DNA of 64,000 nucleotides, taken from Sulfobacillus acidophilus DSM 10332. GTDB lineage: Bacteria; Bacillota; Sulfobacillia; Sulfobacillales; Sulfobacillaceae. This document shows, piece after piece, positions 1 to 64,000 of the stretch. The stretch covers positions 3,254,270 to 3,318,269 of the forward strand of contig CP003179.1 of assembly GCA_000237975.1 (NCBI GenBank), written 5' to 3'. A program made the translations under genes and the position numbers. The notes beneath the pieces are model-generated. The model was not told the origin of the DNA. It did no database searches and saw only the letters and a program-made list of their open reading frames with translations. Position 1 is the first letter of the stretch; each line of letters opens with the position of its first letter.

Positions 1-69
1 AGTCGACGTGGTATCAGGCCGACGAAAGTGGGCCAAGGGACCTCGAAGCTCAAAAACCATGACGTCCAT
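1..69 (-). CDS. cas5: Cas5 (type I-B), N-terminal 23 codons only
   Basis: The start of a gene that runs off the left edge. Reading the minus strand from an ATG at 67-69 gives MDVMVFELRG, then PLAHFRRP and DTTST. The hydrophobic strand followed by G-x-x-AHFRRP-x-TT is the N-terminus typical of Cas5 of the I-B (Csh) type. That protein binds the 5' handle of the crRNA in Cascade. A GTGAGG ribosome site lies 8 bases upstream, and the gene begins 10 bases after the cas7 stop, so it belongs to the same operon. An internal ATG at 58-60 is an alternative start. The identity rests on a short segment and the conserved gene order cas6-cas8b-cas7-cas5. Confidence 0.75.
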   Translation of the reverse strand, partial: MDVMVFELRGPLAHFRRPDTTST

Positions 70-79
70 CGAATAGGCC

Positions 80-1039
80 TCACTCTTCAAATACGTGATA
101 TTCCGCGTCTAAGCGAGGTGTCATTTGAAGCAGAGGATTATGCCATACACGAATCCGCGCAATTTTCGCTCGAGCGGCGTTTAACCGTTCTTGAAGACTT
201 GCCACATCAAGTATGATATCCGCTACGTTCGTTGGTGGGCTGGTGGTGAATTCGGTGTGCACCGTTTCCTCGAGGTAGCCTAATCGGAAAAAAGGATCGT
301 GATATTCTACATGAACGAGTAACAAGGGAGATTGCAAACCGCGGCCACGAGCCTGACGGAATAACGTTCCATTCCATAATCCTTCCAACAATAAGTCGAC
401 GTCACTCTCGGTCATCCCCGACTGAGCCGCCAATGTATGATTAATAATGCCGGGCATCACAAACATCGCAAAGGGCGTCGTCCATGTAGTCCAAATTGTT
501 CCCTGAGTCTTTCCCTCATTTTCTCCTCCGTCGCCCTTAGCCGTTTCATCTTTCGATGGCATTACGACCGTACCTTGCACATAATGGGTGGCAACCGGAT
601 GAAGAGAATGAGCCCAACCGAACTGGACCGGACCGGTAACATGAAAGCTAACGCTCTTGACCGAAAATACCGTTCCGAATACCCGTGCATCAAAAGCGTG
701 GGCCAAAAGCGCTTTTTGGCGTTCGACGGCATCATTTGGATTGGCTCCAGCCCGTTCCCAAATTGTTTTGGCTAAACTATCCCGACCTAAAAGTTTTCCA
801 TCAGCTGTACGTTCCTCTCTAACAAACACGAACCGATCTTTATTCGGCCCACCATCGGGATACTTGGCTAAAACGTAGTCCCGAACATCTCGTTTAATAC
901 TAACGTCAGAAAGGGAGATCCTTCCGTCATCTTCACCAAAAATACGGCGTGCATCACTATCCGCTAACGGATCACGATTGGGAATGCCATCTTTAACAGA
1001 CTTAATAAAAAGTATTTCGCCATTACGTGGGGTTGACAC
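80..1039 (-). CDS. cas7: Cas7 (Csh2-type), Cascade backbone subunit
   Basis: A 319-residue protein of the Cas7/Csh2 (Csd2) family, whose members polymerise along the crRNA to form the Cascade backbone. Visible family features are the N-terminal strand NGEILFIKSVKDGIPNRDP, the segment ARVFGTVFSVKSVSFHVTGP that forms the RRM-like core, and a C-terminal half ending in repeated short strands. The length is normal for I-B Cas7. The start is GTG, about 10 bases after an AAGGAGG ribosome site, and only 5 bases separate it from the cas8b stop. It lies between cas8b and cas5, the standard I-B order. Confidence 0.9.
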   Translation of the reverse strand: MSTPRNGEILFIKSVKDGIPNRDPLADSDARRIFGEDDGRISLSDVSIKRDVRDYVLAKYPDGGPNKDRFVFVREERTADGKLLGRDSLAKTIWERAGANPNDAVERQKALLAHAFDARVFGTVFSVKSVSFHVTGPVQFGWAHSLHPVATHYVQGTVVMPSKDETAKGDGGENEGKTQGTIWTTWTTPFAMFVMPGIINHTLAAQSGMTESDVDLLLEGLWNGTLFRQARGRGLQSPLLLVHVEYHDPFFRLGYLEETVHTEFTTSPPTNVADIILDVASLQERLNAARAKIARIRVWHNPLLQMTPRLDAEYHVFEE

Positions 1040-1044
1040 TAGAA

Positions 1045-3006
1045 TTATGCCTCCTTAAATACTTCTTCGTTGTCAATTTCTCCGCCTAATGGAAGCCGAT
1101 ACAATCCATAACCTGCCCAAAACGACGACATAAAACGATCTTTATGTCGTTGAATGTCTTCAGATTGCCGCAAAAACTCCGAAAGACACAGAGCTACTTT
1201 TTGCACAAAACGTTGATTCAAGGGCATCTGTAATTTTAAAGCGAGTTCTTCGATTCGGCCCAACGCACGGTGACCTATCACATCTGGTGTCAAGTTAGAA
1301 CCAAACGTCATCACCCGACTTTGCAGATAATCTTTATGCGTTTTGTTGTAGTAGTGTTGGGCAAATTGGTGAACCGTCAATCCCATCATGAACCCTAGAT
1401 CTTCCAAATTATCTATTTGCCAATTGTTAACGTCTTTACCCCACATGGTCAATAACGTCTGCCATGGTTTCATAACCTGCCCCCTCTCAAAAGACTCTAT
1501 GGTTGACATATATTGGTACCAAAACTGATGAAACAACGCATATTGCTTCGCTAAGACCTGAAAGAGCGTCCATTGACGGGGATCAAGGCCTATTGTTCGC
1601 CCGTAGTCCGTTAAATTTTGGGAGACACGCTCAACTACTCGTTCCCGAGATAACGGGCGATGATGAAGAACGGTGCTAAGTGCAGCCCATAGAGCCCCAC
1701 TACCGTACATGCGCCCCAACAAAGCCGGTAAAGACGTTGGACGTAGTTCCAGGTTTGCGGCCTCATAATTTAAATCACCGACTAATCCGGATAACCGGTC
1801 TATATCGGATGGCATAATGTCGTCTACATAAGACCACAATTGAACATCCGCGTTGCTAACCGAATAGTAGATAGTCGCTAATCGATAGGTATCTTGATCT
1901 AACTCCTCCGGTAACATCAAAGGGATGCCTAGCACTTGATCGAGATGTCTAACTGCCCCTGATGTTTCGACTGTACTCTCCATTTTTTGAATGCCTCGAA
2001 TATAACGCTGCCAATCTTGTTGACTAAGCCCGTCATCTAACAAGGGAGTCACTAAAACGGTTCCCCGTATCGCAGGAATTTGGGTAAGGCTCCGATGCTG
2101 ATGACTTGCGGCAAATGCCTCCTGCATAATACGTGGCGGCAACGGTTGAGAAATTCGTTCAAACCACTTGGCTCCCATCGTTAGGGCTCCATAACAAGCC
2201 CCACAAAGAGCAACTCCTTCGTCTAAGTGGTGTGAATCTAAATCCTGTGGTAACGGAGCAGTCCACGTGACACTAAACCATGACCATGCTTTCGCATAAA
2301 TCGACACCACTTCTGAAGTTTTTTTGCAGATAGAACATTGACCTTGACTGCGACGTCCTTGATGGGAACCCTCTTCCAGTTTGGCCCACCAAATTCCCTC
2401 TACAATCTGGGTTAAGTCGGCTCGAATTTCCCATGTCGGATTAATTATGCTCGCTGTAATTTGACGGTGTTGCTGAGGCAATGGTTCTTCCTTGAGCGCA
2501 CGATAATAAACCTTAGATTCCGGATGACACAGCAGAATTAAGCCTTTACCGTCATCAAGGAAATCGATTTGATCCACTATACCTTGAGCAATTTGGGCAA
2601 GATACTCATCAAACTTAGAAGAGGCATCCCGAGTTTTAACTAATCGGCCCCGTAGGAACTTCTCAACCTGAAATGCGGAATTGATTTGATCCTTCTTAAA
2701 AAAAGGGTATGCCGGAAATCCATAACGCCCCTGAGGATTAATCGGGTTGCCTGTCGACGGAATCGCAACGGGTGCGATTGCTGTCCGATCGTCCGGTATA
2801 AATTTTTTCCCACCGGTGTCCATCAGACCCCATTGCTGGTGAGAATGAACTTTGACCTGTCCCTCCCCCAGCTCCACAATGATGACTTGTTGGTAAAAGT
2901 CACGAGCACGTCCGTCAATGTCCGTCAGTTGCTGAATTAGACGCGTCAGATCGTTGTTTTCGCTTATTAGAGGTCGGCCTACACGAATTAAATTCTCGAT
3001 CAACAT
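1045..3006 (-). CDS. cas8b: Cas8b (Csh1/TM1802-like), Cascade large subunit
   Basis: A 653-residue protein between cas6 and cas7. It fits the Csh1/Cas8b family by size, position and a central zinc-finger pair: CSICKK near residue 224 and CGACYG near residue 270. In I-B systems this subunit recognises the PAM and contacts the target DNA. The ATG follows the cas6 stop directly (TAA then ATG), with a GAGG ribosome site inside the end of cas6, suggesting translational coupling. The C-terminal half is helical and poorly conserved, as expected for large subunits. The family is divergent, so the exact subfamily is uncertain. Confidence 0.85.
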   Translation of the reverse strand: MLIENLIRVGRPLISENNDLTRLIQQLTDIDGRARDFYQQVIIVELGEGQVKVHSHQQWGLMDTGGKKFIPDDRTAIAPVAIPSTGNPINPQGRYGFPAYPFFKKDQINSAFQVEKFLRGRLVKTRDASSKFDEYLAQIAQGIVDQIDFLDDGKGLILLCHPESKVYYRALKEEPLPQQHRQITASIINPTWEIRADLTQIVEGIWWAKLEEGSHQGRRSQGQCSICKKTSEVVSIYAKAWSWFSVTWTAPLPQDLDSHHLDEGVALCGACYGALTMGAKWFERISQPLPPRIMQEAFAASHQHRSLTQIPAIRGTVLVTPLLDDGLSQQDWQRYIRGIQKMESTVETSGAVRHLDQVLGIPLMLPEELDQDTYRLATIYYSVSNADVQLWSYVDDIMPSDIDRLSGLVGDLNYEAANLELRPTSLPALLGRMYGSGALWAALSTVLHHRPLSRERVVERVSQNLTDYGRTIGLDPRQWTLFQVLAKQYALFHQFWYQYMSTIESFERGQVMKPWQTLLTMWGKDVNNWQIDNLEDLGFMMGLTVHQFAQHYYNKTHKDYLQSRVMTFGSNLTPDVIGHRALGRIEELALKLQMPLNQRFVQKVALCLSEFLRQSEDIQRHKDRFMSSFWAGYGLYRLPLGGEIDNEEVFKEA

Positions 3007-3765
3007 TTAACGAACCTCGTTCCCGGAAATTGATTCCACGAGTCCAAACCCCTGGGAGTTTCGATCACCTAATCCTGCATCCAGCCCAACTTGGAGAAGA
3101 TCCTTGGATCCTTCCAAGCGAAACATTCCGGCATATCCTTTTATAATGGTTTTTTTATAACGAACCAAATGAAATTTAGTGGCTCCTTGAGCCCGAATAG
3201 AGAAATCGGATTCCGCGCCACCCCATGGATGGCCATAAATTACCTGATATTTACGAAGAAGGTTCGTCCGAATAAGACGACCAAACTCTACTTCCCGAGG
3301 ATGATAATATTGGGTATATACACCTCCGTCGGGCTTTTCAAAAGTACTATGAATTGTGATGGGCGAAAGAGTCCGAACCAGTATCTTATTGTCCGTGACT
3401 CGAGGTTCTTGTACTGTAATACTTCCCAGACGACAAGGCGTGGGACCAATTCGCCATTGGTGACGGGATAACAGAGCTTGAATAAACTGGTCAATTATCA
3501 CTCGAATCGGGGACGACACCACTAACTGAATAGGCCAATTAAATGCAAAGACGCCGGATTTGAGTTGATAGGTGCCAAAAAGCTGCGAAAATGTAAATAA
3601 CCGAAGAGATCTCCCCTCAATAACAAAACCGTGATCATGAACTACCCGAGCGACAGGTTCTCCCATCGCCTGATACACGGCGCCCTGAACCCAATCTGCA
3701 TACATTCTAGCCGGAATGATTAAAGGGCCTTGATTAACAGATTCAAGGGTAATCATAACGCGCAT
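3007..3765 (-). CDS. cas6: Cas6 crRNA-processing endoribonuclease
   Basis: A 252-residue RAMP protein that would cut the array transcript inside the repeat, leaving an 8-base 5' handle. The C-terminus has the glycine-rich loop typical of Cas6 (LQVGLDAGLGDRNSQGFG-like), and a GYAGMFRLEG segment precedes it. A catalytic histidine cannot be assigned with certainty; candidates are in the N-terminal third (HDHGF). It is the first gene of the leftward cas operon, 197 bases downstream of the array end. An AAAGGGA ribosome site precedes the ATG. Confidence 0.88.
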   Translation of the reverse strand: MRVMITLESVNQGPLIIPARMYADWVQGAVYQAMGEPVARVVHDHGFVIEGRSLRLFTFSQLFGTYQLKSGVFAFNWPIQLVVSSPIRVIIDQFIQALLSRHQWRIGPTPCRLGSITVQEPRVTDNKILVRTLSPITIHSTFEKPDGGVYTQYYHPREVEFGRLIRTNLLRKYQVIYGHPWGGAESDFSIRAQGATKFHLVRYKKTIIKGYAGMFRLEGSKDLLQVGLDAGLGDRNSQGFGLVESISGNEVR

Positions 3766-3962
3766 ATTATGGTCCCTTTCACAATCATTATATCAATCAA
3801 CTTTTGATACCCTATTTTGATAAAAGTACCATATAACGGCATCTTCCTCTATTAAAATACGACAAGCTGAGCGGTAATGCAAAGACCGTTATATAATTTG
3901 CCTTGAACAATCCCAATAGACAGCTATAATCGCCAAACCTAACCCGAGTGAATACGGTCTAT
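3766..3962 (-). promoter_or_regulatory. AT-rich cas operon upstream region with inverted repeats
   Basis: This 197-base segment between the array end and cas6 must hold any separate promoter for the cas operon. Seen directly: a 9-base inverted repeat (ATATAACGG at 3831-3839 and CCGTTATAT at 3886-3894) and a shorter one (TATCAA at 3791-3796, TTGATA at 3804-3809). Both are suitable operator-like sites. No clear -35/-10 pair was found. No gene is visible. Confidence 0.35.
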
Positions 3963-5693
3963 GTTTCAATTCCTCATAGGTAGGCTATAAACAGATATTG
4001 TCATCGGGTATCCTCCTATCAGGTGGATTTCAATTCCTCATAGGTAGGCTATAAACTGGGCATTCGTCGAATTACGATTCGCTAGCGTTACGATTTCAAT
4101 TCCTCATAGGTAGGCTATAAACAGATATTGTCATCGGGTATCCTCCTATCAGGTGGATTTCAATTCCTCATAGGTAGGCTATAAACATCCGATTGATGTG
4201 CATATCGAGCCGGCACATGCATTTCAATTCCTCATAGGTAGGCTATAAACTCCAGTCGTAGGCGGTTGTCCCTTGGGTTTCCATATTTCAATTCCTCATA
4301 GGTAGGCTATAAACTACCATGTTGACCGGTTGTTGCATAGTATCATGCTACATTTCAATTCCTCATAGGTAGGCTATAAACCTATTGCCGGAGTCCAGTC
4401 GTCGTCCGGCGTATCGGATTTCAATTCCTCATAGGTAGGCTATAAACAATCTCACCCCATCGGAGTGGGAAGCCTATAACTCGATTTCAATTCCTCATAG
4501 GTAGGCTATAAACTACCAGTGCCAGCCAACCGGAGAGCCGGCCATGAACCAATTTCAATTCCTCATAGGTAGGCTATAAACCATCTAGCCGAAAATTGGC
4601 TGGATGTAACCTTAGAATTTCAATTCCTCATAGGTAGGCTATAAACCGGAGGCGGCTGTGGCGATCCTCACGCTCCGCGATATTTCAATTCCTCATAGGT
4701 AGGCTATAAACGTCTTTTTATGGAGCGGTAATGCATGATAAGCCTGAACATTTCAATTCCTCATAGGTAGGCTATAAACGTTTGGGTACTTTTCCTTGCC
4801 CATGATACGAGATATTTCAATTCCTCATAGGTAGGCTATAAACCAAGATGCTCAGATCACGATCGGGGCCGGAGGAAATGATTTCAATTCCTCATAGGTA
4901 GGCTATAAACGTTTGGGTACTTTTCCTTGCCCATGATACGAGATATTTCAATTCCTCATAGGTAGGCTATAAACGCCAGTCGCCGGCGACGATCCGGGTT
5001 CGGCCGCATACGATTTCAATTCCTCATAGGTAGGCTATAAACGAGCGACGGCACCGGCAGCACCGGCGGGACAGGAATTTCAATTCCTCATAGGTAGGCT
5101 ATAAACGGATTTGGGTATGGACTTCCTGGTGTTCCCACTGCAATTTCAATTCCTCATAGGTAGGCTATAAACTGGCCGAGTTACTGACGGCAGCCGACGT
5201 CAATGCAAATTTCAATTCCTCATAGGTAGGCTATAAACCTTTCTCCTCGGGTAAGCGTTTGAACGGCTTGAAATTTCAATTCCTCATAGGTAGGCTATAA
5301 ACTAACAGTCGTATCATCGTCGATGAAGGCGGAACAAATTTCAATTCCTCATAGGTAGGCTATAAACCGCAACCGCCTGTTGGCGCTCTAATCCGCTACG
5401 GATTTCAATTCCTCATAGGTAGGCTATAAACACGATACGGTCGTGGTCAGTGAGGTTGTGTTCGGGATTTCAATTCCTCATAGGTAGGCTATAAACGCAT
5501 TCTTCCATGGCCCGGACAATCACGTCCATCGTATTTCAATTCCTCATAGGTAGGCTATAAACTCGTCGGCGGCATGGGGGATCATCCACGTATACAGATT
5601 TCAATTCCTCATAGGTAGGCTATAAACCTTGGCGATGCAGGATGACGGATGGATTCTCCGGAGATTTCAATTCCTCATAGGTAGGCTATAAAC
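3963..5693 (-). CRISPR. Type I-B CRISPR array, 27 repeats and 26 spacers
   Basis: Twenty-seven 30-base repeats separated by 26 spacers of 34 to 38 bases. In transcript sense (minus strand) the repeat begins GTTTATAGCC and ends GAATTGAAAT. The ATTGAAA 3' end is the 5'-handle signature of I-B/I-A/III repeats, so transcription runs leftwards from a leader at 5694 towards the cas genes. Every repeat is identical except the leader-distal one at 3963-3992, whose last base is C (GAAAC) instead of T. Two spacers occur twice, each pair separated by one other spacer: 3993-4026 equals 4123-4156, and 4780-4813 equals 4911-4944. Confidence 0.98.
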
Positions 5694-6112
5694 CCATTTT
5701 GCGCTGATAAATCACAGATCGTCAAGAACAGTCGTCCATGCTTTTAATATTAACCGGAAATCCAAAACGGCTATTATGTGCTTATAATTCTTGCCTTATA
5801 GCCCCGAATCATGGGTGTTGTCGATCCCCCGGGATTTTTGCACAAATGGTCATCGACAACATTTGAATAAATGAATTACAACGCTATCATAGCTTCAACC
5901 AGCTGCGAAACGTGAGATAACCTAAAGTTAAAGATTGGCGGATTACACAAAGCACCAAAACGATCGAAGGACCGCCGTCAGTCGAGACCAAATCCCAGAT
6001 TCACAAAGTCGTTCCGACCACTATCGGCAATAGGTTTGGAGTGTTTATGTCTGGCCGGTCGAAGTCCCAAAAGTATATTTTAACAGGATTACCACCACGA
6101 CCGACGAGTCCC
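5694..6112 (-). promoter_or_regulatory. CRISPR leader and adjoining non-coding region
   Basis: The sequence flanking the leader-proximal repeat is AT-rich for about 200 bases, in contrast to the GC-rich surroundings, and carries A/T stretches in the leftward direction such as GAATTATAAG near 5780. It should contain the array promoter and the integration signals read by Cas1-Cas2. The part from about 5900 to 6112 has ordinary composition. No gene or RNA was recognised there. Confidence 0.6.
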
Positions 6113-7300
6113 TTACCGTATTCGAAGTAGCTTCAATAGGTCGAACGGAGATTCGCTGATTAAATTCGTTCGATAAATCCGTGCGGCCCAGAATAATAGC
6201 CCTATCCCGGTCGCTAGACTGATGGTTACACCAAAAAGCCATTGCCACCATAAAGCCATCCCTAAGCTGGCTTGTTCGAACATCAATAGCGGAAAAAGCG
6301 GGGGGATAAGCGTAACCACCTGAAACCAAAGGACATGAGCCATTTTCAACCCGGCAATAGCCAGTCCATAGCCGACCACTAAGAGCATCGCCGGCAATCC
6401 CATGGCCCCTCGCGCATCCTCGGGTCGGGACAATGACGCCCCAATCGCGGCAAAAAGCGCACCATAGAGAAGAAACCCTATCATGTAAGCCCCGAGTAAA
6501 TCCCCCCACTCGGCGATGGAGGCCGATTTTAGATCCATTTGACGGACCAATTCACGGGCGGTCGGGTCACCCGCCAACATCCCGAGGGCCACTATCGCCA
6601 CGACACTCACTTGCACCAAACCGGCCACGCCGGTACCACCCAATTTGGCCAGCAAAAGATATTCGGCTCGTACTCGGGCCAATAGCACCTCGCTGACGCG
6701 AGAGGCTTTTTCCGCACTGACATTTAAGACCAACATTTGCCCGTACATGACCAGCGTGACAAAGAGAAAAATGATCAGCACATAGGTCAGAGCCTCCTTG
6801 GCCAGTTGGGGTCCGTGAGACACGGTAGTGACCGTAATCGGCGGAGGGGTGAGGGCGTCGGTTAACCGGGATAACGGAATCCCTAACGTCGCTAGACGGG
6901 TGGTCATCACCACCTGATCAATTGCCGCCTTCGCCAACGGCGCCGCTTCGGGGTCCGTACCCCGAATGAGTAGATGAAATCGGCCGTCCGAAACCCCTTG
7001 CGATCCCGGTATGACTTGAATGACGTAGGCCGCCCGGTCGGAAGACTCTAGACGAATATTCTCCCCGGCTTGATTACCCAGGCGTTTTAATGCCTCATCG
7101 AATACCCCCGTAATGGTAGGCGAGGGGGAAACAACCGCCCAGGTGCTTACCGAGCGGGCGGTTCCCAGAGCCTGTAGTCGCGGCAAAAGCGCCATCGCCA
7201 ACACGACGACAGCGGCCGAAATCACCGTCGTCACGATAAATGCCCGCGATTGCAATGTTTCCTTAACGTCTCGCCGCCATAACAGAAGAAATTCCATCAT
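6113..7300 (-). CDS. ABC-2 type exporter permease, NatB-like
   Basis: A 395-residue membrane protein. One N-terminal membrane segment (about residues 20-42) is followed by a large extracytoplasmic domain and about five membrane segments in the C-terminal half. The EKASRVSEVLLARV motif after the second segment is typical of NatB/ABC-2 export permeases. The start is placed at ATG 7298-7300 because it overlaps the ATPase stop by ATGA; a longer reading frame upstream is only the shadow of the ATPase gene. It pairs with the ATPase at 7297-8235. The substrate is unknown; family members export Na+, peptides or drugs. Confidence 0.85.
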   Translation of the reverse strand: MMEFLLLWRRDVKETLQSRAFIVTTVISAAVVVLAMALLPRLQALGTARSVSTWAVVSPSPTITGVFDEALKRLGNQAGENIRLESSDRAAYVIQVIPGSQGVSDGRFHLLIRGTDPEAAPLAKAAIDQVVMTTRLATLGIPLSRLTDALTPPPITVTTVSHGPQLAKEALTYVLIIFLFVTLVMYGQMLVLNVSAEKASRVSEVLLARVRAEYLLLAKLGGTGVAGLVQVSVVAIVALGMLAGDPTARELVRQMDLKSASIAEWGDLLGAYMIGFLLYGALFAAIGASLSRPEDARGAMGLPAMLLVVGYGLAIAGLKMAHVLWFQVVTLIPPLFPLLMFEQASLGMALWWQWLFGVTISLATGIGLLFWAARIYRTNLISESPFDLLKLLRIR

Positions 7301-8235
7301 GATTTTTCCTCCGTCAAGGGTCCTTGGACCAATGCCACGTAGACTTCTTCCAAGTCGGGCGGCCCGACCGAATAGAAACGGACGTCCCCTATCGCCCCGA
7401 TCTCGGATAGTAGAGTTTGACTGTCTAACGTCTCGGAGAGTCGATACCACCGCTCCTGACCGTCTACCACTTTTTCGGGCGTGAGTCTCCGGGCACGCTC
7501 CCAATCCTTCAGGAGCTCTGTGTTTAATTCGTCCCACGCGATTTTCAACACCCGGTACCCCAGACTTTGGCGCACCGCTTCCAGTGATCCATGGGCAACG
7601 GCCCGCCCCGCCTGAATCACGGTCACGCTCTGACACAAATCTTCAATAAATTCCATCGTGTGACTCGACAAAAGGACCGTTGTGCCTTGGCGCCGGATCT
7701 CGCGGATGACGTCTTTCATCAACCGGACATTGACCGGGTCCATCCCTTCGAACGGCTCATCCAGGACCAAGAGTTCCGGAGAGCCTAATAGCGCCAGGGC
7801 CATCTGGGCTTTACGGGCATTCCCTTTACTCAGTTCGCTCCCCCGGCGGTCTAGATAGGGATGAAGCGCTAACCGGTCAACCCATTCGGCCACCCGGGTT
7901 CGACTATCTTGAGCCCCGAGGCCCCAAAGCCGGGCAAAAAATTCCAACTGCTCGGAAAGGCGCATTTTGGGATAAAGTCCCCGTTCCTCGGGAACATAGC
8001 CGAAGTGATGCCGCGGCACCGAGTCAAGCGGGCGTCCGCGCCAACTGATATGCCCTTGATCAGGGGTCATGATACGGAGAATCATCCGCATCGCGGTAGT
8101 TTTTCCCGCCCCGTTGGGCCCAATGATGCCGTGAACGGCCCCTTCGGCGACCTCAAAAGACAACCCGTTTAAGGCGGGTTTTGATAAAAATGCTTTGGAC
8201 AACCGGCTAACCGTCAGCCCCATGGCCTCACCCAC
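7297..8235 (-). CDS. ABC transporter ATP-binding protein, NatA-like
   Basis: A 312-residue ATPase with Walker A GPNGAGKT (about residues 39-46), a signature variant LSKGNARKAQ and Walker B LLVLDEPFEGMDP, then an H-loop SSHTMEF. The signature lacks the usual LSGGQ, as in several NatA/DUF4162-type exporters, and a C-terminal extension of about 80 residues matches that group. Two starts are possible: GTG at 8235, or ATG at 8223 with a GGTGAGG site very close to it. It is translationally coupled to the downstream permease. Confidence 0.88.
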   Translation of the reverse strand: MGEAMGLTVSRLSKAFLSKPALNGLSFEVAEGAVHGIIGPNGAGKTTAMRMILRIMTPDQGHISWRGRPLDSVPRHHFGYVPEERGLYPKMRLSEQLEFFARLWGLGAQDSRTRVAEWVDRLALHPYLDRRGSELSKGNARKAQMALALLGSPELLVLDEPFEGMDPVNVRLMKDVIREIRRQGTTVLLSSHTMEFIEDLCQSVTVIQAGRAVAHGSLEAVRQSLGYRVLKIAWDELNTELLKDWERARRLTPEKVVDGQERWYRLSETLDSQTLLSEIGAIGDVRFYSVGPPDLEEVYVALVQGPLTEEKS

Positions 8236-8305
8236 TACCCGGTACTCATCTCTTATAAAGCGCTATTCGCGATCTTATCCGCGAATTCCTTTCACGTCGG
8301 AGACC

Positions 8306-8836
8306 CTAGTGCACTCCTACCCCGTATTGATAAACCATCGTGCCCCCGATTGAAGCGGTCAGAGTAACCAAGGCAACCGCCCCAATTAATAAGACGAACG
8401 ACAACAGAGTTTGCCGCCCACGTTGGGTATGGGCAAACGACCATCCTGCTCCCGACGCCCGGGGATAGCGGGCCAAGAGCCGTAGGGCCAGTGACGCCAA
8501 ACCAAAAAAGCCGGTCAATACCGCGTCGCGTTGATGAGCGCTGAGGAGCGCATCGGTTGTTGCCGTCCAATGGACGAAGTGTTCGGACACCACCCCCATC
8601 GCCGCCGCCACGATACCCGCCAGGAGCCCTAAAACCAAAAGCCAAAAACTTGCTCGGTCAAAAAAGCGGTCGGGCACCGGCCATAACCATGACAAAATCG
8701 CCGTCAACAGGCTGAGATAGAGTAATACAATGGGGAAATGCACCACCATGGGATGAATGGTCGGCGGAAAAATCCGGGTGCCAATATGAATCCAAAGACC
8801 TAAGATAGCACCCCATAGATGGAATAGAAAACCCAT
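8306..8836 (-). CDS. DUF2231-like integral membrane protein
   Basis: A 176-residue protein with four predicted membrane segments. The IHPMVVHFPIVLLYLSLL segment is characteristic of the DUF2231 family, which has a conserved H-P-x-x-V-H-F-P motif possibly involved in haem or metal binding. The start is the ATG at 8836, preceded by AAGGGAG at 9 bases; an upstream in-frame start lacks a ribosome site. The function of the family is not established. It is separated from the ABC genes by about 70 bases. Confidence 0.7.
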   Translation of the reverse strand: MGFLFHLWGAILGLWIHIGTRIFPPTIHPMVVHFPIVLLYLSLLTAILSWLWPVPDRFFDRASFWLLVLGLLAGIVAAAMGVVSEHFVHWTATTDALLSAHQRDAVLTGFFGLASLALRLLARYPRASGAGWSFAHTQRGRQTLLSFVLLIGAVALVTLTASIGGTMVYQYGVGVH

Positions 8837-8984
8837 GCGCCACGCTCCCTTATCACTGATGTACAACCCTCCGTGTGGTCAACGGAAAACCCGCCGGTTT
8901 TGTGACCGGCCGCAAATTTTTCTCCCGCCGGGTTTCATGATACGCTGTCAGGCGAAGACCTTCATCGACTAAGGGGGATCTGCC

Positions 8985-10778
8985 GTGGCAACGCCAAAGT
9001 TGCAATTTGTGGTCAACTGTCTCGAACCCGGTTTACATGTCTATCGTGTCACGCTTCACATCACCGACCTCCCCGCCGGTAAACATCACCTGACCCTACC
9101 GGTCTGGACGCCGGGCGCCTACGAAATTCAAGATTTCGCCCGTCATCTCTTTCAGATTGACGCCAGCCTGAACGAAACCCCGCTCGAGTTGGCCCATACG
9201 GCTAAAAACGTGTGGGAATTTGACACCTACGATACGGCAACCGTGATCGTTCGATATCAGGTGTATGCCTACGAACTCGGTGTCGACACGAGCCATTTAG
9301 ATCAAACCCACGCCTATTGGAACGGTGCACAACTTTTCTTTTTAGTGGATGACTATAAAGATCTGCCCATTGAGGTAGTCATCGAAGCGCCCCCGGAATG
9401 GCATGTATCCACTGGACTGGAACGACTGGAGGACCATCCCTATCGCTTTCGGGCCGCGAATTACGATCTCTTAATCGATTCCCCGGTGGAAGTCGGCACC
9501 CACCGACGGTTGACCTTTACCGTCGATAACGTCCCCCATGAAGTCGCCATTTGGGGGCATGGCAACGAGGATACCACCCGTCTCCTCAACGATATCGAAG
9601 CCATTGTCCGCACCCAGCGAGAATTGTTTGGTGGGCTTCCGTATGCGCATTACACGTTTATTCTGCATTTGAGCGACCGTCGCGGGGGCGGGTTAGAACA
9701 CCTCAACTCCACTACCTGCAGCGTCCACCGGTTTTCTTTCCGCCCGTGGAAAGAATATCGGCGGGTTCTGGAGCTGATTGCCCATGAATTTTTCCACTTA
9801 TGGAACGTCAAGCGCATACACCCCGAGATGCTAGGCCCCTTCGACTATAACCGGGAAGTCTATACGCATTTATTGTGGGCCATGGAAGGATTTACCGACT
9901 ATTACGCCTATCTATCCCTGCGACGCGCCGGGTTATTTACCCTCAAAGATTATTGTGGCGGGTTAGCCGAACGCATGCAACGCTATGAGCAGTTACCCGG
10001 GCGATTTGTCCAAAGCCTCGGCGAGTCGAGTTTCGATACATGGATTAAATTATATAAACCGGATGCCGACTCGCCGAACCGGACGATTTCGTATTACCTG
10101 AAGGGGGACCTGGTCGGCACCTGCTTAGACTTGGAAATCCGGCAGCGCACAGAAAATCGGGCCTCTTTGGATGACGTCCTCCGGCGACTATATGACCGTT
10201 ATGGCCAACACGGGGTGGGCTTTCCGGAATCCGTCTATCAAGACACGGTGGAGGAGGTGGCTCAATCCTCCTTTGAGGAATTTTTTCAATCATATATTTG
10301 GGGCACTGATCCGGTTCCGTTTGACCACTATTTAGCCTATGCCGGACTTCTGCTGGAACGCCGTTATAAAAATCCGGACGGCGACGAAAACGAGGCCCCG
10401 CCGTCCTGGCCTTGGCTCGGCATTGCCACCGGCAACGTCAAAGGTCAAGACTTGGTGGTAGAACACGTCTATGTAAACGGCCCCGCCCGCGATCGGATCA
10501 ATCCCGGTGACCGGGTCCTGGCCTTAAACGGTTTTGAAATACCCTCCAATGACGAACTCGGTCGCCGTTTACGGCTGGATTACCACAGCGGCGACACCGT
10601 GGAAGTTACCGTCGTGCGCCGCGGGGAACTCAAAACGGTTACCGTCGTGCTCGAAGACGCTCCTCCGAACGACTATCGGATTGTCGCCAATCCGGATGCT
10701 CCCCCGTCCGCCCGCCAACTATTCGAAACCTGGTTGAAGGCTTCCTGGGACGATGCCGCGTCCCTGAGCGCGAAATAA
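8985..10778 (+). CDS. M61 family metallopeptidase with PDZ domain
   Basis: A 597-residue protein. The N-terminal beta domain (about 1-170) is followed by a thermolysin-like catalytic domain with zinc motif HEFFH at about 267-271 and the third ligand Glu in WAMEGFTDYY near 302. A PDZ domain covers about 475-560 (GLATG-like loop, NPGDRVLALNG). This is the layout of M61 glycyl aminopeptidases. No signal peptide is visible, so it is probably cytoplasmic. The GTG start is chosen because AAGGGGG lies 8 bases upstream. Confidence 0.92.
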   Translation: MATPKLQFVVNCLEPGLHVYRVTLHITDLPAGKHHLTLPVWTPGAYEIQDFARHLFQIDASLNETPLELAHTAKNVWEFDTYDTATVIVRYQVYAYELGVDTSHLDQTHAYWNGAQLFFLVDDYKDLPIEVVIEAPPEWHVSTGLERLEDHPYRFRAANYDLLIDSPVEVGTHRRLTFTVDNVPHEVAIWGHGNEDTTRLLNDIEAIVRTQRELFGGLPYAHYTFILHLSDRRGGGLEHLNSTTCSVHRFSFRPWKEYRRVLELIAHEFFHLWNVKRIHPEMLGPFDYNREVYTHLLWAMEGFTDYYAYLSLRRAGLFTLKDYCGGLAERMQRYEQLPGRFVQSLGESSFDTWIKLYKPDADSPNRTISYYLKGDLVGTCLDLEIRQRTENRASLDDVLRRLYDRYGQHGVGFPESVYQDTVEEVAQSSFEEFFQSYIWGTDPVPFDHYLAYAGLLLERRYKNPDGDENEAPPSWPWLGIATGNVKGQDLVVEHVYVNGPARDRINPGDRVLALNGFEIPSNDELGRRLRLDYHSGDTVEVTVVRRGELKTVTVVLEDAPPNDYRIVANPDAPPSARQLFETWLKASWDDAASLSAK

Positions 10779-10784
10779 GCATGA

Positions 10785-10809
10785 GCGGGGGAAGGTTTTT
10801 CTCCCCCGC
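10785..10809. terminator. Bidirectional terminator between convergent genes
   Basis: GCGGGGGA (10785-10792) pairs with TCCCCCGC (10802-10809) around a 9-base loop containing TTTTT. It lies between the convergent M61 and sedolisin genes. The T-tract outside the stem is weak on both sides. Confidence 0.55.
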
Positions 10810-10816
10810 ACTTTCT

Positions 10817-12382
10817 CTATACTGTTTGCAGCTCAAGAATAATCTTGGCGGCGTCAGGACTGCCCCAGCCGGTCACGGCATCCCATCCCGGCGTACAAAC
10901 ATAACCCTCGACGCAATTATAGGTGTTGTTACCGACGGTAATATCATGAAAGGCCGCCGTCGGCCCCAATTGGTAAAGCCAAGGATTGAGAAAGCCCAGC
11001 GGAGGCCGACCGGCCACCGCCCGCGCTTGATTTAAGCGTGCCCCGAGAGCCGCCCATAAGGGAGCGGCCGCCGACGTACCGCCGACCACCGTCGGCGCGC
11101 CTTGAAAATAGACGGCATACCCGGTATCCGGATCGGCATTGGCCGCCACGTCCGGTACCCCCCGGCCCGGATGGTTTCCGGGTTTGACCGGCAAGGAAAG
11201 CCCTGATTGATAGGAGGGCACGGGAAACACCTGGCTGATTCCTCCGCCGGACGCTCCATTGTTGTTGGTGTTGGTCCAACCCGTTTCTTGAGCGATTTGG
11301 TTATGCGAATCGAGGACCAAATGGGTGCCTCCCACGGCCACCGCATGCGGGCAATTAGCCGGAGCGTCAACGTGCGGCGCCGGCCACCCGATACCATGGA
11401 GTCCGTATGCCCCTTGATCCCCGGATGCCACAAACGTGGTGACCCCTTGAACCGCGCCTTGGGCCATGATGGTGTCCCACGCGATCATTTCCGAGACCGG
11501 AAATTGCGATTCCCCGTCACCATAGCTAATCGATAAAATCGACGGCCGGTTCACCTGATCATGTAAGGCATAATCTAATGCTTTAAGCAGCGACGCGCCG
11601 AATGACTGGTCACTAGTTCCGGCAGAGGCCTCATATACCACCAGGGATGCGCCCGGCGCCATGGCCCCCGCCCATTCGATATCGAGCGTCGCTTCCATAT
11701 CAACCGAGCTAATGCCCCCATCATTCGGCGTACCGTCCACCGACACAAAAGTGACCGGCCGCACCGGAATTCCCATGGTCTGCCAAAACGTCTGGATGTC
11801 TTGCGGATTGTAGCCGTTGGAAAACTCCAAGAGTCCAACGGTTTGACCGCTGCCGTCAAATTGCGGCGGAAAATCATAGGCCGTGACGAGGTCTTGCGGG
11901 AAAAATCCTTGCCCATTATTCGCTAATTGCTCCGTATCGACCGGATTCCGGAATTTGGGCGTCATCCGTGTGACGTTTTGTAAGCCCATGACGGCAAGAA
12001 TATGAGGGGCCATCCAATCCGGCAACTCCGGATCGACCAGTGAATGGTAAAGCCGATGCCCATCTTCCAGTTTGAAGCGAAATTCCAAGTCAAGGGCTTG
12101 GGCCAGCTGACTTAAGGTGACTTCCGTCCAGATGATGAGCTCACTTTCCGCCGTAATCCGAAATCCCTTTTGTACCAACCACTCACGGATCGCCTGCCGA
12201 TCGGCCGGCAAGAGGCCAAAGGCCTTGTCAAACAACGGAGGGGTTAAGGGGGGACCTTGATAGGCATCCAAATCCTGTCGCGGTTTCAAAACAAACGCCA
12301 CCGTCACCGTCTCCGGCCCGATGAGTCGGGTCTCCCAATGGCCTTCCGGTGCACGCGATAACGTATGTCCGGGTAAACGCAT
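10817..12382 (-). CDS. Sedolisin (S53) acid serine-carboxyl protease
   Basis: A 521-residue kumamolisin-like protease. A pro-domain (about 1-150) precedes the catalytic domain. The Glu and Asp of the catalytic triad lie in SSVDMEATLDIEW (about residues 229-233), the oxyanion Asp in SGDQGAYG, and the nucleophile Ser in GGTSAAAPLWAAL near 432. The C-terminal calcium site is suggested by DITVGNNTYNC and GWDAVTGWGSPD. S53 enzymes work at low pH, which fits an acidophile. There is no classical signal peptide, as in kumamolisin. An AAAGGTGG ribosome site precedes the ATG. Confidence 0.93.
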   Translation of the reverse strand: MRLPGHTLSRAPEGHWETRLIGPETVTVAFVLKPRQDLDAYQGPPLTPPLFDKAFGLLPADRQAIREWLVQKGFRITAESELIIWTEVTLSQLAQALDLEFRFKLEDGHRLYHSLVDPELPDWMAPHILAVMGLQNVTRMTPKFRNPVDTEQLANNGQGFFPQDLVTAYDFPPQFDGSGQTVGLLEFSNGYNPQDIQTFWQTMGIPVRPVTFVSVDGTPNDGGISSVDMEATLDIEWAGAMAPGASLVVYEASAGTSDQSFGASLLKALDYALHDQVNRPSILSISYGDGESQFPVSEMIAWDTIMAQGAVQGVTTFVASGDQGAYGLHGIGWPAPHVDAPANCPHAVAVGGTHLVLDSHNQIAQETGWTNTNNNGASGGGISQVFPVPSYQSGLSLPVKPGNHPGRGVPDVAANADPDTGYAVYFQGAPTVVGGTSAAAPLWAALGARLNQARAVAGRPPLGFLNPWLYQLGPTAAFHDITVGNNTYNCVEGYVCTPGWDAVTGWGSPDAAKIILELQTV

Positions 12383-12433
12383 AATAAGTCACCACCTTTC
12401 TGGTACTATATGGTCTTTCTACCAGTTTGTTCC

Positions 12434-12907
12434 TTATGTTACCACGCCCCAGGGCGTCAGTCGATGGATCGACTGCACCTGACAGGTTGGGCAGAGCACT
12501 TTGACCTCAACATGGCCCCGCGAGTCGGGCGGTAGGGCATTGGACAAGCCTTCAAGAACCTCACCCGGAGGCACCGTTTGACCACAGGTCTGACACATGC
12601 GAAGCACTTTAAACCAGGGGATGTCTTCCGCCGGCAATAAGTCGCCCACATCCTCGCGGCTGGCCAGCAGCGGACCCACAATCGGTTCTCCGGTTGCCAA
12701 CCGACGCTCGATAAGCCGCGTACCGACCTGCTCCATCAGCGTGATTTCACTGGAAAACGGTTGGGCGCGGGTCAATAACATCCACAAAGAACGGGGAATA
12801 ATCACCGATACCATGTCCGTCCCATCGTCGTTCGGTAGGGAAAAAATGGCCCACGGCCCTTCGGGGGCTTCACCCAAGACATGCAATAAATCAATCCGTG
12901 GCATCAC
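12434..12907 (-). CDS. Hypothetical zinc-ribbon protein
   Basis: A 157-residue protein of unknown function. The C-terminal third has two CxxC pairs (CQTC near 105 and CPTC near 139), suggesting a zinc ribbon. The N-terminal part is mixed alpha/beta with no family I recognise. The start overlaps the end of the upstream enoyl-CoA hydratase gene by 17 bases, so the two are probably co-transcribed. Two adjacent ATGs (12907 and 12904) are possible starts. Confidence 0.65.
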   Translation of the reverse strand: MMPRIDLLHVLGEAPEGPWAIFSLPNDDGTDMVSVIIPRSLWMLLTRAQPFSSEITLMEQVGTRLIERRLATGEPIVGPLLASREDVGDLLPAEDIPWFKVLRMCQTCGQTVPPGEVLEGLSNALPPDSRGHVEVKVLCPTCQVQSIHRLTPWGVVT

Positions 12908-13691
12908 TCTCAGCTCCCTTTCCCTGACGAGTTCGAAAACGCTGCAATCCCTCCGTTAACTCGGAGGAATTTAGTTGGGTCATGCCTAGCATGGCTTCGG
13001 TCCGTAACGCCTCTTCCAAGGGTAAACCCCATCCTCTCATCGCCGCTTGCTTGTCGGTCCTCAAAGCCCCTTGCGGGTAATCCGCAATCTTTCGGGCCCA
13101 CTTCCGGGCCATTGGATACGCCGTGTCTTCGGTCGTCACGGCACTGACTAACCCCCAGGCCAAAGCGGTTTCCGCATCGATTTCCCGTCCCGTCAGCATT
13201 AAGTCCATGGCCCGCCCCCAGCCTATAGTCCGGGGTAGGCGTTGAGTGCCCCCGTCGACTAACGGTACGTTCCAGCGACGCTCGAGACAGCCGAAGCGGG
13301 CATTGGCCGTCGCGAGGCGAATATCGCACCAAAGGGCCATTTCCAGTCCCCCGGCGACGCAGTAGCCGTGAATGGCGGCTATTGTGGGTTTAAATACGTC
13401 GGTCATTCGGGTAAACCCGAGATACCCCGTGCCCCGATAGATAAAATCCGCATTTAGGTAGGTATCCGGCCGATTTAAACTCTCAAGCTGCGTGAGGTCC
13501 GCCCCCGACGAAAAAGAAGGCCCGCGTCCCGCCAAGATGGCTACGAGGGCCGTTTCGTCGTCACGAAAGCGGGTCCAGGCGACGCGAAGCGCTTCCGCCA
13601 ACGCATCATTGACCGCATTGTGAACCTCCGGTCGGTTCAGCCAAATGGTGACAATCGGGCCCTCTTGTTGATAGTCTAATACGTTTTCGAT
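12891..13691 (-). CDS. Enoyl-CoA hydratase/isomerase, non-canonical start
   Basis: Crotonase-fold protein acting in fatty acyl-CoA metabolism. The oxyanion-hole segments AGRGPSFSSGADL and HGYCVAGGLEMALWCDIRLA are intact. The first canonical start codon (TTG at 13601) would delete the conserved opening strand. In the same frame upstream, VLDYQQEGPIVTIWLNRPE and VHNAVNDALAEA are encoded, matching the family N-terminus. No ATG, GTG or TTG begins that part, but an ATC codon at 13689-13691 lies 8 bases after a GGAGG site. That start gives 266 residues, the usual length. Either ATC is used, or the start codon has been lost by mutation. Confidence 0.8.
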   Translation of the reverse strand: MENVLDYQQEGPIVTIWLNRPEVHNAVNDALAEALRVAWTRFRDDETALVAILAGRGPSFSSGADLTQLESLNRPDTYLNADFIYRGTGYLGFTRMTDVFKPTIAAIHGYCVAGGLEMALWCDIRLATANARFGCLERRWNVPLVDGGTQRLPRTIGWGRAMDLMLTGREIDAETALAWGLVSAVTTEDTAYPMARKWARKIADYPQGALRTDKQAAMRGWGLPLEEALRTEAMLGMTQLNSSELTEGLQRFRTRQGKGAESDATD

Positions 13692-13869
13692 GAATTCCGC
13701 CTCCCTCCACCGCGCGTATAAACTTAGTATACGGCTTACCCTTTAGCAACGCCGGAACAACGTCGGCGGATTCTCTGAACTATCGAGACGTAATGGTCAA
13801 ATCCTACCCATCTACCGTTTTCGAGACCGCTAATGAATAATCCTCCAAAATGTGGTATGGGGATCGGGA

Positions 13870-14170
13870 ATGACACCAGACGAACGGGAGGCGTCAGCCC
13901 GCCTGCGGTCCCATCGGGTGCCAATTTTCAAGCAAATGGACAAAGCCGGACACAATGGGCCACGGCCCATGGAGTGACGATACATCAATTTTGCAATATT
14001 GGATCCATAAGTCTCGGACGCCTGCCGGGGCCAACACGCCACCATCCTTGGTGGCATGGCCGGTCCTCGGGCAACATAACGATTAGCGTTGGTCGAACGG
14101 AAATTCGGGTGAGTCCCAATTTCGACCCGCAATTAGTCGAGACCGTTGCGCGCACGCTAGCTACATTGGC
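13870..14170 (+). pseudogene. Remnant of IS66-type accessory transposase gene (orfA/tnpA)
   Basis: The stretch 13692-14456 holds no intact gene before 14457. Within it, MTPDEREASARLRSH and FKQMDKAGHNG appear in one frame until a TGA, then AHGVTIHQF in a second frame, and later ISVGRTEIRVSPNFDPQL with VETVARTLATLAN. The order (TPDER opening, GxTxHQF helix-turn-helix, then an I-x-VG-x-x-E-I-x-V-x-x-x-FDP-x-L end) is that of the small first protein of IS66 elements. The frame changes show it is decayed. No IS66 tnpB or tnpC is visible nearby. Confidence 0.5.
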
Positions 14171-14456
14171 TAACTTGCAATGCGACGATCGGCGTACCAG
14201 GAGGTGGCTGACATCCCCTTGAGTCGGATGTTGGGCGCATTACGCGGCAGAAGACAAGCTGGCCATATTGGCCAGTCTGTGATCATCGTACCGTGAATGA
14301 CGTGAGAAGAATGAAGCGGAAGCTCTGGGAAAACCCATAGCGTCGGTCTTATTCCTTGACCCTAGCTATTTGTGGAAAATATCAACAAGTCGGAAAAAGG
14401 GGATGTGGAACGGGTTATCGAAGAAGTTTAATAAAAATAAGGAGGTTTTGCATGAA

Positions 14457-14831
14457 ATGAGTTGTCAATGTAACAACGCCGCGTGGAAAATCCTAGTCGA
14501 TCGGCTTAAGAAAGCACAGTCTGTTCACGACGCTTGTATAACGTATATGGACCTAGCTAAAAATCTCAACCAATCCCTGAGTCAGTGCGGCAATTACCAT
14601 TTTGTTGGGCAACAAGCTCTCGACTGCATCCAGGCCTATTGTTGCGTAAATAAGATACCAGACCTCACTGCCTTGGTTATTCACAAAAATGGTGACCACC
14701 TGCCCGGAAACGATTTTTGGCGGCGACATGGACTAGATCCCACAGTGGCGAATCCTAACCAGAAGCAATCCTTTCATCAGGCACCTTTGGAATCCTTATG
14801 GCACCATAGGAACTCCTCCTGTGAAAAATAG
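14457..14831 (+). CDS. Unknown Cys-rich protein, C-terminus replaced by IS110
   Basis: A 124-residue protein of unknown function, rich in Cys near the N-terminus (MSCQCNN) and in the middle (CIQAYCCVNK). A segment LTALVIHKNGDHLPGNDFW looks like a conserved core, but I cannot name the family. The AAGGAGG site is ideally placed for an ATG at 14452 that stops after two codons (ATGAAATGA), and the real ATG at 14457 overlaps that stop. The IS110 element begins inside the last codons. Joining the two flanks restores an open frame with FLPNPPSNLCKAATCN in place of the last residues CEK, ending at TAA 16409-16411. Confidence 0.5.
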   Translation: MSCQCNNAAWKILVDRLKKAQSVHDACITYMDLAKNLNQSLSQCGNYHFVGQQALDCIQAYCCVNKIPDLTALVIHKNGDHLPGNDFWRRHGLDPTVANPNQKQSFHQAPLESLWHHRNSSCEK

Positions 14832-14859
14832 ATTCCGGTGAGTACCACCGCCGGTAGTG

Positions 14860-16095
14860 TTAACTCGCCACCGAGGTCGGCTCCACCATGACCCGATAGC
14901 CCAAGGCTTCGAGCCGGCGAATTTCCCGGCGGACCAAGGCCTGCCGATCCCGCTGATCATAATAGGTAGCGCCCAAATCTTCGTAGACAGCCCCCGGGGT
15001 CCGTAAGATCGCATAGACCGCGATCAAAATGTGGCGCCCGGTCGCCACGGCCGCGCGTTGCTTCCCGCGGCGGCCTGCGAGGCGGTGATACACCGCCCCC
15101 AGATAGGTCTGGGTCTTGCCGGCGGCATGGCCGCTTTGAGTCAAGGCGGCCCGCAGCGCTTTACTGCCCTTGCGGGTGCGCGTCGGTCGTGCTTTCCCCG
15201 CACTCTCGTTCTGTCCGGGGCTGAAGCCGGCCCAGGAGACCAGATGCCCGGCGGACGGGAACCGTTGCAGATCGGTCCCAATCTCGGCGATAATGATCTC
15301 GGCCGTGCGACGCTCGACCCCGGGAATGGTTTGCAACCGGGTGAGGGCGTCGTCAAAATTTGCGAGGCGCGTGGCGATTTCCTCCGACAGCGCCGCAATC
15401 TGGCGGTCCAAAAAGGCCACATGTTGGAGCTGCACGCGCAGCATCAGGCGCTGATGGGCCGTCACCAAGCCGGTCAAGGCATGGATCAGGGTGTCCCGGG
15501 AGGCGCGGATCCGGGGATCGGCCAAATCGGCGAGGGCCGCCGGGTCGGTCATGCCGTCCGCCAGGGCGGCGAGAATGCGCTGGCCGGTGACACCCAACAC
15601 ATCGCTGATGACGCTCCCGAGCTTGACATTGGCCCCTTCCAACACCTTTTGGATCCGGTTGGCTTCTGTGGCGCGGGCTTGCTGCAGGCTCGTCCGGTAG
15701 CGCACGATCTCCCGCAGCTCGCGCTGCGGGCGTGGCGGGATATAGCTGGCCTTCAACGCGCCGATCCGGAGCAATCCAGCGATCCATTGCGAGTCCTGCA
15801 CGTCGGTCTTCCGCCCGGGCATGCCCTTAATGTGCTGGGGATTCACAACCATCACGGCCTCAAAGGGATAGGCTTCCAACAGGTTCACGACCGGCTTCCA
15901 ATACACGCCGGTTGCTTCCATGGCCACGTGCGTGACCCCACAGGATTGCAGCCAATCGGCTAACGCCAAGAGATCGGGCGTCAGGGTCCCAAACGACCGG
16001 GTCTCCTTGACCGTCGGCGTCAACACCGTGGCCACAATGACCTTCTTGTGGACGTCCAACCCGGCGCCATGGGTCACGACAACCTCTAAGTCCAT
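14860..16095 (-). CDS. IS110-family transposase (bridge recombinase), copy 1
   Basis: A 411-residue recombinase. The RuvC-like DEDD domain shows GLDVHKK (Asp near residue 14), AMEATGVYW (Glu), and KTDVQDSQWIA (two Asp). The C-terminal Tnp domain contains PGVERRTAEIIIAEIG and SWAGFSPGQNESAGK with the conserved Ser-rich region RKGSKALRAAL. The ATG at 16095 is chosen over a longer frame because a GAGGTGAG site precedes it and the upstream part is the non-coding RNA region. It differs from copy 2 at one residue near the C-terminus (Val here, Ala there). Confidence 0.95.
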   Translation of the reverse strand: MDLEVVVTHGAGLDVHKKVIVATVLTPTVKETRSFGTLTPDLLALADWLQSCGVTHVAMEATGVYWKPVVNLLEAYPFEAVMVVNPQHIKGMPGRKTDVQDSQWIAGLLRIGALKASYIPPRPQRELREIVRYRTSLQQARATEANRIQKVLEGANVKLGSVISDVLGVTGQRILAALADGMTDPAALADLADPRIRASRDTLIHALTGLVTAHQRLMLRVQLQHVAFLDRQIAALSEEIATRLANFDDALTRLQTIPGVERRTAEIIIAEIGTDLQRFPSAGHLVSWAGFSPGQNESAGKARPTRTRKGSKALRAALTQSGHAAGKTQTYLGAVYHRLAGRRGKQRAAVATGRHILIAVYAILRTPGAVYEDLGATYYDQRDRQALVRREIRRLEALGYRVMVEPTSVAS

Positions 16096-16116
16096 GCGAC
16101 TCACCTCACACGTGTG

Positions 16117-16307
16117 GAATAATCGGGCCCCCGGCAGCCTCGGAGCGCTTAAGAATTCTCCTGTGCGTGCTACCCGTCGTCGGCGCAAGCCGACGGAGCG
16201 CAACAATCGGGGGTGCTCGACGAGGCCGGAATCCGTCTCCTTTGCGAGCTCGCAGCATCAGAGGGAAGCCGATCTCGGCCGGAGGTTGTCTTCAGCATAG
16301 CGCGATC
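16117..16307 (-). ncRNA. Predicted IS110 bridge RNA, copy 1
   Basis: The left-end RNA region is identical to that of copy 2 where compared. The target-loop sequence GCAAAGGAGAC lies at 16235-16245 on the minus strand and the donor-loop sequence CACAGGAGA at 16157-16165. At this insertion site the rebuilt target reads TAGAAAGGAGGAGTTCC, so the match to the guide is only AAAGGAG (7 bases). Ends of the RNA are approximate. Confidence 0.65.
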
Positions 16308-16363
16308 ACCCCCATTTTTCATTCCTGTGGGTGCCCCGAATGCGGGGCATGGGTGTCTCCTTT

Positions 16364-16798
16364 CTACCTAATCCGCCGTCGAATTTGTGCAAAGCGGCGA
16401 CATGCAACTAACACGAACATCTAATTGCCAAAGACCACCTTTGTGATATGTTGCATAAAAACACCGCCCGAACAGCCAATGCTTCAAGGACCATGCAAGC
16501 CAATTGCCATGTATGGCATGGTACTTCCCTAGACTACCAGGAACCCGTTTGCCACTAACCGTTGTTCCCTATGATATGTGGTAGAAGCCACTGGAGTTTA
16601 AAATCCCTTACAAAGCCAAATCCCCCATGTGTTTAGACATTCCTATCACGCGGAATATCCCTTCCATAGCCTAGGGGTAAAATTGGCGGGACATCCCTGC
16701 GCCGCTGAAGCGATCTATCTCAACCTACGGGTAGTCTAAAGCGGGGCCGACCCTCATATAGAATATGGGATATTTTTCCTCACAAGGGGGCGTAGACG
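16364..16798. other. Non-coding stretch after IS110 copy 1
   Basis: The first 48 bases are the severed 3' end of the interrupted gene (stop at 16409-16411). The rest has no supported gene. The promoter of the SGNH hydrolase gene probably lies near 16757-16775, where TATAGAATAT occurs about 30 bases upstream of the start codon region. Confidence 0.4.
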
Positions 16799-17713
16799 AT
16801 GAAAGCGGGTTGGTGGGTCGGACTGGCTTTCGTTATCGGCATCGCGGGGCCGATTTTTGGCCTCATTGAGAATCACCCGGTTCCCCGGTCAACCCCAAAA
16901 ATCGCGCTGCGCCGCCATCGTTCAGAACCCTCGGGACCGGCCTTCTCGTTGCCGCCCGCCCATCCGAAAACCCCTACCGTTCAACCGGCGGTACCGATGC
17001 CGACCGGTCAACAGCCGTTGACCATTTTGTGCATCGGCGATTCGTTAGGGGAAGATCTCCAATACGGGCTCGCGGATCTGATGGGTTCCAACCCGGCGGT
17101 CCATATCGTGGAAGCGGCAGTCGGTTCAACCGGGTTGGCCAATGTCGCCTATTATAATTGGCCCCTGGCCCTATCCCAAGAATTGGCCCGTTATCATCCC
17201 CAAATCGTCGTCGTTCTTTTAGGCGGCAACGATGCGGTCAGTTTTGACCAAGGCCCGCAATATGTCCCCTTCGGTAGTCCTTTATGGCAGACCGATTACG
17301 GCGAGCGCGTAGCCCACATGATGGAAGAGGCACGTCAAGCCGGCGCTTATGTCGTGTGGGTCGGTCTTCCGGTGATGGCGTCCTTTTCGGTGCTGTCCAA
17401 TACCGCCATGCAAGCACTTAACACCGTCTATCAAGATCAAGCCCGCCTTCACCCGGGCGTGGTCTACGTCTCGAGTTGGACTCTTTTTCAAAACGCCGAC
17501 GGGCAATTTACCGAATATTTACCGGATACGGCCGGCCAATCCGTCATGGTCCGTGACCCGGACGGTGTGCACATCGCCCCTCCGGCGGGCAATGAACTCA
17601 TTGCCTCACTGGTGATCCAACAAATTAATCAACACTTTGGACTTTCGCTCTGTGTGAGTGGGCAAGATCCCTGGCAGAATTTCCATTTGGCCCGTTGTCC
17701 GACCGTACCCTAA
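16799..17713 (+). CDS. Membrane-anchored SGNH/GDSL hydrolase (DUF459-like)
   Basis: A 304-residue protein. An N-terminal membrane segment (about 5-22) is followed by a Pro-rich linker to about residue 75 and an SGNH hydrolase domain. Block I is CIGDSLGEDL (Ser near 81), block III is LLGGNDAVSF, and block V is DPDGVHIAPPAG with the catalytic Asp and His. Such proteins remove or transfer acyl groups, often on extracellular polysaccharide. It is convergent with the sugar phosphotransferase gene 8 bases away, which makes a role in exopolysaccharide modification plausible. The ATG has AAGGGGG upstream. Confidence 0.78.
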   Translation: MKAGWWVGLAFVIGIAGPIFGLIENHPVPRSTPKIALRRHRSEPSGPAFSLPPAHPKTPTVQPAVPMPTGQQPLTILCIGDSLGEDLQYGLADLMGSNPAVHIVEAAVGSTGLANVAYYNWPLALSQELARYHPQIVVVLLGGNDAVSFDQGPQYVPFGSPLWQTDYGERVAHMMEEARQAGAYVVWVGLPVMASFSVLSNTAMQALNTVYQDQARLHPGVVYVSSWTLFQNADGQFTEYLPDTAGQSVMVRDPDGVHIAPPAGNELIASLVIQQINQHFGLSLCVSGQDPWQNFHLARCPTVP

Positions 17714-17720
17714 AGGCCGT

Positions 17721-19124
17721 TTAATGCGCGCCCCGTTGCTGGAGCACCGCTGGAATCGTTTTGGCCAAAATCTTGAGATCGAGGGCTAACGACCAATGCT
17801 CGATGTATTCCATATCGAGCCGCATCCAATCCTGAAAGTCGATTTCGTTGCGCCCGGAGATTTGCCATAAACAGGTGATACCGGGACGAACCGACAACCG
17901 TTTGCGATAATCCTCGCCATATAACTTCACTTCGCTCGGTAAAGCCGGCCGCGGTCCCACCAAACTCATTTGGCCTACAAACACGTTAAACAGCTGCGGC
18001 AATTCATCGAGGCTGGTCCGCCGCAAGAAACGGCCGATGGGCGTCACCCGCGGATCATCCGGGATTTTAAATACCGGCCCCGACATCACATTCAAATGAG
18101 ACAGCTGGGCCTTCAACTCTTCCGCATTGGGCACCATCGTGCGAAATTTTAATAAGGGAAATGTGCGTCCGTTCAGCCCCACCCGCCGTTGAACAAAGAG
18201 GACCGGACTGTGGGGATCGTCCAATTTAATCGCTAAAGCAATGATCGCCATAATCGGGGCGGTGACCAAAATGGCCAAACCCGACAACACAATGTCGATC
18301 CCCCGCTTCACTAACGAACGCGACGTCTGGTGAGCCCAGGAGGCGTCGACCACCAACACCGAGTTTCCGTAAAAATCATAGAGCCGGGATCGATGGGCCA
18401 AGACCCCCATCTCGTCCAAAATCAGGCGGACCTCTTTCCCCTGCCGTCGCGCCATATCGATGACCGGCATCAAGACCTCGTCCGCCACAGGTAACGCAAT
18501 GACCACCGTGTCGACGACCGTAGACAAAATTAACTGATGAACCCGCGACACGCCCGCCGCACTTTCGTCCGGGTGCCCGAGTTCAATCGGAATCAAATCG
18601 ACGACGTGCATGCCGGCTTCGGGCACATGGGCCACCGTATCGGCAAAAATCCGGGCCCGCTTCGGGTAGCCGAGGACGATGAGCCGGCGCTGATCCCGAC
18701 CCGACAGCCGAAAATGCCCTAACGACAGTTTAATCGTCGCATGGACGCCGGTCTGTAAAAGCATCGCCGCGACCGGAAAGAGGACAAAAATCGCGCGGGA
18801 AAACCAGGTCGCTTTCAACACAAAAATGAGCAAGGCCAGCCCGATAGCACTTTCCACATTCGAAATGAACAGCATGACCATTTCGGCCGGCAATTGATTC
18901 CATCGCCGGGAATAGCCGCGAAAATTTAATTTCAGGGCCATCCAGGACGTAGCCAAGACCGCCACCGAAAACGAAAAATAATGGGACAGCAGCTGAACCG
19001 TGGCCACCCGGGGATTTAACCACGTCAGATAGGCATGCACCACCAGCAAATACGCGATGTAAGCCGCTCCCGTATCCACGAAAACGGCCAGTTCATCCCA
19101 CCGGTTTGTCCGTCCCCGGAACAT
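17721..19124 (-). CDS. Polyprenyl-phosphate sugar phosphotransferase (initiating)
   Basis: A 467-residue WbaP/WcaJ-type enzyme that loads the first sugar phosphate onto undecaprenyl phosphate to start exopolysaccharide repeat synthesis. There are four N-terminal membrane segments (about 10-135), a nucleotide-binding-like central part, one membrane segment near 275-295, and the catalytic domain: [50 protein letters not shown] and [13 protein letters not shown]. All signature blocks are intact. A GGGGAGG site precedes the ATG. A TATAAT box lies at about 19150 upstream, read leftwards. Confidence 0.93.
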
Positions 19125-19288
19125 CGATTACCTCCCCTGATTCATTCTTTTTGATTATAATCCATATCATTCGATTCGTATGTCGTGAGATAATCCCAAT
19201 TTGATCTAACCCGTTCGGCGATTTGACACCAGCCCGGAATCTCGGCATGATGAGAACGAATTCCCGTGGGGAAGGGGGCGATCACCGC

Positions 19289-19747
19289 ATGACCGAACCA
19301 CGATTGACCCGGTACGTGGCCATTGCTGCCCTATTAGGGTTCTTGGCGTTGTTGAACCATATCTTTCTCTCTAATGCGGTCGGATTCGGCTATATCGCCA
19401 TCGTGCTGGCCGCCGCCATGCTCGTCACGGCATTTTTTGCCGGCCGGGCGGCTAAACTTCGGGGTGGCCACCCGGGGTGGTTTGGCGGGCTGATCGGCGC
19501 CATTTTCGGCCTGTTGGAAGGCTTTGACGCGTTTTTTAGTCATCTCAGCCGGCGTGACATCCGTTTAGAATTCGGGCGCGCCTTATCTGCCCAAAAAGTC
19601 GCGTTATTGCTCCACATGGCGAATTCCCCGGGCGCTCATCTAATGGCGGCTTTTGTCTCGATTTTGACGTTCGGGCTATTCGCTTTAATTGTCGGCTCAA
19701 TTGGAGGTTTTTATGTCAAAAAACCCGGCACCCCCGATCCCGTCTGA
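19289..19747 (+). CDS. Small membrane protein coupled to ABC transporter
   Basis: A 152-residue protein with four predicted membrane segments: about 8-28, 32-52, a Gly-rich one near 65-80, and 118-143. No family was recognised. The ATG at 19289 is preferred because GAAGGGGG precedes it at a good distance. Its 3' end overlaps the following MacB-like gene by 35 bases, so the two are probably translated together and may form one complex. It might be a DUF4199-like or other small integral protein; this is not established. Confidence 0.6.
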   Translation: MTEPRLTRYVAIAALLGFLALLNHIFLSNAVGFGYIAIVLAAAMLVTAFFAGRAAKLRGGHPGWFGGLIGAIFGLLEGFDAFFSHLSRRDIRLEFGRALSAQKVALLLHMANSPGAHLMAAFVSILTFGLFALIVGSIGGFYVKKPGTPDPV

Positions 19748-21740
19748 TCCGGTCATTTCGCTCCAAGACGTCGAAAAACGCTATCACCGGGGCGGTGAGG
19801 ATGTTCATGCCTTAAACGGCGTCACTTTTGACATTCCGGCGGGTCAATTTGTCGTCATTCTCGGGCCGTCGGGGGGCGGTAAATCCACCCTGCTGCATCT
19901 CATGGGCGGAATGGATCGCCCCAGTCACGGTTCGGTCGTGGTCCTGGGACGTAATCTGGAGTCCTTGACGTCTGACGGGCTTGCCGCGTATCGGCGCCGG
20001 GATGTCGGGTTTGTGTTTCAGTCGTTTCATCTTTTACCCGGTCTGACGGCCGAAGAAAATGTTGCGTTGCCCTTGCTCTTAGCCGGCACCCCGCTCAAAG
20101 AGCGTCAGTCCCGGGCTAATGCCTTATTGGCCCGGGTCGGTCTGGCCGATCGCGCCCATCATAAGCCCGGACAACTCTCAGGCGGTCAGGCCCAACGGGT
20201 GGCGGTCGCCCGTGCGTTAGCGGCGGATCCGCCGATTATCCTGGCCGACGAACCGACGGGCAACTTAGACAGCAAAAGCGGGCAAGAAATTATTGAATTA
20301 CTACGGAGCTTAGCCCATCAAGACGGGCGTACCGTCATTGTCGTCACCCACAATGAAGAATTTGCGCCGCTCGCCGATCGGGTTTTACGTGTCCGCGACG
20401 GCCAATTGATCAAAGACGACGTCAAACGTGTGCCCGAATCCCCCGAACGGCCCGGGCCGTTGTCGACCCGTCATGTGAGCTTCTTCGCATTGGTCCGCAT
20501 GGCGTGGTCCGCCATTACCCGGCGTATCGGTCGAGGGATCTTGACGGGATTGGGCATTGCCATCGGCGTCGCCGCCATGGTTCTTTTTATCGGCTTAGGC
20601 TCCGGATTAGAAGCCGGAGTGGTCAAAAACGTGACCGCCTTAGGCCCGTTGACCACGGTCAATGTCAGTCCTTCCGGAGGCCATAGTTCACCCTTTCAAC
20701 CGGCCGTCAGCCAAGGGCCGGTGAAACCGATTACGCCCGCAACCATCCAAGCCATCCGAAAAATTCCCGGGGTGCGCGGCGTCTATCTCAATTTGACGTA
20801 TTTTACTAACGCCCGCTTTCAAAATCGCAATACCACCATTGACTTTCTTTTACTCCCGCCCCCGTCGTTATGGAACGTTCCGAGTATCTTGCCCACCTTA
20901 GCGGCCGGCCGGGTCGGGTCGGGCGACCAGGATATCTTATTGTCCAAAACCATCGCCCAAGCGTTAGTCGGACCGGGTCACGCCCCTCGTACGATTTTAG
21001 GCCGTCATTTGACCGTCACGGTTCAAGCCATGACCGCCGGCTTATTTTCCGGAGGCCAGAGCATTTCGCCTCCCACCAAACGCATCCCGCCCCTCACCCT
21101 GACCATCACCGGACTCGTCTCGACGGCGGGAGTCGGATATCTCGCATATCCGCTGGGAGCCCGGTTGACGCCCGATTTTGTGCCCCCCGGTCAAGGCCAG
21201 ACATATCCCGGTCTGACCGTGATTACCGCTAATTTGAACCAAGTGACCCCCGTCGCCAATGCCATTCAAAAAATGGGCTATAGCACCACCACGCTCCAGC
21301 AGGCGCTCGGGACCATCGAAAAAAGCTTTTCGGTGATCGAAACCGCCTTGGGGGCCATCGGCGGCATTGCGCTGGTCGTGGCCGGCCTTATGATTGGGGT
21401 GGTCATGAGCATGGCCGTATTGGAGCGTCGCCGGGAAATCGGCGTGCTGAAAGCCGTAGGCGCCCGCCGACGGGATGTCTCTCGTCTCTTTTTAAGCGAG
21501 GCGGGCATCATCGGGTTCACGGGCGGCGTCGTGGGCGTGCTTTTGGGAGCCGGGGTGGGCCATATTATCGATTTCGCCTTGCGCCATACGACGGCCCAAC
21601 TGGGACCGATTTTTGTGTTACCGGTGTGGTTGATTGGGTTGGGGTTGGCGTTCGGGACCGGGGTGTCGGTTATTGCCGGAGCCATTCCCGCGTCTCATGC
21701 GGCCGGTCTCAATCCGGTCGACGCTTTACGAGACGAATAG
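19713..21740 (+). CDS. ABC transporter, ATPase-permease fusion (MacB-like)
   Basis: A 675-residue fusion. The ATPase domain (about 15-245) has GPSGGGKST, LSGGQAQRVAVARAL and ILADEPTGNLD. The permease part has a membrane segment near 275-295, an extracytoplasmic MacB_PCD domain to about 520, and an FtsX-type domain with three membrane segments at the end (VMSMAVLERRREIGVLKAVGARRRDV, an FtsX hallmark). This is the type VII ABC architecture, used in mechanotransmission or lipoprotein/peptide export. ATG 19713 is chosen for its GGAGG site; it lies inside the preceding gene. Confidence 0.9.
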   Translation: MSKNPAPPIPSDPVISLQDVEKRYHRGGEDVHALNGVTFDIPAGQFVVILGPSGGGKSTLLHLMGGMDRPSHGSVVVLGRNLESLTSDGLAAYRRRDVGFVFQSFHLLPGLTAEENVALPLLLAGTPLKERQSRANALLARVGLADRAHHKPGQLSGGQAQRVAVARALAADPPIILADEPTGNLDSKSGQEIIELLRSLAHQDGRTVIVVTHNEEFAPLADRVLRVRDGQLIKDDVKRVPESPERPGPLSTRHVSFFALVRMAWSAITRRIGRGILTGLGIAIGVAAMVLFIGLGSGLEAGVVKNVTALGPLTTVNVSPSGGHSSPFQPAVSQGPVKPITPATIQAIRKIPGVRGVYLNLTYFTNARFQNRNTTIDFLLLPPPSLWNVPSILPTLAAGRVGSGDQDILLSKTIAQALVGPGHAPRTILGRHLTVTVQAMTAGLFSGGQSISPPTKRIPPLTLTITGLVSTAGVGYLAYPLGARLTPDFVPPGQGQTYPGLTVITANLNQVTPVANAIQKMGYSTTTLQQALGTIEKSFSVIETALGAIGGIALVVAGLMIGVVMSMAVLERRREIGVLKAVGARRRDVSRLFLSEAGIIGFTGGVVGVLLGAGVGHIIDFALRHTTAQLGPIFVLPVWLIGLGLAFGTGVSVIAGAIPASHAAGLNPVDALRDE

Positions 21741-21766
21741 CCGGACGGGGCATCGGCCCCGTCCGG
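21741..21766. terminator. Bidirectional terminator
   Basis: A perfect 11-base stem, CCGGACGGGGC with GCCCCGTCCGG and loop ATCG, fills the gap between the MacB-like gene and the convergent epimerase gene. T-tracts are weak, but position and stability support a shared terminator. Confidence 0.7.
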
Positions 21767-22681
21767 TTAGTTGCGGTGCCGGAAATCTTCCCACGTCCGG
21801 GAGAGCCCTTCGTCCAGAGGGGTTTTGGCCCAAAATCCCCATGCCCCCGCCTTTTCGGTGGCTAACCGGCTAAACCGGATGTCACCCGCTCGGGGCGGCC
21901 CATATCGGGGCGCCGGCGAGCGGTCATTTTTCAGCTGCCGAAGCCGTTCCCACAGCTGGTTAATGGTGACCTCGCGGGCCGTTGCGACATTATAGACGTC
22001 TCCTTCCGCTTCGCCCAATCGATGTAAAAAGGCCTCGGCCACGTCGCCCACGAAAACAAAATCCCGCGTTTGTTGCCCGTCGCCGTCGATTTGGATCGGC
22101 TGCCCGCGCACTAAAGCTTCCGTGAAAATGGCCACCACCCCACCTTCCCCCTGGGTGCGTTGACGCGGTCCATAGACATTCGCCAAACGGAGGATGGTGG
22201 CCGGCACCTGGTGCACGCGGCGGTAGTAATCCACATATTGTTCCGCAATCCATTTATTCAGCCCGTAATGGGAAAATGGCGCCGGTATTTCCTCTTCCCG
22301 AAGCGGTAAACGCGGGTTATCGCCATAAACGGCGGCCGACGACGCCAGCCGAAATGCCCGGGCCCCCAAGTGCCGAGCCGCTTCGAGCGCCGCTACCGTA
22401 CCCAGCACATTAATGGCCGTATCGCGCATCGGCTCTTTTTCACTGACGGCCACATTGATTTGGGCTGCTAAATGAATGACGGCGTCGGCGGAACCGACGG
22501 CCGGAACCCATTGATCGAGATCCCGCACATCCGCCTTAAGGAGGAACACCCCCTCCGGAAGATTCTGGACGGATCCGGCCGATAAATCATCCACGACAAT
22601 CGGTTCCCAACCCCGCTCCAGTACTTTCTCGACCACGTGCGAGCCGATAAATCCGGCGCCCCCGGTAATGACGATTCGCAT
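21767..22681 (-). CDS. NAD-dependent sugar epimerase (UDP-glucose 4-epimerase-like)
   Basis: A 304-residue extended SDR protein. The NAD-binding motif GGAGFIGSH is at residues 7-15, the acidic residues ending strand 2 are VVDDLSAG, and the catalytic motif is YGLNKWIAEQY (YxxxK near 143). It would supply a nucleotide sugar such as UDP-galactose for the exopolysaccharide repeat. The start is the ATG at 22681, where MRIVITGGAGF begins; upstream residues in the longer frame are not family-like. It is the last gene of the leftward EPS operon. Confidence 0.9.
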   Translation of the reverse strand: MRIVITGGAGFIGSHVVEKVLERGWEPIVVDDLSAGSVQNLPEGVFLLKADVRDLDQWVPAVGSADAVIHLAAQINVAVSEKEPMRDTAINVLGTVAALEAARHLGARAFRLASSAAVYGDNPRLPLREEEIPAPFSHYGLNKWIAEQYVDYYRRVHQVPATILRLANVYGPRQRTQGEGGVVAIFTEALVRGQPIQIDGDGQQTRDFVFVGDVAEAFLHRLGEAEGDVYNVATAREVTINQLWERLRQLKNDRSPAPRYGPPRAGDIRFSRLATEKAGAWGFWAKTPLDEGLSRTWEDFRHRN

Positions 22682-22683
22682 GT

Positions 22684-23793
22684 TTACCGCCTTCCTTGGA
22701 TGACCCGTTGATACAGTGTCTGATAGGCGCGTGCCACCGCTTCCCACTTCAATGCCTCCGCCCGGATCCGTCCCTGCGCCGCCAACTTATGCGCCAGCGC
22801 CGGACTGACCGCCACCTGGTAGAGGGCTTCCACCCAGTCGTCCAGCGCATCCGGCGGCACCAGCACGGCACTGTCCTCGACCACCTCGGCCACCGCCGGG
22901 GTGTTGCCGGCCACAACCGGCACGCCCATCGCCAACGCTTGGGCCGGGGGCAAACCAAACCCTTCGTACCGCGAAGGAAACACAAAAATATCCGCCGCTT
23001 GGTAAAGCGCGACAATGTCCTCTCGGGCCAGATAGGGGGTGACAATCACGCGTTCTTGCAGTTTTTCGTCTGCAATCACCCGATGTACCGGCAAAAAATT
23101 GCGCGCTCCCACTAAAATAAGCTCTCCGTCTCCCAGCTTCTCGAACACCGGTCGCATCGCCCGTATCAATAGCGGCACGTTCTTCCGTTCATCGTAGCCG
23201 CCGACATATAAAAAACGGGGATGCCGCCGAAGGCCTAATCGGCGGATTATATGGTCTACCGTTTGGACCTCGGTGCCCTGAAAATACATCGGATGTACCC
23301 CGTTTAAAATGACGGTGACCCGATCCGTCAATTCGGGCATCACCGCGGCGATATCCCTCCGAGTCGCCTCGGAAATCGCCACCAAGGCGTCGGCTCGGGG
23401 CAAATGACGACGCACTTGGGCAAAATAGGCGTGTTCCCGCACGCGGTGCCGATATTCCGGCAAAATAAACGGAATCACGTCGTGGACGGTGACAACCGTC
23501 GGCACGGCCAGTTTCACCGGCGGATGCGCTAAATAGGGAATATGTAAACAGTCTGTCCCCGGCATAACCCGGCGCACGCCGTAGGTTTCCCACCACCACT
23601 TTTTCCAAGGCGTCAAGGGAGGACGCGGCGGCAAACCCAGACCCGGCTTGTCCGGCAGCAAGACGGCATCCGGTCGGCCCAGCCCGACGACGGAGACGCC
23701 CGCCCGTTGAAGCCCCCACACGAGTCCTTCAATATACTCTTCGGTCCCCGTGCGAAACTCGGCCATGGGGGATACGTCAATGGCAATATTCAA
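22684..23793 (-). CDS. Glycosyltransferase family 4
   Basis: A 369-residue GT-B enzyme that adds a sugar from a nucleotide donor to the lipid-linked repeat. The N-terminal part opens with MNIAIDVSPMAEFRTGTEEY. The C-terminal donor domain has FLYVGGYDERKNVPLLIRA, then the E-x7-E motif in FVFPSRYEGFGLPPAQALA. No membrane segment. It is joined by ATGA overlap to the upstream gene and followed after 2 bases by the epimerase. Confidence 0.9.
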   Translation of the reverse strand: MNIAIDVSPMAEFRTGTEEYIEGLVWGLQRAGVSVVGLGRPDAVLLPDKPGLGLPPRPPLTPWKKWWWETYGVRRVMPGTDCLHIPYLAHPPVKLAVPTVVTVHDVIPFILPEYRHRVREHAYFAQVRRHLPRADALVAISEATRRDIAAVMPELTDRVTVILNGVHPMYFQGTEVQTVDHIIRRLGLRRHPRFLYVGGYDERKNVPLLIRAMRPVFEKLGDGELILVGARNFLPVHRVIADEKLQERVIVTPYLAREDIVALYQAADIFVFPSRYEGFGLPPAQALAMGVPVVAGNTPAVAEVVEDSAVLVPPDALDDWVEALYQVAVSPALAHKLAAQGRIRAEALKWEAVARAYQTLYQRVIQGRR

Positions 23794-24932
23794 CCCCGGT
23801 CCCCGTCCTTTACCCGTGTCTCTAATCTTATCCTATCGTCCGGCGACTCGCGAGCCAACGCCCGTTTCATTAAAAGGGAAAACTCGTCCCGAAACCGATC
23901 GGTCCCAAACGCGAGAGCATGGCGGCGAATAAGCTCCGGATCCCAATTGACCCGATCGCCGGATTTAATCGCCTCGACGACCGCATCCACCGACTGCTCG
24001 GCAAAGAACCAGCCGGTTTCCCCCGGCTTTACGGTATCTAATACGCCTCCACGGCCAAAAGCAATTACCGGCCGACCGACGGCCTGCATTTCGACCGGCA
24101 CGATGCCAAAATCCTCTTCGCCCGGAAAAATAAGGGCTTTAGCCTCTTGCATCAACCGGATTTTCTCGGGTTCCGAAATCCGTCCCACAAATCGGACCGT
24201 GGGCCCGGCGAGCCGTTCCAAGGCTTTTCGCTCAGGCCCGTCGCCGGCCACCACCAAGGGCTCCCGCAAGCGATTGGCGGCTAAAACGGCCAGATCCACC
24301 CGCTTATAGCGGACCAACCGGGACAAGACGAGATAGTAGCGTCCGGGCACCGGATTGACCGTCAACCGATCGACCGCCACCGGGGGATAAATGACGGACG
24401 CGGACCGCCGATAGTGCTTTTGAATGCGCTGTTGCACCGTATGGGAATTCGCGACCATCACGTCGACCCGATCCGCGCTGAGGCGGTCCCAAAGCCTAAG
24501 ATAATGAAAGACGGGGCCCATCAACCGCCGGGTCAGGCCGCGCGCCTCCTCATGATAATAAACCGGATACAAATCCCAAGCGTAGCGCATGGGGGTATGA
24601 ACGTAGCTCACGTGCAGCGTTTCGGCGGGCGTCAGGACTCCCTTGGCGACCGCCGACGACGACGAAATCACGACATCATAGGCCCGCAAATCAAATTGTT
24701 CCATCGCATACGCCAAACCGGGCAGATAGCGGTTGTACCAACGGGTCGCCCGCGGCCAGCCTTGAACCAACGAGGGAATAATCTTTCGCTTTTGTAACGT
24801 CGGGCTCAGGGCGCGATAATCGACCACCCCGGTATAAATGGGGGCATCCGGATAGAGTTCGGCCAGCACTTCCAGCACCCGTTCGGCGCCCCCCATGGTC
24901 ACCAACCAATCATGGACTAACGCCACCCGCAT
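23790..24932 (-). CDS. Glycosyltransferase family 4
   Basis: A 380-residue GT-B enzyme. MRVALVHDWLVTMGGAERV is the N-terminal acceptor-domain strand and loop; HVSYVHTPMRYAWDLYP is typical of the WbdA/mannosyltransferase-like branch. The donor domain has YYLVLSRLVRYKRVDLAVLA and LIFPGEEDFGIVPVEMQAVG. The start is the ATG at 24932, 20 residues into the longest frame, because the protein fold begins there. The stop overlaps the next start by ATGA. Confidence 0.9.
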   Translation of the reverse strand: MRVALVHDWLVTMGGAERVLEVLAELYPDAPIYTGVVDYRALSPTLQKRKIIPSLVQGWPRATRWYNRYLPGLAYAMEQFDLRAYDVVISSSSAVAKGVLTPAETLHVSYVHTPMRYAWDLYPVYYHEEARGLTRRLMGPVFHYLRLWDRLSADRVDVMVANSHTVQQRIQKHYRRSASVIYPPVAVDRLTVNPVPGRYYLVLSRLVRYKRVDLAVLAANRLREPLVVAGDGPERKALERLAGPTVRFVGRISEPEKIRLMQEAKALIFPGEEDFGIVPVEMQAVGRPVIAFGRGGVLDTVKPGETGWFFAEQSVDAVVEAIKSGDRVNWDPELIRRHALAFGTDRFRDEFSLLMKRALARESPDDRIRLETRVKDGDRG

Positions 24933-24933
24933 C

Positions 24934-26373
24934 TTATCCCCGATCCTCTCGCCAGGACTCGGAAACCAGCCAGCCAATGGCCAAAGCCACAATCAAGGGA
25001 ACAATCACGCCATGGTCAATTAAAAAGTCGACCCAATTTTGGACGATAAACGCGACCGTCGTCCCGAAACCGCCCCAAGCCAGTGCCCACCGCCATTCGG
25101 TGCCCGCTGTGGGCAGCCGGCGCACTCCCTGAATCAGCGTTCGAATCCAACGCCATTCAATCCATATCCCCGCTAGAATACCGAGACCCCCCAAATCCGC
25201 CCCCCACTCCAAATAGAGATCGTGCGCCATGGGCGGAATCGCCGCCAATCCGGGAGGCCGATGAAGCGTAATATAGCGCTGAAACCCTCCCAGTCCTACT
25301 CCCAAGATGGGGTGATGAATAATGGCCCGAATCGCCGTTTGCCAAATCAGTAAACGCTGGTGGGTATCATAATGGCCGTTCGGGTTAAATACCGCCGTGA
25401 CACTGGACGTTAACCGTTCCAGCGTCGACTGATACGACAAGGAGACGGCCGAGTGACTCAGATTGGTCTTCCCGAGGAGATCAATCGCCAAAAATGCCGC
25501 CACCGGAATCAGAATGCCCGGGATGACCACCCGCCGGCCGATCCCCGACCACCCGCGGGTTAGAATCCAGGCCACCCCCATAAAAAATACGGCTCCGGCA
25601 TCGGCGACCCACGCCCCGCGGGAAAACGACGAAATCACCCCTAAGGCCACCGCCGTCAAGGCCACCCAAGCCCAAACATTCTTTCGCCAGGCAGGCGGAC
25701 CGGCCGCAATCCAGGCCAAAATCAACGGGAACGTATCCGCTTCAAACCCACCAAACGCATTCGGCTGGCCGAAGGTCGCGTCGGCCCGCACATGATGGAC
25801 ATCGACCACATTGGCGATAGGGCCCAACTGGAACAAAAATTGATAGACCCCGTCGAGGGCGAGCACCCCCGCCACGCCAAAAAGTGCCCATAGCACCACC
25901 TGCCAAGGCCGGCGTTCGGACCCTAAAGCCCGCAAAACCGCCGGCATGACCACAAAGAACTCCAGATACTCCAAAATCTTAATGACGGTTGTCGTCCGGG
26001 ACAGCGACACGCCAAGAGACAAAACGGCCAACCCCAACAATAATAGTAAGGGGGATCGATAATAGGGCGGAATCCATAACTTCCCCCAAGTTGTTCCCGA
26101 AAGCAGGCGTTTTCGATGCCGCCAAAAAAGCCACAAGCCTAAAATCATGGCCACCACATCAGATACGGCAATCCGATGATGATGAAACAAAATTTGCCAG
26201 GGAAAAGGCGCCGTCACAATATAGACGGCGGCTCCCCAGGCCAAGGACTCCCGAATGAGCCAAATCCCTCCGGCCAAGATCAAAACCGCCCCTAGGAGCG
26301 GATGACCGGTTTCAAGAGCCATGCCGACCGCCACCAGGAAAATGCCCCCGAGGAGGGGCGCGCGATCCCTCAT
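24934..26373 (-). CDS. O-antigen ligase/polymerase-like membrane protein (Wzy/WaaL type)
   Basis: A 479-residue protein with about 11 membrane segments. A large hydrophilic loop after residue 300 carries HPILGVGLGGFQRYI, and PMAHDLYLEWGADLGGLGI follows; both are hallmarks of the Wzy_C domain (the G-x-G-x-G and HN/HD-x-Y-L patterns). It would polymerise or transfer lipid-linked repeats outside the membrane. ATG 26373 overlaps the upstream stop by ATGA. No flippase (Wzx) gene is visible in this operon. Confidence 0.88.
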   Translation of the reverse strand: MRDRAPLLGGIFLVAVGMALETGHPLLGAVLILAGGIWLIRESLAWGAAVYIVTAPFPWQILFHHHRIAVSDVVAMILGLWLFWRHRKRLLSGTTWGKLWIPPYYRSPLLLLLGLAVLSLGVSLSRTTTVIKILEYLEFFVVMPAVLRALGSERRPWQVVLWALFGVAGVLALDGVYQFLFQLGPIANVVDVHHVRADATFGQPNAFGGFEADTFPLILAWIAAGPPAWRKNVWAWVALTAVALGVISSFSRGAWVADAGAVFFMGVAWILTRGWSGIGRRVVIPGILIPVAAFLAIDLLGKTNLSHSAVSLSYQSTLERLTSSVTAVFNPNGHYDTHQRLLIWQTAIRAIIHHPILGVGLGGFQRYITLHRPPGLAAIPPMAHDLYLEWGADLGGLGILAGIWIEWRWIRTLIQGVRRLPTAGTEWRWALAWGGFGTTVAFIVQNWVDFLIDHGVIVPLIVALAIGWLVSESWREDRG

Positions 26374-27461
26374 ACCGTCCCTCCTACTTCTTGATAGACT
26401 TCCCGCGTCTTTTGGGCGGCGTCTTCCCAGCGATAGCGGGCCGCCACGGCCGGCCCTTGGGCCGCCCGCGCCAGAAATTGCGGGTCGCCCTGCCAAGCGG
26501 CTAATAACCCTTCCGCGATGCCGGCAAAATCATGGGGTTCGGTAAACCAGGCCACTTCCTCGGCAACTTCCGCGAGCCCCCCGCGGCGGGTCGTAATCAC
26601 GGGGAGGCCGTAAGCCATCGCCTCCAATACCGGTAGCCCAAACCCTTCGTAAAAACTGGGGTAAACAAACGCCAACGCATGACGGTAGAGCGTTGCCAAA
26701 TCATCTTCCGACACATACCGTAAAAACGTGACTTGCCGGTCGAGTCCCAACCGAGATACCGTCGCCAGCGTCTCCTCGTACATCCAGCCCATCCGTCCGG
26801 CAATCACCAAAGGCGGCACATCCGAATGAAGGGCGGCCAACTCACGATATCCGCGCAGTAATCCGATAAAGTTTTTTCGGGGCTCGACCGTCCCCACCGC
26901 CAAAAAATAAGGCGGCGGCACTAACGGATCCGGCCGCGGCGTGCCGCGGTGTTTGACACCGTGGGGAATAATTCGGATCCGCTCCGGCGGTACCCGCAGA
27001 ACTTGTATTAAATCCTCTTTTGTCGCGCGGCTGGGCACGATAATACAATCCGCCCGGCTGACCGAACGTCCCATGAGCACCCGCTTTAACAGCGCCCGCT
27101 GCTTTTCGAAAAATTGGGGATATAAAAAGGCGACCAAATCGTGCACGGTCACCACGGTACGCGGTAATCGGCTTCTGACCGGCATTTGGTAATCCGGGAA
27201 ATGAGCTACGTCATACCCCGTCTCGCGCATCAGCCCCGCCAATCGGGTTTGCTCATAATAAAGCCGAGCCATACTGGATCCTAGCCGCCGATCCACGGTC
27301 AGCCGCGGAACCCCGAAGTCCGGCACATCCGGTGTCACAATCACCCGAAGATCGTCTTCATCCTGATATAATCGGTAGTAAGCGTCCAGTAACTGCGTCA
27401 CATATTGGCCCACCCCCGCCGCTTCCCGGTCGATCACCAATCCGTTCACCAAAACCCTCAT
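26370..27461 (-). CDS. Glycosyltransferase family 4
   Basis: A 363-residue GT-B enzyme starting MRVLVNGLVIDREAAGVGQY. Donor-domain motifs are FLAVGTVEPRKNFIGLLRGY and FVYPSFYEGFGLPVLEAMA. It is similar in plan to the protein encoded at 22684-23793, including the TVVTVHDLVAFLYP segment, and the two may be old paralogues. The start at 27461 overlaps the stop of the upstream gene by ATGA. Confidence 0.9.
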   Translation of the reverse strand: MRVLVNGLVIDREAAGVGQYVTQLLDAYYRLYQDEDDLRVIVTPDVPDFGVPRLTVDRRLGSSMARLYYEQTRLAGLMRETGYDVAHFPDYQMPVRSRLPRTVVTVHDLVAFLYPQFFEKQRALLKRVLMGRSVSRADCIIVPSRATKEDLIQVLRVPPERIRIIPHGVKHRGTPRPDPLVPPPYFLAVGTVEPRKNFIGLLRGYRELAALHSDVPPLVIAGRMGWMYEETLATVSRLGLDRQVTFLRYVSEDDLATLYRHALAFVYPSFYEGFGLPVLEAMAYGLPVITTRRGGLAEVAEEVAWFTEPHDFAGIAEGLLAAWQGDPQFLARAAQGPAVAARYRWEDAAQKTREVYQEVGGTV

Positions 27462-28327
27462 GGGCTCGCCTCCCTTCGTTGCCGGCTCAACGCCCGCATA
27501 TAGGCCTGATGCAATGATCGCCAGTGCCCCGTGGTCCAACCGGCTTTCGCCACCCGTGACGCATATAAACGAGCCAGCCAGGCCCACTTCCGCGCTCCTT
27601 TAAGGCGCCGGGACGCAAAGCGGATATCGTTCTCAATCACGTCCTCAAAAAATTGGATCGAGCGGTCGCGAGTCCCGCCTGACGGCGCGGACAGGTGATA
27701 GAGCCATGCCGTGTGACAAAACCAAATCGCATATCCCCGTTCCCGAATGCGCCACGCCACATCGGTGTCTTCCCGAAAAGCCGAACGGGTAAAGCCTTCG
27801 TCAAATCCGCCCACCTCGTCCAACACGGTTCGCCGAAACGCCATGTTGCAACCCCGGACGCTATACGCGGGACCGCTCCAATCGCTACCGAACCCGGGTT
27901 CCCGTTGGCCAAAAAAACCCAAATCGCCGATCCGACGTTTAACCCGCAATGGCGGACGATCCGGTTCGAGTACCCGGCCGGCAATGGCCGCCGCCCCCGT
28001 TTCTTGAAAGCAGGTAACATAGTGCCGTAAGAAATCCTGATCGAGAATCCGTACGTCATCGTCTACAAACACCACGTACTCGCCTTGACTCAGCGATATC
28101 CCGTAATTGCGGGCGCGCGTCAGTCCGGGCGACTCCAGACGGACCCAACGAATCCGGCCCTGCTGGTGCCAGTCCGTCAGTTGCCGCCTCGTGGCGGCTT
28201 CATGTGTCGGCGACTGATCCACGACAATAATCTCACGATCCGTATAGGACTGTTGTAACAGATCCGCCACCGTTTCCAATAAGACCTCTTCCCGATTATA
28301 AGTGGCAACGACGACGGATACCGTCAT
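27458..28327 (-). CDS. Glycosyltransferase family 2
   Basis: A 289-residue GT-A enzyme. It opens with SVVVATYNREEVLLETVADLL. The metal-binding DXD motif is VVFVDDDVRI near residue 95, the acceptor region is RGCNMAFRRTVLDEVGGFDEGF, and the catalytic base region is REDTDVAWRIRERG. There is no membrane segment. It is translationally coupled (ATGA) on both sides within the EPS operon. Confidence 0.92.
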   Translation of the reverse strand: MTVSVVVATYNREEVLLETVADLLQQSYTDREIIVVDQSPTHEAATRRQLTDWHQQGRIRWVRLESPGLTRARNYGISLSQGEYVVFVDDDVRILDQDFLRHYVTCFQETGAAAIAGRVLEPDRPPLRVKRRIGDLGFFGQREPGFGSDWSGPAYSVRGCNMAFRRTVLDEVGGFDEGFTRSAFREDTDVAWRIRERGYAIWFCHTAWLYHLSAPSGGTRDRSIQFFEDVIENDIRFASRRLKGARKWAWLARLYASRVAKAGWTTGHWRSLHQAYMRALSRQRREASP

Positions 28328-29424
28328 GACGTCCCGTCACCTAACCGTCGAGCGATTTCCGTCTGCATTTTTGCCGCCACCCGTGACCAACTAAAATTCT
28401 GCGACATCTGAAAAGCCCGTTGACTCATCCGAAACACTTCCCCGGGATTCTCCAGCAGGTGTATTAAAATAGCGGCCAATTCGTTGGGGTTTTCGGTTTG
28501 CAACAATTGGCCGGTCTCCCCGGGATGAATAAACTCCGGCATCGCCATTCGATTCATGCCCACACACGGCACGCCAAACCGCATCGCTTCCAAAAACGCC
28601 ACCCCGAAGGGCTCCCAAAGACTGGGCATGACAAACGCCGTCGCTTGCCGTAACTCGGCCTGAATGACTTCTGCTGGGGCGGGTCCGCGCCATTCAATTC
28701 CGGGAATCGGCTCACCGGCCTCGGGGCCCACAATCACCAGCCGCGCCTTCGGATATTGTGGCGCCACCCGGCGCCAGGCCTCCAACAGCAAGTCGCCGCC
28801 TTTGCGCCGAAAATCCCGTCCGACAAACACAAAGCGTCCGCGTTCGGCATTCGCTTCGGTGTAGGGATTCTCCCGGTACGGGGCCCCCACATTCGCGCCC
28901 GCTCCGACCGTAACCACCCGATCCGCCGGTACCCCGCCGTGGGCAATCATCCGTTGCCGGATCCATTCGCTCATCGTGAAAATCACCCGGGCCGAATCGA
29001 AAACCCGCTGTTGGTGGGCAATCAACCGCCGTAATAGCCGGTCGGGAAAATGATCATACATATATGTCGGTATCCCGGCCTTTCGGTAGTCCCATACCGT
29101 TTGATAATCGAGATCCCGATAAAGAAAATGCGGCGCTTGGCTTAAAATCACGCCATCGCCGAACATCATGACCGGCTTATTCTGCCAGTGTTCCCATTCC
29201 CGCGGCATTTTCAATCGTCGATAGGTCCTGGGATCGACCGACGAATACGCCCGCACCCGTCCATGGTCATATTGCAGCGTAGCCAACATGACCCATAATT
29301 TACGATACCGGGGAACCTCCAGTGATAAGGGAAATAATTCAAAGCCCTGTTCTTGGAATGCCCGTCCTAAATTTTCCACGGTTCGGTTAATATGCCGACC
29401 ATAAGCCCACACCAACTGTTTCAA
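28324..29424 (-). CDS. Glycosyltransferase family 4, first gene of EPS operon
   Basis: A 366-residue GT-B enzyme. The donor domain shows FVFVGRDFRRKGGDLLLEAW and FVMPSLWEPFGVAFLEAM; the E-x7-E motif is the region WEPFGVAFLE. It opens the leftward operon that ends with the epimerase at 21767. The 181-base gap to the divergent GH18 gene holds both promoters. Every internal junction of this operon is an ATGA overlap or a gap of 1-2 bases, so the set is probably made as one unit. Confidence 0.88.
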   Translation of the reverse strand: MKQLVWAYGRHINRTVENLGRAFQEQGFELFPLSLEVPRYRKLWVMLATLQYDHGRVRAYSSVDPRTYRRLKMPREWEHWQNKPVMMFGDGVILSQAPHFLYRDLDYQTVWDYRKAGIPTYMYDHFPDRLLRRLIAHQQRVFDSARVIFTMSEWIRQRMIAHGGVPADRVVTVGAGANVGAPYRENPYTEANAERGRFVFVGRDFRRKGGDLLLEAWRRVAPQYPKARLVIVGPEAGEPIPGIEWRGPAPAEVIQAELRQATAFVMPSLWEPFGVAFLEAMRFGVPCVGMNRMAMPEFIHPGETGQLLQTENPNELAAILIHLLENPGEVFRMSQRAFQMSQNFSWSRVAAKMQTEIARRLGDGTS

Positions 29425-29605
29425 CGATATTCACCAGTCTCCATTGTAGCAGACCTCGTTCGGTCGATTGGCAGCCTGTGGGCAATTTCAGCCACACTCC
29501 AGTTCGGCGCGCGATTTTTCCCGATCTTGAAGCAGGAAAATCGACCAACCTCGACTAATAGAACCAATACGTACCTTCGAATGCATACCCTAGGAGGATC
29601 CGATT

Positions 29606-32600
29606 ATGGTTACCATGACTTCCCGTCGGCCCTGGCGTCGGCGTACCCTCGCCTTGTTATCCGCCACCGCCCTCTTCGGGTGTTGGGCGCCGGCCACCGC
29701 TTTTGCCCAGTCGCCGCCCTTGATTCAAAGCCTTTCGGTACAATCCGGAAATCCCCCCACCTTAGTGATTACCGGCAATAATTTCGGCTCCGGCGGCACC
29801 GGTGATTCCGTGACGGTCGACGGTTCCCCGGCATCCGTGGTGACGTGGAGTAATACCCAAATCACGGTAGCCATCCCGGAAAATGCCGGACCGGGACTAG
29901 TCGACGTGACGACCCCCGACGGTTCGTCCAATGTGTTGACGTTTTCCGGGATTGAGCGCGGGTATTATGAACTGAGCAGCACCGGAACCGTCACCCCGGT
30001 CGGTAATGTCAAATTTTATGGCGATTTGTCAACGCTCGGGATAACCCCTAGCGCTCCGGCGGTGCAGCTGGTTACAACCTCCGATGGAGGGGGATATTGG
30101 ATTTTACTTCAAAACGGAACCATTTATGCTTTTGGGGATGCCCCCAGTATCTCCGGTCCCACGAATATTACGGCCATTAGTCTAGCCATGTTGCCTTCCG
30201 GCCAAGGCGGATATCTATTGGCCCAAAACGGCACCGTCTATCCCCTCGGTAATGCCCCCAACTTTGGCAGTCCCCCGAACGGCACGGCCGTCAGTGCAAT
30301 CGCCGTCACCCCAAGCGGCCAAGGCTATTGGGTGTTAGCCCAAAACGGCACCGTGTATAGCTTTGGCGACGCCGCCAATTTTGGCAATGCCCAGGCGGTC
30401 GCGCCATCCTCCGTATCCACCGCCTCCACCACCCCCGCCAATCCGACCTGGCCGACGGGGTCGGTGATCCGCTTGTCCGGATCATCGGCAGTATTTTGGG
30501 TGTCCGGCAACACGCTCTATCATATCCCCAATCCGGCCGTATTTTTGGGCATGGGGTATACCTGGTCACAAATCCAAGTGGTATCCAGTGTGGCCGGATA
30601 TACCCTCGGTCTGCCGATGGTGGTACCCTATCCCTCCGGCTCGTTATTAAAAGTGGTGAATCAGCCGGCCGTCTATCTCGTTCAAAACGGCGTGCTCCAC
30701 CATATCGCCTCCGCTTCGGTATTTTTAGGGATGGGGTATACGTGGAATCAAATTCAAACCGTTCCCGCCCTTCAGCCCAACTGGCCGGTCGGGCCGGATA
30801 TCACGAGCCCGTTTACCTATGTGCCGAGCGGCAGCCTCTACCGGGTGGCCAGCACCGCCCCGGTTTATGTCGCCTTCAATGGGGCTTTGCACCACATCTT
30901 GTCCGCCTCGCTCTTTTTGGCCATGGGCTATCAGTGGTCACAAATTCGCGTGGTATCCGGCTTGCCGTTGCCGATTGGGGGCAACGTAACGTCTCCCATC
31001 GCCGCCTATCCGTCCGGGACCTTACTCCAAGCCGCTGATACCGGCAGTGACTACATGGTGGAAAGCGGCATGCTTCGACCGATTTCGTCGACGATGCTGC
31101 AAAGTCTCGGATTGACCGGGATTACTCCCCTGTCGATTCCCACCGCCGGCGGCCTCCCACTCGGACCGGCGGTCGGTTCCACCACCCTACCGGCTGCATC
31201 CGATCCGCCCCCCTCCGCCAACGTCACGGCTAACCCGGCGATGGCCTTAGTTCCCAGCGCCGACGGCCAGGGCTATTGGATTTTACTCCAAAACGGCACC
31301 GTCCAAGCCTTTGGCGATGCGCCCAACTTAGGCTCGCCGACCGCCTCTCAGATGTCGGGGCAGACCGCGACCGCCCTGGTTCCCACCCCGGACGGCGGCG
31401 GATATCTGGTCATCACGAACCAAGGTCAGGTCTTTAGCTACGGCGATGCCTGGGCCAACACTAATCTCCCGAACTCTACGATCGCCGTCACGATGGCGTC
31501 TTTGCCGGCCGGAACCTTTTTGTCGATGGCCTACGGAGACTTTAACCCCTATAACCCGTCCGGATCCTACCAAGATCTCGTTCAAAACGGGGGAGAAATC
31601 TCCGTGATTAACCCCACCTGGTACTACATGGAAGCCGGTGCGAATAACACCTGGGTTATGACCGGCGGACCGTCGTTTGTCAGCCAGGTGACAAGCCAGG
31701 CGCATAGTGAAAATATTCAAGTATGGCCCATGATTGGAGCATACTATGACCCGGCCAACGGTCCCCTGACGACGGCCCAAGACGTATCGACACTGGTCAA
31801 CAACATCGTCAATTTAGTCCAACAAAATAATTTCGACGGGATAACCATCGACTTTGAAAATAGCTCGGCCTATTTAAGCAAAGGCATGACCGAGGCCGAG
31901 GCCTCTCAGCAATATGTCAACTTCGTGGCCCAATTGGGCCCGGCTTTACATGCCATCGGTAAAAAACTGATGGTGGACGTCTATCCGGCCCCCTACCCCT
32001 ATACGATCTACAACTATTCGGCGATCGCCCCGTATGTGGATTACATCAATATCATGGACTACCCGGAAAACTCCGCCTATGGAGGCGAGGCCGGACCGAC
32101 CTCCGGATTCCCTTATGTCCAAAACGCGGTGCAAGCGGCTTTAGGTGCCGGACTCGCGCCCAGCCAGATCATCTTGGGCGTCGCGCCCTATGGCCACGAA
32201 TGGACGTTTACCAACCAAAACGGGATTCAAGGCCAAGGAGACGTCAGTGAACGGGCGGCGGCCGCTCTCTTGGCGAACACCCCCTCGATTGTCCCGGTAT
32301 GGGATCCGGTTCAAAAAGAAGAGGTGTTTATGGCGGGCCCGCCGGCGGTCGCTCCCACCGGAACGTTTTCGACCGCTAACGAAAATACCTATTCCCCCCA
32401 AGTGGCCAACTTACAGGGGCTTCTCAATTACATTCTGCTCCGTTACGCGGTGACCAATAACCAGTCGCCGCCTGCCCTTTTGGCGCAAGACGGCTATTTT
32501 GGTCCGATGACCTCCTCGGCGGTGCAGTTGTTCCAACAAGACTTCAATGTCCAGGGAGCCACGCCGGGAGTTTATGACCAGGCCACCCAAACAGCCCTCA

Positions 32601-32788
32601 CCGCGGTCATCAATCAATGGCAGATCGGACAAAACCAATATTGGATTGACACCGCCCGGTCGTTTAAAGATCGGTTGCAATATGCCATTCAAGAAGGATT
32701 GGCCGGCGTCGCGCCCTGGCGGTTGCCGTTTGAAACCCCGGACTACTGGACCATGCTGTCTCAATATGCGACAGTAACCCATAACTAG
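29606..32788 (+). CDS. Secreted multidomain GH18-type protein with nested peptidoglycan-binding domain
   Basis: A 1,060-residue exported protein. A signal peptide (about 1-35, cleavage after AFA) is followed by an IPT/TIG domain (about 38-113), YW-x-L-x-QNGT-x-Y-x-FGDA repeats (about 120-265), four repeats around FLGMGYTWSQI (about 285-515), further NGT/FGDA repeats (about 545-615), and a GH18 TIM-barrel with the catalytic motif FDGITIDFEN near 743-752. A PG_binding_1 domain (about 926-1005) interrupts the barrel before its last strand, GLAGVAPWRLPFETPDYW. It probably acts on wall or matrix glycans at the cell surface. An AGGAGG site precedes the ATG. Confidence 0.85.
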   Translation: MVTMTSRRPWRRRTLALLSATALFGCWAPATAFAQSPPLIQSLSVQSGNPPTLVITGNNFGSGGTGDSVTVDGSPASVVTWSNTQITVAIPENAGPGLVDVTTPDGSSNVLTFSGIERGYYELSSTGTVTPVGNVKFYGDLSTLGITPSAPAVQLVTTSDGGGYWILLQNGTIYAFGDAPSISGPTNITAISLAMLPSGQGGYLLAQNGTVYPLGNAPNFGSPPNGTAVSAIAVTPSGQGYWVLAQNGTVYSFGDAANFGNAQAVAPSSVSTASTTPANPTWPTGSVIRLSGSSAVFWVSGNTLYHIPNPAVFLGMGYTWSQIQVVSSVAGYTLGLPMVVPYPSGSLLKVVNQPAVYLVQNGVLHHIASASVFLGMGYTWNQIQTVPALQPNWPVGPDITSPFTYVPSGSLYRVASTAPVYVAFNGALHHILSASLFLAMGYQWSQIRVVSGLPLPIGGNVTSPIAAYPSGTLLQAADTGSDYMVESGMLRPISSTMLQSLGLTGITPLSIPTAGGLPLGPAVGSTTLPAASDPPPSANVTANPAMALVPSADGQGYWILLQNGTVQAFGDAPNLGSPTASQMSGQTATALVPTPDGGGYLVITNQGQVFSYGDAWANTNLPNSTIAVTMASLPAGTFLSMAYGDFNPYNPSGSYQDLVQNGGEISVINPTWYYMEAGANNTWVMTGGPSFVSQVTSQAHSENIQVWPMIGAYYDPANGPLTTAQDVSTLVNNIVNLVQQNNFDGITIDFENSSAYLSKGMTEAEASQQYVNFVAQLGPALHAIGKKLMVDVYPAPYPYTIYNYSAIAPYVDYINIMDYPENSAYGGEAGPTSGFPYVQNAVQAALGAGLAPSQIILGVAPYGHEWTFTNQNGIQGQGDVSERAAAALLANTPSIVPVWDPVQKEEVFMAGPPAVAPTGTFSTANENTYSPQVANLQGLLNYILLRYAVTNNQSPPALLAQDGYFGPMTSSAVQLFQQDFNVQGATPGVYDQATQTALTAVINQWQIGQNQYWIDTARSFKDRLQYAIQEGLAGVAPWRLPFETPDYWTMLSQYATVTHN

Positions 32789-32825
32789 TGGATGGCGTTA
32801 TATCGCCAAGGGAGGCGTTTGATGC

Positions 32826-33449
32826 ATGCGTAAGATGAGATGGCGTATGGGATTTTTGGTTTTGGTGATGGGAATTACCGCCGGCTGCGGCGCGGGTAAG
32901 CCGGCGGCGACCGGACATGCGACGGTCCGGTCGTCTACCCCGGCGCCCTCGGTTCCCCCGAGTGCCACCCCGGCCCCATCATCTCCCGCCCAAGCCTCAT
33001 CGACGTCGGCGGCACCGCCTCCGTCTTTTGCCGGGTCGGTTTGGAGTCCGGTCGCGCCGGCCGGAGTCGGATCACCGGCCGGCCTGAAAGTTAGCGTGCT
33101 CAGTGTGACCCCGGACGGCCAAAGCGGGAACAAGAAGGTCTACCTGGTGGATTTGAGCTTGACCAATATCACCTCGTCCATGATTTTGCTCACGCTCAAT
33201 GAATTTAACGTGGTCGCCCCGGATCACACGACGCTTTATTCCGAAAACGATATGGCCAGTCGCGGATTGACCTCGGAAAATTCTCTCTTTCCCTATCCGT
33301 TAACCCCGAAAGACCCGATCGCCACGACCGTCGAAATTCCTTCCGGGGCTCAGGTTAACGGTGACGTGACGGTCATCGTGCCCCCGGCGTCCGCATATAC
33401 CGTGTTGTTAGCGGGCGCCAAGTCGCCTGCCGCCCATTTCGCACCCTAA
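32826..33449 (+). CDS. Lipoprotein with DUF4352-like beta domain
   Basis: A 207-residue lipoprotein. The signal ends in a lipobox (ITAGC, Cys near residue 21), followed by a Pro/Ser/Ala-rich linker to about residue 75. The globular part has KVYLVDLSLTNITSSMILLTLNEFNVV and FEIPSGAQ-like strands, as in DUF4352/telokin-like domains. Function unknown. It follows the GH18 gene by 37 bases in the same direction. Confidence 0.72.
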   Translation: MRKMRWRMGFLVLVMGITAGCGAGKPAATGHATVRSSTPAPSVPPSATPAPSSPAQASSTSAAPPPSFAGSVWSPVAPAGVGSPAGLKVSVLSVTPDGQSGNKKVYLVDLSLTNITSSMILLTLNEFNVVAPDHTTLYSENDMASRGLTSENSLFPYPLTPKDPIATTVEIPSGAQVNGDVTVIVPPASAYTVLLAGAKSPAAHFAP

Positions 33450-33485
33450 TGGGATAACGGAATCACGGGAAAGAAGGCTTGGTGG

Positions 33486-35261
33486 ATGTCCGCTCCCCGT
33501 TTCTACGGCTTTATCAGCAACAGCTATACTGCGGCCTTAGTCGGACCGGACGGGTCGGTCGACTGGTTTCCTTGCCCCCGTTTCGATAGTGCGGCGGTAT
33601 TTTGCCGCCTACTGGATGACGCGCGCGGGGGCTTTTTTGCCATACGACCGGAGGGCCCTTGGGAATCCCGCCAACAATATCTTGATCAAACGAACCTCTT
33701 GGTGACCACGTTTCAAACCCCGGACGGTCAGGCGACCATTCTCGACTTCTTGCCTATCGGGCGCACGGCGATCTGGCGAATTGTCGAGACCCCCATTCCC
33801 CTCGTCCTCACCTGCCGACCGACGTTTAACTTCGGCTCATGTAATGCCGCCTATCAGATCGAGGACACCGGCGCCCTGTTCCTTCATCCGGCCGGTACGG
33901 AAGCCTTACGACTGATGATTAACGGGCCGCAAACAAAACGGGAGCAACGCGACCAATGGACAATCGGACCGGGTCACGTCGTGGTCGTCCTCCGTTACGC
34001 TCAAGATGCCGAGCGGGAAGTGCCCCAATTAACCGAGCCTTTAACCAACGAATCGGAAATGATCCAACGCACCAAAACATTTTGGCTGTTGAACCGACTC
34101 CCCTATCAAGGCCCTTGGGCCCATGCGTTTCATCAAAGCGTCATGGTCTTGCGCGGATTGACCTATCGCACCAACGGGGCCATGGTGGCCGCCGCCACGA
34201 CCTCTTTGCCCGAAATCATCGGGGCCGAACGGCAATGGGATTATCGGTTCGTCTGGGTCCGGGACGCGGCCTACGGTGCGGAAGCCCTATTACTGGCCGG
34301 TGACCCGGTCGGTTGCCGTCGGTATCTGGAATTTATTTTCAATACGGTCGATTTGGTCGGCAAACCGTTTGCCGCCCCGTTTTATCGTGTCGACGGGACC
34401 GTAAGCCACGGTGAGCAAGAAATCGGGTGGCTCGCCGGCTATCGGAATACCCGACCGGTCCGTATCGGAAATGCCGCCTCCGGTCAGCTGCAGCTGGACG
34501 TGGCGGGTGACTTTCTATGGGTCGTCTACCTCTATTGGCTCACCACCCAAGATCATACGTTTATTCGCGATTACTGGTGGGCCATTGAAACCCTGGTCCA
34601 TTGGGTGGCCGGTCATTGGCAACAAGAAGACGCCTCCTTATGGGAATTTCGGGATGACGATGATCGCTATACCCATTCACAAGTCATGTGCTGGGTCGCT
34701 CTGAAAGCCGGGCAAGTCTTTGCCGAGAAAGCGCTCGCCCTGCCCGGCCTGGCCAATCACTGGGCCGCTCAAGCCCAACACGTCCGAAAGGCCGTCTGGG
34801 ACCGTTTTCATCAAAGCGGGCTACCCTATCTAACCCAGGGTCCGCGGCACCCGCAATTGGATGCCGCGCTATTGACTCTTCCGTTATATGGTTTCCTCGC
34901 GCCCGATGATCCGGTGTTTCGGGAAACCTTAACCCAAATTGAAAACGCGCTGGTGGTCGACGATCGCGTCTATCGCTATCGGCAGGATAACCTTGGCACG
35001 GCGGTCCATCCCTTTACGTTAGCCGGCTTTTGGTTGGCCCGGGTCTACCATCGCCTAGGACGGGCGGATCGGCGAGATGCCCTCATTTCCGCGCAAATTG
35101 CCTCCATGACCGATTTAGGGTTGTTCGCCGAGCATATTGATCGCGAGACCGGCGAACCGCGCGGTAATTTTCCCCAACTGTTTCCCCATGCCGGGCTCAT
35201 TACCACCCTGGTCGAGCGCCAAAATCCCGCCGCCCCCTGGTTTCATCCTTGGCCGGATTGA
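33486..35261 (+). CDS. GH15 family protein (glucoamylase/trehalase type) with altered catalytic base
   Basis: A 591-residue protein. The N-terminal beta-sandwich has the YGFISNSYTAALVGPDGSVDW opening of bacterial GH15. The (alpha/alpha)6 barrel has RQWDYRFVWVRDAAYGAEALL. The general acid is in SLWEFRDDDDRYTHSQVMCW (Glu near 386). The second Glu, normally in E-G-x-F-x-x-C-x-FWL, is missing: the aligned sequence here is VHPFTLAGFWL near residue 505. Cytoplasmic (no signal). It may be inactive, or use another residue as base. Confidence 0.82.
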   Translation: MSAPRFYGFISNSYTAALVGPDGSVDWFPCPRFDSAAVFCRLLDDARGGFFAIRPEGPWESRQQYLDQTNLLVTTFQTPDGQATILDFLPIGRTAIWRIVETPIPLVLTCRPTFNFGSCNAAYQIEDTGALFLHPAGTEALRLMINGPQTKREQRDQWTIGPGHVVVVLRYAQDAEREVPQLTEPLTNESEMIQRTKTFWLLNRLPYQGPWAHAFHQSVMVLRGLTYRTNGAMVAAATTSLPEIIGAERQWDYRFVWVRDAAYGAEALLLAGDPVGCRRYLEFIFNTVDLVGKPFAAPFYRVDGTVSHGEQEIGWLAGYRNTRPVRIGNAASGQLQLDVAGDFLWVVYLYWLTTQDHTFIRDYWWAIETLVHWVAGHWQQEDASLWEFRDDDDRYTHSQVMCWVALKAGQVFAEKALALPGLANHWAAQAQHVRKAVWDRFHQSGLPYLTQGPRHPQLDAALLTLPLYGFLAPDDPVFRETLTQIENALVVDDRVYRYRQDNLGTAVHPFTLAGFWLARVYHRLGRADRRDALISAQIASMTDLGLFAEHIDRETGEPRGNFPQLFPHAGLITTLVERQNPAAPWFHPWPD

Positions 35262-35361
35262 GACACCGTCGTGGCCTATCCCGCATATCCTGAAATGAGC
35301 CTCCCTTTCTTGACGGTCGGGAGGTCCCAGTGCCTGCTGTCCATCACAAAGGAGAACGTTC

Positions 35362-36540
35362 ATGGCACGCTTTGAAACACAATTCCCGCCCTATCACCCG
35401 TTCGGTAGCCGAACGCTGCGATCCGGCAATCAAGGTACGGACGTTGCCTTGGTGCAGGTGTTATACAATACGTTGGTCGACACCATCACCCCCGTTGGCG
35501 TCATGGGGGGATCCATTCCCGTTACCGGACGTTTCGATACCCCTACCGTCAACGCCGTCAAACGCATGCAAAGCTACTTTGGCCTCGTCAATGACGGCAT
35601 TGTCGGTCCCGACACCTATTGGCTCTGGGGGCAAGGGATTGGTCGGCATACGACCTACGGCGGTCCGGTATTCGGTAGCCGCATGCTCGCCCTCGGCGAT
35701 CGGGGAGGGGATGTCACCATCTTAAAAAACCGACTGAATTTGTTTCGTTATGTGACCGTGTTAGGCACGCCGGTCACCGATCGCTTCGACACGGCGGTCA
35801 GTGCCGCCCTCAAACTGTTCCGCGACGACGCCACTGCCAACGGCGATACCGGAATTCGCGCGGATCCCCATGTGGGATTTGCCGTATACGACGCGCTTTG
35901 GCTCTATACGTTCGCAGGAGGCCGCGCGCTCTTGCCGGGCCGTAACGGCCTGGATGTCGCCTTCATCCAACGCCTGTTAAGCCGGCTGGACTTCTACACC
36001 GGACCGACCAACGGCTTTTACGACGCCGCAACCATCCAAGCGGTCCGGGAATTTCAACGGAGCCGGGGCTTAACCGTGGATGGGGTAGCCGGTCCCGATA
36101 CCTTTGCCGCCCTCGGCCAAACCAATCTGGTCGCCGCGCCGCGGCCATTCCCGGTGGGTTGGCCACCCGGCGCCCCCGCCGTCGACATTGTCTCGGTACC
36201 GCTACAAACCGCCACCGAAGATTTGCATCCCTATGGGTCTGCCGCGCATGTCCGCAATTTATTGGAAGGGTTTGAAAGCTTGAACGTGACCGGCAATGCC
36301 CTCCCGGATCCCGGGCAATTCGGCGACTATAACGGATACGGCTTTCGATATACCGATCCCCAAACCGGCAAAGTCATCGCCGAAATCCCCCTGATCGCGG
36401 TAAATACCGTCGGCGACTGGTCGGGCAGCTATTCACCGGGAGTGAAAACCATTCCTCCCGGAGTGGTAAGTGTGCTTCCCCGAAAAGAGAGCGTCATTCC
36501 CCCGGCCGCCCCGGTGATTCTCACCGGGCAATTCCGGTAA
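35362..36540 (+). CDS. Triple peptidoglycan-binding-domain protein
   Basis: A 392-residue protein with three PG_binding_1 domains: about 15-85 (GNQGTDVALVQVLYN to GIVGPDTYWLWG), 110-180 (GDRGGDVTILKNRLN) and 195-255 (GRNGLDVAFIQRLLSRLDFY to VDGVAGPDTFAALG). A C-terminal domain of about 130 residues is of unknown type. No signal peptide is present, so export would need another route; it might instead be a spore-layer protein. An AAAGGAG site precedes the ATG. Confidence 0.82.
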   Translation: MARFETQFPPYHPFGSRTLRSGNQGTDVALVQVLYNTLVDTITPVGVMGGSIPVTGRFDTPTVNAVKRMQSYFGLVNDGIVGPDTYWLWGQGIGRHTTYGGPVFGSRMLALGDRGGDVTILKNRLNLFRYVTVLGTPVTDRFDTAVSAALKLFRDDATANGDTGIRADPHVGFAVYDALWLYTFAGGRALLPGRNGLDVAFIQRLLSRLDFYTGPTNGFYDAATIQAVREFQRSRGLTVDGVAGPDTFAALGQTNLVAAPRPFPVGWPPGAPAVDIVSVPLQTATEDLHPYGSAAHVRNLLEGFESLNVTGNALPDPGQFGDYNGYGFRYTDPQTGKVIAEIPLIAVNTVGDWSGSYSPGVKTIPPGVVSVLPRKESVIPPAAPVILTGQFR

Positions 36541-36543
36541 GCG

Positions 36544-36568
36544 AACGGGCTCCTCCACGGAGCCCGTT
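36544..36568. terminator. Bidirectional terminator
   Basis: AACGGGCTCC (36544-36553) pairs perfectly with GGAGCCCGTT (36559-36568) around TCCAC. It sits between the convergent peptidoglycan-binding gene and prkA. Confidence 0.75.
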
Positions 36569-36575
36569 GGCCTTC

Positions 36576-38477
36576 TTATTTCCGGTTGAGCAAGGATCCC
36601 GCATATTGCAATAAGGCCCCGGCACAATGGGGACAATACCCCTCTTCTTCCAGCTGCCGGGTCACGGCGGCAATTTTTACCCGTTGTTGCTCATCCGGGG
36701 TTTTGGTACTGGTGGTTGTTCGCACCAACGCGCGAACATCCGAAAACAGCTTGCGTTCGATACCTTCCGCCAATAACGGGTGGTCATTCCACCGAAACGG
36801 CTGCCCCTTGCGGGCGGCGGCCCCGGCTTTAATGAGGAGTTCTTCCCGAAAACTCTTGGCGGCCCCCGCCGAGACCCCCATCTGTTCTTCAATCGTGCGA
36901 AGAAACTCGACGTCCGGATCCCGCAATTCGCCGGTAATCGGGTCCGGCAACCGCGTTTTGGCAATATCCGCCTCCGCGTGATCCATGTAGGCGACAAACA
37001 AGGTTTGGGCCGATTCGTCAAACGCATGGACAAACGCTTTCATGACGACTTTTTGCACCGTTTTGTCGTATTCGCCGCGGACTAGGTGAATCAACTCGAG
37101 AAACCGCTTTTGAGCTTCCGGCCCATGAATGCTGAGCAACCGCCCCGATTCCGCAAATGATTTGGCTGCCTGCAAATAATCCAAGGGATTGACACAAGGC
37201 ACCCCTGTCTTCCCCATGGCATGCACCAAAATGTTCATGGCGTCCCGCGGCGACAACCCCACCATCCCTTCTCGCGGATCTTCCCGCCGGAGCTCGTCCA
37301 ATTGATGATCCTTGAAGTCTTGAATCGCTTCCCCGTTATAGAGCTTCGCCTTGTCCAAAAGCGTCAGATGGGCCTTATCTTTCGGCTCGGACAGCCGCGT
37401 AAGAACGGTCAACCAAGCGGCAACCGACAACGTATCGGGGGCCAGGTGGGTATGCCCTAACGAGCCGTCTTCGAGCATTTTGCGGTAGATTTTTTCTTCG
37501 TCGGCTATCCGTAACGTATAAGGAACAGTGACGACATAGACGCGGTTTTTCATCGCTTCATTTTCCGGATTGGCGATGAATTTTTCGTACTCATGGAGAT
37601 TGGAATGGGCAATAATCGCCTCATCCGCATAGATGAGAGCAAAGCGACCGGTTTTAATATTTTGCTCCTGCGCCAGGGTGAGCAAGAGGGCCATAAAATC
37701 TTTCGGCTGCTTTAACCACTCCTGTTCCTCCATAAGCCCCCGATTGGCGACGTTAAATTCTCCGTCGAACCGAAAGGCCCGGGGATCGGACTCGCTGCCG
37801 TATTCCGCGATCTTGGAAAAATCCAGAGACCCGGTTAATAAGGCCGTATCCAAGTCCTTGGGGTCGCCCGGCGTAAAGGTGCCGATGCCGACCCGGTCCC
37901 GTTCGCTGAACACGATGCGCTCCACTTCAAAGGCTTCCACATTTTCTCCCGATTCCCGCCACCGCCATTGGCAGACCGGGCACAGTTCGCCTTCAATGAC
38001 CACCCCCAGTTCCCGCCGGAATTCTTCCCGGAGGGCCTGGGGAATCAGATGCAAGGGCTCTTCATGCATCGGACAGCCGACGATGCCGTACACTGCCCCC
38101 TCGTCGGTGCGGGTGTAGGCTTCCAATCCCCGTTTCAGCAACACCAAAAACGTCGATTTGCCGGTGCCGGGCGGACCGATTAACAGCAGCACCCGCTTGC
38201 GGACATCCAGGCGCCGGGCCGCCGCTTCGAAATACTCCATGATATGGCGAATTTGCGGCGCCAAACCGAATAACTGCCCGTCAAAAAAGGGGTATTCCCG
38301 ACCCTCCCGCGTCTCTCGAATGCCGGCCGCTTGAATCATCGCGTTAATCCGGGCATGGCTCAACTGGGCCACTTGTGGACGCTCACGAACAATCGCCAAA
38401 TACTCTGCAAAACTTCCTCGCCATGTCAGACGCGCACTCTCCCTTTGATGTGCGACCAACCGTTCCATGAGGTCCAT
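36576..38477 (-). CDS. prkA: PrkA-type serine protein kinase
   Basis: A 633-residue protein with the AAA+-like PrkA domain: Walker A LLIGPPGTGKSTF near residue 100, and IGTFTPGDPKDLD and FALIYADEAIIAHSN as family blocks. The C-terminal kinase-like region ends with a CPHC zinc-ribbon half. Length is normal for PrkA. In Bacillus this protein works in sporulation and in enterobacteria (YeaG) in stress responses, together with YhbH/YeaH. It is the third gene of a leftward set with yhbH and spoVR, 12 bases after spoVR. Confidence 0.95.
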   Translation of the reverse strand: MDLMERLVAHQRESARLTWRGSFAEYLAIVRERPQVAQLSHARINAMIQAAGIRETREGREYPFFDGQLFGLAPQIRHIMEYFEAAARRLDVRKRVLLLIGPPGTGKSTFLVLLKRGLEAYTRTDEGAVYGIVGCPMHEEPLHLIPQALREEFRRELGVVIEGELCPVCQWRWRESGENVEAFEVERIVFSERDRVGIGTFTPGDPKDLDTALLTGSLDFSKIAEYGSESDPRAFRFDGEFNVANRGLMEEQEWLKQPKDFMALLLTLAQEQNIKTGRFALIYADEAIIAHSNLHEYEKFIANPENEAMKNRVYVVTVPYTLRIADEEKIYRKMLEDGSLGHTHLAPDTLSVAAWLTVLTRLSEPKDKAHLTLLDKAKLYNGEAIQDFKDHQLDELRREDPREGMVGLSPRDAMNILVHAMGKTGVPCVNPLDYLQAAKSFAESGRLLSIHGPEAQKRFLELIHLVRGEYDKTVQKVVMKAFVHAFDESAQTLFVAYMDHAEADIAKTRLPDPITGELRDPDVEFLRTIEEQMGVSAGAAKSFREELLIKAGAAARKGQPFRWNDHPLLAEGIERKLFSDVRALVRTTTSTKTPDEQQRVKIAAVTRQLEEEGYCPHCAGALLQYAGSLLNRK

Positions 38478-38489
38478 GTTGTTCCCCTC

Positions 38490-39791
38490 CTATGCCGAAT
38501 ATTGGGCATCGTCGTCATAGAGAACGACCGGATGTCCCCAAAGCCGCCGAATCCCCTCTAATGTCAATTGCGCCCATTCCCGATCCAAGGGATGGCCGTC
38601 ATCCGTGTGCGACAGCATTAACCGGTCGTCGGCATCCACCGTTTCCACGACAATTTCGGGCGGCCGTTCCCCTAGCCAATTGGCCAACCGGTTCCGTAAC
38701 AAGTCAGGATCCATCTTTTGGCGCTCGGCCGCATAGATCGCTTGCGGCCCCTGCGGTGTCATCAGAAAGCCGTCCGTCCACCGGTATTCAAATAAGTCGA
38801 GAGCTTGCATCCACTCCGGCGTAAGATAGTTGCGCACCACACTCGCGTCGGTTTCTTCCAGCAAAACGGCCCGAGCCGACAAGAGGCCCCGTTCGGCCAC
38901 CAACAATTGAATCAACCGCCACCCGAACCAATAGGGATTGACGCCTAAGGGATGAGGCCACGCCACCTCCGCATGAATCCGGGCCGCTTCGATTTGCTCT
39001 CCCGGCGGCAACTCCACCTCGGCCAATAACCGCTGGTGGCAATAGGTCGCCCACCCTTCATGAATCATTTTGATTTGCCGTCGAGGACGGTAATACAACC
39101 CTTCCTGACGGACCACCTCCAGGACGTCCCGCTCCCATTCCGCCAGCACGGGTGAAAAGCGGGCGATAAAGCCGAGCAAATCCGCCGTCGGCAGTCGATA
39201 ACGGGTAGAGGGCGCCGGGCGCCCGCTTTCTCCGCTTGGCCATAAGTCGTGATAAGGCCAATCCGCTGACGTCGACCCGGCGGGCGGCGTCCAGCCGGAT
39301 TCGTCCGCCACCTGGGCTTGAATGGCCAAGGCGTCGTCCAAAACCGTCTCGAGACGCTCCGGACCATATTGCTGTCGGTAGTAATCAAACCGCTCGGCGG
39401 CACTGGCGAGCGTCTGATGAAATTGCTTGGGCTGATCTTTGGCCAATACATGATGGCGAAACAAATCGGCATGCCCGAGACAGTGGGCGACCACCAATTT
39501 TTGCGCCGCTAAGGTATTTGACTCCAATAAATAGGCGACCGGCGGTTCCGTATCAATGATCATTTCGTATAAACGGCCGGCGCCCGATTCAAATTGTTGT
39601 TTCATCCGCCAAAAGTCGCGTCCATACGTCCAATGGCTAAAATGCCCCGGCATACCGTAACTGGCCATTTCATAAATCGCGTCAGCCGGTACGATTTCAA
39701 AATCAATCGGCTGCGGCGTGATCCCCCAGTCGGCCATCGCCGCATAAACGTCCGGCAAAAACCGATTTAACGCGTCTTCAAGCCGACTCAT
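38490..39791 (-). CDS. spoVR: SpoVR family protein (spore cortex)
   Basis: A 433-residue SpoVR-like protein, linked in Bacillus to spore cortex formation. Family features are FEIVPADAIYEMASYGMPGHFSHWTYGRDFWRMK-like blocks, LESNTLAAQKLVVAHCLGHADLF, and IHEGWATYCHQRLL. The ATG at 39791 begins the conserved part and lies within the end of yhbH (14-base overlap), so the two are coupled. Upstream residues in the longer frame are the shadow of yhbH. Confidence 0.94.
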   Translation of the reverse strand: MSRLEDALNRFLPDVYAAMADWGITPQPIDFEIVPADAIYEMASYGMPGHFSHWTYGRDFWRMKQQFESGAGRLYEMIIDTEPPVAYLLESNTLAAQKLVVAHCLGHADLFRHHVLAKDQPKQFHQTLASAAERFDYYRQQYGPERLETVLDDALAIQAQVADESGWTPPAGSTSADWPYHDLWPSGESGRPAPSTRYRLPTADLLGFIARFSPVLAEWERDVLEVVRQEGLYYRPRRQIKMIHEGWATYCHQRLLAEVELPPGEQIEAARIHAEVAWPHPLGVNPYWFGWRLIQLLVAERGLLSARAVLLEETDASVVRNYLTPEWMQALDLFEYRWTDGFLMTPQGPQAIYAAERQKMDPDLLRNRLANWLGERPPEIVVETVDADDRLMLSHTDDGHPLDREWAQLTLEGIRRLWGHPVVLYDDDAQYSA

Positions 39792-40935
39792 GAGGTTCAC
39801 CTCCCCCGCTCTCCCCAGGACTCGCCAATAAGGCCCGAATGACATCCGGCACGTCCTCCCGCCGCTCGAGTCGAACCGCCCGAAACGGCGGAGAAGGTAA
39901 TGCCGCAATGTCCCGAAAGAGCGCCCCCCGTCGAAGCCCCGCCAATTCCACCAAACCGAACCACCGGACCAATGACATCATTTCGAGAGCGGTCTCCCTA
40001 GCCGGATCATTCGGTAAAATCTCCCCGTCCGTTAAGTGAAAGACATAGTTGTTGCTCATTGAAGGCGGACTAAACTGTTCAATATGCTGCCGAATGGCTT
40101 GGTAGGCAGGGGCCACTAACGTGCCGCCCCCTTCACTTAATTGGAAAAAGAGTTGTTCGGATTCGAGCCGGGTCGCTTCGGTATCGTGCACCCACCATTC
40201 GAGGCGCACATCGGGATATTGTTGGCGAAGCCAAGCAATCACCCAAAATAACACGGCTTTGGACAAAAACTTTCGTTCTTCGCCCATGGAACCCGAAACA
40301 TCCCGCAAACAATAGACCGTGGCCCGCGTCGCGACCTGTTCGCGGGTTCTCGAGCTTCGAAACCGTAAATCATCCGGCAGAAACGATAAAGGCTGGTGCG
40401 AGGCTTGACTACGTAATAGAGCACGTTTCAGCGTGTGGCGTTTGTCGAGAGTACTGAGCGGCCCGTGTTCCCGGCGGTCCGTCCACTCGTCACGAGGCTG
40501 AACGGCGTCCGGGGGAGCAACCGGCCGCAAGCGCGGCAATTGAAGATCTTCCAACATGAGGGCGATCAGGGCGTCGCGATCCACGTCAATTTCAATCGTG
40601 TGTTCTCCGGGCGCACTGCCGGGAGGGCCTGCTCCTCCACCCCGTCCGCTCCCCTGCCGGGGAACCCGGGCCACAATGTCTCCCGCTCGACCCGGTTTTT
40701 GCCCGATGCCGTCCGGCGGCCGTACAGGGGGGGCGGGACGAAATCGGGGTAACTCGAGAATTTTGAGCGGCACACGAACTTTAGGAGGCCCGTTTTCTAA
40801 CGGGAGATCTTGGACAATATGCGGCAATTGTTGACGAAGAGCATCCTTCAGCTTGTCCAAATGGCGTGCTTGATCAAGCGATCCTTTGCGGTTGAGATCC
40901 CATGGCGCATGGTAAATGTGTCCTATTTGATCCAA
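39778..40935 (-). CDS. yhbH: YhbH/YeaH family (DUF444) VWA-domain protein
   Basis: A 385-residue protein. The N-terminal part is basic and Gly/Pro-rich (about 50-110). The C-terminal half is a von Willebrand A-like domain with a MIDAS-type motif, CLRDVSGSMGE near 213, and WWVHDTEATRLESEQLFF and SEGGGTLVAPAYQ blocks of DUF444. The start is TTG with GAGGAGG at 8 bases. It is the first of yhbH-spoVR-prkA, a set that usually works together in sporulation and nutrient stress. Confidence 0.93.
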   Translation of the reverse strand: MDQIGHIYHAPWDLNRKGSLDQARHLDKLKDALRQQLPHIVQDLPLENGPPKVRVPLKILELPRFRPAPPVRPPDGIGQKPGRAGDIVARVPRQGSGRGGGAGPPGSAPGEHTIEIDVDRDALIALMLEDLQLPRLRPVAPPDAVQPRDEWTDRREHGPLSTLDKRHTLKRALLRSQASHQPLSFLPDDLRFRSSRTREQVATRATVYCLRDVSGSMGEERKFLSKAVLFWVIAWLRQQYPDVRLEWWVHDTEATRLESEQLFFQLSEGGGTLVAPAYQAIRQHIEQFSPPSMSNNYVFHLTDGEILPNDPARETALEMMSLVRWFGLVELAGLRRGALFRDIAALPSPPFRAVRLERREDVPDVIRALLASPGESGGGEPHESA

Positions 40936-41014
40936 GGCCGTCGCCTCCTCGGGAAAACGCCTACGACCGACCGAGTCCGACTATTGCGCCAAATCATTTT
41001 TCTATTTGCTATTT

Positions 41015-41062
41015 CTGGTGTGTCCTAGTATAGCACACCCGGTCATGATCGTGTATACTTTA
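41015..41062 (-). promoter_or_regulatory. Candidate promoter of yhbH with inverted repeat
   Basis: Read leftwards, an extended -10 element TGCTATACT occurs about 90 bases before yhbH. It is embedded in a 6-base inverted repeat (GGTGTG, CACACC) spanning about 41018-41040. A second TATACT lies on the plus strand at 41054, about 40 bases before the small gene at 41097. No good -35 box is visible for either. A sporulation sigma factor could be involved, but the sequence does not decide it. Confidence 0.35.
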
Positions 41063-41096
41063 TTGACAGAAAATTTTTTCCTTGGGGGTGCGCCGG

Positions 41097-41258
41097 ATGC
41101 GTCAGCGTCCACACTTTCGGCCGGTGCAGTGGTGGCTTCCCATCGGATTGATTGAACGGCTGAAACGTTACCAACACGCGAAACAATTTGATTCGTTAAC
41201 CGAAGCGGCCCGAGAACTATTGGAACAGTCCCTCGACCGGGAAGGGATCGATCCCTAA
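41097..41258 (+). CDS. Small ribbon-helix-helix-like protein
   Basis: A 53-residue protein, MRQRPHFRPVQWWLPIG followed by LIERLKRYQHAKQFDSLTEA and ARELLEQSLDREGIDP. One strand, a helix, a short turn with S-x-T-E-A-A, and a second helix is the plan of CopG/MetJ-type ribbon-helix-helix DNA-binding proteins. The GGGGGTG ribosome site is about 6 bases before the ATG. Its TAA (41256-41258) overlaps the stop of the convergent dehydrogenase gene. It could regulate the divergent yhbH operon. Confidence 0.65.
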   Translation: MRQRPHFRPVQWWLPIGLIERLKRYQHAKQFDSLTEAARELLEQSLDREGIDP

Positions 41259-42226
41259 TCCGACCAGACCTCGGGATTTAAACATTGTGGAGGTTTCAGT
41301 CCCTGTATGGCCCAGACGATATTGCGAGCCGCCATGACGGCCATTTGCTCGCGAGTTTCCCGTGTGGCCGATCCGATATGAGGAGTGGCCAGCACCCGTG
41401 GATGGACGACCAGGGGATGGTCTGGCGATACCGGCTCGTGTTCAAAAACATCCAAGGCGGCGCCAGCCACCCTTCCCCGGTTGAGTGCCTCCAACAAGGC
41501 GGCTTCGTCAATCAACGCCCCACGGGCCGTATTAATGAGAAAAGCGCCAGGTTTCATGTCAAATAGCCATTGTCGGTTAACCATATGCCGCGTATCCGGC
41601 GTGAGCGGGGCATGAAGACTTACGATATCCGCCCGGGCCAAGAATTCGTCCCGCGCCATCCGTTTGATGCCGATCCCGTCGTCGGGTCGGGCCCGGTCAC
41701 TGGCCAAAGCGATAACCGGCATGTGAAAACCCCGGGCGCGCTCGGCCACCGCCCGCCCAATCCGTCCGAGGCCGACAATCCCCAGCACTTTTCCATGGAC
41801 CTCCGTGCCTAAGAATCCGTCCGGCCGCCATCCGTCCCAGGCCCCCTGCCGCAAGGCCTGATGGGACGACAAAACCCCTCGTAAAAGCGCCAGTAAAAGC
41901 GCCCAGGTTAAATCGGCCGTCGCTTCCGTGAGTACGTCGGGGGTGTTGGTGACCGCAATCTTCCGACGGGTCGCCGCCTTGACGTCGATATTGTCATAAC
42001 CGACCGCCATGTTGGCGACAATCCGAAGACGGGGCGCCGAAGCCAAGAGTGTGTCGTCAATGGGATCCGTCAACATACTTAAGAGAGCGTCGGCGGTCCG
42101 CACCCACTCGCGCAATACCGCCGGCGAAATAGATCGGTCCTCCTCCCAAAGCTTGACCGTTCCGACAGACTCGAGCTCTTTTAAGGCAACCGGCGCGATT
42201 TTTCGGGTAACCACAATGTCAGCCAT
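41255..42226 (-). CDS. D-2-hydroxyacid dehydrogenase (glyoxylate/hydroxypyruvate reductase type)
   Basis: A 323-residue NAD(P)-dependent enzyme. The nucleotide-binding motif is LGIVGLGRIGRAVAERA (about 148-164). Catalytic Arg is in INTARGALIDE, Glu in DVFEHEPV, and His in LATPHIGSAT, all in place. The conserved ANMAVGYDNIDV block is also present. The start is the ATG at 42226 (MADIVVTRKI). It probably reduces glyoxylate or hydroxypyruvate. Confidence 0.93.
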   Translation of the reverse strand: MADIVVTRKIAPVALKELESVGTVKLWEEDRSISPAVLREWVRTADALLSMLTDPIDDTLLASAPRLRIVANMAVGYDNIDVKAATRRKIAVTNTPDVLTEATADLTWALLLALLRGVLSSHQALRQGAWDGWRPDGFLGTEVHGKVLGIVGLGRIGRAVAERARGFHMPVIALASDRARPDDGIGIKRMARDEFLARADIVSLHAPLTPDTRHMVNRQWLFDMKPGAFLINTARGALIDEAALLEALNRGRVAGAALDVFEHEPVSPDHPLVVHPRVLATPHIGSATRETREQMAVMAARNIVWAIQGLKPPQCLNPEVWSD

Positions 42227-42401
42227 TCGTGCTCGTCCTTTTATCGGGATGAATTGTGGCCCATTGTAGTCCGAGGCGTTCGGGTCGGTCAAGCCGATAC
42301 CCGCCATTAGTAAATACCATAGGGCCTTGACAAAATTGCCGTTCCCGGAGAGACACGTTCCGTTACAATATTCTATGAGCGTTTTAAAGGGGAGGATGAC
42401 G

Positions 42402-42782
42402 GTGACTTTTGACGAGCGGCGGGAATATTATACGGATCCCCGTGTGCTATTGGCCAACGAGCGCAGTTTACTCAGTTGGTTTCGATTGGGGACGTATTTG
42501 CTGGGTTTGGCCTTTTTGTTGGCCAAATTGGCGATTGTCGATCGCTTTATGGGGCTTCGCTATCATGATGTTCTGGCGCCCATGATTCACGCCGGGCATC
42601 GGCTGGCGCTTGTGCTGACGCTCACCGTCCTCGCCATGGAAACGGCCGCCTTAATCCGCTATGTCGCCAACCAACGGCGATGGCACCGGGCGGAGGACGG
42701 CCGGGGATTTCATATTCCGGCGTTTTTCGAAGCGATTATCGTCGCCATCTGGCTAATCGGCGTACTCTATTGGGCCGGTTAG
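42402..42782 (+). CDS. DUF202 (YidH-like) membrane protein, first of pair
   Basis: A 126-residue protein with three membrane segments. The DUF202 signature is YTDPRVLLANERSLLSWFRLG near the N-terminus. The GTG at 42402 is preferred: a GGGGAGG site lies 6 bases before it, whereas the in-frame ATG at 42396 directly abuts that site. The 3' neighbour is a second DUF202 protein 20 bases on. Function of the family is unknown; the two may form a heteromer. Confidence 0.82.
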   Translation: MTFDERREYYTDPRVLLANERSLLSWFRLGTYLLGLAFLLAKLAIVDRFMGLRYHDVLAPMIHAGHRLALVLTLTVLAMETAALIRYVANQRRWHRAEDGRGFHIPAFFEAIIVAIWLIGVLYWAG

Positions 42783-42802
42783 CGGCAAAGGAGTTGTAAC
42801 TC

Positions 42803-43195
42803 GTGCAACAACGGCAGTCTCAACCGGAAAAAGTCGCGCAATATACCGACCCGCGGATTCTGCAAGCCAATGAACGCACGCTGTTGGCGTGGATTCGAAC
42901 CGGTATTGCCTTGATTACGTTCGGTTTTGTGATCACCAAGTTTAGCTTTCTGGAATACCTGGTGTCTCCGCAATACCGCGGATATCTCCCCCACCATATC
43001 CGAATCGGGCCCTATTTAGGCGGCGCATTGTCATTTTTCGCGGTGGCTGTCCAATTATTGGCTCTCATCCGCTACCGGAAAATCTTCCAGGGCTTCTTCC
43101 AGGGGGAGAACCGGATTACCGCCTCCATGCCGACCGTGCTAGCCGTCGTGATGCTCGTTTTTAGCGCCCTCATCGCCGTCTATCTGGCCCTTTAA
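42803..43195 (+). CDS. DUF202 (YidH-like) membrane protein, second of pair
   Basis: A 130-residue protein with three membrane segments and the DUF202 motif [21 protein letters not shown]. It shares with its neighbour the pattern YTDPR-x-L-x-ANER-x-LL-x-W-x-R, so the pair arose by duplication or from an old heterodimer. The start is GTG after AAAGGAG. The stop TAA shares bases with the stop of the convergent acyl-CoA ligase gene. Confidence 0.85.
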
Positions 43196-44760
43196 GCCTC
43201 ATCGGCTGTCGGATGATCCCAGACTTGCCGTAATTCCCGTTTGAGGATTTTACCGCTCGGATTTTTCGGCAAGGCTGTCATAAACCGAACCTGTTTAGGC
43301 ACCTTATAGCCCGCTAACCGGTCCCGGCAAAATCGTATCAACTCGTCGTCCGTTACCGTCATTCCCGGTCGGGTCACCACGACCGCCGCCACCGCCTCGA
43401 TCCAATAAGCGTCGGGAATGCCGATCACCGCCACTTCCGACACGGCGGGATGTTGGTACATCACTTCTTCCACTTCTCGACTCGAAACGTTTTCGCCCCC
43501 GGTTTTAATCATGTCCTTTTTGCGATCGACGACGGTCAAATACCCGTCGGTATCCATTACCCCTAAGTCGCCGCTATGAAACCAGCCGAACTGAAAGGCT
43601 TCCGCCGTTTTTTCCGGATCCCGGTAATAGCCTTGCATGGCATGGGGGGTCCGGTGACAAATTTCTCCTACGACACCGGGCGGTACCGCCCGACCGTCTT
43701 CATCCAATATCCGGGTTTCGACATTTAACGCCGGTTTCCCCGCCGAGCCCAATTTCCGTAATTGATCCTCCGGTTTCAACACCGTGGCCAGCGGCGCGAC
43801 TTCGGTCTGACCATAGAAATTCCAAAATCGGGTGTGCGGCAACCGCCGCGCCAATTCCACCAAAACCTCGCGCGGCATGATGGCCGCACCGTAATGACCT
43901 TTGGTTAACGTGGATAAATCCGTATGATCGAATAACGGTGACCGCAACAAGTTAATCCACACGGTCGGAGGTGCGAAAAATTCCGTCACCCGTTCGCGCG
44001 CGATGAGCGGCAACACGATATCGGGACGCGGTTGGTCCACAATCACATGAGTGGCTCCCAGATAGGTGTAGGGACCCAAAAATACATGTTGCTGGGCGCT
44101 ATGATAGAACGGAAGGGCGTGCAGCACCACGTCGTCGGCCGTGAATCCCCCGTCAATGATCGTGCTGACATACTCCGATATCAAATTGGCATGGGTTAAC
44201 ATCACGCCTTTCGGGCGGGATTCGGTACCGGAAGTATATAAAATTTGGGCCAGCGCCTGACTGTCTACCAGGCTTGGTTGAAAATCCTTAACCGAACGCA
44301 CCACCGCCGACAGCGGTTGCCACCGATTGTCCGCCGGTTGGCCGGTATCGTCCATCACATAACGTGCCACCGGCGTCGAGCCGACGGCGTCGTCCACCAC
44401 CCCCAAAAACTCCCGACCGGCAAAGACGCTCGATACCCCGGCATGGGAAAAAATGTAGCGCATTTCCTCCGCCGTCAGCATAAAATTCACCGGGACCGCC
44501 ACCACATTAATGGCCGCCAAAGCAAAAATTAAAGAGGCATAGTCGAGCGAATTCCGGGAGACAATCGCCGCCCGTTCTCCGCTGGTCACACCCCGTTCAC
44601 GAAGCCCCTCCGCCATCCCTTCGACCTGTTCAGCCCACCTCTGGTAAGTCCAGCGCGTGTCACCGGCAATCACGGCTAATTTGCCGGGATCGCGCACCGC
44701 TGATCGATGCAGCAACTGATAAAGCGTCTGTTGATGAATGAAATCGGCTACCTCCGGCAA
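43192..44760 (-). CDS. Acyl-CoA synthetase (fatty-acid-CoA ligase)
   Basis: A 522-residue ANL-superfamily enzyme activating a carboxylic acid via acyl-adenylate. Motifs: [20 protein letters not shown] (P-loop A3), [15 protein letters not shown] (A5), [24 protein letters not shown] (A7-A8) and [13 protein letters not shown] with the A10 Lys. The TTG at 44760 is chosen because AGGAGG lies 7 bases upstream; the longer frame with an earlier ATG has no ribosome site. The chain-length preference is unknown. Confidence 0.93.
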
Positions 44761-44903
44761 TCTGAAGCCTCCTTTTTTGAAAGATTTGATGATTTTCGGC
44801 ATCTTTACGGTAGTATAGCACGAGATGCTGGGCAATGCCTCGACTGTTTCGATTCATGCTATGATAGAGAGAATGACCCTAAATTCAAAGTGAGGACGAT
44901 AGT

Positions 44904-45827
44904 GTGCAGCCGAGTCAAGCCGATCGCGACCCCCCGGTTCCCCGAACCCGCCCATCTTCCATTGTCTGGCTTGTTCTCATGAATCTCATTTGGGCGATTG
45001 GATACCCGATGACGACGGTCGCCCTGCATGAAGGGATGCCGCCCAGCCTTTTGGCCGTTGTCCGCCTCGTCGGTGCGTTTCTCATGTTATGGCCTCAACT
45101 GCGAGGACTGCATCATTTATCCGGAAAACTCTGGGGATTTTCCGCCGCCATGGGCGTCACCGGGTTTACGTTGCCCATGTGGCTGCAAATTCGTGGTATC
45201 GGCGGAACGGACGCCGCCATCGGGGCGATATCCGTTGCCTTGGAACCCTTACTGACGGTGCTGTTGGCCGCCCAAATCACCGGCCAACGGGTTCATCGCG
45301 GCCAACAGGTGGCGCTGGGCCTGGCCATTTTGGGCAGTTGGATTTTAACCGGCGCTCCCCGCCCCGGCCACCTGACGCACATAAGCGCCGATCTCGCCCT
45401 GATTTTGGCCGTTATTTGCTATGCCATATACAATATTTATTCCCCCCGGTTAACCCAAGCGATCGCGGTAGGCCCTGCAGCCGCATTAAGTTACGGGTTT
45501 GGCGCGATGGGGGCCGTCGGCCTCTGGATCGTGGGCGGAGCACCGGTCCCCGCGCACGTGACACCGGCCCTTTTAACCTCGGTCGGGTTTCTGACCGTTT
45601 TCGGCACCGGCATCGCCTACTGGCTCTGGCTTTTGGTGGTTAGCCGGGAATCGATGACCCTTTCGGCCCTTTTTCTGTTTATCCAACCCCTTCTCGGCGC
45701 CTTCTTATCGGTATTCCTGGGCCAAACGCGCTTAAGCCTGTCCCTCGTCATCGGCGGGCTACTGGTGTTGGGAGCCATGTTCATCGGCCAAGATGCGCCT
45801 CTCTCGTCCCGTCCGACATCGGACTAA
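44904..45827 (+). CDS. EamA/DMT family transporter
   Basis: A 307-residue membrane protein with ten predicted membrane segments in two EamA repeats (about 20-145 and 160-300). The first repeat has LIWAIGYPMTTVALHEGMPPSLLAVVRL and the second ends with FIQPLLGAFLSVFLGQTRLSLSLVIGG, both typical. Such proteins move amino acids, nucleotides or other metabolites. The GTG start follows a GTGAGG site. Its last 47 bases overlap the convergent glycosyltransferase gene. Confidence 0.9.
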   Translation: MQPSQADRDPPVPRTRPSSIVWLVLMNLIWAIGYPMTTVALHEGMPPSLLAVVRLVGAFLMLWPQLRGLHHLSGKLWGFSAAMGVTGFTLPMWLQIRGIGGTDAAIGAISVALEPLLTVLLAAQITGQRVHRGQQVALGLAILGSWILTGAPRPGHLTHISADLALILAVICYAIYNIYSPRLTQAIAVGPAAALSYGFGAMGAVGLWIVGGAPVPAHVTPALLTSVGFLTVFGTGIAYWLWLLVVSRESMTLSALFLFIQPLLGAFLSVFLGQTRLSLSLVIGGLLVLGAMFIGQDAPLSSRPTSD

Positions 45828-46842
45828 GAAGCGCCATCACCATGGCCGCTCGATGCTCCCAGGTATTTTCCATGACCACGGTACGGACCCGGGGCTCCCA
45901 ATTCTCCCGCATCATGACTCGCACCAATCCGTCGGCCAGTGCGTCAGGCGTCGCCGAAACCGCTTCGCCCACTTGCTGGGTTTTCACCCATTGGGCCGCC
46001 TCACCCGGCTCCGTCACGACCACGGGTAACCCGTGAGCCAAATAATCCATTAACTTCACCGGAAACGCGATTTCGTTATAGGCGGTGTGAGGACGGGGAA
46101 TCACCGCAACCGTGGACGACCATAAATACGGCGAGAGTTCATCCCCGCTGGCGGAGACCACATGGACCCAGTCCGGCCAGGGCTCACGAGGCCATTCCTC
46201 CGGTCGCATCACCAATACCAACGACGCACCGGGAATCTGTCGACGCACCCGCGCCATCGCCTCAAGCAATAACGACACCCCGTCATGCGGGCCGCCGGCC
46301 CCCACATAGATCACTTGGGCGGTATTTCGGACCCACCCGGGGGGCGGAAACGCCGGAAAGGCCCCCGGCGGCAATAGGGCGGTCATACGTCCGCCGACGA
46401 CCCGGCTTAACCCCGCCGTCGGAAAAAACAAGACCGTGGCCCACCGTCGGTAGCCCAAAAGGGTGAGATCATAGAGATATTTCATAATTTGCCTTTTCCA
46501 CCCGGTTTGGGGGTAGAGCCGGGGAAAGCGCTGATACGCATCACGAACAAAAATGCCGACCGGCGTTCGGCGTCGGGCGAGGCGCCACAATACCCATAAA
46601 TCGGTAAAGGTGGCGGTGGAACTGGCACTTTCGATATAGACGAGATCCACCCGGTCCAATAGTCCTTCCCGCAGGCGATCCCGCAGCCACCGCGACCGCT
46701 CTCGGCGACTTCCGCTAATTACGGTCAGACACCCCTCACGGGCCAGTGCACGCGCCATGTGAAAAATCCTGACTTTCGGAGCCCGGTCAAGCCGATCCAG
46801 CGGGTAATGGCCGATTAAGAGAATCCGGCGTAACGGTTTCAT
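45781..46842 (-). CDS. Glycosyltransferase, GT4-like
   Basis: A 353-residue protein with a GT-B plan. It opens with LRRILLIGHYPLDRLDRAPKVRIFHMARALA. The donor domain has VIYVGAGGPHDGVSLLLEAM and VKLMDYLAHGLPVVVTEPGE, resembling the end of GT4 proteins with a degenerate E-x7-E (VIPRPHTAYNEIAFPVKLMD). The ATG at 46842 overlaps the upstream stop (ATGA). Together with the next gene it forms a second, separate glycosyltransferase unit. Confidence 0.8.
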   Translation of the reverse strand: MKPLRRILLIGHYPLDRLDRAPKVRIFHMARALAREGCLTVISGSRRERSRWLRDRLREGLLDRVDLVYIESASSTATFTDLWVLWRLARRRTPVGIFVRDAYQRFPRLYPQTGWKRQIMKYLYDLTLLGYRRWATVLFFPTAGLSRVVGGRMTALLPPGAFPAFPPPGWVRNTAQVIYVGAGGPHDGVSLLLEAMARVRRQIPGASLVLVMRPEEWPREPWPDWVHVVSASGDELSPYLWSSTVAVIPRPHTAYNEIAFPVKLMDYLAHGLPVVVTEPGEAAQWVKTQQVGEAVSATPDALADGLVRVMMRENWEPRVRTVVMENTWEHRAAMVMALLSPMSDGTREAHLGR

Positions 46843-48068
46843 GCCCGCAGTCCCGCGTGAAAGGCTTGGATCCACGCATCCCCGATGCGATCCCAGGTAT
46901 AGTGCTCCCGCACGAACCGCTCCCCGTTTTGAGAGAGCACCGTCCAATCGGCGTCCGGCAAATCGGCCAGCTCGACCACGGCCTGCGCCAACGCCTCACC
47001 GTCTTCCGGAGGCACCACCCGTCCGGCTCGCGCCTCTTCGACCAATTCCGCCATTTCCCCTTCGCCGCAATAAATTACAGGGATTCCCGCAGCCCACGCC
47101 GGAAACACTTTACTGGGCCTGGCTCCGCGAAACAGCGGATGCCGCCGCAGCGGAACCACCACGGCTCGGGCCAGGGCAAAATATTGCGGCATCCGGTCGG
47201 CCGGCTGTAAAGGCTCAAACCAAACGTTGGTCAAACCCCGTTGCTCTACCTGCCGGATCAATTCGGCCCGCACCGGGCCGTCCCCCACCAAAAGAAACCG
47301 GATGTCGGGGCGCTGCCGGAGATGGTCGGCCGCATCCAAAATTATCGTAAGTCCCTGAGCATAGCCTAAGGTGCCGGGGTATAAAAAGATTTTATAGTTC
47401 TCCGGTTTCATGCGCCGACGGAGCTCGCCGTCGGGGTCCCCCCGTCGAAATACGGCGGGATCTACACCATTAGGAAAAAAAAGCAGGCGATGCGGCGGGA
47501 CTTGTCCGGTATCCCGAATCCCATCCAAAATACCTTGGGTAACACCCGAGACAAACGCGGCGTGCCGGTATAAAAACCATTCCAAACGCCGCGCGAGCCG
47601 AATCACCGTCGGTTGCGTCACCAACCCTAACGCCACGGCCGATTCGGGCCATAAATCGGATACCGAAAGAATGTAGGGGACTCCGCGTAGCGTTTGATAG
47701 GCCCAGGCTGTCATCCCTAAAAATAACGGAGGGGACTCGACAATCACATAATCGGCTGACCCGGCACGCCAGAGAGCAAAAAACGAGGTCACGACAAAAG
47801 AAAAGTAATTGATCAGCCGCAACCAAAACCGGCCTGGCCTGACCCGCCAAATCCAGGCGCGAATCACCGGAATGCCTTGAATCGTTTCACGATAGGCCCT
47901 GAGCGATCCCCGTCCGTCTTTTTCTTTGGCACCCAGATGATGAGCTTGGGCGGTGACGACCGTCACTTGGTGGCCATACCGAATCAGTTGTCGGGCCATC
48001 GCTTGCAGTCGGATTGACGCCGCACCTGGCTCCGGGGGATAGTATTGGGTAAGCAAAATAAACTTCAA
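46839..48068 (-). CDS. Glycosyltransferase family 4 (WbuB-like)
   Basis: A 409-residue GT-B enzyme. FILLTQYYPPEPGAASIRLQAMARQL and SVSDLWPESAVALG are typical of the WbuB/FnlB-associated GT4 group. The donor domain has FLYPGTLGYAQGLTIILDAA, then VVVPLRRHPLFRGARPSKVFPAWAAG. The TTG at 48068 is chosen since GGAGGA precedes it closely and LKFILLTQYYPPE is the natural N-terminus. It is coupled to the following gene by ATGA. Confidence 0.88.
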   Translation of the reverse strand: MKFILLTQYYPPEPGAASIRLQAMARQLIRYGHQVTVVTAQAHHLGAKEKDGRGSLRAYRETIQGIPVIRAWIWRVRPGRFWLRLINYFSFVVTSFFALWRAGSADYVIVESPPLFLGMTAWAYQTLRGVPYILSVSDLWPESAVALGLVTQPTVIRLARRLEWFLYRHAAFVSGVTQGILDGIRDTGQVPPHRLLFFPNGVDPAVFRRGDPDGELRRRMKPENYKIFLYPGTLGYAQGLTIILDAADHLRQRPDIRFLLVGDGPVRAELIRQVEQRGLTNVWFEPLQPADRMPQYFALARAVVVPLRRHPLFRGARPSKVFPAWAAGIPVIYCGEGEMAELVEEARAGRVVPPEDGEALAQAVVELADLPDADWTVLSQNGERFVREHYTWDRIGDAWIQAFHAGLRA

Positions 48069-48259
48069 CCCGTCCTCCTCCGTGCCGGCCAAAAGTCCCA
48101 GGATACCCGGCATCCGCCCATTAGCATACCAAAATCCCCATGAGTCTGTCCCCCGTTTGACAAAGAACCGGAATCTCCGCATAATGGTGACGCTCAAAGG
48201 GCACTAAACGCCATAAATCGACATTCGGCGCCTCAGAAGCTATGCGGAGGGTTTCTTCC

Positions 48260-48751
48260 ATGTTTTTCCGTCAATGGTGGGTTATTGCATTGTCCCTGCT
48301 TGGGCTGGCCAGTCTGACCGCTTGGTTGTGGTCGTTAAATCCGGCTACGCTCTTGAGCTCCCCCGCCACGGCACCGGCCTATTCCACGGTGTCCATGACG
48401 ATTCCCCTCGCGTCCCCCTATTCACCCCCTCGAGATGTCGGCGCCATCCGTCGCTTGACTAACGCCATCACGCAACAAAATCGGGTGTTCGTCGAATTAG
48501 TGGCCCAAGTGGCCAAAAATCCCGCCGACGATCACCAACTGGCCGTCATCATTCGCCAAGTCGAAAATCGGGCGACGCCGCCTGCCGCCGACACGTTATC
48601 CGTGTTACCCGGATCGCCCCCGAATATCACGGCACCGGTCGCGGGTGTCCCGCCGTTGTTACCGACCATTTTAGAGCGGCTGAACCAGGAGCTGAAGACC
48701 TTAGAAGCGGCCAACCGGGCCTTACGCCACCTTCTACATACGCCGTCATGA
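48260..48751 (+). CDS. Unknown membrane-anchored protein
   Basis: A 163-residue protein. One N-terminal membrane segment (WWVIALSLLGLASLTAWLW) is followed by a Pro/Ser/Thr-rich linker and a helical region (about 62-100) and a helix near the C-terminus (ILERLNQELKTLEAANRALR) that may form a coiled coil. No family was recognised. The ATG at 48260 has GGAGGG upstream. It overlaps the convergent next gene by 6 bases. Confidence 0.6.
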   Translation: MFFRQWWVIALSLLGLASLTAWLWSLNPATLLSSPATAPAYSTVSMTIPLASPYSPPRDVGAIRRLTNAITQQNRVFVELVAQVAKNPADDHQLAVIIRQVENRATPPAADTLSVLPGSPPNITAPVAGVPPLLPTILERLNQELKTLEAANRALRHLLHTPS

Positions 48752-49132
48752 TCGCCGATGATAGACACCGGTAAAACGGTGCAACAATCCGTCGAATCGG
48801 CGTTGCCGCACGGGATCCGACTTTAAATTCACGTAGGCTCGTGCCGCCAAACGGGCCGCCTGGTCGGCATCGTGCGGCTCAATCCAAACCAGCGCGTCTT
48901 CGAGAATCTTCAGCAACGCACCATATTCTTTTTCGCGTAAACGCTGGTGTTCTTGATAGCGGCGCGGCCTTAACAATACCATTAGCCGATCGCCGTTCTC
49001 CCCAATAATCCCTCCGGCTTCTTCGAACGCCGCACGGGCAGCCTGGGGAATGTTGTAGAAGCGGACCCCGTCCTCCGCCGTCTCCCACCAGGCACGGACT
49101 TGTTCAAAATCTTCGACGCGCTCCCCCGGCAT
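48746..49132 (-). CDS. Unknown small soluble protein
   Basis: A 128-residue, charged, mostly helical protein with no recognised domain. Aromatic and acidic residues are frequent (FEQVRAWWETAEDGVRFYN). Two starts six bases apart are possible, ATG 49138 and ATG 49132. The second is better spaced from the G-rich ribosome site. The longer frame to 49234 lacks a site. Confidence 0.5.
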   Translation of the reverse strand: MPGERVEDFEQVRAWWETAEDGVRFYNIPQAARAAFEEAGGIIGENGDRLMVLLRPRRYQEHQRLREKEYGALLKILEDALVWIEPHDADQAARLAARAYVNLKSDPVRQRRFDGLLHRFTGVYHRRS

Positions 49133-49221
49133 CGTCATCCCCCCATATCCCTCAATATCGTAAGACGGGTAGGAGATAACCGTGACGGCGATCACCAAAT
49201 GTCCCGCGAAAGCCCAAAGGA

Positions 49222-49241
49222 GCGCCTCATGCATCGAGGCG
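49222..49241 (-). terminator. Weak hairpin downstream of the reductase fragment
   Basis: GCGCCTC (49222-49228) and GAGGCGC (49235-49241) form a 7-base stem with a 6-base loop, 57 bases beyond the stop of the CoA-disulfide reductase. In the leftward direction it is followed by TCCTTTGGGC, a poor T-tract. Confidence 0.3.
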
Positions 49242-49297
49242 CACCAGGCTCACGACTTCTTGAGAAAGAACCGGGTTTTTTTCATGACACGGGTTCC

Positions 49298-50834
49298 TCA
49301 TGCGCCCGCCGCTTGCCAGGCCGTCATTCCGCCCACCAAGTTGTAGACGCGGCGATATCCTCGTTGAATCAACATCCGCGCCGCTACATAGCTCCGATGG
49401 CCGCTTCGGCAATAGACCACCAGGGGTTGATCGGGAGACGACGGCAGTTCTTCCACCTTTTGGCGCAAATCGTCTAACGGGACATGGAAAAAAGAACCGA
49501 TACCGCCCGTTTCATGCACTTCGTCGGGGTTTCGCACATCCAACAACATCGGCTTCTCGTCGGCGTTCGCCAACCACTTTTTTAATTCGCCGGCCGTGAT
49601 GGGGTTGACCAATCCGCGCCGGACGTTGTCGGCCGCCATACCGGTAATGATAACGGCATCTTTGGCGGCTCCAAACGGTGGCGCATACGCCAAATCCAGC
49701 TCGCCTAACGCATCGACGGTCATCCGGGCGGCAATCGCGGTCGCCAGTACGTCAACCCGCTTGTCAACCCCTACTCGACCGGCGATTTGGGCACCCAATA
49801 AACGTCCGCTTTCCGGATCAAACAAGATCTTCGTCAAGAGGTCTTGGGCTCCGGGATAATATCCGGCATGATCCCCTTTGACGGTGTACATGACTTGATA
49901 CGCCACATGGCGGGCCGCCGCGGTTTTTTCGGTCAACCCGGTCACTGCCGCGGTATAGGGGTCGACCCGTAAAATGGCCGTACCGAGCGCACCGGAAAGC
50001 TCGGCATTGCCCCCCACCGCATTGGTACCGGCCACCCGACCTTCTTTGTTCGCAACCCCTGCCAACGGCCACCAAGCCGGCTGACCGGTCACCAGATCTC
50101 GTTTTTCGACCGCGTCCCCCGCGGCAAAGACCTGCGGAATCGACGTCCGCATGCCGGAATCAACCCAAATGGCTCCGGTGGTACCCAACCGAAGACCCAT
50201 TTGTTGGGCGAGCGTCACGTCCGGACGGACACCTAAGGCAAAAATCACCAGATCGGCCGGGATCACCTCGCCCGACGTCAATCGCACATGGTCATCCGAA
50301 ATCGCGTCAATCGTTTGTTGTAAGCGCACGTCAATCCCGGACGGTTGAATCCGGGCCAAGAAATATTGGGCAAGATCCACGTCCACCGGGGGCAGGATTT
50401 GCGGCGCCCGATCAACGAGGGTGACCGAAATCTGGCGGCGGGTCAGCACTTCCGCCATTTCCAAACCGATAAAGCCCGCCCCCAAAATCACCGCATGCCG
50501 GACCGGTCGGGATTCGATATAATCACGTAACCGTACCGCATCCGGTACCGTCCGCAACTGAAACACGTGCTCCCGATCGGATCCCGGCAGGGTCGGCGTC
50601 ATCGGACGGGCCCCCGGCGCCAAGATGAGCGCATCATACGGGAACCAGGCCGATTCTCCGGTGTCTCGCGATACGCTGAGAACCCGTTGTCCGGCGGTAT
50701 CGACTTCGATAACTTCTTGATGAGTCAACACCCGCACCCCAAACCGATCCCGAAAACTTTCCGGCGTCTCCAGCAAAAGGTCGTCCACCGACTCGATTTC
50801 GCGGCTGACATAGTACGGCAACCCGCAATTGGCA
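49298..50834 (-). pseudogene. CoA-disulfide reductase with rhodanese domain, C-terminal part (split by IS110)
   Basis: The main fragment of an FAD/NAD(P)-dependent disulfide reductase. It starts at the catalytic Cys region FANCGLPYYVSREI and continues through the NAD-binding motif HAVILGAGFIGLEMAE, the FAD-contact AAGDAVEKRD, a dimerisation domain, and a C-terminal rhodanese domain with active Cys in VVYCRSGHRSYVAARML. The FAD-binding N-terminus lies beyond the IS110 copy at 52382-52495. The enzyme reduces CoA disulfide or persulfide in sulfur metabolism. An in-frame ATG inside the element (50866) could give a shortened product, but it would lack the FAD Rossmann fold and so be inactive. Confidence 0.92.
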
Positions 50835-50889
50835 AAGGAGACACCCATGCCCCGCATTCGGGGCACCCACAGGAATGAAAAATGGGGGT

Positions 50890-51080
50890 GATCGCGCTAT
50901 GCTGAAGACAACCTCCGGCCGAGATCGGCTTCCCTCTGATGCTGCGAGCTCGCAAAGGAGACGGATTCCGGCCTCGTCGAGCACCCCCGATTGTTGCGCT
51001 CCGTCGGCTTGCGCCGACGACGGGTAGCACGCACAGGAGAATTCTTAAGCGCTCCGAGGCTGCCGGGGGCCCGATTATTC
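50890..51080 (+). ncRNA. Predicted IS110 bridge RNA, copy 2
   Basis: Non-coding left end of the element, before the transposase ATG. A hairpin lies at 50848-50865 (TGCCCCG, CGGGGCA) near the tip. The target-binding loop is closed by TGCT/AGCA (50940-50943, 50980-50983) and CGAG/CTCG (50945-50948, 50973-50976), and displays GCAAAGGAGAC at 50952-50962, identical to 11 bases of the rebuilt target. Next comes a hairpin CGTCGGC/GCCGACG (51002-51019). The following donor loop displays CACAGGAGA at 51032-51040, identical to the joined right and left ends of the element (CACAGGAG + A). This matches the bridge-RNA plan known for IS110 elements such as IS621. RNA ends are estimates. Confidence 0.72.
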
Positions 51081-51101
51081 CACACGTGTGAGGTGAGTCG
51101 C

Positions 51102-52337
51102 ATGGACTTAGAGGTTGTCGTGACCCATGGCGCCGGGTTGGACGTCCACAAGAAGGTCATTGTGGCCACGGTGTTGACGCCGACGGTCAAGGAGACCCGG
51201 TCGTTTGGGACCCTGACGCCCGATCTCTTGGCGTTAGCCGATTGGCTGCAATCCTGTGGGGTCACGCACGTGGCCATGGAAGCAACCGGCGTGTATTGGA
51301 AGCCGGTCGTGAACCTGTTGGAAGCCTATCCCTTTGAGGCCGTGATGGTTGTGAATCCCCAGCACATTAAGGGCATGCCCGGGCGGAAGACCGACGTGCA
51401 GGACTCGCAATGGATCGCTGGATTGCTCCGGATCGGCGCGTTGAAGGCCAGCTATATCCCGCCACGCCCGCAGCGCGAGCTGCGGGAGATCGTGCGCTAC
51501 CGGACGAGCCTGCAGCAAGCCCGCGCCACAGAAGCCAACCGGATCCAAAAGGTGTTGGAAGGGGCCAATGTCAAGCTCGGGAGCGTCATCAGCGATGTGT
51601 TGGGTGTCACCGGCCAGCGCATTCTCGCCGCCCTGGCGGACGGCATGACCGACCCGGCGGCCCTCGCCGATTTGGCCGATCCCCGGATCCGCGCCTCCCG
51701 GGACACCCTGATCCATGCCTTGACCGGCTTGGTGACGGCCCATCAGCGCCTGATGCTGCGCGTGCAGCTCCAACATGTGGCCTTTTTGGACCGCCAGATT
51801 GCGGCGCTGTCGGAGGAAATCGCCACGCGCCTCGCAAATTTTGACGACGCCCTCACCCGGTTGCAAACCATTCCCGGGGTCGAGCGTCGCACGGCCGAGA
51901 TCATTATCGCCGAGATTGGGACCGATCTGCAACGGTTCCCGTCCGCCGGGCATCTGGTCTCCTGGGCCGGCTTCAGCCCCGGACAGAACGAGAGTGCGGG
52001 GAAAGCACGACCGACGCGCACCCGCAAGGGCAGTAAAGCGCTGCGGGCCGCCTTGACTCAAAGCGGCCATGCCGCCGGCAAGACCCAGACCTATCTGGGG
52101 GCGGTGTATCACCGCCTCGCAGGCCGCCGCGGGAAGCAACGCGCGGCCGTGGCGACCGGGCGCCACATTTTGATCGCGGTCTATGCGATCTTACGGACCC
52201 CGGGGGCTGTCTACGAAGATTTGGGCGCTACCTATTATGATCAGCGGGATCGGCAGGCCTTGGTCCGCCGGGAAATTCGCCGGCTCGAAGCCTTGGGCTA
52301 TCGGGTCATGGTGGAGCCGACCTCGGCGGCGAGTTAA
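51102..52337 (+). CDS. IS110-family transposase (bridge recombinase), copy 2
   Basis: A 411-residue recombinase with intact DEDD RuvC-like residues and C-terminal Tnp domain, as in copy 1. It is one residue different near the C-terminus (PTSAAS here, PTSVAS there). The start ATG is preceded by GAGGTGAG. The long frame on the opposite strand (about 310 residues) is a codon-bias shadow. The intact gene and the near identity of copies suggest recent transposition. Confidence 0.95.
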   Translation: MDLEVVVTHGAGLDVHKKVIVATVLTPTVKETRSFGTLTPDLLALADWLQSCGVTHVAMEATGVYWKPVVNLLEAYPFEAVMVVNPQHIKGMPGRKTDVQDSQWIAGLLRIGALKASYIPPRPQRELREIVRYRTSLQQARATEANRIQKVLEGANVKLGSVISDVLGVTGQRILAALADGMTDPAALADLADPRIRASRDTLIHALTGLVTAHQRLMLRVQLQHVAFLDRQIAALSEEIATRLANFDDALTRLQTIPGVERRTAEIIIAEIGTDLQRFPSAGHLVSWAGFSPGQNESAGKARPTRTRKGSKALRAALTQSGHAAGKTQTYLGAVYHRLAGRRGKQRAAVATGRHILIAVYAILRTPGAVYEDLGATYYDQRDRQALVRREIRRLEALGYRVMVEPTSAAS

Positions 52338-52381
52338 CACTACCGGCGGTGGTACTCACCGGAATCTATTTTTCACAGGAG

Positions 52382-52495
52382 ACATACGGCCCTTTTTCGA
52401 TCATGGTGATCTCCGCATGCTCGTCGAGTCGGCGAGCCCGAGTGGCTGCACTGGCTCCACCGGCTACGCCGCCGATAATGACAATTCGTCGCATC
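52382..52495 (-). pseudogene. CoA-disulfide reductase, N-terminal FAD-binding fragment
   Basis: Thirty-eight codons left on the far side of the IS110 copy. They begin at ATG 52495 after an excellent GGAGGAGGG site and read MRRIVIIGGVAGGASAATRA, then RRLDEHAEITMIEKGPYV. The GxGGxAGG-A dinucleotide-binding motif identifies the FAD-binding start of the reductase whose remainder is at 49298-50834. The gene follows the rhodanese gene by one base, in one operon. Confidence 0.92.
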
Positions 52496-52496
52496 G

Positions 52497-53138
52497 TTAA
52501 CCCTCCTCCGGTCGCACCAAGGGATACCCGCCGGCCAGCCAGCCGTTAATGCCGTCCAGAACGTTCGTGACCCGGTACCCTTGTAGTGCCAGCCACGCCG
52601 ACATGCTAAGACTCCGGTTTCCCGACCGGCACATCACGGCATAATGGTGATCACGATTCAATGACGACAACTTATGCGGCAATTGCCCCATCGGCACTAA
52701 TACCGCCCCGGGCACCACGCCCGAGCGATGTTCGTAAGGCTCCCGGATATCCAGCACCACAAACTGTTCCCGTTGACGGTATAAATCGTGGGCGGTGACC
52801 TCCCCGACCACCGGCAGTCCCTGGGCAATCCAATCATGAAGCCCGGCATCCCAGACACACTGAGGCGATAGTCCTAAACCCGCCAGCGCTTTTTGGGCTT
52901 CCGCCGCCGTGTCCCGATCCCCAAAAATCCCGAGAGGGGGCCGAGAGCCGCGTAAGGCTCTCGAAAGTTGTTGAGGAAAATCGGGTGACCAGGGGAACCC
53001 GTAAGCGGCGGGGACGTGTCCCTTCTGATACGCCTGATCATCCCGGACATCCAGCACCACTAATTCTCCGTTTAGGGCCTTTTGGCACCATAACGGCCAA
53101 TCGTGTGACGTCTCGATCGCAAATACACCCCCCGTCAA
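52497..53138 (-). CDS. Tandem rhodanese-domain sulfurtransferase
   Basis: A 213-residue protein with two rhodanese domains. The first (about 12-105, LVVLDVRDDQAYQKGHVPAAYGFPW) lacks an active-site Cys (FGDRDTAAEA at that position). The second (about 115-210) has VMCRSGNRSL with the catalytic Cys near 168. It would transfer sulfane sulfur, and in this operon act with the reductase. The start is uncertain: TTG at 53138 has no ribosome site, and the promoter is only about 20 bases upstream. Confidence 0.88.
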   Translation of the reverse strand: MTGGVFAIETSHDWPLWCQKALNGELVVLDVRDDQAYQKGHVPAAYGFPWSPDFPQQLSRALRGSRPPLGIFGDRDTAAEAQKALAGLGLSPQCVWDAGLHDWIAQGLPVVGEVTAHDLYRQREQFVVLDIREPYEHRSGVVPGAVLVPMGQLPHKLSSLNRDHHYAVMCRSGNRSLSMSAWLALQGYRVTNVLDGINGWLAGGYPLVRPEEG

Positions 53139-53160
53139 ATGGTCATTGGACGACGAGGGA

Positions 53161-53190
53161 ATAATACCCCTAATGGTATCTATAAATCAA
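53161..53190 (-). promoter_or_regulatory. Promoter and operator of rhodanese-reductase operon
   Basis: Read leftwards: -35 TTGATT (53185-53190), 18-base spacer, -10 TATTAT (53161-53166), about 23 bases before the TTG start. A near-palindrome, ATACCCCTAATGGTAT (53164-53179), lies over the spacer and the -10 box. It resembles the ATAC/G-C-tract/GTAT operators of CsoR/CstR-type (DUF156) repressors, and CstR controls rhodanese and persulfide genes elsewhere. No such repressor gene is in the window. Confidence 0.5.
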
Positions 53191-53280
53191 GACAGTTCCG
53201 GGACATCAACCGACACAAAAACACTTATAAAACAAGGTTTCTAATAAATACTAAGTCCGTTTTTCTATTACGTAACTAGG

Positions 53281-53297
53281 ATACCCTATATAGGTAT
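53281..53297. promoter_or_regulatory. Second ATACC/GGTAT operator-like site
   Basis: ATACCCTATATAGGTAT has the same half-sites as the site at 53164-53179, 117 bases away. It may bind the same regulator, for the plus-strand EAL gene or by looping. The whole stretch 53139-53582 holds no other gene of note; a 15-codon frame at 53420-53467 follows a GGAGG site and could be a leader peptide. Confidence 0.4.
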
Positions 53298-53582
53298 AAG
53301 AAAACGGGAAGGGTTGTCCGAAAACGCTCCGGTGAACATCGATCACCCCGTCCCCCGCGCCTTCGGCCTCGTTGGGCGTCAAGGGTCTTTTGTCGCTTTC
53401 GCATGGACCGGAGGATCCTATGAGCATGACCTTTCGATCGCCTTTCGGTGACCATACGCCCGTATAAGACTTTTTTCGACGGCATTAGACTAGGGAACGG
53501 ATTTCGCCTAATTGAAAGTCGGTGGCAACCTTCCCCTGAATCCCATCTTTCCCCGAGCCACCATCACAGAGGAGCGATAGGG

Positions 53583-54956
53583 ATGGCCCCGATGTTTCGT
53601 CGGCTGGTCCGTCAAGCCCCCATCAAGGCATTATGGAACCGGAGTCTCAGGTTATGGCCGATCTCGATCCTTTTGACAATAATGGCCTTGACCCCAGAGC
53701 TTATCGATCATCCCGCGTGGTGCGTGTTGGCTGTCCTTCTTATCGGCACGGGTCTTTGGCTCTACCGGAGATACCATCCGACGGCGATTCTCTATCGGAC
53801 GGCTCAATTCATCGCCCCGCTCTGGACACCTTGGAACCAAGCCGCGTTATTGACCGATGCCGAAGGACGTATCGTAGCGGTAAATCCTGCCGCCGAGCGG
53901 GTGACAGGTTGGCCTCAGCCCCAATTGGTCGGGCAACGAGCCCCTATCCCCCCGGCTTTTCCAAGCTTCATCGGCCAGACCTGGCATAGGGTTTTGGAGC
54001 ATTGCCGCCCGTCGGGAGAATATTGGTGGAGCGAGGAAGACTGGATGCCGATTCGGCAGGGCCGGCGGATCATCGGCTATTGGACGGTTATCCGCGATTT
54101 GAGCGAAACCAACCAACGACTAAGGCCCCTGCACGGCTCGCTTGTGGACGAAACCAACTTTCATCACGTGTTTCAGCCGGTTGTCCGGCTTACGACCGGG
54201 GAAACCATCGGCTATGAAGCGCTCTTACGGCCCGATTACCACCAACGCCCGTTATCACCGGGAGAATTTTTCGCGCTCATGGTCGAAACCGGGGATCTGG
54301 TGCATGCCGATTTATCGGCTCTCGATGCCTTAACCGACGCTCTCCGGCTATGCGATTGGCCTCCCGATATCCGGCTATTCGTCAATGTCCACCCTGCCAC
54401 GCTCGCCTTCCCCGAGCAATTCTTACCCCGAGCCACGGCGCTCCAAGACGCGGTCTCTCCTCGCCCCGTCGTCTGGGAAATCACAGAGCATCAAACCCAT
54501 CTTTATGCCGATTGGACCCGACTGGCCGATACATATCCCGGGTTATCTTTCGCCCAAGATGACGTGGGCGCCGGAGACGAAGATTTGCTACGACTGAGTA
54601 GAACTCGTCCGGATTGGATCAAACTGGATTCGGCCTGGGTCCATGCAGCCGACCGCCATCTCGCTGCGCGTCAGCTCCTGGCCTCCTTGCTGGAATGGGC
54701 GCATCACCAACAGATTCTTGTCATTGCCGAAGGCATTGAAACCGTTCGGCAAAAAACCTGGCTCACCGAACTCGGCGTCGACGGCGGGCAAGGGTTCTAT
54801 CTCGGTCGGCCGGCCCCACTCATCCCGGCGCATCCTCGGAAACCGATTGGGCCGAAGGCGGCGACAACTCGCCGGACCGATGCCGAGCCATACGAAGAGG
54901 GTCACCACGATTGGGAGAACCAAGCCCCCGAGGTCGATCGCCCCACTGGTGCTTAA
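53583..54956 (+). CDS. PAS-EAL cyclic-di-GMP phosphodiesterase
   Basis: A 457-residue protein. Two membrane segments near the N-terminus (about 22-38 and 45-62) are followed by a PAS domain (about 80-185, ALLTDAEGRIVAVNPAAERVTGW) and an EAL domain (about 195-420). Catalytic residues are present: YEALLR, FVNVHP (Asn), WEITE (Glu), FAQDDVGAGDED (Asp), IKLD (Lys) and IAEGIE (Glu). It would hydrolyse c-di-GMP, a common switch for exopolysaccharide production. There is no GGDEF domain. ATG 53583 has GAGGAG upstream. The last 40 residues are not domain-like. Confidence 0.9.
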   Translation: MAPMFRRLVRQAPIKALWNRSLRLWPISILLTIMALTPELIDHPAWCVLAVLLIGTGLWLYRRYHPTAILYRTAQFIAPLWTPWNQAALLTDAEGRIVAVNPAAERVTGWPQPQLVGQRAPIPPAFPSFIGQTWHRVLEHCRPSGEYWWSEEDWMPIRQGRRIIGYWTVIRDLSETNQRLRPLHGSLVDETNFHHVFQPVVRLTTGETIGYEALLRPDYHQRPLSPGEFFALMVETGDLVHADLSALDALTDALRLCDWPPDIRLFVNVHPATLAFPEQFLPRATALQDAVSPRPVVWEITEHQTHLYADWTRLADTYPGLSFAQDDVGAGDEDLLRLSRTRPDWIKLDSAWVHAADRHLAARQLLASLLEWAHHQQILVIAEGIETVRQKTWLTELGVDGGQGFYLGRPAPLIPAHPRKPIGPKAATTRRTDAEPYEEGHHDWENQAPEVDRPTGA

Positions 54957-55210
54957 AAGAAGGCCGACGATCGCCGTCGCCGGCCTTAATGGCGGCGATA
55001 AAAAGCGCCGACAGCCCCCCTGTCGGCCGGGCGTCGCGAAAAACCACAGCCAAAAAACAAGCGCCTTATCCACCCGAAAAGGCGCATCGCCGCCCATAAC
55101 GCCTCGCGAGGACTTCAAAGCCATCCCCAGGGATTCCAAGCCCACCTGACGCAACCATAAGGCGCGACGGGCAGTCTACGACCACCCAAAGTGCCCCTAT
55201 CCGATAGGGA

Positions 55211-56152
55211 TTATTGACCCATGAGGGAGCGAATCACGCCCTCCACATCCTGTCGATAAGGCAATGATTGTAATGCGCCCGGTCGACTGGCCGCCAGGCT
55301 ACCGACCTGTACGCCCAGTTGGGCCGCTCGAAACCCATCCCAGCCCTGATCAACCGCCCAGGCCCAAGCCCCATTGAAGGCATCGCCTGCAGCCGTCGGA
55401 TCCACCGCCTCGATCGTCGGAGCCGGGATATGTCTCACCTCCGCTGGCGGCTCGACAAACAATACCCCGTCCGCCCCCAACGTGACCATGACCAGGCGTA
55501 AGTTGGGCCAAACCGAAAAGAGATCAGACGCATGCCGGGTGAGGCGGTCGACATCGTAGGCCCACTCGGGATGACCCAAAAGTTGGGCCATTTCCACTTG
55601 ATTCGGCGTCAAAACGTCGGCCTGCGAGAGCATGGCGGGCGTCACGCCCGTAACGGGCGCCGGATCCAAGAGAATTAAGCCTCCGCGTGCCCGCACACGC
55701 TCCATGGCCGCCACCGACATCTCCGGCGATATTTCCCCTTGAACCAAGAGCATGGACGCCGTACCCAAAACCTCGGCGACCCCCTCCCGATCGTCTGTCG
55801 TCCAATCCCGGTTAGCGCCTGGCACATGTAAAATATACTGAACCCCGGGGGCAACGACGGGTACGGCGTACGATGTGGGCGCGGAGGGACTTTGTAACAC
55901 CGTGGTGACATCCATCCCTTCTTGACGTAAGCCGTCCCGGAGAAATTGCCCTAAGGGGTCCGTCCCGACTTTGCCGATTAAAACCGGATGGCCCCCTAAT
56001 CGTCGTATCTGCACCGCTTGATTGGCGCCCTTGCCACCGACATAGAAACCCGACCGCTCGGCCAGGATGGTTTCCCCGTTAGCGGGTATGTGCGAGAGCC
56101 AAATCGGCAAATCGACAACCAGGCTTCCCAGCACGACAATCCGTAACGCCAT
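55211..56152 (-). CDS. PfkB-family carbohydrate kinase (ribokinase-like)
   Basis: A 313-residue sugar kinase. The substrate motif is FYVGGKGANQAVQIRRLGG, and the ATP/anion-hole motif with the catalytic Asp is DPTAAGDAFNGAW near residue 255. Length and the GGKGANQA block favour ribokinase over fructokinase. It lies 14 bases downstream of the phosphofructokinase gene on the same strand, so both probably serve sugar catabolism. Confidence 0.88.
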   Translation of the reverse strand: MALRIVVLGSLVVDLPIWLSHIPANGETILAERSGFYVGGKGANQAVQIRRLGGHPVLIGKVGTDPLGQFLRDGLRQEGMDVTTVLQSPSAPTSYAVPVVAPGVQYILHVPGANRDWTTDDREGVAEVLGTASMLLVQGEISPEMSVAAMERVRARGGLILLDPAPVTGVTPAMLSQADVLTPNQVEMAQLLGHPEWAYDVDRLTRHASDLFSVWPNLRLVMVTLGADGVLFVEPPAEVRHIPAPTIEAVDPTAAGDAFNGAWAWAVDQGWDGFRAAQLGVQVGSLAASRPGALQSLPYRQDVEGVIRSLMGQ

Positions 56153-56166
56153 ATATCCCCCTCGTC

Positions 56167-57123
56167 CTACCGTGCAAGCAGCTCCGCTAAATCGACCCAG
56201 TCCATCGGTACCCGGGGACTTTCCGCCAATACGGTGGCAAGCGGCGTCAGCGTCAAGTTCCCCTGCACTTGGCCGATCATCACCCCGTATTGGCCGGCGT
56301 CTAAGGCGTCAACCGCTTTGTTGCCATATAAGGCGCCTAAAATACGATCGGTCGCACTGGCCGGTCCCCCTCGCTGGGTATGACCCAGCACGACCCAGCG
56401 GACATCGAATTGCGTCCGTTCTTGAATGCCGCGAGCCACTCGATCGGCGTGATCAGCACCTTCCGCCACGATAATGAAACTGTGTTTTTTACCGCGCCGT
56501 TGCGTTTCCGTCAGTCGATCGGCCAGCTCGTTCAGGTCAACCGGCCGCTCGGGAATAATCACCGCTTCGGCGCCCGCCGCCAATCCCGCGACCGCGGCCA
56601 AAATTCCGGTACGGTTACCCATCACCTCGACTACGAACACCCGCTCATGGGCCGAAGCCGTATCGCGAATTTTGTCGACAGATTGGACCACGTTATTCAC
56701 CGCGGTGTCGAATCCTAGACTCCAATCGGTCCCGGCAATGTCGTTATCGATACTGGCGGGAATCCCGACCACAGGAATACCTGCCGCCGACAAGGCTCCG
56801 GCACCGGCCAACGATCCGTTGCCGCCGATGACAATGAGCCCGTCCAAGTGCCAAGCTCCTATTTGCTCCATCGCTTGACGCCGAACCGCTTCGTCCCGAA
56901 ATCCGGGAAACCGGGCCGTATGTAACATCGTTCCTCCGGCCATGAGAATATCGGCCACCGACGATCGGTCGAGCATATGTCCCCAACCTTTGACCAATCC
57001 CTCATAACCGCGTTCAACCCCAAACACTTCATGCCCTTTAGCCAAACCGCTACGCACGACCGAACGGATAGCCGCATTCATCCCCGGCGCATCACCGCCC
57101 GACGTTAGCACACCATACCGCAC
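56167..57123 (-). CDS. pfkA: 6-phosphofructokinase
   Basis: A 318-residue PfkA-type enzyme. LTSGGDAPGMNAAIR opens the protein, ASIDNDIAGTDWSLGFDTA holds the catalytic Asp, and VVLGHTQRGGPASATDRILG binds fructose-6-phosphate. The ATP-site motif reads GGNGSLAG instead of the usual GGDGS; the Gly after it, which favours ATP over pyrophosphate, is kept. The start is a TTG or ATG region followed by MRYGVLTSGG. Glycolytic role expected. Confidence 0.92.
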   Translation of the reverse strand: MRYGVLTSGGDAPGMNAAIRSVVRSGLAKGHEVFGVERGYEGLVKGWGHMLDRSSVADILMAGGTMLHTARFPGFRDEAVRRQAMEQIGAWHLDGLIVIGGNGSLAGAGALSAAGIPVVGIPASIDNDIAGTDWSLGFDTAVNNVVQSVDKIRDTASAHERVFVVEVMGNRTGILAAVAGLAAGAEAVIIPERPVDLNELADRLTETQRRGKKHSFIIVAEGADHADRVARGIQERTQFDVRWVVLGHTQRGGPASATDRILGALYGNKAVDALDAGQYGVMIGQVQGNLTLTPLATVLAESPRVPMDWVDLAELLAR

Positions 57124-57356
57124 CGTCCCCTGCCTCCTCTCGTTGTTGGACCATTGATGGGGAAAATGTTAAATTCCTGAGAGAAATTCCGGATAGGGCG
57201 GCATTTTCCTGCCGGATGCGGCCGATGTGCGAGAAGTTTTTTCTCTCCGGAGATTTCCTGCCCCGACATATCCTGGCGACACGGGAATGGACACAATACA
57301 GTACAATAAAAGTAACGATGGTCAAAAAGACCGGGATCGGCAAGGAGGAATCCGCA

Positions 57357-57713
57357 ATGCAATGGTGGTGGCTTATCTGGGGCGGTGTCGTAGGCGAATA
57401 CTGGTCCGACGATTGGCAGCTCGGCGTTGCGGATTTAGGGGGAGAATTGGCGGTTTTATATTACCGGGACGAAGACGGTCTTCTCACCGTAGTTCTTGAT
57501 CGTCCGTTGGTGCGCTATCTCAGGCAAAACCGCCGACTCAATTGGATTACACGCGCCCTAAGGGACTTGCTTCAATCGTTGCCGGCCCATGGGGATGCCC
57601 CCAGCCGGGGCGTGGCCATTCCCGAACGCTGGCGAACCGCGCGCCACACCCCATATCACGTGCTCCGCACCTCCACGGCATCGGGCCGACGGCGCCTGCG
57701 CTGGTTTTCTTAA
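57357..57713 (+). CDS. Unknown 118-residue protein
   Basis: Starts MQWWWLIWGGVVGEYWSDDW after an excellent AAGGAGG site at 8 bases. The body is strand-rich, then basic towards the end (GRRRLRWFS). No family was recognised. It ends 1 base before the stop of the convergent AhpD-like gene. The short hydrophobic start could be a weak membrane anchor. Confidence 0.6.
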   Translation: MQWWWLIWGGVVGEYWSDDWQLGVADLGGELAVLYYRDEDGLLTVVLDRPLVRYLRQNRRLNWITRALRDLLQSLPAHGDAPSRGVAIPERWRTARHTPYHVLRTSTASGRRRLRWFS

Positions 57714-57714
57714 C

Positions 57715-58170
57715 CTAGCGAGCTAAATCCGGGCGATACGAGCCGGGCTCGGTCCGCATGCTGATTGCCCAGCGGTTCCACGCGTTAATGGCAATGACGG
57801 CCGACGTCAAAGCCACGATTTGCCTCTCCGAAAAGTGCGCCAAAAGCGCCTGGTATAAGGCATCCGGTACGCCGGCGGACAGATTCGTCATTGCTTCAGC
57901 CCAGGCAAGGGCCGCCCGTTCCGATTCGTCATAAAATGGCGCCTCATGCCAAACCGCTAGCGCATAAAGCCGCTGCTCCGTCTCTCCAAGTTGCCGGGCT
58001 TCTTTAGTATGCATATCTAAGCAAAACGCACACCCATTCATCTGGGATACTCGGATTTTCACCAACTCCAAAAGGCGCCGCGACAATCCGGCCCGATGAC
58101 TGACCGCCTCCAAACTGAGCATGGCTTGTCGCGCTTCCGGCAAAATACTTCCCCAATCAATCGCGGACAT
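57715..58170 (-). CDS. Carboxymuconolactone decarboxylase/AhpD-like protein
   Basis: A 151-residue AhpD-fold protein. The redox motif is NGCAFCLDMHTKEAR (CxxCxxxH near residue 48), as in peroxidase-associated members. The motif argues for a thiol redox role rather than decarboxylase activity. The ATG at 58170 follows GGAGGAG; the longer frame upstream is not conserved. Confidence 0.85.
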   Translation of the reverse strand: MSAIDWGSILPEARQAMLSLEAVSHRAGLSRRLLELVKIRVSQMNGCAFCLDMHTKEARQLGETEQRLYALAVWHEAPFYDESERAALAWAEAMTNLSAGVPDALYQALLAHFSERQIVALTSAVIAINAWNRWAISMRTEPGSYRPDLAR

Positions 58171-58362
58171 CGGTCTCTCCTCCTGGGTTTTTTGTATGTG
58201 AATCCGGTTGTCGCGGTCATCCGAACTGCTCAAGCCGTTCCGCCGCGGCCTATGGAATGGGGATGCCGCGATCCAATGATGCAGCACGCCGGCCGGCTGT
58301 GCGTGAGTTGAAAATTATTGTATCATCCCGTTCAATTCGAGGTGTCCACAATTTAGACTAAC

Positions 58363-58426
58363 ATCCAGACAACGCCATGGCTTAAGCCCGGCGCCTAACC
58401 GGCGTCATCGCGCGGGGTGTCTGGAT
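58363..58426. repeat. 9-base inverted repeat upstream of hicBA
   Basis: ATCCAGACA (58363-58371) and TGTCTGGAT (58418-58426) enclose 46 GC-rich bases with a further internal stem (CCGGCGCC, GGCG). It sits in the 341-base gap between the AhpD-like gene and hicB, where no gene was found. It could be an operator for autoregulation or the stem of a structured RNA. Confidence 0.4.
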
Positions 58427-58511
58427 TGGCGGCCAGTTTGATCCGACGCAGACGTTCCGGGGTAAGTTGCGGAAAATTGCGATATACTGAGATCAAGGGG
58501 TGATAAGGGTT

Positions 58512-58733
58512 ATGGGCTATCCTGTACGATTTACGGCAGCCATTACGCACGAAGGACCGTGGTATGTGGCGCGCTGTTTGGAAGTCGACATTGCCAGTCA
58601 AGGAGAATCTTTGGAACAGGCCCTGGACAATCTTCGCGAAGCGTTAGAATTATATTTTGAAGATAAGCCGCTGACCGAGTTGCCAATGACCCCGATTTTA
58701 GCCCCGGTTACGATCGAATTGCCCCAACCATGA
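58512..58733 (+). CDS. hicB: HicB-family antitoxin
   Basis: A 73-residue HicB-like protein: YPVRFTAAITHEGPWYVARCLEVDIASQGES and a following helix, LEQALDNLREALELYFED. This is the partial RNase-H-like HicB fold. It lacks the C-terminal DNA-binding domain of longer HicB proteins. It neutralises the toxin encoded next, with the genes overlapping by 4 bases (ATGA). A GTG at 58500 is another possible start. Confidence 0.88.
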   Translation: MGYPVRFTAAITHEGPWYVARCLEVDIASQGESLEQALDNLREALELYFEDKPLTELPMTPILAPVTIELPQP

Positions 58734-58951
58734 ATCCACGTCTGCCGATTCTCTCGGGACACGAGGTGGTAACGGCTTTGAAACGGGCACAATTTATCCC
58801 TATCAGCCAACGAGGTAGCCATCTGAAACTTCGTCACCCCGATGGACGTACAGTCATTGTGCCCATGCATCATGAACTCGCATTGGGTACCTTGTCTTCC
58901 ATCTTGCGGCAAAGCCAATTGACGCTCGAAGAATTTCAGCGCTTGCTCTGA
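58730..58951 (+). CDS. hicA: HicA-family mRNA interferase toxin
   Basis: A 73-residue HicA protein of the dsRBD-like fold. LSGHEVVTALKRAQFIPISQRGSHLKLRHPDGRTVIVP contains the conserved G-S-H with the catalytic His near residue 31, and HHELALGTLSSILRQ follows. It would cut mRNA when free of HicB. The order here is antitoxin then toxin. Confidence 0.9.
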   Translation: MNPRLPILSGHEVVTALKRAQFIPISQRGSHLKLRHPDGRTVIVPMHHELALGTLSSILRQSQLTLEEFQRLL

Positions 58952-59116
58952 GATTCCTATGCCTAAAGGCCGGGGCTTGACGCCCGATTTGGGTAAGTCC
59001 GCGTGCCTTTGGCCAATGCCGCTATGGTGCCCCTGTTTCAGGCCTGGATGACGCCAGACCCGTTCTAGGACCGCGAGCCCGAACCGTGTTACATCCCACA
59101 AGCGGGTTCGAATCGA

Positions 59117-59254
59117 ATGGGGCACCAGTCCACCGGCGCCTATGGGCCGCCGCTGGCGGCGCATTGGCTCCGACAACAACCGGGCGTGACCGTGATCATG
59201 ATCAATCCTTTTCATATGCGCCAACTCGGATGCCGGAGCTGGGCTGATTGCTGA
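59117..59254 (+). pseudogene. Remnant of an IS110-like transposase
   Basis: A 45-codon frame reading MGHQSTGAYGPPLAAHWLRQ then QPGVTVIMINPFHMRQLG. It matches the middle of an IS110-family RuvC-like domain (the E-x-T-G-x-Y-x-x-P-L-x-x-WL and V-x-x-x-NP-x-H patterns). The catalytic Glu codon is changed and both sides are degenerate. It is not a copy of the IS110 element at 14.8 and 50.8 kb. Surrounding bases 58952-59327 hold nothing else recognisable. Confidence 0.5.
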
Positions 59255-59327
59255 CCCTGGTCGGCCACGTTATCGGTTCACGAGCCGAGCCTATCCCATC
59301 AATACTTTAATGCCCATCAATCACACA

Positions 59328-59358
59328 CGATTCCCGCCGCCAAGGTGGGAATCGTTTT
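59328..59358 (+). terminator. Rho-independent terminator
   Basis: An 11-base stem (CGATTCCCGCC with GGTGGGAATCG, one G-T pair), loop GCCAA, followed directly by TTTT. Plus-strand direction, downstream of hicBA and the transposase remnant. Confidence 0.75.
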
Positions 59359-59487
59359 ACGGTTACCGTTAAGTGCGATGACTATCCCCTTCTCTTCGCA
59401 AATGCAGCCAATGGACGTAATGATGTGTAGGGATGCGGTAGCCTGTGCCGAACCGATGGTCCCCGGTGTCCCCGGTCCTTCCCGTGC

Positions 59488-60450
59488 TTATGGTGTGACC
59501 ACAATTTCACCCACCGCGCCTTTCTCGACATCACGGAACGAATGGGTCAAAAACTTATAGGTGCCCGGTTGCTGAAAGGTCACGGTAATCAAAGCCCCGT
59601 CTCCCGGCGCAATGGAGTAGGTTTGCAAATCATGAAAGACTGTCTCCACACTGCCGCTGGGCTGAACGGACGACATAATTGCCCCGATAATATGAAACGC
59701 CGACCATTCGTTGGGACCGGCATTCACCACGGCAAACTGGACCGGCTGTCCCACTTTAGCCGTTAGGGGATGGTCCAGATATTGATCGGCCATCCCGTTA
59801 AACGTCACATACGTCGGAGATCCGTTTAAAAGCGCGTCCCAATTGCTATAGAACTCGCTTTGCACCAGATGATATTGCGGTATCACCGGCGTCGTGTGGG
59901 CCGGATTCACCATAATCTCCCCATACATGCCTTTTTCCATGTGCAACAGATCGGGCTGGGTCGCACAATGATACATAAACACGCCGGGTACCTCCGTCAC
60001 AAATCGAATCACCCGGCTTTGACCCGGTAATACATCGACATAGTTGGCGCTGGGGGCAATTTGAGCCGCGTGCAAATCAATCGAATGGGGCATCCGAGGA
60101 TCGATATTGTGCAGAATCAACGTCACGTGGTCCCCTTGATCGAGCTGAATGACCGGCCCGGGTACCGTGCCGTCAAACGTCCAAGCGGCCCAGCGCACAC
60201 CGGGGGCGATCGTCACCACCCGCTCTTCCGTATACATATTAATCGTCACGTTTTGCCCGTGACGGACTTCCGTCATGGGCTTGATCGGCTGATTGAGTGC
60301 CGCCATGCCCATATTCATCGCCCCAAGCCCCATGGTATTCGTCGAGGGCGCAGACGGCGCCGACGACGTCGGCCCTTTGGTTCCGCATCCGGTTAACCCG
60401 GCGGCAAGTGCGGCGGTAACGGCAAGAGAAATCCAGGGTGTAGTCCGCAT
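59488..60450 (-). CDS. NirK-like two-domain multicopper oxidase lipoprotein
   Basis: A 320-residue exported lipoprotein with lipobox LTGC (Cys near 22). Two cupredoxin domains follow. Copper ligands of the nitrite-reductase type are in place: MPHSIDLHA (type 1 and type 2 His), MYHCATQPDLLHMEKGM (type 2 His, type 1 Cys, His and Met), and in domain 2 AFHIIG and FLTHSFRDVEKGA (His). NirK reduces nitrite to NO; a laccase-like role is possible. The ATG at 60450 begins the signal peptide. Confidence 0.87.
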   Translation of the reverse strand: MRTTPWISLAVTAALAAGLTGCGTKGPTSSAPSAPSTNTMGLGAMNMGMAALNQPIKPMTEVRHGQNVTINMYTEERVVTIAPGVRWAAWTFDGTVPGPVIQLDQGDHVTLILHNIDPRMPHSIDLHAAQIAPSANYVDVLPGQSRVIRFVTEVPGVFMYHCATQPDLLHMEKGMYGEIMVNPAHTTPVIPQYHLVQSEFYSNWDALLNGSPTYVTFNGMADQYLDHPLTAKVGQPVQFAVVNAGPNEWSAFHIIGAIMSSVQPSGSVETVFHDLQTYSIAPGDGALITVTFQQPGTYKFLTHSFRDVEKGAVGEIVVTP

Positions 60451-61267
60451 CAAGAAAAACCTCCTTAGCCAAGGCCTCTTTTCCTCAACACTATCCCCTT
60501 CCCCGTCAAACCCTTCCGTGATCGCAATCACAAACGCCTATCGCCCTATCCGCTCGACCGAAAAACGCCAGATTTTCGTGATGTGATGTCATCGTGGCCG
60601 GCTCACCCGGGATGGATATCCATCTATGGTCTGGTTCTCGCCTAAACGAGCGGCTCCGCCACCCGTGACCAGAAAAATACCTTGCGGGATGGAGGTACCG
60701 CTGGATGTGGGGATATGGAATAAACGTCGGGACCATTCTAAAGACGCTGGCAGATCCTTCGCTGATCAACGTCCTGCTCGGTTAACAGAATGGTCTTCAT
60801 ACGTTGAAGCCCCCTCTTGGGGGTCTTCCAGAGCCAACGGCGACTGTACGGCTTGATACAAGGCGGGTATCGGTAACGATCAGAATCGTTCGGTATTCCC
60901 CAACAGCCGCATCAATGAGGCCATCCTGCAATACGATCAATCGTGTCGAGCCGTTTTACGTGCCTCGGTTATAAACTCTGACGCCAAGCAGGGGTACCCC
61001 GATTTTGACGGCTATACAATCTTGTACGGTCGAAACGGATATTGCGCCACCATGATGAGGATCCGGCGGTTCTTCAGAGAAACACCCGCCAAAAGGCAAG
61101 AACTCGATGTAACGGCACCCTGGCGTCTTGGCAACCCCATTTGACCGGGCCGGCGGTACTTTCGGTCGTCACATATTCGGCCGATATTTAATCTCGGCCG
61201 CCTGGCGCCGTCCAGCAGTGCATTGGAAGGGACGATGCGATAGTATTGTCTTGGGAACCTATCATCG
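60451..61267. other. Long region without an intact gene
   Basis: 817 bases with no supported gene. A hairpin CCCCC-TCTT-GGGGG lies near 60810. From about 60850 to 61143 one plus-strand frame is open for about 95 codons but begins after a stop and has no usable start. It includes INEAILQYDQSCRAVLRASV and RRFFRETPAKRQELDV and could be the relic of a lost gene. No family was recognised. Confidence 0.4.
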
Positions 61268-61456
61268 TTACACCTCGTCTAAATCGCCAAACTGCAGCGC
61301 GTCCAATTCTTCAATCCGAAATGGATTGTCGGTCCATCGAATCTCAAAGCTCCGCATGAGACAGGCGGGGTTTTCGTGGACTTTCACGACTTTACCGATT
61401 CGTTTTCTTTCCGGATCTCGCGGGTCGGCCACCCAATCGCCCTCCGAAATCGCCAT
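61268..61456 (-). CDS. Small unknown protein downstream of truncated moaA
   Basis: A 62-residue protein: MAISEGDWVADPRDPERKRI and GKVVKVHENPACLMRSFEIR, then an acidic end. The strand-turn pattern VGDWVxDPxxxxxIGKVVxV suggests a small SH3-like barrel. The start overlaps the end of the moaA frame and has a GGGAGG site that is itself read as the last Gly codons of MoaA. Function unknown. Confidence 0.6.
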   Translation of the reverse strand: MAISEGDWVADPRDPERKRIGKVVKVHENPACLMRSFEIRWTDNPFRIEELDALQFGDLDEV

Positions 61457-62042
61457 GACCGCCACCTCCCATGAATTCGATAAACCGCACCACGTGGCCG
61501 CTAAATCGAAAGTAGTCCGCCAACGGCACGATGTCTTCGTCATTCATGCCTCGTTTGATCACCACGTTACCCTTAACCGGGGTCAAGCCGGCGGATGTCG
61601 CCGCTTGAATTGCCGCCAGAACCCGCTCCACCGGAAAATTTACTCCGTTAATGCGGCCGAAACGCCGAGAATCCAGAGAATCCAAACTCACGGTCACGCG
61701 GGTTAATCCCGCCGCCTTAAGCCGTAGGGCTTTGGCCATATTCAAGGTCGCGCCGTTGGTTGTCAGGGCGATCTCCTCAATCCCCTCAATCCGGGCCAGG
61801 TCGCCCACCAAGTCCTCCAGGTCCGGCCGCAACCACGGCTCACCCCCGGTGAGCCGAATTTTTCGTACCCCCAGTCGGACAAAAATCTGCGCCAAGCGAA
61901 CGATTTCCTTGCCCGTCAGTAAGGCCTCATCCGGCAGAAAATGGGCGGCCGTACCGAAAACTTCCCGAAGCATGCAATAGACACATCGAAAATTGCACCG
62001 ATCCGTCAGAGAGATTCGCAGATCCCGCAACGGCCGTCCCAA
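61392..62042 (-). pseudogene. moaA: MoaA (GTP 3',8-cyclase), C-terminally truncated
   Basis: Radical SAM enzyme of molybdenum cofactor synthesis, about 216 codons instead of about 330. The cluster motif CNFRCVYC, the IRLTGGEPWLRPD block and the VSLDSLDSRRF block are present. Homology stops at VVRFIEFMG, and GGGHGDFGGRLGGRP follows in place of the C-terminal domain. That domain carries the second 4Fe-4S cluster and the C-terminal GG tail. It is very probably inactive as MoaA. The start is TTG after AGGCGG. Confidence 0.8.
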
Positions 62043-62064
62043 CTAATCGATTACCGCCTGCATT

Positions 62065-62877
62065 TTAGAAGGCTCCCGGCTTAAAAGCCCAAATCAAATC
62101 AAACACCCGTTCAACCACCGGCGGCGGGGAGACATCTTCCCGCAAACCTCGACTAGCCGGTCCACCGATACTTTGAATGAGGGCCCGCATCGCCTCCGGG
62201 CTGTCCAACCGGATCTCGTCGCGGTAAACCGCCGTAGCGCCAATCTGAAATCCCGTCCGTAAAAGCGCATCGTGAATCCGCTTTTGACCGCGTTGGAAAA
62301 AGTCGCCCGGGCCGTTTAATTGGCGCATAATCATCCGCACGAAGGGATTTCCGTCGGCACTCACCGCATAGGCAAAGGTGCCGCCGGGTTTCAGGGCGCG
62401 AAAGATCTGGTGCAACAACGGGTCGATGTCTTCCACCAGGTGCAACACCAATAAGGCGGTAACCCCGTCCAACATGGCCGTTGGCCACGGCAGGCGCAAA
62501 ACGTCCCGTTCTATGTACCAGGCGGCAAACGAAGGATCCTGACGTTCCCACGCGTGCTGGATCATCCGCCGCGCCTGATCTACGCCGAACACCCATAGGG
62601 GTTCCTGAGCGGTCTCCCGTATGGCTTCAACCATCGCGCCCGTTCCGGTTCCCACATCCACCCAAATTTGTCCGCCCCGGAGCGTCAATCCTTGGGCCAG
62701 CGCTTTCCCGACGGCGCGATTACGCTCTTCCATCATGGCATGATATCCTTGCACACGCTCCCCGAAGCCTAGCGGATCCTTTCCGGGTTCCAGCAGCACA
62801 TAGGTACAATCTTCCAGGCATTCGAGCCGTGCCGACGAATCCAGCGGGTAGACTTCCGGGGCCCGAATCACCTCCAC
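62065..62877 (-). CDS. Class I SAM-dependent methyltransferase
   Basis: A 270-residue protein. The SAM-binding motif I is WVDVGTGTGAMVEAI, motif II is LWVFGVDQARRMI, and the post-motif region is PGGTFAYAV. The fold matches small-molecule or quinone methyltransferases; the substrate is unknown. The GTG start at 62877 is poorly supported: an ATG at about 63033 with a good in-frame run (MKPLSLERLAGTTVVKTGRV) leads into this gene in another frame, so a frameshift or a longer product is possible. Confidence 0.75.
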   Translation of the reverse strand: MEVIRAPEVYPLDSSARLECLEDCTYVLLEPGKDPLGFGERVQGYHAMMEERNRAVGKALAQGLTLRGGQIWVDVGTGTGAMVEAIRETAQEPLWVFGVDQARRMIQHAWERQDPSFAAWYIERDVLRLPWPTAMLDGVTALLVLHLVEDIDPLLHQIFRALKPGGTFAYAVSADGNPFVRMIMRQLNGPGDFFQRGQKRIHDALLRTGFQIGATAVYRDEIRLDSPEAMRALIQSIGGPASRGLREDVSPPPVVERVFDLIWAFKPGAF

Positions 62878-62987
62878 CCCCCTGGGCCCGGGGATCCATC
62901 CGATGCGCCCGGCCCTCGGTAAGCCAAAGCCAAAGCGGCGACGTCGCCGGGATGTCGAGGGTTGACCCCTTCGCCACCCGGCCGGTT

Positions 62988-63428
62988 TTAACGACCGTCG
63001 TCCCCGCCAGCCGTTCCAACGATAGGGGCTTCATGATCTGGTCCCTCCTCTTCGGTTGCTTGTGCCCATTGCGTGAGCCGTTGAATGACGCCACGAGTTA
63101 ATCGGCTCGGCGTTGATGAGCCCGCCGTGATCGCAATCCGGCGAAATCGGCTCCAGTCGTACTGCGTCAAGTCATGGGCGGAGTCCACGCGAAATGCCGG
63201 GATACCGCCTTGGCGCGACGCGACCTCCACAAGCTTTTTGGTATTATTGCTGCGCTCGTCGCCGACAACGACCACTGCGTCGACCCGGCGACTGACGTCA
63301 TATACTGCACGCTGCCGTAACTGGGTAGCCGGGCAAATTTCGTTAAACACGATAACCGACGAATACCGGGCACGAATGGCATCAACCACATCTTGGGTAT
63401 CCCATTGACTCAGAGTCGTTTGGGTCAC
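62988..63428 (-). pseudogene. ispH: IspH C-terminal half only
   Basis: The frame matches the last half of 4-hydroxy-3-methylbut-2-enyl diphosphate reductase of the MEP pathway: VTQTTLSQWD, FNEICPATQLRQRAVY (third cluster Cys), VVVGDERSNNTKKLVEVA and ITAGSSTPSRLT. The N-terminal half, with two cluster Cys and the substrate-binding His and Glu residues, is absent. An in-frame TAG lies just upstream of the GTG, and the 174 bases upstream show only degenerate frames. It cannot be a working enzyme by itself; a complete gene should exist elsewhere. Confidence 0.82.
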
Positions 63429-63602
63429 CCACTATCGGTGTTTACGCTTACGAAGGCCAATGTGCGCGCAATCCGGCGGGGGCAACGAGCGTCCGTCTTC
63501 CCGACTCCAAGTGCCAAGGGCCAATCGGGGAACCATAGATCGTGCCAAAACGCACCTTCAGCACAATTAGGTTCCCGCGCCACCAACGACACAGGCCGCC
63601 GT

Positions 63603-63911
63603 TTACACAAATCCAAAATAGCGTTTGGCATCGTCCAACATCATCGACGGATCCCAGGGCGGCGACCAGACCACATTGACGTTCGCCTCTTTGACACCGT
63701 CCAGAGCCATCAGCCGCTCGTAAGTGCCCTCTTTAATGTAGTTTGTCGCGGGACACCCCGGTGTCGTCATGGTCATCACCAAATCGATGACCCCGTCGTC
63801 CTTGATGTCAATACCGTAGATCAGTCCCAAATCGACGATATTGTACCCCAATTCGGGATCAATCACGTCTTTAAGCGCTTCGCGGATCACATCTTCTGTC
63901 AGCTGGCTCAT
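63603..63911 (-). CDS. MIP18/SufT-like (DUF59) iron-sulfur assembly protein
   Basis: A 102-residue protein of the MIP18 family: VIDPELGYNIVDLGLIYGIDI, VMTMTTPGCPATNYIKEG with the conserved Cys, and VWSPPWDPSMMLDDAKRYFG. Related proteins help mature Fe-S clusters (SufT) or oxygenase components (PaaD). The ATG follows GGGGGAGG and overlaps the upstream stop by ATGA. Confidence 0.92.
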   Translation of the reverse strand: MSQLTEDVIREALKDVIDPELGYNIVDLGLIYGIDIKDDGVIDLVMTMTTPGCPATNYIKEGTYERLMALDGVKEANVNVVWSPPWDPSMMLDDAKRYFGFV

Positions 63912-64000
63912 CTTTTTGAACCTCCCCCATTCTTAACCGCCGGGACGGCCGGCGAACCCTCGGCCATGCCCAAATCCGGTTCCTGACCGTGCCGAACGTG
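63908..64000 (-). CDS. C-terminal end of an upstream gene
   Basis: Thirty codons open to the right window edge, reading HVRHGQEPDLGMAEGSPAVP then AVKNGGGSKR and stop. The stop overlaps the start of the MIP18-family gene by ATGA, which supports a real coupled gene. The tail is low-complexity, so its identity cannot be given. Confidence 0.45.
   Translation of the reverse strand, partial: HVRHGQEPDLGMAEGSPAVPAVKNGGGSKR

Follow-up and report, generated by a model that had tools for sequence, protein, structure and literature searches.

The CRISPR locus

We analysed a window of 64,000 nucleotides from Sulfobacillus acidophilus DSM 10332 (C1:3254270-3318269; the genome totals 3,557,831 bp, 3,472,898 bp of them in the first of its two contigs). 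Near the left end of the window lies a type I-B CRISPR array whose spacers are 34-38 nt long, 24 of the 26 being distinct (Table 1). A second array, which we refer to as the sister array or array 1, is found at C1:3246155-3248876 (L040 2155-4877) and carries 42 repeats and 41 different spacers. The two arrays are separated by a minus-strand type I-B operon, cas6-cas8b-cas7-cas5-cas3-cas4-cas1-cas2, of which cas5, cas3, cas4, cas1 and cas2 lie to the left of cas7, beyond the window edge. Cas1b, Cas3 core, Cas4, Cas2 and Cas6 passed the NCBIfam cut-offs, NCBIfam profiles gave no match to cas8b, and the assignments of Cas7 and Cas5 rest on general models that scored over the cut-off, the I-B-specific models scoring under it. 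The locus thus combines a repeat/spacer array, a full cas set and a leader beside the newest spacer, as a type I-B locus should.

Table 1. Features of the type I-B locus, in positions of the window
Feature	Position	Strand	Remarks
cas7	80..1039	-	PF05107 E 2.9e-50; TIGR01595 above cut-off
cas8b	1045..3006	-	PADLOC Cas8b PDLC01483 E 3.6e-228; Pfam Cas_TM1802 just under cut-off
cas6	3007..3765	-	TIGR01877 E 7.8e-33; PF01881
Type I-B CRISPR array	3963..5693	-	27 repeats of 30 nt, 26 spacers; strand as inferred for transcription, with the leader at the right
Terminal leader-distal repeat	3963..3992	-	only repeat of the 27 to start with G (+ strand)
Spacer 1 (A, copy 1)	3993..4026	-	34 nt, leader-distal end; identical to 4123-4156
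Spacer 2 (B)	4057..4092	-	36 nt, between the copies of A; from array parse
Spacer 3 (A, copy 2)	4123..4156	-	34 nt; from array parse
Spacer 13 (C, copy 1)	4780..4813	-	34 nt; identical to 4911-4944
Spacer 14 (D)	4844..4880	-	37 nt, between the copies of C; from array parse
Spacer 15 (C, copy 2)	4911..4944	-	34 nt; from array parse
Leader	5694..5891	-	198 bp; shared at 85% identity with the sister array's right flank

Two spacers occur twice in the array, and in both cases the two copies, identical at 34/34 nt, are separated by exactly one other spacer, an arrangement we write as A-B-A. The positions, the identity and the single intervening spacer are all as the original prediction had them. 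Each A-B-A block with its four repeats spans only 224-225 nt (3963-4186 and 4750-4974). The repeats are intact at every junction of both blocks, the terminal repeat alone deviating, by its first base. We computed a probability of about 3e-21 per pair that two 34-mers would be identical by chance; chance is out of the question as the source of both identities. No other pair of spacers shares 14 nt or more, either in this array or in the 41-spacer sister array, where no spacer is duplicated, and neither array of the genome has a pair of spacers that match and differ in length. The array at 3963-5693 contains no A-B-A-B intermediate and no adjacent A-A pair.

The two leaders are alike over their 198 bp, whereas no match was obtained between the two left flanks, and the common right flank was therefore identified as the leader. 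In the right-to-left reading the repeat terminates in ATTGAAAT/C, much as the handles of type I-B crRNAs do. A relative that has the same repeat (L038/L051) contains re-acquired spacers whose common end is equivalent to the right end of the spacers here, as expected if the PAM side is at the right. With the leader at the right, the spacers run from the oldest, number 1, to the newest, number 26, so that the first A-B-A includes the oldest spacer of the array and the second lies in mid-array.

The repeats of the two arrays are separated by a one-base difference at their start. The first base is A in 26 of the 27 repeats and G only in the leftmost (3963-3992), which sides with the sister array, where all 42 repeats begin with G. 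The A/G change probably arose when the array at 3963-5693 was very short.

Accuracy of the assembly

The genome record is described as finished, with 219.6x coverage by Illumina reads and by 454 reads, both single and paired-end, and 27 and 43 repeats are published for the two arrays (PMC3558970). Our counts are 27 and 42. To the left of array 1 lies a shortened repeat-like copy ending in GGCTATAAAC (L040 about 2080-2155), which may be the published 43rd repeat.

CRISPR arrays are repetitive, and the finished sequence could in principle repeat a unit that is present once in the chromosome. According to the genome paper, shredded Velvet contigs were combined with the 454 data (PMC3558970), and the count for array 1 differs by one if the broken copy is left aside. 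Against these points stand the depth and the paired-end 454 reads of a finished genome, the shortness of each A-B-A block, and the agreement of the published 27 repeats with the sequence analysed here. A typical 454 Titanium read is longer than such a block. An assembly artefact is unlikely to lie behind the duplicates, and we give this reading very little weight. Our weightings of this and all other readings are judgements, not computed posteriors.

Searches for protospacers and related arrays

Searches with the whole array returned five phage records, at E 0.1 to 0.5, and eight plasmid records in which the matched stretches span repeats or look repeat-driven. Exact cores of 21-24 nt from spacers A, B, C, D and 26 had no match in viral contigs; the remaining spacers of this array were covered by the whole-array queries, and no protospacer was found in either way. 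The newest spacer, number 26 (5628-5663), is 88-90% identical over 31-34 nt to DNA methylase genes in three mycobacteriophage records. These matches, at E 0.1 to 0.5, are near chance, and the exact 21-nt core of the spacer is absent from viral contigs.

Among 34 genomes of the family, spacers A and C were found in their own array only, with up to three mismatches allowed. Strain TPY (GenBank CP002901) of the same species also has two arrays, which are much shorter than those of NAL(T) (DSM 10332): the genome paper gives them 8 and 9 repeats, with all of their spacers found in NAL(T) (PMC3558970). It follows that array length has changed within the species, a point in favour of duplication and loss.

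Duplicated spacers in control arrays

For comparison we surveyed arrays elsewhere in the phylum. A search of 299 genomes for Cas2 gave matches in 193; 80 Cas2 regions were chosen among the matches listed, and arrays of relatives with the same repeat family were added. We excluded matches located on short contigs, every listed genome belonging to genus g128, and some further entries near the bottom of the list. Scripted detection yielded 87 arrays from 78 of 91 loci, or 84 after three overlapping detections were dropped, and the control set comprised 82 arrays with 3826 spacers. The 82 represent at most 81 separate arrays, one long array having been split by region ends (L096, L160), and some others are truncated where a region or contig stops. 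Four repeats were required for detection, and a 10-repeat array (L050) escaped the script; the short arrays of L031, L033, L036 and L039 are outside the counts. Orientation was unassigned in 5 of the 82.

Exact duplicates, a few of which may be assembly errors since the genomes include drafts, are present in 23 of the 82 control arrays. The pair events, described by lag (1 for adjacent copies, 2 for copies one spacer apart), comprise 18 adjacent A-A pairs, 6 lone A-B-A (one within an A-B-A-B-A), 2 tandem two-spacer blocks, 4 dispersed blocks and 6 lone pairs at a lag of at least 5. No lone exact pair was seen at lag 3-4 in these arrays, and none of the 82 has two separate lone A-B-A. The lone A-B-A is thus a minority class, A-A being three times as common. 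Nine spacers, in four of the arrays, are present in at least three copies.

Some control arrays have more elaborate patterns. In L116 (spacers 16-27 and 88-96) a four-spacer block is repeated at lag 8, and a further pair and a mutated pair also lie at lag 8; in L096 (spacers 16-24) a three-spacer block occurs three times in a row. We considered using repeat variants as marks of the copied unit. This proved unusable, since a variant repeat, in that case a terminal one, lies beside a duplicate in just one of the 23 duplicate-holding arrays.

The signature of re-acquisition

An identical spacer could be obtained twice by uptake from the same protospacer. Repeated uptake beside the same PAM should give pairs of spacers that share the PAM-side end and vary in length, and such pairs are found: among 35 nearly identical spacer pairs in the control arrays, 29 coincide at the PAM-side end but not in length, and 22 of these have no mismatch. 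Six lie at lag 1, three at lag 2, one at lag 3-4 and 19 at a lag of at least 5. They are clustered, with 9 in L130 and 7 in L106 making up 16 of the 29; within L106, a single group of spacers supplies five. Re-acquired pairs also occur in L051, L109, L148 and others, and seem commonest in a few arrays.

To forecast the number of exact pairs that re-acquisition would produce we used the chance that two spacers of one array have equal length, which averages 0.258. The forecasts for lags 1, 2, 3-4 and at least 5 are 2.1, 1.0, 0.35 and 6.6, and the numbers seen are 18, 6, 0 and 6. At lag 2 the Poisson probability of seeing 6 pairs with 1.04 expected is 0.0007, or 0.004 for 5 pairs when the A-B-A-B-A case is dropped, though these values ignore the clustering of the 29 re-acquired pairs and the numbers are small. 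This comparison suggests that distant exact pairs are explained by re-acquisition, and that adjacent and one-apart pairs are mostly duplications.

The original prediction had held that independent acquisition of an identical spacer twice is unlikely. As a general statement this finds no support in the survey: renewed uptake from the same target is not rare in the controls, and re-acquisition alone accounts fully for the distant exact pairs. For the array at 3963-5693, independent re-acquisition would mean that each pair stems from two uptakes of a single protospacer, interrupted by the acquisition of one other spacer. It has the attraction of needing only one event per pair. However, equal length is expected in about a fifth of re-acquired pairs (0.203), and both pairs here are of equal length without a mismatch, for which the chance is 0.04; this lowers the likelihood of re-acquisition. 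The absence of length-variant pairs from both arrays of the genome also counts against it, as does the position of both pairs at lag 2, which under random placement has a chance of 0.005. In published reconstructions 805 of 24,090 spacers were duplication candidates, of which 695 were scored as duplications and 8 as re-acquisitions, a far lower proportion of re-acquisition than in our controls, although almost identical spacers are grouped there (PMC11472070). We consider independent re-acquisition an unlikely origin of the two pairs.

Probable duplication and partial loss of repeat-spacer units

The two A-B-A arrangements are probably scars of the duplication of repeat-spacer units followed by partial loss, brought about by mispairing of the identical 30-nt repeats. 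Slippage in replication or unequal recombination would turn a two-unit block, A-B, into A-B-A-B, and one B unit would then be lost. An equivalent route would be a single replication event that moves back two repeats and forward one. We infer both the order of the steps and the enzymes involved. Duplication is favoured because the copies match from end to end in both pairs and every flanking repeat is intact, whereas re-acquired control spacers usually vary in length.

A forward simulation with gain at the leader end, deletion of blocks and tandem duplication of blocks was compared with the controls. With a mean block length of 2.7, the value published for deletions (PMC11472070), the simulated ratio of A-A to A-B-A is 16 : 4.2-4.5, with 3.4-4.8 dispersed blocks. 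After re-acquisition is subtracted (2.1 from the 18 A-A pairs), the ratio in the controls is about 16 : 5, with the 4 dispersed blocks. The original prediction, that duplication and loss through the repeats is the simpler account, is therefore supported in two ways, by lag-2 pairs at about six times the number forecast from re-acquisition and by a simulated ratio about equal to that observed. A special mechanism for lag 2 was dropped as the main reading, since the ratio in the controls is approximately that of the plain model with the published block length.

Other aspects of the comparison argue against duplication and loss. If the mean block length were 1.5, the model would give a smaller share of A-B-A, 2.2-2.4 per 16 A-A. 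Intact tandem blocks are fewer in the controls than modelled: per 16 A-A the simulation gives 5.0-5.4 A-B-A-B and 3.3-4.4 longer blocks, and 2 and 0 pair events were seen. This shortfall may reflect a faster decay of duplicated blocks, as the SpacerPlacer authors suggest (PMC11472070). The simulation also predicts lone pairs at lag 3-4 in about half the number at lag 2, and the controls have none; the evidence against is weak in this instance because only about two would be expected. In the array itself neither A-B-A-B nor A-A is present, though A-A is the commoner class in the controls. Finally, the terminal spacer is said in a review to join rearrangements rarely (PMC8047081), and the inclusion of that spacer in the first pair counts against duplication and loss.

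The original prediction also called it unusual for A-B-A to occur twice in one array, and the double occurrence is indeed uncommon, being absent from all of the controls; a single A-B-A, by contrast, is ordinary. In the model two separate lag-2 pairs would likewise be rare, appearing in 0-1.2% of simulated arrays that have exactly two duplicated spacers, and when simulated arrays have about 26 spacers, 0.11-0.53% of them contain at least two lone A-B-A. The control rate gives a Poisson probability of 8e-4 for two or more lone A-B-A in an array of that size. The double A-B-A in one 26-spacer array is thus uncommon, yet no new mechanism is needed.

Two further routes to A-B-A involve the integration of spacer B. 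In the first, a tandem A-A would form, and a new B would then integrate into the repeat that separates the copies and not next to the leader. Among the control duplications A-A is the most frequent class, and ectopic integration is described in a review (PMC8047081); however, two rare steps would be required, and required twice. We regard such an origin as very improbable. In the second, repair of the repeat opened during integration of B at the leader would have recopied A, at that time the newest unit. The sister chromosome would be the template, and A-B-A would form in one step. Copying of this kind would account for the single-spacer gap in both pairs here, and also for the contrast in the controls between six lone exact pairs at lag 2 and zero at lag 3-4. 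In amplicons from the leader end of Haloferax arrays, duplications of existing spacers are reported to far outnumber new ones (PMC12714723), a result that bears on copying coupled to acquisition without showing A-B-A. If such copying did occur, a lone A-B-A would be the footprint of faulty spacer integration, not of later duplication and loss. We regard it as highly unlikely for the pairs described here, and retain duplication followed by partial loss as the preferred explanation.

Comparison with other systems and significance

Duplication and deletion of spacers through the repeats has been reviewed (PMC8047081). The array resembles the replication-misalignment systems described there and in the published reconstructions (PMC8047081, PMC11472070) in that whole units are copied, the repeats are intact, the copies are exact and lie a short distance apart, and similar deletions occur. 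It differs from them in that a spacer separates the copies, which there are adjacent, and in that this happens twice in one array.

In group B Streptococcus followed over time during carriage, duplications of single spacers were reported, adjacent in two cases and distant in one, and in other women a duplication was joined to the loss of a neighbouring spacer (PMC5641575). As in those cases, the duplicates here are of single spacers; the CRISPR type and the host are different, and the parent array was sampled in that study whereas here it is inferred (PMC5641575). Our literature searches found no report on non-adjacent duplicated spacers and nothing related on unequal crossing over of spacers, to which we attach little weight because wording varies. 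The double A-B-A is real and ordinary, the process being already known and similar patterns being found in other bacteria.

The extra spacer copies would give a second template for the same crRNA. The array offers a clear-cut case of rearrangement within a finished type I-B genome and is of little import alone. A by-product of the survey, the comparison of spacer lengths at the PAM-distal end, may be more useful than the A-B-A finding: such length differences help to tell re-acquisition from duplication in single arrays, and sister strains are not needed.
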